NCBI GenBank assembly: GCA_021815645.1
Contig: JAKBAB010000010.1
Location: forward strand, 1-36,112
DNA from: Actinomycetes bacterium
GTDB lineage: Bacteria; Actinomycetota; Acidimicrobiia; Acidimicrobiales; RAAP-2
Direction: 5' to 3'
DNA length: 36,112 nucleotides
A program made the position numbers and the translations under genes. The notes beneath the pieces were generated by a model. That model worked only from the letters and a program-made list of their open reading frames with translations. It searched no databases and was not told the DNA's origin. Of the stretch, positions 1-36,112 are shown piece after piece (the stretch's first letter is position 1; each line of letters starts with the position of its first letter).

Positions 1-69
1 GTCGGCCATTTCAGCCAACTCGGCATCGCTGAGGGCAGTGGTGTCTTTCGTGGTGACGGTCATTGCCAT
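1..69 (-). CDS. N-terminal fragment of an unidentified protein (MAMTVTTKDTTALSDAELAEMAD...), runs off the window edge
   Basis: Minus-strand ATG at 69-67 with an open frame to base 1; TAGAAT at 83-78 (minus) lies 8 nt upstream. Too short to assign. Confidence 0.5.
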   Translation of the reverse strand, partial: MAMTVTTKDTTALSDAELAEMAD

Positions 70-111
70 AGGGAACCATTCTACGGGGATTCTTCACCCC
101 CGGCGCCCGCG

Positions 112-3100
112 TCAGGCTCGGATGACGTTTCGCCCGAATTCTGAACGAAGATCGCCCACGACGTGGGGAATATTCACGTTGAACTCCGGCGACAGTCGAA
201 AGGCCTTCCCACCGGCCGCGGCGGTGTCCACGACGACCGGGGAGGGACCGGGGTAGCGCCGTAAAATCTCGCGGAGCGTCGCGATAGAACGTTGGGTTAG
301 GTCTTCGGGCCGCAGGGAGAGTCGAAGCTCAGCGAGCGCGTCGGACGTTACGAACGGCTCCACTTCTAAGGCGTTACAGCGAACCTCTTCGTCGTTTTCG
401 CTGACGCGAATACGCGCCAGCACGACACGATCTTTCGCCAGGAAGCCCCCGTATTTTTCGAAGGCGTTCACCGAAAAGTTCAATTCCATGGCGCCACCGA
501 GGTCCTCTAAAACGACCCGAGCGTAGGTCCGTCCGACCTTCGTTTGACGGAGTTGAACTTCGGCGAGTATTCCTCCCACGGTGACTACTTTGCCCGTGCG
601 CGCGAGTTCCTCAGCGCGCTCGCGAATTTCGCCGACCGTTCCGTCGGTGCGCAGGCTCAACCGGGCGGCGACGTCGCGCAGCGGGTGATTGGAGACGTAA
701 GTCCCCAGCATCTCTCGCTCGAAATCGAGCAGTACCGACTTGTCGAACTCGACCTCGCCCACGGCGACCTCGGTGCCCTCCCAGTCGTCGCCGTCACCGG
801 GGGTGAGTGCCGCGAAGAGCGTAGATATTCCGAGCGCCAAGTCCCGACGTCGCGCGAGGGTCACGTCGATTATCTCATCAACTTTGAGCAAAAACCCGAG
901 TCGGGTGACCCCCAATGAGTCGAAGGCGCCGGCCTTTATAAGCGACTCCATGGTTCGCCGATTCAAGACCGTGGGATCGACCCGGCGAGCGAAGTCGAAC
1001 ACGCTGGAGAAGGGCCCGTGCGCCTCGCGCTCCCGAACAATTTTTTCGACCAGGGTGGTACCCACGTTGCGCACGGCGGCGAGTCCAAAGACAATGGTTG
1101 ACTGCGCCCCCGGAGACGGCGCGTACTCCGATACCGACTCGTTGACGTCGGGCACGCCGACGGTTATACCCATCTGACGAGCTTCGTTGAGGTAAACGGC
1201 GGACTTGTCCTTGTCGTCGCGAAATGAAGTGAGCAGCGCCGCCATGTACTCCACGGGATAGTTGGCCTTCAACCAAGCGTTTTGGTACGCGATAAGTCCG
1301 TAACCGTAGGCGTGACTCTTGGGAAAGGCGTAGTCCGCGAAGGGCTCAATTTTGTCGAAGAGGGCGTCGCCGAGGGCCCGACCGTAACCTTGGAGTTCGG
1401 CCCCGTCAACGAACTTGGCGCGCTGGGCTCGAATCATCTCCCGAATCTTCTTCGAACAGGCCTTTCGTAGGTCGTCCGCTTCGGCCATGGAAAATCCCGC
1501 AACCAACGTCGCCACTCGCATGATGTCTTCTTGGTAAATCATCAGTCCGTAGGTCTCTCCGAGCACGCTCGCCAAGTCGGGGTGGTCGTAGGTAACCTCC
1601 TGGCGAGAGTTCTTCCGATCGGCGTAGTCGTTGTGAACGTTTTCACTCAAAGGTCCCGGCCGATACAAGGCGTTAAGGGCCGCGATGTCGTCAAAGTTGG
1701 TCGGCGCGAGGCGGCGCATGAGCTGACGCATCTTGTCGCCCTCGAGTTGGAACACGCCGATCGAGTTACCCTGTTGGAGCATTTCGTACACCTTGGGATC
1801 GTCGAGCGCGACGTGATCGATGTCGACCTCGCGGCCGTGGCGCCGCCGAATGTGGTCGAGAGTTCTCTCAATAATGGCCAAGTTACGCAGGCCGAGGAAG
1901 TCCATCTTGAGGAGGCCGAGTTTTTCGATTGCGGAGGCCTCGTATTGGGTGACGATTGGGGCGTCGTCGAGCGAGCCGTTCGGACTCGACTTTCGCTGTA
2001 CCGGCACGTAGTCGAGGACGGGGCCCTTGGTGATCACGACCGCCGCGGCGTGAATTCCGTCTTGACGACGTTTATCGACGAATCCCTTCGCCACGTCAAT
2101 CACGTGGCGTACCTCCTCGTCGCCTTCGTAGAGCCCGCGCAGTTCCGTCGCGTCGTGGTATCGCGCTTCGAAGCCGGCCGTGGGGGTAAAGCACGCGGCC
2201 AGCGGCACGTCTTGACCCATTACTAAAGGCGGCATGGCCTTCGCGATGCGATCGCCGAGCTGCGGAGGGTACCCGAGCACCCGGGCCGCGTCGCGCACCG
2301 CGGCGCGCGCCTTAATCGTCGAGAAAGTAACAATCTGGGCGACGTGATCAGCTCCGTAACGCTCGGCGGCGTAACGAATCATGTCCCCGCGGTACCGTTC
2401 GTCGAAGTCCATGTCAATGTCGGGCATCTGGCGCCGTCCGGGATTGAGGAAACGTTCGAAGATGAGCCCGTAGCGAAGTGGGTCGAGGTCGACAATGCGC
2501 AGACAGTACGCGACGCAACAGCCGGCCGACGAACCCCTTCCCGGTCCGACGCGGACCCCGGACTCTCGCGCGTGGCGAATGAGGTCCCACACCACCAAGA
2601 AGTAGTCAGAAAACCCCATATCGGCGATAACCGCCAACTCGTAGTCGAGTCTTTGTCCTACGACTTCGGGCAGGGGGTCGCCGTAGCGATCGTGGGCCCC
2701 GCGTAAGGTCAACTCCCGCAGGTACCGCGTGGCCCCGTCCTTATGGGAGGGGTCGGAAAATGAGTCCGGGAGTGGGAACTCCGGCAACGCGTCGTTATCG
2801 AACTGGATGGTCACGTCGGCCCGCTCGGCAATCGCGAGTGTGTTGTCACACGCTTCGGGCAACTCTCGAAACAGGTAGCGCATCTCGGCGGCGGTCTTTA
2901 GGTAGTGCTGGTCGCTCTCGAAACGAAACCGGTCGGGGTCGGCGACTCGCGAACCGGTCCCGATGCACAGCAGCGCGTCGTGCATCTCGTGGTCCCCGTG
3001 CCGCACGTAGTGCAAATCGTTCGTCGCTACGAGTGGCGCACCCAGTTCTCGCGCGATTCGAACCAGTTGGGGGTTTGTTCGCCGTTGATCGGCTAGCCCG

Positions 3101-3678
3101 TGATCTTGCAGTTCAACGTAGAAGTTCTCGGCCCCGAAGATGGACTGCAGACGAGCGGTCAGGTCGCGCGCGCGCTCGTAGTCGTCACGCACCAGCGCCT
3201 GGAGCACGACCCCCCCGAGGCACCCGGTGGTGGCGACTAGACCCCCGGCGTACCTTTCGAGGAGCTCCCAGTCGACGCGTGGCTTGTAGTAGTAGCCCTC
3301 CAAAAAGGCCAGTGAAGCCAGCGAACGAAGGTTGTCGTAACCCTCATTGGTCATCGCGAGCACCGTCAGGTGGTGGTAGAGCTTTTGGCCGCCCTCGGTA
3401 TCTCCCCCCGTGTCGTCGATTCGGCCCCGTCGGGTCGGTCGGTCAAAGCGGGAGTTGGCCGACATATACGCTTCGAGACCGATGATTGGCGCCACGCCAC
3501 GTTGGCGACAGGCTTCGTAAAAGTCGACGACACCGTAGAGGTTCCCGTGATCGGTAATCGCAATCGCTCGCTGGCCGTCGGCGTGTGCGGCGGCCACCAT
3601 CTCGTCGACTCGCGCGGCGCCGTCGAGCATGGAGTACTCCGTGTGGTTGTGCAGATGGACGAAACCCTCAGCCACCAC
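112..3678 (-). CDS. dnaE: DNA polymerase III subunit alpha (DnaE, PHP domain)
   Basis: 1188 aa; PHP motif HLHNHTEYSMLDG, ITDHGNLYG, PGRGSSAGCCVAYCL, PDIDMDFDERYR; C-terminal OB-like region. GTG start after GAGAGGAG. Confidence 0.97.
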   Translation of the reverse strand: MVAEGFVHLHNHTEYSMLDGAARVDEMVAAAHADGQRAIAITDHGNLYGVVDFYEACRQRGVAPIIGLEAYMSANSRFDRPTRRGRIDDTGGDTEGGQKLYHHLTVLAMTNEGYDNLRSLASLAFLEGYYYKPRVDWELLERYAGGLVATTGCLGGVVLQALVRDDYERARDLTARLQSIFGAENFYVELQDHGLADQRRTNPQLVRIARELGAPLVATNDLHYVRHGDHEMHDALLCIGTGSRVADPDRFRFESDQHYLKTAAEMRYLFRELPEACDNTLAIAERADVTIQFDNDALPEFPLPDSFSDPSHKDGATRYLRELTLRGAHDRYGDPLPEVVGQRLDYELAVIADMGFSDYFLVVWDLIRHARESGVRVGPGRGSSAGCCVAYCLRIVDLDPLRYGLIFERFLNPGRRQMPDIDMDFDERYRGDMIRYAAERYGADHVAQIVTFSTIKARAAVRDAARVLGYPPQLGDRIAKAMPPLVMGQDVPLAACFTPTAGFEARYHDATELRGLYEGDEEVRHVIDVAKGFVDKRRQDGIHAAAVVITKGPVLDYVPVQRKSSPNGSLDDAPIVTQYEASAIEKLGLLKMDFLGLRNLAIIERTLDHIRRRHGREVDIDHVALDDPKVYEMLQQGNSIGVFQLEGDKMRQLMRRLAPTNFDDIAALNALYRPGPLSENVHNDYADRKNSRQEVTYDHPDLASVLGETYGLMIYQEDIMRVATLVAGFSMAEADDLRKACSKKIREMIRAQRAKFVDGAELQGYGRALGDALFDKIEPFADYAFPKSHAYGYGLIAYQNAWLKANYPVEYMAALLTSFRDDKDKSAVYLNEARQMGITVGVPDVNESVSEYAPSPGAQSTIVFGLAAVRNVGTTLVEKIVREREAHGPFSSVFDFARRVDPTVLNRRTMESLIKAGAFDSLGVTRLGFLLKVDEIIDVTLARRRDLALGISTLFAALTPGDGDDWEGTEVAVGEVEFDKSVLLDFEREMLGTYVSNHPLRDVAARLSLRTDGTVGEIRERAEELARTGKVVTVGGILAEVQLRQTKVGRTYARVVLEDLGGAMELNFSVNAFEKYGGFLAKDRVVLARIRVSENDEEVRCNALEVEPFVTSDALAELRLSLRPEDLTQRSIATLREILRRYPGPSPVVVDTAAAGGKAFRLSPEFNVNIPHVVGDLRSEFGRNVIRA

Positions 3679-3741
3679 AACTCCTCTCTGCGGTCGAACT
3701 ACACGGTGGGGATTCGCACGCTAGTACACCGTACGCCCACC

Positions 3742-4236
3742 TCAGAGGTACGTACCGGCCCGCGGTTCGGGGGCTCCCGCCACGAGGGAGCGGTCGCGCA
3801 TCTTTTCCAACTGCGCCGCGGCGGCCGCCTGTTGCGCGAAGAGGGACGCTTGAATTCCGTGAAAGAGCCCCTCCAGCCATCCCACTAGCTGAGCCTGCGC
3901 AATACGAAGCTCTGACTCAGAAGGAACGACGCCGCTAAAGGGAATCGCCATTCGACTGAGCTCCTTCGCTAAGTCAGGCGAGAGAGCGTCGGACAGTTCG
4001 TGCACCGACGTTTCGTAAATCTCACGCAACCGATTTCGTCCGGCCTCGTCTAGGGGGGCGGTGCGCGCCTCGTCGAGCAGGGTTTTAACCATCGAACCGA
4101 TTCGCATGACCTTGGCCGGCTGACTGACGTAGTCGGTGCTTTCGGAGTTCGGCGGATCTTCGGGGGAGGCGCCTTCACCGGGGGCGAGTACTTCGTCCGG
4201 GTCGACGGCTACGTTGTCGGGGGGAGAGTCGCTCAC
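3742..4236 (-). CDS. bpa: Bacterial proteasome activator-like protein (Bpa / DUF2587 family)
   Basis: 164 aa; helical core (KVMRIGSMVKTLLDEAR...LREIYETSVHELSDALSPDLAKELSRMAIPF) resembles Bpa; C-terminus ...AGTYL resembles the GQYL tail of actinobacterial proteasome activators. Confidence 0.82.
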   Translation of the reverse strand: MSDSPPDNVAVDPDEVLAPGEGASPEDPPNSESTDYVSQPAKVMRIGSMVKTLLDEARTAPLDEAGRNRLREIYETSVHELSDALSPDLAKELSRMAIPFSGVVPSESELRIAQAQLVGWLEGLFHGIQASLFAQQAAAAAQLEKMRDRSLVAGAPEPRAGTYL

Positions 4237-4264
4237 CCTAGAAGTGTGCCAGATTCCTCGTCCG

Positions 4265-4278
4265 GGCGGGGACCCGCC
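4265..4278. promoter_or_regulatory. Perfect 14-bp dyad GGCGGG-GA-CCCGCC in the bpa/rrf2 divergent intergenic region
   Basis: Read directly; overlaps the expected -35 region of the rrf2 promoter. Confidence 0.45.
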
Positions 4279-4297
4279 GCCACGTGGGCGCCGTAGA

Positions 4298-4303
4298 TAG
4301 GAT
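4298..4303 (+). promoter_or_regulatory. Candidate -10 TAGGAT for leaderless Rrf2 mRNA
   Basis: TAGGAT followed by exactly 6 nt and then the GTG start at 4310; no Shine-Dalgarno visible. Confidence 0.55.
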
Positions 4304-4309
4304 GAGCGC

Positions 4310-4759
4310 GTGAGAGTATCGACGCGCGGCGACTACGCCAGTCGGGCCCTATTGAGCCTCGCTTTGCGCGAAAACCACGGACTGCCGACTTCCGTACGCG
4401 ACCTCGCTGAACGCACGGGACTTCCCCAGCCGTACCTCGAACAGATTCTGCTCAGTTTGAAGGGCGCCGGTCTAGTGCGCTCGAAGCGAGGAGTGGGCGG
4501 TGGCTACGTCCTCGCTAGACCGGCCGAAGTGATTACCCTGGCCGAAATCGTCTCGTCGGTCGATGGGCCCATCAACGCGGGAGACTTCGGCCCACCGCAC
4601 CAAGACGGCGCCTGCGACCACGAAGGTCAGTGCGTACTGCTGGGCGTGTGGGCCGACGTCGGAAATCACATGCGGGAGCACCTCGCGAGTTTTACCCTCG
4701 CCGACATGGTTGATCAGGCCCGCGGGGGACGTCCCGTAGCGCGAACCCATAGCGGCTAG
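4310..4759 (+). CDS. Rrf2 family transcriptional regulator
   Basis: 149 aa; MRVSTRGDYASRALLSLAL..., LPQPYLEQILLSLKGAGLVRSKRGVGGGYVLARP winged-helix signature; Cys-x5-Cys motif. Confidence 0.95.
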   Translation: MRVSTRGDYASRALLSLALRENHGLPTSVRDLAERTGLPQPYLEQILLSLKGAGLVRSKRGVGGGYVLARPAEVITLAEIVSSVDGPINAGDFGPPHQDGACDHEGQCVLLGVWADVGNHMREHLASFTLADMVDQARGGRPVARTHSG

Positions 4760-4773
4760 CGCGGGGGGGAGGC

Positions 4774-4802
4774 TTGAATTCGTGGCCCCCAGGTGCTAAA
4801 TT
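4774..4802 (+). promoter_or_regulatory. Candidate promoter TTGAAT-N17-TAAATT for the sigma factor gene
   Basis: Hexamers 4774-4779 and 4797-4802 with a 17-nt spacer; SD AAGGAG at 4864-4869 before GTG 4875. Confidence 0.5.
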
Positions 4803-4874
4803 AGTAAGGCGGCTATAGGAGAAATACCTGCCAGGCCGTGCCGACTTTGTGCCCCCCACAGACAAGGAGTTGCA

Positions 4875-5738
4875 GTGACTACCACGACTAATACCAATGC
4901 GCGGCGATCCGCCATAAATACCAACGACATGCTGGGACTTTTGATGCGGGACCTCGACCGGTACCCGATGCCCAACTACGACGAGCAGGTCGAACTGGCC
5001 AAGCGCGTCACCGCCGGTGACGAAGACGCCAAAAAGCAGATGGTCGCGGCGAACCTTCGCCTGGTACTGCACTGGGCGCGGCGCTACCAAGACCGCGGAG
5101 TCGAAATGGTCGACCTCGTTCAAGAAGGAACATTCGGCCTACTTAGAGCCGTCGAGAAGTTCGACTGGGAGCGGGGCTTCAAGTTTTCGACCTACGCCAC
5201 GTGGTGGATTCGTCAAGCCCTCCAGCGAGCGGTCCAGCAGCACGGCCGGACCATCCGAATCCCCCTCGAAGTGGGCGAGCAACTGCAACGGCTCGAGGCG
5301 ACCACGGCGGAACTGACGTCGATCTTCGGGCGAAAGCCCACCGACGACGAACTCACCGAAGCGACCGGCATGTCCCCCGCGGAGCGAGAGGGTCTACGGG
5401 GACTGGCCGGCGTAACGGCAAGTCTCGATCAGCCCGCGTCCTCGGACTCAGCGACGACGCTCGGAGACCTTGTAGCACCCAGTCAGACCGACTGGGTGGG
5501 CGAGATCGAGCAGGACATGATGAACCACCAAGTCCTGGGCGCCCTAACGAAGTTGAGCGACTTGCAACGCGAGGTCCTGACGTTACGTTTCGGACTCGAC
5601 GGGTCCACGCCACTCTCGCTTCAAGCGACCGCCACCAAGATGGACATTGGTGTTCGGCGAGTTCGGCGCGCGGAAGATGAGGCGCTGGCCGCGTTACGTG
5701 ACGACGCCACCGTCCTCGCAGCCCACAACGTCGCCTAG
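4875..5738 (+). CDS. RNA polymerase sigma factor, sigma-70 family (group 2-like, RpoD/SigB type)
   Basis: 287 aa; ANLRLVLHWARRYQDRGVEMVDLVQEGTFGLLRAVEKFDWERGFKFSTYATWWIRQAL; TIRIP; regions 3 and 4 present. Confidence 0.94.
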   Translation: MTTTTNTNARRSAINTNDMLGLLMRDLDRYPMPNYDEQVELAKRVTAGDEDAKKQMVAANLRLVLHWARRYQDRGVEMVDLVQEGTFGLLRAVEKFDWERGFKFSTYATWWIRQALQRAVQQHGRTIRIPLEVGEQLQRLEATTAELTSIFGRKPTDDELTEATGMSPAEREGLRGLAGVTASLDQPASSDSATTLGDLVAPSQTDWVGEIEQDMMNHQVLGALTKLSDLQREVLTLRFGLDGSTPLSLQATATKMDIGVRRVRRAEDEALAALRDDATVLAAHNVA

Positions 5739-6706
5739 GGAGCTACGTTCGCCGGCAGCGTCGCGCGCAGGTCTTCGGGCAGGGGCGCACTGGTCTCGAC
5801 CCACTGGCCACCGTCGGGGTGTCGAAAGCCCAACGACGCGGAGTGGAGAAAGAAACGCTCTGGGTCGAGTCGGTCGTCGCGGTGGTGGCCGTAGCGCAGG
5901 TCGTTAACGAGCGGATGACCAATAGACGCCATGTGCACCCTTATTTGGTGGGTCCTCCCAGTTTCGAGGTGAAGGGACAACAGAGAAACCGGGTCGGGCC
6001 CATTGAAACGCGCGACGACGTCGTAGGCCGTTCGCGCGGGCCTGCCGTCCGAGCGAACGGCCATCAAAGTGGGCTGACGGGCCGATCGACCGATGGGTGC
6101 GTCAACGACCCCGTGATCGTTGGCGAGATGACCTTGAACGAGCGCGACGTACTGGCGAGTTACGGTGCGATCACGCAGTTGGGCGCCGAGGGACGCGAGG
6201 GCCGCGGGCGTACGGGCAAAGACCAGGAGGCCCGACGTTCCCCGGTCGAGTCGATGAACCACGCCGGGCCGCTCGGGCGAACATAGACCCACCGCACCAA
6301 GCTCGGCGACTTCGGGGTAGCGAGCGATGACCCCGGCCACGAGGGTCGCCTCTCGTCTGCCCGCGCTGGGGTGAACAACTTGACCCGGAGCCTTATTGAC
6401 AACGAGGAAGTGTCGGTCCTCTAGCGCTACCTCGAGGGGAACCGACCCATCGGGCTCGACGTCGTCGCCGCGAAGTTCGGGAAGTCTGACGAATAGGTGA
6501 CTACCTTCTCGAAGCGCGAGCGAGTCCTTGGTGACTACTAGGCCGTCCAGGGAAGCCGCCCCGCTGCGCAGGATCTCGCGAACCTCCGCGCGAGAGCGTC
6601 CCGACGCCATGGCCACTACGCGGTCCACGCGCTCGCCGTCCAGGGAGTGGGGAACGACCATATCTACGGTATCGCCGAAGAACCGGTCCCCTTCGGCGTC
6701 ACTCAT
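5735..6706 (-). CDS. RluA/RluD family 23S rRNA pseudouridine synthase
   Basis: 323 aa; S4-like N-terminus; VVHRLDRGTSGLLVFARTP catalytic motif; LETGRTHQIRVHMASIGHPLVND. Confidence 0.95.
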   Translation of the reverse strand: MSDAEGDRFFGDTVDMVVPHSLDGERVDRVVAMASGRSRAEVREILRSGAASLDGLVVTKDSLALREGSHLFVRLPELRGDDVEPDGSVPLEVALEDRHFLVVNKAPGQVVHPSAGRREATLVAGVIARYPEVAELGAVGLCSPERPGVVHRLDRGTSGLLVFARTPAALASLGAQLRDRTVTRQYVALVQGHLANDHGVVDAPIGRSARQPTLMAVRSDGRPARTAYDVVARFNGPDPVSLLSLHLETGRTHQIRVHMASIGHPLVNDLRYGHHRDDRLDPERFFLHSASLGFRHPDGGQWVETSAPLPEDLRATLPANVAP

Positions 6707-7176
6707 CCACTGACCAGCCCACCCCCGCGAAAGGCGGCGACGGCGAGTAGGACGAATCCGACCGTGATGGCCGCGTCGGCGAGATTAAAGACCGGGAAAC
6801 TCGACACCGCAATGAAATCGGTTACGCGGTGTGGCCGGGCCGCCAGTCGGTCGACGAGGTTACCGACCCCTCCCCCAATGAGCAGGCCGAAGCCGACGGT
6901 CGCGAGTCCGCGACGGGCCCGTAACCCCACCACGACAACCACGAGGGCGACGACCGCCGTTATCACGGTGGTCACCATGGGGCTCAAGCGATTTATGGAA
7001 AAGGAGATGCCGCTGTTGTACTCCAAGTGCCACCGCAGTGGTCCAAAGACGTGCACCGATCGATCGGCCAACGCGTGACGAGCCCACCATTTCGTCGCGG
7101 CGTCGGCGGCGACCACGCCCAGGGCCAACCAGAGGACCGCGGGATTGATTCGGGCCGTTAGACGCTGGCGCGGCAC
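6703..7176 (-). CDS. lspA: Lipoprotein signal peptidase (signal peptidase II)
   Basis: Multi-TM; LEYNSGISFS, GGGVGNLVDRL, VTDFIAVSSFPVFNLADAAITVG. The ORF extends to 7239; GTG at 7176 reduces overlap with the upstream gene, so the start is uncertain. Confidence 0.92.
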   Translation of the reverse strand: MPRQRLTARINPAVLWLALGVVAADAATKWWARHALADRSVHVFGPLRWHLEYNSGISFSINRLSPMVTTVITAVVALVVVVVGLRARRGLATVGFGLLIGGGVGNLVDRLAARPHRVTDFIAVSSFPVFNLADAAITVGFVLLAVAAFRGGGLVSG

Positions 7177-8222
7177 GACACGCAGGTGAAGACCGGCAAC
7201 TGTGCTCGCAATCGGGCGTGGGAGATTGATTCGTAGCACTCGTCACAGCGCCCGTAACTGCCGTCGTCGATTCGCGCAATCGCCACGTCAATTTCGTCAA
7301 CCTTGAGTCGCAGCGCCGACGCGAAATCCTTAAGTTGGTCTCGTTGAATGTCCGACGCGACGCTGGAGCCGTCTTCGTCGTCGTATTCCAGGCGCTCCCG
7401 GTCGACCAGCATCTCGTTCGCCTCGGCCTCGCTGACGACAATCTGTTCACTGGTTGACGCGCGAGTCTGTTGAAGCAGTTCGCGTAGTTCACTCAAAAAG
7501 GCGACGTCGTTGGCGTAAGGCTTGGAGTGCATCTTGCGTTCGAGTGCTTCGCGACGCTTACGCTCCTCGGCTTCTCGGCGTTCTTGACGCTTACGATCCT
7601 CGGCGTCACGCCGCTCGATCTCGCGCAGCTTCTTGAGCTTCTCCGCCTCGATCGCCCTTCGCTTGGCTTCAATCTCGCGTTGCTTTTTGGCCTCGACGGC
7701 CGCCTTTTCTCGGGCCTTGCGGGCAACTTCACGTTCACGGGCCGCGACCTTTACTTGCGCGTCATGCTCCCGTTTGGCCTTCGCCGCAGCTTGAGCCTTG
7801 GCCTTGCTGAGCGCGGCGCGCTCCTTCGTCCGCGCCCGCTCCTTCGCTTCTCGTTCACGCTTAGCCTTCGCTGCGGCCTGCGCTTTTTCGCGCGCCCGCT
7901 CCCTTTGGGCCGCCGCCCGCAACCGGGCCTCTTTCTCTCGCAGGGCGACCGCCGCGGCTCGGGCTCGCTCCTTTTGCAGCGCCGCGGCCCGTTGCGCCGC
8001 CGTGGGTACGGCTACTTTTTTGGCCGGAACCTTGCGGGCCGGCGCCTTTTTGGCCGGCGCCACCTTCGAGGGAGCGGCCTTCTTAGGCGGCGGACCGGCC
8101 GATTTCTTCGATTTTGTCGGAGCGACCGTCTTTTTCGAGAGAGGCTTCCCCTGGGGCTTGGCCGACTTCACGACGGCCGCCGTGGCCGGTCGCTTCTTAG
8201 GAATTTTGGAACTCGACGACAT
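7158..8222 (-). CDS. TraR/DksA-type C4 zinc-finger protein with long Lys/Ala/Arg/Glu-rich N-terminal extension
   Basis: 354 aa; C-terminal IDDGSYGRCDECYESISHARLRAQLPVFTCVSCRA; N-terminus KKAPARKVPAKK (H1-like), then about 150 aa of charged helix. SD GAGGAG upstream. Confidence 0.92.
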   Translation of the reverse strand: MSSSSKIPKKRPATAAVVKSAKPQGKPLSKKTVAPTKSKKSAGPPPKKAAPSKVAPAKKAPARKVPAKKVAVPTAAQRAAALQKERARAAAVALREKEARLRAAAQRERAREKAQAAAKAKREREAKERARTKERAALSKAKAQAAAKAKREHDAQVKVAAREREVARKAREKAAVEAKKQREIEAKRRAIEAEKLKKLREIERRDAEDRKRQERREAEERKRREALERKMHSKPYANDVAFLSELRELLQQTRASTSEQIVVSEAEANEMLVDRERLEYDDEDGSSVASDIQRDQLKDFASALRLKVDEIDVAIARIDDGSYGRCDECYESISHARLRAQLPVFTCVSCRASV

Positions 8223-8279
8223 GGCTCACTCCTCGCGTGCAGAACAAGTGCCCGCCGACCCTAGCAGCCGGGGGGAGCT

Positions 8280-9044
8280 TTACCGACGCTCGTCGCGCGC
8301 GAGGGGGTCGAATTTGAATATCGGCGCGGGGTCACCGGTTCCCGACGCGGGCGCCGGGGCGGGGGGCGGCGTCTGGGTAGGTCGCGGCGGTACACTCGCG
8401 ACACTCGTCGTAGGTGCGGGCGCCGCCGGCGACGGGGCCGGTGGCGCCGAAGGGGCGACGGGGGCCACTACTTCACCCACGAAGGCGCTTTCCACCCAGC
8501 GTGTGAACTCCGCCAACACTTGGCTAATGCGAGCTTTTTCCGAAGCCAGTTGACGAGACAGAGTATCCACGTCCTCACTTAAACGCTGTTTGAGACCGTT
8601 CAAACGGTTGACCTCGTCTTCCGCGCGGCTTCGCGCTTCGGAGACGATTTCTCGCGCACGCTCTTGCGCGGCGACGGTGAACTCTCGAGACTTCGCTTCC
8701 GCTTCTTGTTGCGCTTGATCGATGAAGCGTTGCGCCATGGCAATCATTGACGCAATCTGCTCGGGGCTCTCGGCGGCACCAGTGCGAATGGGTGCGGCCG
8801 GCGCCGTGGGCGCCACGGAGACTGGTCCGGTAGCGCCGCGCGCGTCGAGTTGTCCAATCCGTTCGGCGGCTTGACGCAACTGCTGCCGTTGCTGGTGCGC
8901 CAACTCCTTGAGCTGTCGGACCTCTAACGAGAGGCGCTCGAGAAACGCGTCGACTTCGTCAACGTTGTACCCCTTGATCCCGACCTTAAAGGCCACCGTA
9001 TCGATTGAATCGATGGCCGAAACTGCGCTATTTGTGGTGTCCAT
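8280..9044 (-). CDS. divIVA: DivIVA/Wag31 domain polar growth/division protein
   Basis: 254 aa; FKVGIKGYNVDEVDAFLERLSLEVRQL DivIVA N-terminal motif, coiled coil, Pro/Ala-rich C-terminus. Confidence 0.88.
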   Translation of the reverse strand: MDTTNSAVSAIDSIDTVAFKVGIKGYNVDEVDAFLERLSLEVRQLKELAHQQRQQLRQAAERIGQLDARGATGPVSVAPTAPAAPIRTGAAESPEQIASMIAMAQRFIDQAQQEAEAKSREFTVAAQERAREIVSEARSRAEDEVNRLNGLKQRLSEDVDTLSRQLASEKARISQVLAEFTRWVESAFVGEVVAPVAPSAPPAPSPAAPAPTTSVASVPPRPTQTPPPAPAPASGTGDPAPIFKFDPLARDERR

Positions 9045-9050
9045 CCCGCC

Positions 9051-9056
9051 ACCCTA
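9051..9056 (-). promoter_or_regulatory. Candidate -10 TAGGGT for leaderless divIVA mRNA
   Basis: Minus strand TAGGGT-GGCGGG-ATG (ATG 9044-9042); exactly 6-nt spacing. Confidence 0.45.
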
Positions 9057-9089
9057 CCGCCCTCGCCCCTCTCCAGGCGAGTTCCGCCT

Positions 9090-9347
9090 TTAGATGACGA
9101 CTCGGATGATTTCGAGCGCGACGACCGCCACTAGTACCGACAGGTCGATGCCCACTCCCCCGACACTGGGTCTAGGTAAGACGGCGCGCAGGGGGCGTAG
9201 GACCGGTTCGGTCAGGCGAGCCAGCACCCCCTTCACGGTAGCGAGTGTCCCCTGGTGGCCGGTCGTGGGTAGCCAACTGAGCAGAGCGGTGATGATGAGG
9301 ACCCAAATGTAGAGGGTGATTAGATCGCGGAGCAGCGCCACCGTCAA
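9090..9347 (-). CDS. YggT family membrane protein
   Basis: 85 aa, two TM segments; LARLTEPVLRPLRAVLP...GVGIDLSVLVAVVALEIIR. Confidence 0.9.
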   Translation of the reverse strand: MTVALLRDLITLYIWVLIITALLSWLPTTGHQGTLATVKGVLARLTEPVLRPLRAVLPRPSVGGVGIDLSVLVAVVALEIIRVVI

Positions 9348-9934
9348 TCCGCCGAGCCGTAGTGTGCGGCGCGCAGACTCTCCTTCGCCTCGGAGCCCAG
9401 ATTCAGCCCCTGAGGACTCACGAGATAGACCCCACGCGCCAGCATCTCAATTCGGGCGTTGAGCGCGTACGCGGTACCCGCGGTGAAGTCGACGAGTCGG
9501 CGCGCGAGTCCGGCGTCAACGTTGAGGGTCGCCAGCACCACGGCCCGATTGGCGCGTAGGTGGTCGGTGATCCGTCGAGAGTCGTCGTAGGTCTCGGGCG
9601 TAACGACCGCTACGTCACGTTCTCGGGAGAACGTGGGGCCCGGCCGCGGTGGATTTTGGTTCGATATCGGTCGAACCCTGGGATTACCGTTGGGACCTTC
9701 GAGCACCGAGATCGACGGCGTGCGCCGCGGCGGGGGTGCGGCCGGCGAACCGCGGTAGGGGGGAGCGCCGGGGCCACCCGCGTAACCGCGCGGGCTAGGA
9801 GTCGAAGCCCACTCCGGTTCGTACTCCTCCACCGGCTCAGAAAAGGGCCGCGACGGTGTGCTCGGGCCAAACTCGCCGTACTCGTCCTCGACGAGTCCGA
9901 GGAAGCCCAGGAATCCCCGTAGTCGATCTTTCAT
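9344..9934 (-). CDS. sepF: SepF cell division protein (FtsZ membrane anchor)
   Basis: 196 aa; N-terminal amphipathic MKDRLRGFLGFLGL, C-terminal RANRAVVLATLNVDAGLARRLVDFTAGTAYALNARIEMLARGVYLVSPQGL. Confidence 0.94.
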   Translation of the reverse strand: MKDRLRGFLGFLGLVEDEYGEFGPSTPSRPFSEPVEEYEPEWASTPSPRGYAGGPGAPPYRGSPAAPPPRRTPSISVLEGPNGNPRVRPISNQNPPRPGPTFSRERDVAVVTPETYDDSRRITDHLRANRAVVLATLNVDAGLARRLVDFTAGTAYALNARIEMLARGVYLVSPQGLNLGSEAKESLRAAHYGSAD

Positions 9935-9986
9935 TCACCTCTCCTCAGCGCCAGCGCCCGGAACCATGTTAGGCGAGTCGGACCTC

Positions 9987-10664
9987 TCACACCCGTGGCC
10001 CAAAGAGAGCCCGCCCTATACGCAGTTCCGTAGTGCCCGACTGACAGGCCAACTCCAGGTCGTCACTCATCCCCATCGAACATTCGTCAAGGCGCCACTG
10101 GTCCGCGAGCGCGCGCGTCAACTGAAAAGCCGCTCGCGCCGCGCTGGGTTCCACCGGAGCGACCACCATAACCCCGCGTACGTCCAGCCCCGCGTCACGC
10201 GCGCGTAGAACTAGATCGCCGAAGTGCGCCGGGGCGACACCGTTTCTCGTCGCCCCCCCGGTTACGTCAACTTGGCAGTAGACCGACGCTCCCGGTGCGA
10301 GCGCGGCGACTCTCTCAACTTCACGCGTCCGAGACAGCGAGCACACGACGTCCGCGCAACCGAGTACCCGGGCAATTTTATTCGTTTGCAGTACCCCCAA
10401 ATAGTGCCACTGGGTTGCCGGGTTGTCGACTTCACGTCTCTTGCGACACAACTCATCGACGTAGTTCTCGCCGAAGGTGGTCAGACCGACCATCGCGGCG
10501 ACGCGAACGTCTTGGGCGCTGAAGGTCTTCGTGACCGCCACGACGCGCACGTCGCGCGGATCGCGCCCACTCGCATTTATTCTCTCGTGAACTCGCGCGA
10601 GATTGTGACGCAGCCGTTCGCCGTCCTCGGCGCTATCGCAAGAAACTGGGGAGGTCGTCGTCAC
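9987..10664 (-). CDS. YggS family PLP homeostasis protein
   Basis: [72 protein letters not shown]. The ORF opens to 10709; GTG at 10664 is the more plausible start (32-nt overlap with ftsZ). Confidence 0.93.
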
Positions 10665-11709
10665 CCCCAACGTCGAAGATATCTTCGCCGGCCGAAGTGA
10701 AAATGTCACTGCGCGGACCTTCGGTCATGACGGGCTGAACCGACGTAACGGACTTCGGCGCCACCGCGTCGAAGCCGGCGGCAATGACCGTCACCCGCAC
10801 CGCCTCACCAATCGAGTCATCGATAACGCTGCCGAAAATGATGTTGGCGTCGGGGTGAGCTACGGAGTGAATAATCTCCGCGGCCTGGGTTACCTCGCTC
10901 AAGGTGACACCGGGACCTCCCACGATGTTCATTAGTATGCCCCGCGCTCCGTCGATGGAGGCCTCCAGCAACGGAGAGGTAATGGCCGCCCGAGCGGCGT
11001 TGACCGCGCGACCCTCTCCCGTGGAACTGCCCACGCCCATAATCGCGGTGCCCGCGTTCCTCATCACGGTGTTAACGTCCGCGAAGTCCGTATTGATCAG
11101 TCCGGGGACGGTTATGAGGTCGGTGACGCCGCGAACGGCCGACAGGAGGACGTCGTCGGCGACTTTAAAGGCGTCGAGCATCGAGGTTTCCGGTGCGGTC
11201 ACCGACAACAGTCGATCGTTGGGGATAACAATCAGGGTGTCGACTTTGTCACGCAACGCCTGGATTCCCTTTTCGGCCTGAGTCGCGCGTCGTTTTCCTT
11301 CAAAGGAGAACGGGCGCGTGACGACGCCAATGGTCAGTATCCCCAACGCGCGCGCAATTTCGGCCACCACCGGCGCCGCACCGGTGCCAGTACCCCCGCC
11401 CTCGCCGGCGGTTATAAAGACCATGTCGGTGTCCTTGAGCGCTTCTTCGATCTCCGCGCGATGGTCTTCGGCGGCCTGGCGACCCACTTCGGGGTCACTG
11501 CCGGCGCCGAGGCCTCTCGTCAATTGACGCCCGATGTCAATCTTAAGATCGGCCTCACTAAGTAGGAGCGCCTGCGCGTCGGTGTTCGCCGCGATGAACT
11601 CGATACTCTTCAGCCCCGCGGTTATCATGCGATTCACCGCGTTGGCGCCGCCCCCACCCACGCCTATCACCTTGATTACGGCGTGGTAGTTGCTCTGACT
11701 GAGACTCAT
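10633..11709 (-). CDS. ftsZ: Cell division protein FtsZ
   Basis: 358 aa; [28 protein letters not shown] tubulin signature; C-terminal [21 protein letters not shown]. Confidence 0.99.
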
Positions 11710-11777
11710 GGGCTCCCCTTGGCTATCTCTACTATTGTTACCGCCCTGGCGGGGGCAAATCGGCGAACAGTTCCTGA

Positions 11778-11806
11778 AGGCTAGTCACTGCCTAGTTTTT
11801 GGTCAA
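11778..11806 (-). promoter_or_regulatory. Candidate ftsZ promoter TTGACC-N17-TAGCCT in the ftsQ-ftsZ gap
   Basis: Minus strand TTGACC (11806-11801), 17-nt spacer, TAGCCT (11783-11778). Confidence 0.5.
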
Positions 11807-11814
11807 ATAAGAGC

Positions 11815-12573
11815 TCACCCCGACGGGGGCGTCACCGCCAACTCGTCGGGTACCGTAACGTCTACGACGTCGCCCGGCACCAGGGTACTGTGGGCAATTA
11901 CCGAAGCGATGGCCATGAACTTCGCCTCAAGTTTATGGGTTGACCCGAGTACGAACGTAACGGGGGTGGTCAAGGTGAGTGAGAGCGAACCGCGGCCACT
12001 TTCGGTGATGACCGAGACTTGCGCGCTGAAGGCTCGTGGGAGTCGGGAGGCGACGTAGGCCGCCGGGCGAGCGCTCGACGAGAACGGCCACGACTGAGAC
12101 GATGATCCAGAGAATCTCAAGGTCGGCAAATTGGCGCTCAGTGGAGCGCGTCCGAGGTCGCGACCCTGCGCGTTTACGTACTCGAGGTGGTGGTGCGCGC
12201 CAAAGGCGACCGCGACCGCAACACTCTCTTTCACCGAAACCACGACGGTGTTGGGCCACTTTTTGGTCAGCTTCACCGAAGAGATCCAGGCGAATCGCTC
12301 CAGCCTTCGCTCGAGCGTTGCGTCGTTGACGGTCAACATGGAGGGGTGCTCCGCGAGCCCCGAAGCCGCGAGGACCGCGGCGACGGACTCGTGACGCAGG
12401 CCGACGAAAGAAACGTGTTGGACGCGCAGGTAAGGCTGTCGAAGCACCCACGGCACCGCGACGGCGAGGGCCGCTGCCACTACGACCCCCGAGGCCAGAA
12501 CCCACCTCCGACGGCGGCGGCGCGGGGCCGGACCGTCTTCCACGGCCGAAAGGGGGCGGCGCCGTTTCGTCAC
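11815..12573 (-). CDS. ftsQ: FtsQ-type cell division protein (POTRA domain)
   Basis: 252 aa; basic N-terminus, single TM, LRVQHVSFVGLRHES...WISSVKLTKKWPNTVVVSVKE; position between murB and ftsZ. Confidence 0.92.
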   Translation of the reverse strand: MTKRRRPLSAVEDGPAPRRRRRRWVLASGVVVAAALAVAVPWVLRQPYLRVQHVSFVGLRHESVAAVLAASGLAEHPSMLTVNDATLERRLERFAWISSVKLTKKWPNTVVVSVKESVAVAVAFGAHHHLEYVNAQGRDLGRAPLSANLPTLRFSGSSSQSWPFSSSARPAAYVASRLPRAFSAQVSVITESGRGSLSLTLTTPVTFVLGSTHKLEAKFMAIASVIAHSTLVPGDVVDVTVPDELAVTPPSG

Positions 12574-13484
12574 TGGCCGTCTCCGAAGCCCACGAAGTGG
12601 TGTTCACTGGCCAGATCGACCCCGCTCGCCTCTCGAACACGGTCGCGCAGTAGTGAGATCAGCTGATAGACGTCGCTGGCCCGACCGCCGGAGTCGGCCT
12701 GAATGAAGTTCGCGTGTTTCTCGCTCACGCTCGCACTCCCAACGCGCAGACCCTTTCCACCCACCAAATCGATGAGCCGGGCGGCACTGTCGTTGGGGGG
12801 GTTGCGAAAGACGCTCCCGGCGTTGTGGCCACCGGGTTGATTCTCACGGCGCCACCGCACTACGTCGCGCACTCGCTCCTCACATTCGCTCGCCGCTCCC
12901 GCGCGCAGCGCCATAGTGACCCCGAGGACGACGTCTCCCGACTGCAAGGCGCTCGTGCGGTACCCGAGCGCCAGTCGGTCCTTCCCCCAGCTCTCCTCGG
13001 TACCGGCGCGCCACACTCGGGCTGAGAGAATCGTCGCGGCCACGTCGGAACCGTGGCCACCGGCGTTCATCTTCGCGGCTCCCCCAAAAGTGCCGGGCAC
13101 GCCCACCGCCCACTCGAGTCCCGTCACTCCGTCGTGGGCTAGCCGTCGAGCGGCCACGGGGAGTTCGATAGCGGCGCCCGCCTCTACGGTCACCCCCCCG
13201 TCACCACGGTGCCACCGCAGTGACGCGAACTGTCCACCGAGACGAAGTGCCACCAGTGGCGTCTCCCCGTCGGCCACGAGCACGTTGGATCCATTTCCCA
13301 AGACGAAGAGGGGAAGCTCGGTAGCGGCCATCAGTGGGCTTAACTCCGCTAAGTCGCTATCGCTGCTGACTCGAACGAGGCACCGAGCGCGACCACCTAC
13401 GCGGTACGTCGTGAGGGCGCCCAATTGCGCGTGTTCCTCGACGCGGTCGCCGCCAACTTTAATCAGTACGTCTAGGGCCGTCAC
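12570..13484 (-). CDS. murB: UDP-N-acetylmuramate dehydrogenase (MurB)
   Basis: 304 aa; TTYRVGG, LGNGSNVLVAD, GVPGTFGGAAKMNAG, NAGSVFRNP, SEKHANFIQ. Confidence 0.97.
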   Translation of the reverse strand: MTALDVLIKVGGDRVEEHAQLGALTTYRVGGRARCLVRVSSDSDLAELSPLMAATELPLFVLGNGSNVLVADGETPLVALRLGGQFASLRWHRGDGGVTVEAGAAIELPVAARRLAHDGVTGLEWAVGVPGTFGGAAKMNAGGHGSDVAATILSARVWRAGTEESWGKDRLALGYRTSALQSGDVVLGVTMALRAGAASECEERVRDVVRWRRENQPGGHNAGSVFRNPPNDSAARLIDLVGGKGLRVGSASVSEKHANFIQADSGGRASDVYQLISLLRDRVREASGVDLASEHHFVGFGDGQ

Positions 13485-14845
13485 TCGAGACCGCCCGGCA
13501 ACGAGTTGATCACCGACGCGACGTCGCCCGCCCCGACGAAGAGCAGGACGTCACAGCCACCAATCTCGGACACCAGCGAGGGCACGACGTCGTCGAGGCG
13601 CTCGTGATAACTCGCGCGTCCCCCGAAGCCGAGACGACCAAGGGCTCTGACGATGACCTCACCGGTCACCCCGGTCGGATTGCCCTCACCCGCGCGGTAG
13701 ATATCCGAAACTACGACGCGGTCGGCCGCGGTGAGGGCCCGCGCTAACTCGTCGGAGAGCGCGACGGTGCGAGTAACCCGGTGGGGCTGAAAGACGACCG
13801 CCACTGACTGGTACCCGGCGGCGCGCGTTGCGGCTATGGTCACCGAAATCTCACTCGGTAGGTGGGCGTAGTCTTCGTAGACGTCGATCCCGCGCCACGC
13901 CCCGCGATACTGGTATCGGCGCGGCGCCCCGAGGAAGTTAGCGAGACCGGTAGCGACCACCGGGGCGTCGATGCCGCGCAAACGAGCCAACGTCGCCACG
14001 ACCGCCGCGTTGGCGACGTTGTGCGCCCCCGTAACTCGCAGCGAGATTCGAAAGCTCTCCCCGGGGCCCGTAAGGGTGAAAGACGAATGGCGCCTAGCCA
14101 GTTCAACATCGGAAACCCGCCACGGGGCCTTCGCCACTTGGGCCACCGTGACAATCTCGTGTCCAGAGGTATCGCCCACCCGCACGGCGCCCGGATCATC
14201 TCCCCACACCACGACGGGTCCTCGAGTTCGTTCGATCAAATCGGTGAAGGCGCTTTCCAACTGGGCCACGGTGCCGTAGTAGTCGAGGTGGTCCGGTTCA
14301 ACGTTGAGCACACCGAGAAACGCCGCTTCGACTTCGCGAAAAGTTCCGAAACTCTCGTCCACTTCAACAATCAAATCGCCCCTCCCCCAGTGACCGTTAG
14401 AGCCAACGCCGAGCACGGGCGCTCCCAGGAGCCAACCGTCGTCGCGACCGTCGGCTAGAGAGACGTGGACCATCATCGACGTAGCTGTCGTCTTTCCGTG
14501 CGTCCCGCACAGTCCAACGAGCGGGGCGATTTTCGAAAGTTGACCGAAGAGCGTCGATCGCGATACCGCCCGCACGCCTCGCGCTCTCGCGGCCGCGATT
14601 TCGGGGTGATCGTCTGAGATCGCGGGCGACCACAGCACGACTTCGCACTGATCCACGTGCCCGGACGAGTGACCAATCGCCGTCGCGACGCCGCGGTGAC
14701 TTAGCTCGGTGAGCGTAGGTGAGTTGGCGACGTCGCATCCGCTTACGGCAGAACCGGACTCGGCCACCAGCGTCGCCACGCCACTCATGCCGGCGCCCCC
14801 CACCCCGACGACGTGCACGCGCTCGTGCGCGTCGAAGAGAGTCAC
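13481..14845 (-). CDS. murC: UDP-N-acetylmuramate-L-alanine ligase (MurC)
   Basis: 454 aa; VHVVGVGGAGMSGVA, GLCGTHGKTTATSM, EDYAHLPSEI, FQPHRVTRT. Confidence 0.97.
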   Translation of the reverse strand: MTLFDAHERVHVVGVGGAGMSGVATLVAESGSAVSGCDVANSPTLTELSHRGVATAIGHSSGHVDQCEVVLWSPAISDDHPEIAAARARGVRAVSRSTLFGQLSKIAPLVGLCGTHGKTTATSMMVHVSLADGRDDGWLLGAPVLGVGSNGHWGRGDLIVEVDESFGTFREVEAAFLGVLNVEPDHLDYYGTVAQLESAFTDLIERTRGPVVVWGDDPGAVRVGDTSGHEIVTVAQVAKAPWRVSDVELARRHSSFTLTGPGESFRISLRVTGAHNVANAAVVATLARLRGIDAPVVATGLANFLGAPRRYQYRGAWRGIDVYEDYAHLPSEISVTIAATRAAGYQSVAVVFQPHRVTRTVALSDELARALTAADRVVVSDIYRAGEGNPTGVTGEVIVRALGRLGFGGRASYHERLDDVVPSLVSEIGGCDVLLFVGAGDVASVINSLPGGLE

Positions 14846-15960
14846 GGAACCACTCGCGCCGAAATCGTCACGTCGGCGATGCGCAGGGCCGCCCCCCGAC
14901 GGCCCAGCGACCGGGCCCCTTCAGCCATCGCGGAAAGCACAGACGGGGACGTAATTGACTCGAGGACCCTCTCGAGCGCTTCACCCGTGCACAGATCGTC
15001 ACGAATCACTACGGCGCCACCCACACCCTCCACGGTAAGGGCGTTCTTCATCTGGTGATCGTCGGGCGCTCCCGGCAACGGTACGAGAACTGAGGGTATT
15101 GCGAGGGTCGTCAATTCGGCGACGGTGATAGCGCCCGCGCGACAGATCGCCACGTCACACACCGTCCACATAAGGGTCATATCCGCGAACGGCACCACCC
15201 GGTAGTCGAGGCCGCACGTCTTCGGGGCACGATCGCGCACTACCTCGAAGTCGCGACGGCCAGTCACGTGGATAAGGGCGACGTCAGTGCGTAATCGCCA
15301 CGTTTCGGCCAACTCGGTCACGGCACCGTTGACCCGAGCCGACCCCAATGAGCCGGTCATGACGACCACGACCGTCCGATCGGGGTCGAGCGGCGGAGTC
15401 ATGTGGGCCGAGGTCCTCGCCCGAGCCGGGGGGCTACGGTCGACGCTTTCGACTTCACTGCGTACCGGTGCGCCGGTCACCAGAACGTTGTCGCCCGAGG
15501 TGGGAAAAGCGCAGCATCGCCACCGGGCGTGACGCGCCGCAAACCTCGACACCACTCCCGGAGCCGCGTCGAACTCCACCACGATGAGCGGAACTCGCCA
15601 CCACAGTGCCGCCAAAGTCGCCGCGGCCGACGCGTACCCCCCCACCGACACCACCGCCGTCGCTCGCCAGCGTCGCAACAAAATCACCGCGCCGACAGTC
15701 GCTACCAGTAGCCCGCCGACGGCCCCGCAGTTCGCCACGACGGCCCCGGGACGCCACGAGCGCTGGAGCCCCCGACCGGGCAGTCTCGTCAACGAGACGG
15801 CGCTACCACCGAGCAGCTCACTCTCCTTCCCCCGGCGGCTGCCCACAAAACGCAGCTCAGACTCGCTCACGCCCCGGGCCACGAGCGCGTCCGCGAGCGC
15901 CCGCATGGGAAAGATGTGCCCACCCGTACCGCCTCCGGTAATCACGATGGGTCCCCGCAC
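14842..15960 (-). CDS. murG: UDP-N-acetylglucosamine transferase (MurG)
   Basis: 372 aa; VITGGGTGGHIFPMRALADAL, RAGAITVAELTTLAIPSVLVPLPGAPDDHQMKNA. Confidence 0.97.
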   Translation of the reverse strand: MRGPIVITGGGTGGHIFPMRALADALVARGVSESELRFVGSRRGKESELLGGSAVSLTRLPGRGLQRSWRPGAVVANCGAVGGLLVATVGAVILLRRWRATAVVSVGGYASAAATLAALWWRVPLIVVEFDAAPGVVSRFAARHARWRCCAFPTSGDNVLVTGAPVRSEVESVDRSPPARARTSAHMTPPLDPDRTVVVVMTGSLGSARVNGAVTELAETWRLRTDVALIHVTGRRDFEVVRDRAPKTCGLDYRVVPFADMTLMWTVCDVAICRAGAITVAELTTLAIPSVLVPLPGAPDDHQMKNALTVEGVGGAVVIRDDLCTGEALERVLESITSPSVLSAMAEGARSLGRRGAALRIADVTISARVVP

Positions 15961-17216
15961 TATCGGGCCCGTGATCGATTACCGGCTCCGGAGCGTTCGA
16001 AGGCGCGCCCGGCACGGGCCGGTGGCCTAGGGGCGGGCTCGAACCGACGGCGGCGCGCGCCGCCACTCGACTCGAGAGTCACGTCGGGCCCGCGCGACCG
16101 GTCGTGGGCGACGTTGTAGAGAAGACCCACGGCCGCCATTTCGGTGATGAGCGCGGTCCCACCGTAAGAGAAGAAGGGCAGCGGCACCCCGGTGACGGCC
16201 CACCAGCCGACGACCGACGCAATATTGATGATCGCTTCGACCATTATCCAGGTCATTACGCCCACCGCGACCAGCCGGTTAACCGGGTTGGCGCACTGCT
16301 GGGCAATGCGCACCGACACCATTAAGAACACCACGAAAAGGGCAATGACGGCGAGGGTCCCGATGAGACCTAACTCTTCGCCGACGATGGTGAAAATAAA
16401 GTCGGTGTGGGGATTGGGCAGTAGACCGAACTTCTCGCGACTGTTGCCCAGGCCCAGGCCCGTTAGACCACCCGCGCCCAATCCAATACGCGACTGCAAT
16501 AGTTGGTAACCACTTCCCAGGAGGTTGGCGTTGGGGTGTAGAAAGGAAAAAAGTCGCTGAGCGGCGTAGGGTTTGGCCGCGAGGTAGGCGCCAACCCCCA
16601 CCCCCGTAACCAAGGTCGCACGAACCAAAAGACGGCCGGAGAGTCCCGCCGACGCCAACGTCGCGACGGCGATCATCAACACCACCGACGCGGTGCCGAT
16701 ATCGGGCTCGAGAACAATCAGGGCGCAACCTAACCAGATTGGCGCCGTACGTACGACGAGAGACTTCGCTTGATCCAAATCGCGATGGTGGTGCTGAACC
16801 AACCACGCTACGTACAAAATTGCGCACAACTTAAAAAGCTCCGACGGCTGTAAGTTGATGACCCGCAAGTCGAGCCACCGCTTCCCACCGTTAGTCGAAA
16901 CCCCCACCAGCTTTACCGCGAAAAGCAAAGCGAGACCGCCACCGATAAGTGTGGGCGCCAGGGCGACGATCCGCTCGAGGCGAACCCGGGCCGCGACGTA
17001 CCACGCAAAGATGCCGAAACACAGGTACGCCAGGTCGTGGGCGACAATCGAAAACGCGGACCCACCGTTGGCGGCCGCCTGGCCCTCACTGGCGGACGCC
17101 ACGAAGACGGTACCGAAAATTATGAGCGCCACGGTGGTGGCGAGCAAGACCCGTCCCGTCGCGCTACCTCTCGGTAGAGGTTGAAACAGACCGTGATCGC
17201 TACTCGCGCCGCGCAC
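15960..17216 (-). CDS. ftsW: SEDS peptidoglycan glycosyltransferase FtsW
   Basis: 418 aa polytopic; NGGKRWLDLRVINLQPSELFKL, NPHTDFIFTIVGEELGLIG, GVPLPFFSYGGTALI. Confidence 0.95.
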   Translation of the reverse strand: MRGASSDHGLFQPLPRGSATGRVLLATTVALIIFGTVFVASASEGQAAANGGSAFSIVAHDLAYLCFGIFAWYVAARVRLERIVALAPTLIGGGLALLFAVKLVGVSTNGGKRWLDLRVINLQPSELFKLCAILYVAWLVQHHHRDLDQAKSLVVRTAPIWLGCALIVLEPDIGTASVVLMIAVATLASAGLSGRLLVRATLVTGVGVGAYLAAKPYAAQRLFSFLHPNANLLGSGYQLLQSRIGLGAGGLTGLGLGNSREKFGLLPNPHTDFIFTIVGEELGLIGTLAVIALFVVFLMVSVRIAQQCANPVNRLVAVGVMTWIMVEAIINIASVVGWWAVTGVPLPFFSYGGTALITEMAAVGLLYNVAHDRSRGPDVTLESSGGARRRRFEPAPRPPARAGRAFERSGAGNRSRAR

Positions 17217-17218
17217 CC

Positions 17219-18253
17219 TTAGACCACCTTGGCGATCTTTAGAAAGTCACCGTAGAAGATACCCAAGCCGAGCATCGCTAAGAGGCCGGCCAATATCCAG
17301 AACCGAATAATGATTGTTGTCTCGGGCCACCCGAGGAGTTCGAAGTGGTGGTGAAGTGGGGTCATCCGAAAGATTCGCCGACCGAACAGACGCAGGCTGA
17401 GCACTTGAAGTATCACCGAAGCCGTGACGGCGACGAAGAGGCCGCCGATAATAACGAGGAGCAGGTCTAGATTCATCAAGAGGCAAAGGGCGCCGAGACC
17501 CGTGCCAATGGCGAGGGCGCCCGTGTCGCCCATGATGATGCGCGCCGGAGCCGCGTTCCACCACAGGAACCCCAAACACGCTCCGACGAGCGCTACCGCA
17601 ACGAGTCCGAGGTCGAGGGACGCGTGAAGGTGGTAGATCGAGAAGTGACGGAACTGCCAGTAGCCGATGATGGACAAAACGCCGAAGCAGAACGTCGCCG
17701 ACCCCGCCGCGAGGCCGTCGAGTCCGTCGGTGAGATTCACGGCGTTAGACGTAGCGATAATTACGAAAACCGCGAGGAGAAACCAGCCGCCCGCCGTCAG
17801 ATTCCATCCCGGTAGGGAGAACCGGGTGAAGGAAAAATTAGTCGAAGTGTGAACCCACGTCAGCGCCAGCACGGAAAAGGCCCCGGCGATCGCCAGCTGT
17901 CCGAACAGTTTGGCCCGCGCGTTAAGGCCAAGGTTTCTTTCGTTTCGAATAGCGACGTAATCGTCAACGAGCCCCAAAACGCCCGAGGCGACAATCACCA
18001 TCGCCGCGAGCACTCCCGAGCGGGTAAAGACAATCGCCGTCCCAACGTGGCCCATGGCGTAACCGAGCAGAGCCGCTCCGACTATGACCACCCCACCCAT
18101 CGTGGGTGTTCCGGCCTTGCGCAGGTGGGTCGAGGGAACGTCCTCGTGAATACTCTGGCCCATTGAGCGAGCTCGCAGGAAGCGAATCCACAGAGGTGTG
18201 AGCAGTAGGGAACAGACGAAAGCCACACCGCCCGATTCCATCAAACTCAACAT
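17219..18253 (-). CDS. mraY: Phospho-N-acetylmuramoyl-pentapeptide-transferase (MraY)
   Basis: 344 aa; KAGTPTMGGVVI, GLVDDYVAIRNERNLGLNARAKLFGQ, NAVNLTDGLDGLAAG, MTPLHHHFELLGWPE. Confidence 0.98.
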   Translation of the reverse strand: MLSLMESGGVAFVCSLLLTPLWIRFLRARSMGQSIHEDVPSTHLRKAGTPTMGGVVIVGAALLGYAMGHVGTAIVFTRSGVLAAMVIVASGVLGLVDDYVAIRNERNLGLNARAKLFGQLAIAGAFSVLALTWVHTSTNFSFTRFSLPGWNLTAGGWFLLAVFVIIATSNAVNLTDGLDGLAAGSATFCFGVLSIIGYWQFRHFSIYHLHASLDLGLVAVALVGACLGFLWWNAAPARIIMGDTGALAIGTGLGALCLLMNLDLLLVIIGGLFVAVTASVILQVLSLRLFGRRIFRMTPLHHHFELLGWPETTIIIRFWILAGLLAMLGLGIFYGDFLKIAKVV

Positions 18254-18260
18254 CTGCGCC

Positions 18261-19661
18261 TCACTTCAAGAGCTCCCGTACGACGGCGCGGTCGTCGAAC
18301 GGAACTTCCACTCCGTTTAGAATTTGAACGGTTTCGTGACCCTTGCCGGCCACCACGACCACGTCACCGTCGGTGGCCAGTTCAAAAGCTCGGGTAATCG
18401 CTCGTCGGCGATCCTCTTCACGCACCACCGTGTCGAGCCCAACCAACCCCGCCAGTGTCTCGTCAATAATCGCACCAGGTTTCTCAGATCGAGGGTTGTC
18501 AGACGTAACTACCGCGACGTCCGATCCCGCGACTGCGACGCGCCCCATCTCGGGTCGCTTTGCGCGATCTCGGTCGCCCCCGGCGCCGAAAACCGTGATC
18601 ACCCGACCGCGGGGACGCAGGGCTCGTACGTCAGCTAGGAGGCGGTCGAGTCCTTCGGGGGTATGTGCGTAGTCGACGACGGCGGTCACGCCCGACCCGC
18701 GGATTACTTCAAACCGACCCGGGACGCTGTTGACCTCCGCCATCGCTGCCGCAATCCGCGCCGACTCCTCCCCGAGGGCACTCAAAATCGTCATCGCCAT
18801 AATCGAATTGTCGACGTTGAAACCACCAACCAGTGACGAGTTGACCAGGTGTCCTCGCCAAAAGTAGGTAGAACCTTCGAGCGTCGTTGAAATTTCGCTG
18901 ACATCCTCGCGCGACACTCGCGTCACCGGAACGGAAGTCGTCTCGGCCAGTCGTCGACCGAAAGAATCGTCGGTCCAAATGACGGCCCGACGAATGCGCT
19001 CGCTACAAAAGAGTGACGCCTTGGCCGCGAAATACTGCTCTTGAGTTCCGTGGTAGTCGAGGTGATCGTGGCCCAAATTCGTGAACGCACCGACACAATA
19101 GTGAAGGCCCTCAATACGTCGTTGAACCAAAGCGTGGCTCGATACTTCCATCGAAACAACACACTTCGCAATGACGGGATCGAACGAACCCACGAGCGTA
19201 GCGAGTGTCCGGTAGAGCTCGGGCGAAGCCGGAGTCGTTCGCGGGCCGGTCAAGGTCCCGATGCTGGCGCCATTCCAACCGAGGGCCCTAGCCAACTCGC
19301 TCACCATCGTCGTCACGCTCGTTTTGCCGTTGGTACCGGTAACGGCGACCAACTTCACCTTCGTTTGGGGGCTACCGACAATGACCGAAGCGGCGTGGGC
19401 CACTAACGGGACGATTTGAGTTGTGGGAACGACAACGAGCGGCACGGAGGTAGGAACTGCGCGATCGGAAACGACCGCCACCGCCCCCCGCGCGACCGCT
19501 TCGTCCACGAATTGGACTCCGTGGCTCGTTGTACCGGGCATCGCGAAGAAAAGAGTTCGGTCGCTACAGCTTCGCGAGTCAATCTCGACCCGTTCGACTT
19601 CAACGCTGCTCGTCACGACGTCTAGCGCTAGGTCATCGAGGATGTCGCCCAACTGCATCAC
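18261..19661 (-). CDS. murE: UDP-MurNAc-tripeptide ligase MurE, meso-DAP type
   Basis: 466 aa; VTGTNGKTSVTTM, GHDHLDYHGTQEQYFAAKASLF, TSDNPRSEKP (DNPR motif associated with meso-DAP specificity). Confidence 0.96.
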   Translation of the reverse strand: MMQLGDILDDLALDVVTSSVEVERVEIDSRSCSDRTLFFAMPGTTSHGVQFVDEAVARGAVAVVSDRAVPTSVPLVVVPTTQIVPLVAHAASVIVGSPQTKVKLVAVTGTNGKTSVTTMVSELARALGWNGASIGTLTGPRTTPASPELYRTLATLVGSFDPVIAKCVVSMEVSSHALVQRRIEGLHYCVGAFTNLGHDHLDYHGTQEQYFAAKASLFCSERIRRAVIWTDDSFGRRLAETTSVPVTRVSREDVSEISTTLEGSTYFWRGHLVNSSLVGGFNVDNSIMAMTILSALGEESARIAAAMAEVNSVPGRFEVIRGSGVTAVVDYAHTPEGLDRLLADVRALRPRGRVITVFGAGGDRDRAKRPEMGRVAVAGSDVAVVTSDNPRSEKPGAIIDETLAGLVGLDTVVREEDRRRAITRAFELATDGDVVVVAGKGHETVQILNGVEVPFDDRAVVRELLK

Positions 19662-21493
19662 GTCACGTCCGAAGAGATAGTGGCCGCGATGCCCTTAAGG
19701 GGCTTCTGGACGGCGCCGTTTGACGGAATACCGTAGTGGTGCAGGGCGTAGGACATGACTGCTTGAAAAACCGGCGCGGCCACGGTTCCGCCGTAGATGT
19801 TCGTTACCGGTCGTTGCACCATCACAATCATTGATAACACTGGATTATTCGCCGGCGCGAAACCCACGAATGTCGCGTCAAAACTATTGGTTAGCACCGA
19901 GCGGCCGGGGTAGGGAATGGTCGCGGTCCCGGTCTTGCCCGCCACCAGGTAACCGGGTATCACCGCGTTGACTCCGGTCCCGGCGAGGACAACTTGCTCG
20001 AGCATTTTGACCATGGTGTGGTCCACCGATGGTGACAACACTTCGTGTGTGGCACTCGCTGGTGCCGCCTTGAGTGACCCGTTAGCGTACACGTAGCCTC
20101 GAACCAACTTGGGCTCGACGAAAACTCCGCCGTTGGCGATCGTGTTGAATGCGTCCAGGACCTGAATCGCCGGCACGGCGTCGACCTGACCGATGGGCAG
20201 GGCGGCTTGGTCGCTCGCGTACCAGTTCGCCGCGTTGACCAGCAGTCCCGCGGTCTCGCCGGGAAAGTTGACCGAAGTCGTCTGCCCGAACCCAAGTCGA
20301 TAGACCTGCGACAACAGACCGGCTTCACCAACGCGGTGTCCGATTTCGTAAGTGCCAATGTTGGATGACTGAGCCAGTACTTGGGTGGCGGTGAGGTGTT
20401 CCAGTCCGTGGGTCTCGGCGTCGTGAAAGATTCGTCCGCCCACCACTATGGAGTTTGGCACCGGGAAGACGGTTGTGGGTGTAATCAAGTGACGTTGGAG
20501 CGCGGCCGAAAAGGTGACGACTTTAAAGACCGAACCCGGCTCGTAGGCTTGGGTAAAGGGCAGATTGTTGATGGTCTGATCGATGCCCGCTACACCCACG
20601 GATTTTCCCCAGGACGTAATCGGTCCCAAAATACCGGCGCGAGTTTTCGTATTCACCAGGGAAGCATCCGCCAAAATCTCCCCCGTGTGGACGTCCATGA
20701 CCAGCGCGAGACCACTTAACCCGTCGTAAAGCTTGATGTCACGGGCCAAGACCCGCTCCGTTACGTACTGCAACGATGAGTCCAGCGTGAGTTCGAGGCC
20801 GACACCGGGTGTGGCCTTCTTAAGCACGGTCGCCGGCGATGCGGGTAGATTCACTCCCGAAGAAGAAACGTACTCCTGCGTTAGCCCACTCTGTCCGGCG
20901 AGGAGCCTTTGGTACTCATACTCGAGGCCCGCCGATCCGGCACCACTAGCGTTAACGCCCCCCAAGACCGAAGTGGCGAGCGGTCCGTCCGGGTACGTTC
21001 GAATCGACGAACTCTGGACCACGACTCCGGGAAAAGTCATGGCCGCGACCTTTTTGCCGTCGGCTAGGTCGAGACCGTTATTGAGTATTACGTACCCGCT
21101 CTTTTCGGATAGTAAGCGGCGAAGCTTTGAAGTAGGGACGTGCACCAACGGTGAGAGCGCCCGCGCTTCGGTGTGGGGGTGGGTAATTTGAAAGTCATCG
21201 GCGATCACTACCGAGGTTGGTCGCGAAATGGCCAACGTCTCTCCGTGTCGGTCGTAGATTCCCCCGCGAAGTGCGGTTACCGGCAAAGTGACCTTAACCT
21301 GCGCCACGGAAAGCCGGGCGTAGTGAGCGTGGTCGACAACTTGTAGGTAGAACAGGCGAACCCCTAGGGCCGCGAGAGCGAGCGCGAAAACGGCCCGCAA
21401 CATCAACAACCTTCGATTGCCGAGTGAACCACTTCGCGGCTCGCGTCGCGGAGATGCTGCGCGGGCGTGGGTCGAGGTGTAGTGCGCGCTCAC
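19658..21493 (-). CDS. ftsI: Penicillin-binding protein, FtsI/PBP3 class B transpeptidase
   Basis: 611 aa; SVFK (SxxK), SSN (SxN), KTGTA motifs; single N-terminal TM. Confidence 0.95.
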   Translation of the reverse strand: MSAHYTSTHARAASPRREPRSGSLGNRRLLMLRAVFALALAALGVRLFYLQVVDHAHYARLSVAQVKVTLPVTALRGGIYDRHGETLAISRPTSVVIADDFQITHPHTEARALSPLVHVPTSKLRRLLSEKSGYVILNNGLDLADGKKVAAMTFPGVVVQSSSIRTYPDGPLATSVLGGVNASGAGSAGLEYEYQRLLAGQSGLTQEYVSSSGVNLPASPATVLKKATPGVGLELTLDSSLQYVTERVLARDIKLYDGLSGLALVMDVHTGEILADASLVNTKTRAGILGPITSWGKSVGVAGIDQTINNLPFTQAYEPGSVFKVVTFSAALQRHLITPTTVFPVPNSIVVGGRIFHDAETHGLEHLTATQVLAQSSNIGTYEIGHRVGEAGLLSQVYRLGFGQTTSVNFPGETAGLLVNAANWYASDQAALPIGQVDAVPAIQVLDAFNTIANGGVFVEPKLVRGYVYANGSLKAAPASATHEVLSPSVDHTMVKMLEQVVLAGTGVNAVIPGYLVAGKTGTATIPYPGRSVLTNSFDATFVGFAPANNPVLSMIVMVQRPVTNIYGGTVAAPVFQAVMSYALHHYGIPSNGAVQKPLKGIAATISSDVT

Positions 21494-21942
21494 CGCAAGG
21501 TCCGTGACGTCGCCGTTGCGGAACCGGAAAACTTCGGAAGCGGCAAGGGGACGTCAAGACCCGTCGAGGGTATCTGCGTGACCGACGTGGGACTTACGAG
21601 GTGCAGGGCCCCCGCTTTCGTCGCGATCAAGCTGGGCGCCGACAGGTTGGTCAAGGAACCAACGTGAACGGCGTAGTTGGACTGAAGTTGGAGCAGTTGA
21701 CTGTCCAGCGAGTGAATCTCTACTTGCCTATTCGCTTCCAACATGGTGCCGAACAGGGCCAGGGAGAGCGACGCCACCACAATGATCACTGACTTACGAA
21801 CCGCCGACGCCGCTCGCCAACCGTTCGCGACGACCGCCCGTCGTGGCGCGGTGGCCCGATGGCGCGCGCCTCGGCGCGACCTCGTCGGTGGCTCGAGGGC
21901 CCGTCCCCGCTCTACGCGTCGGGGCAGGCTGATCACGCTCAC
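21490..21942 (-). CDS. ftsL: FtsL-like bitopic division protein
   Basis: 150 aa; basic N-terminus, one TM (SVIIVVASLSLALFGTML), short coiled segment; position between rsmH and ftsI. Confidence 0.75.
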   Translation of the reverse strand: MSVISLPRRVERGRALEPPTRSRRGARHRATAPRRAVVANGWRAASAVRKSVIIVVASLSLALFGTMLEANRQVEIHSLDSQLLQLQSNYAVHVGSLTNLSAPSLIATKAGALHLVSPTSVTQIPSTGLDVPLPLPKFSGSATATSRTLR

Positions 21943-22997
21943 GGCCGCAACTTCCGCGCCGCGCGCAGGCGCGCGGAACGCGCCCGGGGATTAACCTCGA
22001 TTTCGCGAGAACTCGCTAACCGAGCACTCGATTTTAGGACCTTCACGCGGGCCGTCGCGCCGCAGACGCAGCCCAATTCGCGGGGACAGTGACAGCCCCC
22101 GCTCTGCTGTTCGGCGAAAAACGACTTTACGAGCCGATCTTCCCCGGAGTGGTACGACACGACGACGACTAACCCCCCCACCGCCAGTTCGTCTAGGGCC
22201 GCCGCGAGTCCTCGCGCCAACTGCCCCAACTCGTCGTTGACCGCAACGCGCAAGGCCTGAAACGTTCGAGCGGCCACGTGCCCGTGGCGACGCGCCGATT
22301 TAGGGACAGCTCGGTCCACTGCGGCCGAGAGTTCGAACGTCGTCTGCGGTCGGCTCTCAATGACCGAGCGGGCGATTGAGCCCGCGAAACGCGCTTCGCC
22401 GTTTTCGCGCAATAGTGAGGTGAGTTCTGCTACGTCAATTCGAGCAATGAACTGCTCGGCCGTTTCCCCAGCGCGGGTGTCCATACGCATATCGAGTGGC
22501 GCGTCCGTTCGGTACGAGAAGCCCCGTGACGAGGTGTCGAGTTGGTGCGACGAAACCCCGAGATCCATCAAAACCCCTACGACGGGCTCACCGCGTACAA
22601 ACGACCGGTGATCGACCACCACGGCGGATAGGTCGTCGAAAGTGGCGTCGACCACGCGACTCCTCATTGGGAACTCGGCGAGCCGTTCTCGCGCCGCGCG
22701 CCTTGCGGCGGGATCTCGATCAACGCCCAGAACCCGCAGGTGATCCGTTTCCGACAAAAGAGCGGCGCTGTGTCCACCCCCGCCGACGGTCGCGTCAATA
22801 ACGAGGCCCGGCGCCAACCCCGCGAATAACTCGACAATCTCCCGTGTCAGTACGGGTTCGTGGTATGGGTCGAGGGCCATCCGCAGCCTTTCAATCGCGG
22901 CAGCGGGCGAGAGGGCGGAGGAGGATTCCCGCTCGACTGCCGCGATTGCCAGGCTGCGCGTGGTCCGCGACCGGTACTGCCACTGAACTCCCGTCAC
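21939..22997 (-). CDS. rsmH: 16S rRNA m4C1402 methyltransferase (RsmH/MraW)
   Basis: YHEPVLTREIVELFAG, VIDATVGGGGHSAALL, DLGVSSHQLDTSSRGFSYRTDAPLDMRMD. Start at GTG 22997 (overlaps the mraZ stop) or internal ATG 22880. Confidence 0.97.
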   Translation of the reverse strand: MTGVQWQYRSRTTRSLAIAAVERESSSALSPAAAIERLRMALDPYHEPVLTREIVELFAGLAPGLVIDATVGGGGHSAALLSETDHLRVLGVDRDPAARRAARERLAEFPMRSRVVDATFDDLSAVVVDHRSFVRGEPVVGVLMDLGVSSHQLDTSSRGFSYRTDAPLDMRMDTRAGETAEQFIARIDVAELTSLLRENGEARFAGSIARSVIESRPQTTFELSAAVDRAVPKSARRHGHVAARTFQALRVAVNDELGQLARGLAAALDELAVGGLVVVVSYHSGEDRLVKSFFAEQQSGGCHCPRELGCVCGATARVKVLKSSARLASSREIEVNPRARSARLRAARKLRP

Positions 22998-23416
22998 TAG
23001 TCACTTCCCTGCTTAAAAATCTCTTCGGCGGCGTTGACCTTCTCCGCGTAAGCGGAGGGGTTCCACATTTCCACGTGATCAATGGCTCCCACGACCAGTA
23101 CGTCGCCAGATAGTTGTCCGTATTCGCGAATAGCCGTGGGCAGGGCGAATCTTCCCTGTTTGTCAAATTCAACGTCGGAGGAGTTGGCCGACCAATAACG
23201 AACCTGCTGGCGTTCGCTCGAACCGCCCAGACGAATTTGCTGGAGTCGCTCCTCCATTTGGCGGGAGAACTCGCCCGGCGTCCAGAGCGCGACGCACCCT
23301 TCGGTATTAGGGCTCAGATGTCCGCCCCGTTCGAAGGCGGGTCGAAACTTTGACGGAAGAATGAGTCGACCCTTGACGTCCAGCGAGTGCTGAAACTGGC
23401 CGACGAACCCGAGCAT
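22997..23416 (-). CDS. mraZ: MraZ transcriptional regulator
   Basis: MLGFVGQFQHSLDVKGRLILPSKFRPAF...; ATG 23416-23414 preceded by GGGAGGA. The ORF track start at 23440 looks too long (see findings). Confidence 0.95.
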   Translation of the reverse strand: MLGFVGQFQHSLDVKGRLILPSKFRPAFERGGHLSPNTEGCVALWTPGEFSRQMEERLQQIRLGGSSERQQVRYWSANSSDVEFDKQGRFALPTAIREYGQLSGDVLVVGAIDHVEMWNPSAYAEKVNAAEEIFKQGSD

Positions 23417-23430
23417 TCTGTCCTCCCGCG

Positions 23431-23490
23431 GTGTCACCATTTGACCCCACTTCGTGACACATTACACCACAAGTCACCACCAACCGCCAC
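23431..23490 (-). promoter_or_regulatory. Tandem 10-bp GTGG-type direct repeats (candidate MraZ operator)
   Basis: Minus strand: GTGGCGGTTG GTGGTGACTT GTGGTGTAAT GTGTCACGAA GTGGGGTCAA ATGGTGACAC; candidate -10 TAATGT lies inside. Confidence 0.85.
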
Positions 23491-23612
23491 TAACTCCTCC
23501 CAACCCCTCTTCCGGCGTCCGGGGGCTCCGCAGAAGCGCTACGCGAGATCCGAGGGGTTGGCGAAATGCCAGTGGTTAGCGAGAACCGGGCTCAGTGGAA
23601 GTGGCCGAAAAA

Positions 23613-24275
23613 CTAGATTTCTGGGGTATTTGGCCCCGCTGGCCATGGTCCACTCAAATCGGTCACGTGCCCGAGCAGTTCCTCGCCGTCGCCTAGGCCG
23701 AGTCCGGCCAAGGTGGCCACGTCAAAGTGGACGGGTTCGCCGGAGGGGTCGAGACGCAGGATTTTCGTAATGTCTAGGCCGTCCCGAGCTAGTAACACCG
23801 TTGAGAGAAAAACGCCCTCGCGCACTCGCCACTGCGTGATCCCGACCGCTTTCACTCCCCCGACGAAGACTTCGCCAGGCCCCCGTCCGGCGAAGCAGGC
23901 GTCAAACGACGCGCCACCACTTTCGAAGGGCCCGCGGTACAACTCGACGGGTAGTGAGGTAACTCGAGTTAGGGCCGTCGCCCACCACTGGCCCACCCGT
24001 AGCGACGAGACGCGCACGTCACTTGACCACCGAGGGTCGCCACTGGGTAACCACCAATCGACCCACAGGTCACCCGGCCTGAGCAGGACCGCCCCCCCGC
24101 CACCTCGACGGCGCCGAAGATCGAAGACGGTACCCGGGGCGGAACTGACGACCTCTCGGGACTGGTGGCCACCGAGGACCAAGGTGGCCCTTCGAATCCG
24201 CGGGACGAAGATCGCGGCGGCGCTCCTACGACGAAGTCGGTCGTAGTCGTATAGCTCGCCAACCTCGTCGATCAC
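23613..24275 (-). CDS. Lipoate-protein ligase/octanoyltransferase-like (BPL_LplA_LipB fold) protein
   Basis: RRRRGGGGAVLLRPGDLWVDWWLP; CFAGRGPGEVFVGGVKAVGITQWRVREGVFLSTVLL. GTG 24275 overlaps the upstream stop as GTGA. Confidence 0.78.
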   Translation of the reverse strand: MIDEVGELYDYDRLRRRSAAAIFVPRIRRATLVLGGHQSREVVSSAPGTVFDLRRRRGGGGAVLLRPGDLWVDWWLPSGDPRWSSDVRVSSLRVGQWWATALTRVTSLPVELYRGPFESGGASFDACFAGRGPGEVFVGGVKAVGITQWRVREGVFLSTVLLARDGLDITKILRLDPSGEPVHFDVATLAGLGLGDGEELLGHVTDLSGPWPAGPNTPEI

Positions 24276-24778
24276 GAGGCCCGGGGAAGGAAGGGGGCCC
24301 AGAGGGGATCCGGATCGGGCACGTGGCGCCAACGCCACCAGGGGCCCTCGGGTTCGCGCGGTTCAAAGTGCATCCGCCAGCCGATCTCTTCGAGCAGTCG
24401 ATCCCCCTTTTGCATGTTGTGAGGACGACAGGCGGCCACGACGTTAGTCCACTCGTGACGCCCCCCGCGCGAACGAGGTACTACGTGATCAACCGTATCG
24501 GCGTGCGCCAAGCAGTACGCGCACCGGTACCCATCACGTAACAGCAGGGTTCGCCGAGTGAGGGGCGGTGTCCGCAACCGGGTGGGTAGCTTAACCATCT
24601 CGTGCAGTCGCACGATTGACGGTATCGCCACGACCACGTTCGCGGAACGACACAGGGCGCCCCCCGCGGGCGTGGCGATGGCCTCCGCCCTTCCGGCAAT
24701 CATCAAAACGACCGCCCGGCGCTCTGAGACCAATTGCAAGGGTTCGAACGTGGCGTTTAAAAGTAAGACGCGAGTCAT
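24272..24778 (-). CDS. HNH endonuclease domain protein
   Basis: 168 aa; CAYCLAHADTVDHVVPRSRGGRHEWTNVVAACRPHNMQKGDRLLEE. Confidence 0.93.
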   Translation of the reverse strand: MTRVLLLNATFEPLQLVSERRAVVLMIAGRAEAIATPAGGALCRSANVVVAIPSIVRLHEMVKLPTRLRTPPLTRRTLLLRDGYRCAYCLAHADTVDHVVPRSRGGRHEWTNVVAACRPHNMQKGDRLLEEIGWRMHFEPREPEGPWWRWRHVPDPDPLWAPFLPRAS

Positions 24779-24785
24779 TGCTTAA

Positions 24786-25040
24786 CTACCGTCCGCCCCG
24801 CTGACGGCGGGCCCACTGCGCCGCGGCCACAATATCGTCACCGCGCAGTTCTGGCGAATCAATACCCTGGGCCGTCACCAACCGGAACTCCCAGTAGCGA
24901 CGACCCGGAAGCGGCAAGAAGGGGCTTCGACGCCACCAGCCACGGGCGCGAAGTTGCCAGAGAGCGACCCCAACCACGACCAGGCGCCCGGGGCGCGCCG
25001 CGAAATACTTGACGAGGTTTCGTAGTTCGACGCCCGTCAC
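24786..25040 (-). CDS. Small conserved-looking protein of unknown function (about 84 aa)
   Basis: ORF in the operon; GTG at 25040 overlaps the ROK stop as GTGA; sequence LVKYFAARPGRLVVVGVALWQLRARGWWRRSPFLPLPGRRYWEFRLVTAQG. Confidence 0.7.
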   Translation of the reverse strand: MTGVELRNLVKYFAARPGRLVVVGVALWQLRARGWWRRSPFLPLPGRRYWEFRLVTAQGIDSPELRGDDIVAAAQWARRQRGGR

Positions 25041-25912
25041 GGCTGAGCTCGCCACCCCACGAGCGCAGCGCCGAGCAGCGGACCGTCACGGCCCAGGCCC
25101 GACGGTACGACGGTGACGTCGTGAGAGTAAAACATCATCGCCGATTTTCGAGCGGACTTCGTCGCGGTAGCGAAAAACTCTTCGCCGTAGCCCAGGGCCA
25201 CCGAACCCGCGACGTAGCAACGACGAAAGTCGAGAACCGAACTCAACGTACCGATCGCCCGACCAACCAATTCCGCGGTTCGAAATCTGGTCTGTTGGTC
25301 GGCCTCACTCGGGGGACGTCCCGTACGTGCCTCGATGGCCCAACCGGACGCTTCGGCCTCCAAGCAACCACGGGCTCCGCACGAACAAAGGGCTCCGCCG
25401 TCAACGACGTTTAGGTGCCCCACGTGACCGGCGTTGCCCGTGTCACCATCGAGCAGGCGCCCGTTTAGAACGATGCCACCTCCCACGCCCGTGGACACGA
25501 CCATGGAGAGATACGACGAGTCGTGCCTAGCCGCACCGAAAGCACCCTCGGCGAGCGCCAACGCGCGAGCATCCCCCTCAACGAAAACTTCGAGACCGAG
25601 TCCATCGCACAGAAGACGGCGCAAGGGGAATTCGCGCCAACTCGAGATGTTAAGCGGTGACACTAACTCACCGCCGTAAGTCATGGGGCCGGCGCAACCC
25701 ACGCCCACACAGCGCACCGACTGCGCCATTGCCCGAGCCCGGACCTCAGCGAGAATCGCGTCAAGAAGTTGCTCTCCCCCACCAGTTACCGGGACGCGAC
25801 AACGCTCGCCGATGCGACCACCGGGCGATACGACCGCGACGTCAACCTTGGTAGCGCCGACGTCGAGAGCGAGACACGGGAACGCGCCAATCGCGCTCCC
25901 GGAGCCGGTCAT
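25037..25912 (-). CDS. ROK family sugar kinase (glucokinase-like)
   Basis: 291 aa; LALDVGATKVDVAVV, STGVGGGIVLNGRLLDG, GHLNVVDGGALCSCGARGCLEAEASG zinc/ROK signature. Confidence 0.93.
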   Translation of the reverse strand: MTGSGSAIGAFPCLALDVGATKVDVAVVSPGGRIGERCRVPVTGGGEQLLDAILAEVRARAMAQSVRCVGVGCAGPMTYGGELVSPLNISSWREFPLRRLLCDGLGLEVFVEGDARALALAEGAFGAARHDSSYLSMVVSTGVGGGIVLNGRLLDGDTGNAGHVGHLNVVDGGALCSCGARGCLEAEASGWAIEARTGRPPSEADQQTRFRTAELVGRAIGTLSSVLDFRRCYVAGSVALGYGEEFFATATKSARKSAMMFYSHDVTVVPSGLGRDGPLLGAALVGWRAQP

Positions 25913-26298
25913 TCGCTTTTATGGCGATGACGCGACAACCAGTCGCGAAGCGAACTCGTACGAGGACCGTAGTTCGCGTTGGCGTCGTCACCTTGACCGG
26001 GACGTGTGATGTCCCGCCAAGATGCTCGACCGAGGAGACGGGCGTTTCGCTCGACGACGATGGCCGATACAAACATCAGCGCTACCCCCCCGAGGCCCAA
26101 GAGGACCGAGTGAGAAAAGAAGAGCACCAATATTACGAGGCCGACCAGAAAGCCGACCACGCCCCAGCGGACGCGACGTCCGCTGTGGGAGTAAATATTA
26201 GTTTCTCGAACATTCTTCGCGAAGCGCGGATCCTGCTTCGAGAGAGACTCCTCCAATTCGGCCAGGATTCGCTGTTCGTGCTCTGACAGCGGCACCAC
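25909..26298 (-). CDS. DUF3040 domain membrane protein
   Basis: 129 aa; MVPLSEHEQRILAELEESLSKQDPRFAKNVR plus hydrophobic segments; SD GGAAGGAG. Confidence 0.88.
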   Translation of the reverse strand: MVPLSEHEQRILAELEESLSKQDPRFAKNVRETNIYSHSGRRVRWGVVGFLVGLVILVLFFSHSVLLGLGGVALMFVSAIVVERNARLLGRASWRDITRPGQGDDANANYGPRTSSLRDWLSRHRHKSE

Positions 26299-26406
26299 GA
26301 CTCCTTCCGTCTTCTCCTAACCGTACTTTATCTTTGGGGGGCGACAACCCGCACGTCGCTCTGCCCAGTTTCACCGACTAGAACTGAGGAAAACCCAAGG
26401 AGAACT

Positions 26407-26934
26407 ATGGCGCCGCGCGCCGTTACCGTAGCCACGGTTTGCACCGGTAACATCTGTCGCTCACCCATGGCGGAGGTTCTCCTACGCCACTACGTCTCAG
26501 CCGATCCGCGCCTCAAGGGGCGAGTAGAAGTCGCCAGCGCCGGAACGGCGCGCTGGCACGTGGGTCGGCCGATGGACCCACGGGCCCGCGGCGCCCTAGA
26601 CCGCGCGGGCCTCGTTGGCTCGGGCACGGTTGGCGCTTACGCCGATCGGAGTTTCATTGCTCGCCACGACCTCATTTTGGTGATGACGCGCGAGCACCGA
26701 AGGGAGATCTACGAGCGTTCGGGGAGCGCCGCGGTGGACGTACGGCTATGGCGAAATTTGGTTGAACCGGGTTGTGAACTCGACTTAGCGGACCCGTACT
26801 ACGGCGACGACAGCGACTTCGACGACTGCCTCGACGTACTCGCCCAAGGCGCGCCGGCGCTCCTCGAGGACTTAATCGAGCGCGTTCTCTTCGTGAGGCG
26901 GGGCGGTAAAAGTTTGCCAACTCAGACGCCGTAG
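26407..26934 (+). CDS. Low-molecular-weight protein-tyrosine phosphatase family protein
   Basis: 175 aa; VCTGNICRSPMAEVLLR P-loop, distal DPYYGDDSDFDDCLD; SD AAGGAG. Confidence 0.94.
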   Translation: MAPRAVTVATVCTGNICRSPMAEVLLRHYVSADPRLKGRVEVASAGTARWHVGRPMDPRARGALDRAGLVGSGTVGAYADRSFIARHDLILVMTREHRREIYERSGSAAVDVRLWRNLVEPGCELDLADPYYGDDSDFDDCLDVLAQGAPALLEDLIERVLFVRRGGKSLPTQTP

Positions 26935-26995
26935 CTCCGCGGCCGACTGCTCACATCGCCAGCCCCGTCCCTTTTCCGCCCACCGGGATGCTCGT

Positions 26996-27001
26996 TAGGC
27001 T
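26996..27001 (+). promoter_or_regulatory. Candidate -10 TAGGCT for leaderless nhaA mRNA
   Basis: TAGGCT-TTCGAC-GTG (27008); no SD. Confidence 0.5.
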
Positions 27002-27007
27002 TTCGAC

Positions 27008-28159
27008 GTGCCGACCGCTAGGCGACTGCTCGATCCGGTAGCGCTCGATCACGAATTCGCTCCAGCCATCACGCTCGTCGCCGGCGCGAGCGTCGCCCTC
27101 GCTTACTCGAAGCTTTTTGCGACGTCGTACTTTCGCACTGTCTACACGAACTCGACGTGGTCACCGTTGCGAGAACTGGGCGTCAGTTCACTTCACGATC
27201 TCACGGTGAACTTGCTAATGGTCGTCTTTTTCTTCGCCCTCGGCCTCGAAGTCGCCCACGAATTCGCACCGGCCCCACTCGCGCGTGTACGCTCCGCGCT
27301 ACCCGCAGTTTGCGGAGCCGCCGGTGGAATGCTCGCCACCGCCCTAGGGTCCCTAGCGGCCGGCGAGATTCTCCACTCGGCGGCGCTCGTACGCGGGTGG
27401 GGCGTTCCGATGGCCACTGACGTGGCGTTCACCCTCGCGCTATTGGCCGTGGCCGGTCGAAGACTCCCATCTCACGTTCGAGTTTTTCTCTTAACTTTGG
27501 CGATTTGCGACGACGTACTCAGCGTGATTGTCCTTTCGCTGAGCGGCCACGCTCACTTGCGCTGGTGGGGTCTCGTTCTCACCGTGGTTACGGTATCGGC
27601 TGTGGTGATCGTGCGCGGGCGCGTGAGCGGTGTCGTCGTCGTCGCCGCGGTAGTGGCGCTATGGCTCGCCTTTTCGGCGGCGAACCTCGAGCCCGCGCTC
27701 GCTGGCCTCATCGGTGGCGCGGTGCTGGGCGCCGCCCCCTGGCGTACGAGCGCCCACGCAATCGCCAATCGAGTCTCGGTGGGCCTGGTCCTGCCCCTCT
27801 ACGCTTTCGTAGCCTGCGGTCTCCAGTGGAGTCACGTCGGTTTTCGCGGCGCGGTCGGTGCGGTCGTCATCGCCACCATCGCCGTCCGGTTAGTGGGTAA
27901 GTCGTTGGGAATCACCGCCGGGGTGCAGTTCGCCTACGCCACCGGGATGAGCCCAAGCGCTCGAATGGCGCCTTCACTGCTCGCGACGCTCGGCCTTACG
28001 TGCGCTATTGGCTTCACGGTTCCCCTCTTCTTCGCCGCCCGGATCTTTGGTGCCAACACTGTGCTCTACGACGCGTTCGCCTTGGGACTTCTCCTGAGTT
28101 CTCTCGTCGCCGCCGTCGCCGGCGGTCTCTTGATTCACTCGCGGCGCGGTATTGAGTAG
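27008..28159 (+). CDS. nhaA: Na+/H+ antiporter NhaA
   Basis: 383 aa polytopic; DLTVNLLMVVFFFALGLEVAHEF, GWGVPMATDVAFTLALLAVAGRRLP, LTLAICDDVLSVIV. Confidence 0.95.
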   Translation: MPTARRLLDPVALDHEFAPAITLVAGASVALAYSKLFATSYFRTVYTNSTWSPLRELGVSSLHDLTVNLLMVVFFFALGLEVAHEFAPAPLARVRSALPAVCGAAGGMLATALGSLAAGEILHSAALVRGWGVPMATDVAFTLALLAVAGRRLPSHVRVFLLTLAICDDVLSVIVLSLSGHAHLRWWGLVLTVVTVSAVVIVRGRVSGVVVVAAVVALWLAFSAANLEPALAGLIGGAVLGAAPWRTSAHAIANRVSVGLVLPLYAFVACGLQWSHVGFRGAVGAVVIATIAVRLVGKSLGITAGVQFAYATGMSPSARMAPSLLATLGLTCAIGFTVPLFFAARIFGANTVLYDAFALGLLLSSLVAAVAGGLLIHSRRGIE

Positions 28160-28172
28160 TTTGAAGGGCTAG

Positions 28173-29135
28173 ATGAAGACTCGGCTCACCGAACTACTCG
28201 GCGTCGAACACCCCATCATGCTCGCGGGTATGGGTGGTGTCTCGTACAGTTCACTCGTGGCGGCCGTGTCCAACGCGGGCGGCTACGGCTGCCTCGGTGC
28301 TTCCACGATGTCGCGTGACACGTTAATTGAGGAAATCGCCGCCACGAGGGCCCGGACCACTCGTCCCTTCGGCGTCGACCTCCTGACGGCTTTTCCCGAC
28401 TCACTGGTCGAACACGTCGAGCTCGCGATCGAAGGCGGGGCCAGCACTTTCGTCGCCGGGTTAGGAGTTCCCAGCCAGATCGTTGAGTTGTGTCACCAAA
28501 ACGGCGTACTGGTGGTATCTCTGTGCGGCAAAGTTGACCACGCCCTTAGGGCCCGTGACGCCGGTTGCGATCTCGTGGTTGCTCAAGGAACCGAGGCCGG
28601 TGGCCACACTGGCCTCGTGGCGACTTTGCCCCTAGTGCCGCTGATCGTCGACGCCCTCGCTGGAGAGATACCAGTGGTGGCCGCCGGGGGAATATTCGAT
28701 GGCCGCGGACTCGCCGCCTCGCTCGCCCTAGGCGCGGACGGGGTTTGGGTGGGAACCCGCTTCATCGCCACTTTCGAGGCGCGAACTCTGCCGGGATACC
28801 ACGACAGGATTCTCGAAGCGCGCGAGGACGCCACGGTCATCTCACGCGCTTTCACCGGCAAAACCATGCGAGTCCTTAGCAACGACACGACGGCCCGTTA
28901 CGAAGCCGACCCCAGCCTGCTCCACCCTTTTCCCGATCAACTTTTCACCTCAATGCGCGAGGGAACTTTTCACCTCGGTGGCGACGGATTTACCTCGGGA
29001 GTCGACTTTCGCCGGGAGGGATACCCCGCCGGACAGGCGGTGGGCGGAGTCGAGGAGATACTTCCCGCGGCCCAGATTATTCAGCGAATGGTCGACGACG
29101 CGAGCGAAATCATCGCTCGCCTCGCCCAGCTCTAA
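28173..29135 (+). CDS. Nitronate monooxygenase/2-nitropropane dioxygenase-like FMN protein
   Basis: 320 aa; HPIMLAGMGGVSYSSLVAAVSNAGGYGCLG, VAQGTEAGGHTG, PVVAAGGIFDGRGLAASLALGADGVWVGTRFIAT. Confidence 0.93.
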   Translation: MKTRLTELLGVEHPIMLAGMGGVSYSSLVAAVSNAGGYGCLGASTMSRDTLIEEIAATRARTTRPFGVDLLTAFPDSLVEHVELAIEGGASTFVAGLGVPSQIVELCHQNGVLVVSLCGKVDHALRARDAGCDLVVAQGTEAGGHTGLVATLPLVPLIVDALAGEIPVVAAGGIFDGRGLAASLALGADGVWVGTRFIATFEARTLPGYHDRILEAREDATVISRAFTGKTMRVLSNDTTARYEADPSLLHPFPDQLFTSMREGTFHLGGDGFTSGVDFRREGYPAGQAVGGVEEILPAAQIIQRMVDDASEIIARLAQL

Positions 29136-29167
29136 TCGGCGACTCCTTAGACCGAGGGAGACCGCCC

Positions 29168-29173
29168 TATGGT
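29168..29173 (+). promoter_or_regulatory. Candidate -10 TATGGT for leaderless Fur-family mRNA
   Basis: TATGGT-TTGGGG-GTG (29180). Confidence 0.5.
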
Positions 29174-29179
29174 TTGGGG

Positions 29180-29659
29180 GTGACCAGGGAACGACTCGAC
29201 GAGGACGAGATCATCTCCACGGTCCGTAGCCACGCGCGGCGCGTAACGGCCGCGAAACGAGCTCTCGCCCACGTACTGGCCGGGTCGACCCACCACCTCA
29301 CCGTGGACGAAATTACCCTCGCCGTTCAGCGCCGCCTGCCCGACGTCAGTTTGTCGACCGTTTACCGAATTCTCGAAGAGTTCGAAGAACTCAACATCGT
29401 CGTGCACACCCACCTTGGCCAGCCGGCCGCGGTCTACCATTTGGCCGGCCCCGTCCACGGGCACTTGACCTGCGACTCATGCCAAACCACTGAGGAGATT
29501 CCGTCGGGTCTCTTCGACGAGCTGAGCCGACGGGTTCTCACTGGTTTCGGCTTTCGCCTCGACCGTCACCACCTAGCGTTGTCGGGTACGTGCGCCCACT
29601 GCGCGAGCCCTGGCCCCAGCGCTGCACCGCCGAGCGAGGCGCCCTCGAGCCATTCTTAA
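29180..29659 (+). CDS. Fur family metalloregulator
   Basis: HLTVDEITLAVQRRLPDVSLSTVYRILEEFEELNIV, HGHLTCDSC and CAHC zinc ligands. The ORF track uses TTG 29174; GTG 29180 is preferred. Confidence 0.94.
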   Translation: MTRERLDEDEIISTVRSHARRVTAAKRALAHVLAGSTHHLTVDEITLAVQRRLPDVSLSTVYRILEEFEELNIVVHTHLGQPAAVYHLAGPVHGHLTCDSCQTTEEIPSGLFDELSRRVLTGFGFRLDRHHLALSGTCAHCASPGPSAAPPSEAPSSHS

Positions 29660-29691
29660 CGACGCCTTATCGCCGAGTAGTTAGGGCTCAC

Positions 29692-29711
29692 TAGATTTTC
29701 TTAGGAATCTA
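29692..29711. promoter_or_regulatory. 20-bp dyad TAGATT-TTCTTAGG-AATCTA at the ABC exporter start
   Basis: Perfect 6-bp arms ending 1 nt before ATG 29713. Confidence 0.6.
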
Positions 29712-29712
29712 A

Positions 29713-30627
29713 ATGATTAAGGTTGAACACCTCTCTAAGCGCTACCGAAAGACCCTGGCCGTCGACGACCTGGAGTTCGAGGTCCGCCCCGGGGTCGTGA
29801 CGGGTTTCCTCGGACCGAACGGATCGGGCAAGTCCACGACGATGCGCATTATCTTGGGCCTCGACCACCCCACGAGTGGTCGCGCCACCATTAAGGGCCA
29901 AAAGTACGGGGAGATCGCCGACCCCCTCCATGTCGTGGGCGCCCTCCTCGACGCCAAGGCGGTGCACCCGGGGCGCTCGGCGCGAAGCCACCTGCGCGCT
30001 CTGGCGGCGTCGAACCGCATCGCGTTTCGAAGGGTGGACGACGTTCTGGAGTTTGTGGGCATATCCGCGGTCGCCGATAAGAGAGTCGGTGAATATTCAC
30101 TCGGCATGAGTCAAAGACTCGGGATCGCCGCCGCCCTGCTCGGCGACCCCGAAGTACTGCTCTTCGACGAGCCCGTCAACGGGCTCGACCCGGAAGGAAT
30201 TCGTTGGATACGTGAACTTTTCCGCTCTCTGGCCAGTGAAGGTCGAACGGTATTCGTCTCGTCACATTTGATGAGCGAAATGGCGGTGAGCGCCGACCAA
30301 ATTGTGGTTATTGGGCGGGGCCGTTTCATTACCCAAGGCTCCCTCGAGTCGCTGACCGCCAACGCGCAAGGGTTCGTCTACGTACGTTCGGGTGATCCCG
30401 CGCAACTTCTTCGAGCCCTCGTCGCTCGCGGCGCCGTCGCGAGCCCGGTCAACGACGGTGCCCTTAGCGTCAGTGGACTCACCACCGACGACGTCGGACG
30501 TATCGCCTTCGCCTCGGGCGTGACGCTCTTTGAACTCACGCCCCAACGGGCCTCGCTCGAGGAAGTCTTCATGGAACTCACCGCCGACTCGGTCGAATAC
30601 GGATCCCCGGGGCGGCCCGGTGAGTAG
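29713..30627 (+). CDS. ABC transporter ATP-binding protein (export type)
   Basis: 304 aa; GFLGPNGSGKSTTMRII Walker A, YSLGMSQRLGIAAALLGDPEVLLFDEPVNGLDPEG. Confidence 0.96.
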   Translation: MIKVEHLSKRYRKTLAVDDLEFEVRPGVVTGFLGPNGSGKSTTMRIILGLDHPTSGRATIKGQKYGEIADPLHVVGALLDAKAVHPGRSARSHLRALAASNRIAFRRVDDVLEFVGISAVADKRVGEYSLGMSQRLGIAAALLGDPEVLLFDEPVNGLDPEGIRWIRELFRSLASEGRTVFVSSHLMSEMAVSADQIVVIGRGRFITQGSLESLTANAQGFVYVRSGDPAQLLRALVARGAVASPVNDGALSVSGLTTDDVGRIAFASGVTLFELTPQRASLEEVFMELTADSVEYGSPGRPGE

Positions 30628-31405
30628 CGAGGTAACCCTTAGGTCGGCCGTTCGCGCCGAGTGGATCAAATTTCGGTCCGTTCGTTCAACGATCGTCGGG
30701 GTCGCGACGACCTTCGTCCTCACGATTGGCCTGGGTGCCGTCATCTGCTTCGCCGTGCGGTCGCGCTGGAGTTCGGCCGGACCCCTTCGTCAGGCCACCT
30801 TCGATCCCGTTACCACGAGTTTGGGCGGTACCCTTTTCGCCCAGTTCGCCGTGGGGGTCATTGGGGCACTGTTTATAACCAGCGAATACTCCTCGGGCGC
30901 CATCCGTTCCACGCTGGCGGCCGTTCCCGCGCGCGGCGCGCTCGTGGTCGCCAAGCTCGTCGTGCTGGTATCTTCAATCTTCCTCGTCGCACAAATTGCG
31001 TGCTTCGGCGCATTCTCGTTGGGCCAGAGCATCTTCTCGGGCGTCGTACCCACCGCGTCGCTCTCCACCGGACCGGTCCTGCTCTCGGTATTTTTAGGTG
31101 GTGTCTACCTGACGGCGCTCACGACTCTGGGATTCGCCCTCGGACTGATTCTGCGCCACAGCGCCGCGTGCATCAGTGTATTTACGTCACTGCTTCTGAT
31201 CTTGCCCATCGTGACCTTTCTATTGCCCCAGAGTTGGCAGAACGCCTTCGCTAAATTCGAACCGTCCACCTTGGGCCAGTCGATGATGACGCCCACGGCC
31301 CCGGCCAATAGCCTGAGCGCCGGCCCCGCCACGCTGCTCTTGTTTGTCTACGTAGCTTTCGCGCTAGGTTTGGGTGTCACCATGTTGAAACGACGCGACG
31401 CGTGA
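30620..31405 (+). CDS. ABC transporter permease (export type, ABC-2 like)
   Basis: GTG 30620 in frame with ORF 30530-31405, overlapping the ATPase end; about 6 hydrophobic segments; SEVTLRSAVRAEWIKFRSVRST. Confidence 0.88.
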   Translation: MSSEVTLRSAVRAEWIKFRSVRSTIVGVATTFVLTIGLGAVICFAVRSRWSSAGPLRQATFDPVTTSLGGTLFAQFAVGVIGALFITSEYSSGAIRSTLAAVPARGALVVAKLVVLVSSIFLVAQIACFGAFSLGQSIFSGVVPTASLSTGPVLLSVFLGGVYLTALTTLGFALGLILRHSAACISVFTSLLLILPIVTFLLPQSWQNAFAKFEPSTLGQSMMTPTAPANSLSAGPATLLLFVYVAFALGLGVTMLKRRDA

Positions 31406-32133
31406 ACGAGCCAACGGGTGACCTACGAGATTCGACTACCCTGGCGGGCGCCCTACGCGCTTCGGGCGCGGTTCGAGAGTTCACCGACGACGTCGTGACC
31501 GATTCGACGCTCTACGACATTCTCGACGACGCCCGCTTCGCCCCTTCCGGTGGCAACCGACAGCCCTGGCGCGTCATCGTTCTTCGTGACCCTGACCAAC
31601 GTCGCCTGGTCGCTGAGACGTATTTAGAAGCGTGGCACGACTACGTCGGTCACGTCCTCGCCGGTCTAGTGCCCTTCGCGCCAACCGCTACCGCGCAGGA
31701 CCGCCTGAGCGCCCTCGAGCGGCGAGGAGACGCGGTAGCGAAATCGGATCCCCGCGGTTTCGCCGAAACTCTCGCCGACGCACCGGCCCTTCTACTGGTA
31801 ACCGTTGACCTCTCACAGCTGGCCGCGACCGATCGAGACCTGCCGCGCTACACCTTCGTCGGTGGGGCGTCGGTCTACCCCTTCGTGTGGAACGTCCTAC
31901 TCGCCGCCCAAGCGCGGGGACTGGGGGGCGTGATGACTACCGTAGCGACCCGTCTCGAAGACCGGTTACGCCCAGTTCTCAAACTCGATGACAACGATGC
32001 GGTCGCCGCGATGGTCGTCCTCGGCTACCCGCGCCGGCGGGTCGCGCGATTGACGAGGCGCCCGGTCGAACGGTTCACGACCCTAGACACGCGCAACGGG
32101 CCGGCCCTCGAGCCAAACAACCCATCGGCCTAG
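31402..32133 (+). CDS. Nitroreductase family protein
   Basis: 243 aa; ILDDARFAPSGGNRQPWRVIVLRD, LLAAQARGLGGVMTTV, MVVLGYPRRR. Confidence 0.92.
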   Translation: MNEPTGDLRDSTTLAGALRASGAVREFTDDVVTDSTLYDILDDARFAPSGGNRQPWRVIVLRDPDQRRLVAETYLEAWHDYVGHVLAGLVPFAPTATAQDRLSALERRGDAVAKSDPRGFAETLADAPALLLVTVDLSQLAATDRDLPRYTFVGGASVYPFVWNVLLAAQARGLGGVMTTVATRLEDRLRPVLKLDDNDAVAAMVVLGYPRRRVARLTRRPVERFTTLDTRNGPALEPNNPSA

Positions 32134-33293
32134 GGGCCGTCGCCGAATATCTCTGCGGTGTCTTGCCCGAGGGTGCGCGGTCCGCGGCGCACCACCGGTC
32201 GGCGACCGTCGATCAATAGCGGCGACCCCATGGTGCGCGTAACTCCGGCGGGAACAGTTACTTCAGTGACGAAGTCGCCCCCCGCAATCTGAGGCTGCCC
32301 GAAGGCCTCGGCGACGTCGAAGATTGGGGCGTGGGGCACCTTCGTGTGAGCGAGGCGGGTCAACCAGTAGTTCGTTGTCTGGGTCGAAAAGATCTCGTCG
32401 AGCGCCGCTCTGACGTGATCGCGCTCGCGTACTCGTTCGTCGTTGCCCGCCCACTCGACTCGCGCCGTCAACGCGCCGACGTCGAGCGCGCGCACCAGGG
32501 CGACCCACTGCTGATCAGTGCCCACCGCGAGCAGTAGAAAACCGTCGGCGGTGCGCACCGGTCCGTAGGGGACGATACTCGGGTGGTCGTTACCCAATCG
32601 AGGGGGATTGAGGCCCGTAGATAGGTACCCCTGCGCCTGATTGACGAGCGTACTCATGGTGGCTTCGAGCATCGGCGCCTCGTAGCGACGACCGGGACGT
32701 CCGCGCAAGACCCCGTAGAGTCCGCTCACTAGGGCGAGAGCGGCGTATAGCCCCGTCGTCACGTCGGCCACGGGCGCACCCACTTTGCTCGGGGTACCAC
32801 CCGGCTCACCAGTTACGCCCATCAGTCCCGAACGGGCCTGGGCCAACAGGTCAAAAGAGGGATTCTCGGCCAGCGGACCACCCGAAGTCGCCGGGGTGAC
32901 ACTCACCCACACGCAGTCGGGGTTGAGAGCGCGAAGGCGATCAACGCCGAGGTCGCGCACCTGGCTGGGCAGGAAATTCTCGACGACCGCGTCGGCGAGC
33001 AGCACCAACTCGCTGACCCGGGCGAAGTCTCGCGAATCGCGCAGGTCGGCCACGACGTTTCTTCGGTGACGATTGACCGCTAGGTAGTAGGTCGAGTCCG
33101 ATCCGAAGCGCGGCGGCGCGAGTGCGCGCACGGGGTCGCCTTGCGGACCTTCAACCTTGACCACGTCCGCCCCGAGATCGCCGGCGATCATTGCGCACAG
33201 CGGTCCGGCGAGAACCCGCGAAAAGTCTAAGACGCGAACGCCCTCGAGCGGTAGTCCCGTACCGCGGTTAGTTGGGTCAATGTCCCACGGCAC
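32130..33293 (-). CDS. Class III CoA-transferase (CaiB/BaiF family)
   Basis: 387 aa; LEGVRVLDFSRVLAGPLCAMIAGDLGADVVKVEGPQGDPVR, GAPVADVTTGLYAALAL (catalytic Asp context). Confidence 0.95.
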   Translation of the reverse strand: MPWDIDPTNRGTGLPLEGVRVLDFSRVLAGPLCAMIAGDLGADVVKVEGPQGDPVRALAPPRFGSDSTYYLAVNRHRRNVVADLRDSRDFARVSELVLLADAVVENFLPSQVRDLGVDRLRALNPDCVWVSVTPATSGGPLAENPSFDLLAQARSGLMGVTGEPGGTPSKVGAPVADVTTGLYAALALVSGLYGVLRGRPGRRYEAPMLEATMSTLVNQAQGYLSTGLNPPRLGNDHPSIVPYGPVRTADGFLLLAVGTDQQWVALVRALDVGALTARVEWAGNDERVRERDHVRAALDEIFSTQTTNYWLTRLAHTKVPHAPIFDVAEAFGQPQIAGGDFVTEVTVPAGVTRTMGSPLLIDGRRPVVRRGPRTLGQDTAEIFGDGP

Positions 33294-34057
33294 TAGAGCA
33301 CCTTCGAAAGAAAGGTACGAAGTCGCTCGCTCTTCGGCGCCGAGAAGAGATCCTTCGGGGCGCCCGACTCCTCAATCACTCCGCCGTCGAGGAAGTACAC
33401 CGTATTGGCCACCTCGCGCGCGAAGTTGATTTCGTGCGTGACGACAATCATCGTCATGCCGCTACGGGCTAGGTCCTTCATGACGTCGAGAACTTCACCG
33501 ACTAGTTCGGGGTCGAGCGCCGAGGTCGGCTCGTCAAAAAGCATCAACTTTGGGTCCATCGCCAACGCGCGCGCGATGGCCACGCGTTGCTGTTGCCCAC
33601 CCGATATCTGACTGGGGTAGTTCTTCTCCTTATCGGGCAGTCCCACTCGCTCGAGCAGCTCTCGGGCTCGTCGCCGAGCCGTCTCGGGATCGATTTTTAG
33701 CACTTTCACCAGACCGATGGTGATGTTCTCCAGCACGGTCAGGTGCTGAAAGAGGTTGAACTTCTGAAACACCATCCCGATACGGGCGCGCTCGGCGCAG
33801 ATTTCGCGGTCATTTCGTTCGTAGAGTTTTCCCCCGCGGGCCTGGTAGCCGACGAGCTGTCCATCGACGCGCAACTCCCCCGCGTCGTGCTTCTCTAAGT
33901 GATTAATACACCGCAGAAGGGTACTCTTGCCCGAACCGGACGGACCGATGAGGCAAGTGACTTCCCCGCGTACGACGGTCAGGTCCACTTCGCGAAGGAC
34001 CACGACCCCGTTGTAGGACTTGCGCACGGCGCGCGCTTCCACCATGGCGTCGGTCAT
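33293..34057 (-). CDS. Polar amino-acid ABC transporter ATP-binding protein (GlnQ-like)
   Basis: [28 protein letters not shown]..., [55 protein letters not shown] 34057 overlaps the permease stop (ATGA). Confidence 0.96.
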
Positions 34058-35073
34058 CGGCGCGCCGCCGCGACGTGGCGGGACGGAAATTTTACGAGGA
34101 TACCGTGGAGGTCTCTTCGCAACCTCTCGATCGGGGTGGGTGGGGGCGTGCGCAACGCGCCGCGCGCGAAGTGTCGCTCCAAGTAGAACTGACCGATGGA
34201 CAAGACGGTCGTCACGATCAAGTACCACAGTCCCGCAACAATCAGTAACTGCATAACCTCGAAGTTGTTCGCCGAGATATTCGTCGCGGCGCCCAAGAGT
34301 TCGGTCAGGGAGACCGACGCGGCCAGTGACGTCGTTTTGAGCATGGAGATGACCTCGTTGCCCGTGGGCGGGATGATGACCCGCATCGCCTGGGGCAAGA
34401 CGACGAAGCGCAGCGTCTGAGAGCGCGTCATGCCGAGGGAGCTGGCCGCCTCGGTCTGACCCTCGTCGACCGCGAGCAGTCCCGAGCGGGCGATCTCGGA
34501 CATGTACGCTCCTTCGTTCAGCCCAAAGGCCACCAGGGCCGTGTGAAACGGGGTAAAGAAAGCGTTCAAATTTAGGCTGAAGAACGTAACGTTGACGAAG
34601 GGCACGCCCAGGGTAATGACCTTGTAGAGAGCGGTGATATTGAACCAAAACAGCAGCTGGGCGTAAACGGGCGTCCCGCGGAAGAACCACGTATAGGTCC
34701 ACGCCGTTCCCGAAAGCAGACGACTCGTGGAACGGCGCATGATGGCGACCACGACGCCCAGAACGATTCCCACCGCCATCGCGAGCACGGTCAGTTCGAT
34801 AGTCGTCACCAAGCCGTGGAGAATTTCGGCCGAGGTGAAGTAGTGAAACACGGTATTCCAAAAGAACCGCCACTCGAGTCGCGGCCGGCAGTGACGCACC
34901 CCCGCGACCGTGCGACAGATAAAAGTTCCCGACGGCACCTTCGACAACAAGGTGTGCACCAGCATCGCCACCGCTACGAGGGCGACGAACGCGCCAACCC
35001 ACCTACCAACGTGACGAACGGGAACGACGGTTAGGTCGTTCCCGTCGCCACTTGTCATTCGGGTATCCGCCAA
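34054..35073 (-). CDS. Amino-acid ABC transporter permease (His/Glu/Gln/Arg family)
   Basis: 339 aa; [82 protein letters not shown]. Confidence 0.95.
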
Positions 35074-35079
35074 GATTGG

Positions 35080-35964
35080 CTAGGAGATCGCTCCGTTGAG
35101 AACCATCTTCGAAAGGGGCAGGGCGCCCGCGCTTACCCCGTACTGCGACAGAATCTTTCCGTACGTTCCGTTTTGCACCAAGGTCTTAAGGGCCGCGTCA
35201 ATGGCGTGCGCCAGACCCAGCCCGGCGGGCGTCTTGGGCGTAGCGATGCCGTAGGGCGCAACTTCAATAGCCTTGCCGAGCAGTTTGAACTTGCCCTGCG
35301 ACAGCGAAACGATGTAGCCCGCCACCTGGGAGTCGACGAAGCCCACCTGGGCCTGACCCGACAGAACGGCAGTATTGGCCTCGTTTTGGGTCGCGAAGGT
35401 GCGGACCGTCAACTTTTTCGATGGCGCACACTTACCGGCCTGACGATTAGCGTCACTCTGCTCGGTCGTTCCGGTCTCGACCGCCACGGTCAGGCCGCAC
35501 AGGCTCGGGAGTCCTTTGAAGCTCACCTTGGACGTCGACAGAGCGTAGATGCCCTCTCCGGCTTGGAAGTAGTCGACGAAGTTGACACTCTTCTCACGAC
35601 TCTTTTCGTCGGTGAAAGACGAGTTGCCAATAACGTAACGGCCGGATTTAATACCAGCGATGATGTTGTCGAAGGTGACGTTGTTCTCCTTCACCTTGAT
35701 TCCGAGGGTGGTCGCGATGGCGTTAATGAGGTTGATGTCGAAGCCGACCATCGTCGTACCGTTCATCGACTCGTCGGGTGGGTAGGTCGCGTCGGTCGCG
35801 ACCTGCAAGGTCGTGTGGCGATAGGTCGCGGGTACGAGTTTGGCGTCCGCGGCGTTATAGACGCCCTTGGTTGACGAGGCTCCAGCCACCGCGGTGGCGG
35901 CCAACACGAGGGAACCGACCGCGGCTCCCACGAGAAACTGACGTAACGGTGACACTCGCGGCAT
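35080..35964 (-). CDS. Amino-acid ABC transporter substrate-binding protein (SBP family 3)
   Basis: MPRVSPLRQFLVGAAVGSLVLAATAVAGASS signal peptide; LQVATDATYPPDESMNGTTMVGFDINLINAIATTLGI; SD GAGGGAG before ATG 35964 (the ORF track start 36099 is too long). Confidence 0.93.
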   Translation of the reverse strand: MPRVSPLRQFLVGAAVGSLVLAATAVAGASSTKGVYNAADAKLVPATYRHTTLQVATDATYPPDESMNGTTMVGFDINLINAIATTLGIKVKENNVTFDNIIAGIKSGRYVIGNSSFTDEKSREKSVNFVDYFQAGEGIYALSTSKVSFKGLPSLCGLTVAVETGTTEQSDANRQAGKCAPSKKLTVRTFATQNEANTAVLSGQAQVGFVDSQVAGYIVSLSQGKFKLLGKAIEVAPYGIATPKTPAGLGLAHAIDAALKTLVQNGTYGKILSQYGVSAGALPLSKMVLNGAIS

Positions 35965-36112
35965 GGTCGCTCCCTCACTATCGAGCGCCCTTCGACGCCC
36001 GAGTCCGTCCCCATTGTTAGCAGGTTTCGCGAACCCGCTCTCACGCACCCCCGGCGGCGACAGCGGCGAACGGCGCGTCCTCGGGCCACTGGCCGCCACG
36101 CTCGGGGGTCAG

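Follow-up and report, generated by a model that had tools for sequence, protein, structure and literature searches.

A GTGG repeat array before mraZ in an Acidimicrobiales genome as a probable MraZ operator of the dcw operon

The question raised by this locus is which protein reads a run of GTGG-like units placed before mraZ in a member of the Acidimicrobiales, and with what effect on the genes behind it. MraZ is among the most widespread of bacterial regulators and is encoded ahead of genes for cell division and wall synthesis; to our knowledge, its binding sites are known in few organisms. An earlier note on this DNA had described six units at an exact 10-bp period, overlapping a candidate -10 element, and had proposed that MraZ binds them and controls the whole dcw operon, its own gene included, by promoter occlusion. 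The array is considered here within the window (the whole stretch of 36,112 nucleotides that was analysed), in the 1.9 Mb assembly, and across relatives in the genus, the order and the phylum.

The array and the dcw cluster behind it

The minus strand (23490-23431) carries the six units letter for letter as the earlier note gave them, in exact 10-bp register (Table 1), and over the six 10-bp steps 22 of 24 positions match GTGG. The next-best non-overlapping place in the window has a GTGG score of 17, and the best scores in order-2 Markov copies of the window (n = 60) range from 16 to 18, with a maximum of 18. When 300 Markov copies were made of the local 180 bp, no tetramer scored 22 at any period from 5 to 20. 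Across the 1.9 Mb assembly, GTGG-N6-GTGG-N6-GTGG has a single exact occurrence, namely in the array before mraZ. Just upstream of the array lies a perfect 10-bp inverted repeat (CCAACCCCTC/GAGGGGTTGG, 23500-23509 and 23552-23561, 42 nt apart); this region folds no better than shuffled versions of it (z -1.15), and visual inspection of sister upstream regions showed nothing similar.

Table 1. Features of the array, its predicted promoter element and the dcw cluster (positions in the window)
Feature	Position	Strand	Remark
Unit 1, GTGGCGGTTG	23481..23490	-	weakly conserved; TTGG in most sister genomes
Unit 2, GTGGTGACTT	23471..23480	-	
Unit 3, GTGGTGTAAT	23461..23470	-	best-conserved unit, 0.85 identity among genus genomes
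Predicted -10, TAATGT (TAnnGT), across the unit 3/unit 4 junction	23459..23464	-	unit 3 alone keeps TA at positions 7-8
Unit 4, GTGTCACGAA	23451..23460	-	GTGT common in genus; other relatives GTGG
Unit 5, GTGGGGTCAA	23441..23450	-	
Unit 6, ATGGTGACAC	23431..23440	-	sister genomes mostly GTGG
Shine-Dalgarno-like GGGAGGA of mraZ	23421..23427	-	GGAGG-like element at the matching place in most sisters
mraZ, 139 aa	22997..23416	-	Pfam MraZ, 60.4 bits; start aligned in relatives
mraW (rsmH), second gene of the cluster	21939..22997	-	Pfam Methyltransf_5, 295.8 bits
Rest of dcw cluster: ftsL-like ORF, ftsI-type PBP, murE, mraY, ftsW, murG, murC, murB, ftsQ, ftsZ	10633..21942	-	

The array immediately precedes mraZ, the first gene of a dcw cluster that reaches ftsZ, and its end is separated from the mraZ start codon (ATG 23416) by 14 bp. 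The mechanically called open reading frame begins at another ATG (23440, inside unit 6), an unlikely start, as the aligned relatives and the Shine-Dalgarno-like sequence favour ATG 23416. Residues 5-132 of the encoded MraZ align with solved MraZ chains (1n0e, E 1e-12); a literature search on the recent MraZ structures (9qlr and others) gave no publication. Within the cluster, the ftsL-like label refers to the position of an otherwise unassigned 150-aa open reading frame in the place of ftsL. The genes murF and murD are absent from the cluster as it stands in the window (10633-23416, minus strand); for murD, the best match lies on a different contig (C80:2142-3383) and exceeds the curated cut-off, and that for murF (C2:8311-9330) falls below it.

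A sequence-only profile was built from the arrays of 30 relatives, including that of the window, and used to search for further sites. In the window's genome, the array was recovered at E 1.2e-13, and the next match (E 0.19) falls in a probable coding region. Among related genomes, 75 of 91 contain a match at E<=0.1, and the strong matches occur once per genome, just upstream of mraZ wherever mraZ was found. Matches to the 30 source genomes are partly circular, a circularity from which both the lack of a second site in the window's genome and the spacing spectrum described below are free. At the sensitivity of the profile, no second conserved MraZ target was seen in the window's genome or in the related genomes. 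One genome in which no mraZ was found carries a strong array match (G118:C55:34-91, E 5.3e-11) at a contig end, which has probably cut off its mraZ.

Conservation of phase, units and unit number

Near matches come mostly from metagenome-assembled genomes of Acidimicrobiaceae/Acidimicrobiales from palsa, bog, fen and other sources. The mraZ gene was located in 138 of 148 relatives from the same order, and 129 upstream regions (83 from the genus and 46 from other families of the order) were compared by placing a profile of width 60 on them without gaps. The relatives' units are direct repeats of a GTG core with the consensus AAGTGG-N-G. Counted without any alignment, GTGG-GTGG distances of 10, 20, 30 and 40 bp occur 165, 126, 128 and 71 times in the genus and 50, 37, 26 and 6 times in the other families, versus 1-2 times in shuffled sequences, and in a phylum set of 70 further mraZ loci from Actinomycetota the corresponding counts are 109, 60, 20 and 5. 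The opposite strand has no GTGG spacing peak at these distances in the genus and order loci. The distance from the array to the start codon varies across loci from ~10 to >100 bp, with the phase kept throughout; in a minority of relatives, the run of units is short or interrupted. Conservation of the GTGG phase in relatives, a point on which the earlier note had staked its reading, is thus strong at the level of genus, order and phylum. Outside the genus, secondary peaks at 21, 31 and 41 bp (order and phylum loci) suggest single-base phase slips inside some arrays.

Conservation differs from unit to unit. Pairwise identity among genus genomes is ~0.3 in the flank upstream of the array, 0.49 in unit 1 and 0.60 in unit 2, and then 0.85, 0.80, 0.75 and 0.70 in units 3 to 6. 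Each of units 3-6 is closer to the same-numbered unit in other genomes than to its neighbours in its own genome (0.38-0.64 among units 2-6), and in the spacers this resemblance across genomes is stronger still; the array is therefore old, and each unit has been kept separately. All six of the units proposed earlier are present, but the conserved core consists of units 2-6, with unit 1 weak. The two units that had been called degenerate also differ from each other: the GTGT of unit 4 is common in the genus, and the ATGG of unit 6 is mainly local.

The number of units is a property of the lineage that the earlier note did not contain. With a run defined as consecutive units having at least 3 of the 4 GTGG letters, genus runs have a mean length of 5.2 and a mode of 6, those of the order's other families a mean of 3.9, and those of the phylum set a mean of 3.5 and a mode of 3, so that genus arrays have mostly 5-7 units versus 3-4 in the phylum; six stand in phase at 10-bp spacing in the window. 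Under a looser core rule, the longest runs comprise nine units and occur at three genus loci. One locus (L072, genome G062) carries ~nine in-phase 10-bp units upstream of mraZ, among the longest arrays seen.

Promoter elements within the array

The hexamer TAATGT is present at minus 23464-23459, as the earlier note had it, and its proposed role as a -10 element inside the array gains support from a conserved TA peculiar to one unit. Across all 129 loci, positions 7-8 of unit 3 alone are mostly TA (0.84 and 0.91), and TAnnGT, whose GT is the opening of unit 4, is found at 75 of 83 genus, 28 of 46 order and 36 of 70 phylum loci. The conserved TAnnGT thus falls inside the array, and the predicted -10 that it forms would place the transcription start at ~23452. 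A different -10 (TGTAAT, two bases upstream), for which the TTGGCG that sister genomes have in unit 1 would be the partner at 18 bp, is disfavoured; at a position where sigma-70-type -10 elements need A, it would have a near-invariant G, and its last T is missing in many relatives. The T, A and final T of TAnnGT are conserved, unlike that last T, in a comparison that was conditioned on the TA, the support for the TA itself coming from the 129-locus profile.

A canonical sigma-A -35 (TTGAC-like, 16-19 bp before the -10) is missing from the focal promoter, where the best hexamer matches at 2 of 6 positions. None of the 75 genus loci with TAnnGT scores above 4/6 at this spacing, which is the background level, versus 24 of 28 TAnnGT loci from other families of the order that score 5-6 of 6 to TTGACA. 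Likewise, TTGAC stands 16-19 bp (25 times 17 bp) before TAnnnT at 29 of 46 other-family loci of the order versus 0 of 83 in the genus. The genus therefore lacks the TTGAC -35 of most sister families, and repeat units cover its place, a trait that was also absent from the earlier note. On a tree of MraZ (FastTree), the genus forms one clade with support of 100, and the -35 is weak in 74 of 74 genus loci and good in 23 of 27 other loci of the order. The state in the other families points to loss of the -35 in the genus as the direction of change. Outside the genus, a good -35 is weakly tied to fewer upstream units (p = 0.04, phylogeny ignored).

An operator for MraZ and the competing readings

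We consider it highly likely, from the sequence comparisons, that the array is the MraZ operator (a set of MraZ boxes) of the dcw operon and acts in autorepression by promoter occlusion. MraZ would be the bound protein and repression the outcome, and the earlier proposal to this effect agrees both with the anatomy of the locus and with published MraZ biology (PMC8475190, PMC5282649, PMC7761207). MraZ, encoded 14 bp downstream, is an oligomer in the shape of a ring, each subunit of which probably reads a single GTGG box. Being spaced by 10 bp, the boxes all face the same side of the helix, where one or more rings can bind several of them together. The boxes extend from the would-be -35 place, via the predicted -10, to just before the ribosome-binding site, so that bound MraZ would exclude RNA polymerase from the promoter and lower the expression of mraZ and the genes downstream. 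Occlusion of the -10 and start region is the most likely mode of action, given the published MraZ boxes, the effect of mraZ loss in Mycoplasma genitalium and the match of the focal protein, over nearly its whole length, to solved MraZ chains.

Boxes described from other bacteria show what is shared and what is particular to this lineage. The consensus AAGTGG-N-G fits the Mollicutes box (AAAGTGKN3)3, a set of three units (Fisunov et al. 2016, as cited in PMC5282649 and PMC8475190) to which MraZ binds as an octamer (PMC5282649). Both arrays consist of direct repeats with an A before the GTG core and a 10-bp period, set in the dcw promoter before mraZ; however, the Mollicutes have three units versus mostly 5-7 in the genus, and the genus has a G after GTG in most units. 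In Burkholderia cenocepacia, the promoter PmraBc contains four GTG repeats (7 nt with 3-nt spacers) overlapping the dcw start site, and a fragment with the repeats is shifted by MraZ in EMSA (PMC7761207). The 7+3 nt repeats are shared with the present array, in which overlap with the start site is predicted from sequence. The four Burkholderia repeats lie downstream of the -10, whereas here the repeats begin 26 bp upstream of the -10 and, unlike in Burkholderia, the -10 takes its GT from one of the repeats. The boxes of Escherichia coli likewise stand at the head of the dcw cluster (Eraso et al. 2014, as cited in PMC8475190 and PMC7761207) but lie downstream of the -10 (PMC7761207), which here is predicted inside the array. 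In M. genitalium, mraW and ftsZ transcripts rise when mraZ is lost (PMC8475190), and the same source describes E. coli MraZ as a repressor of its own expression, the role assumed for the present protein.

The array could also be an MraZ operator at which MraZ activates, or both activates and represses, the protein on the upstream units helping RNA polymerase at a promoter that has a -10 only. This appears unlikely, as units 4-6 lie over the predicted start site and extend past it, an arrangement typical of a repressor, MraZ acts as a repressor in the two organisms just mentioned, and a -10-only promoter can work without MraZ. What speaks for activation is the background-level -35 of the genus, set against the good -35 of most other-family loci, together with the separation of the genus by -35 status as one clade on the MraZ tree and the position of the extra units over the old -35 place. 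The corresponding history, in which one Acidimicrobiales clade lost its -35, the array grew over the vacated place and MraZ occupancy, on more boxes than the three or four of other known systems, helps to switch on or grade the promoter besides shutting it off, is similarly doubtful.

Binding by a protein other than MraZ is very unlikely; other regulators do act at mraZ promoters (e.g., MtrA in Dietzia; PMC9602371), but the boxes agree in sequence and spacing with those published for MraZ, and the array has no second copy in its genome and accompanies mraZ across the phylum. More improbable still is a G-quadruplex control element of the kind proposed for the mraZ promoter of Staphylococcus aureus, where a quadruplex in the promoter region has been reported (PMC11796246). 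The strand is G-rich and one 25-nt stretch of the focal upstream region has a G4Hunter score of 1.52, but four tracts of at least three G with loops of 1-7 nt are absent from the focal array and from all 83 genus loci, and occur at 1 of 70 phylum loci and at 10 of the 46 other-family loci of the order. This motif test disfavours the quadruplex, which moreover requires neither the conserved T of GTGG, nor the preceding A, nor an exact 10-bp phase. Recent, functionless tandem duplication through replication slippage would account for tandem units of a common 10-bp period but is scarcely credible because the units are maintained individually, units 3-6 matching their counterparts across genomes above their neighbours, and the phase is kept across the phylum.

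As an MraZ operator, the array is an ordinary regulatory site of an already known kind, with two traits of its lineage: more boxes than in the MraZ literature consulted, and a -35 missing beneath the extra boxes. It is very probably a known kind of switch that has become unusually long in this soil and peat actinobacterial group. The comparison gives a clear definition of the operator across Actinomycetota, with the -10 placed inside it, and box numbers that range naturally from 3 to about 9, in loci that have a -35 and in others that lack it, could serve to test how many boxes are needed per MraZ ring.
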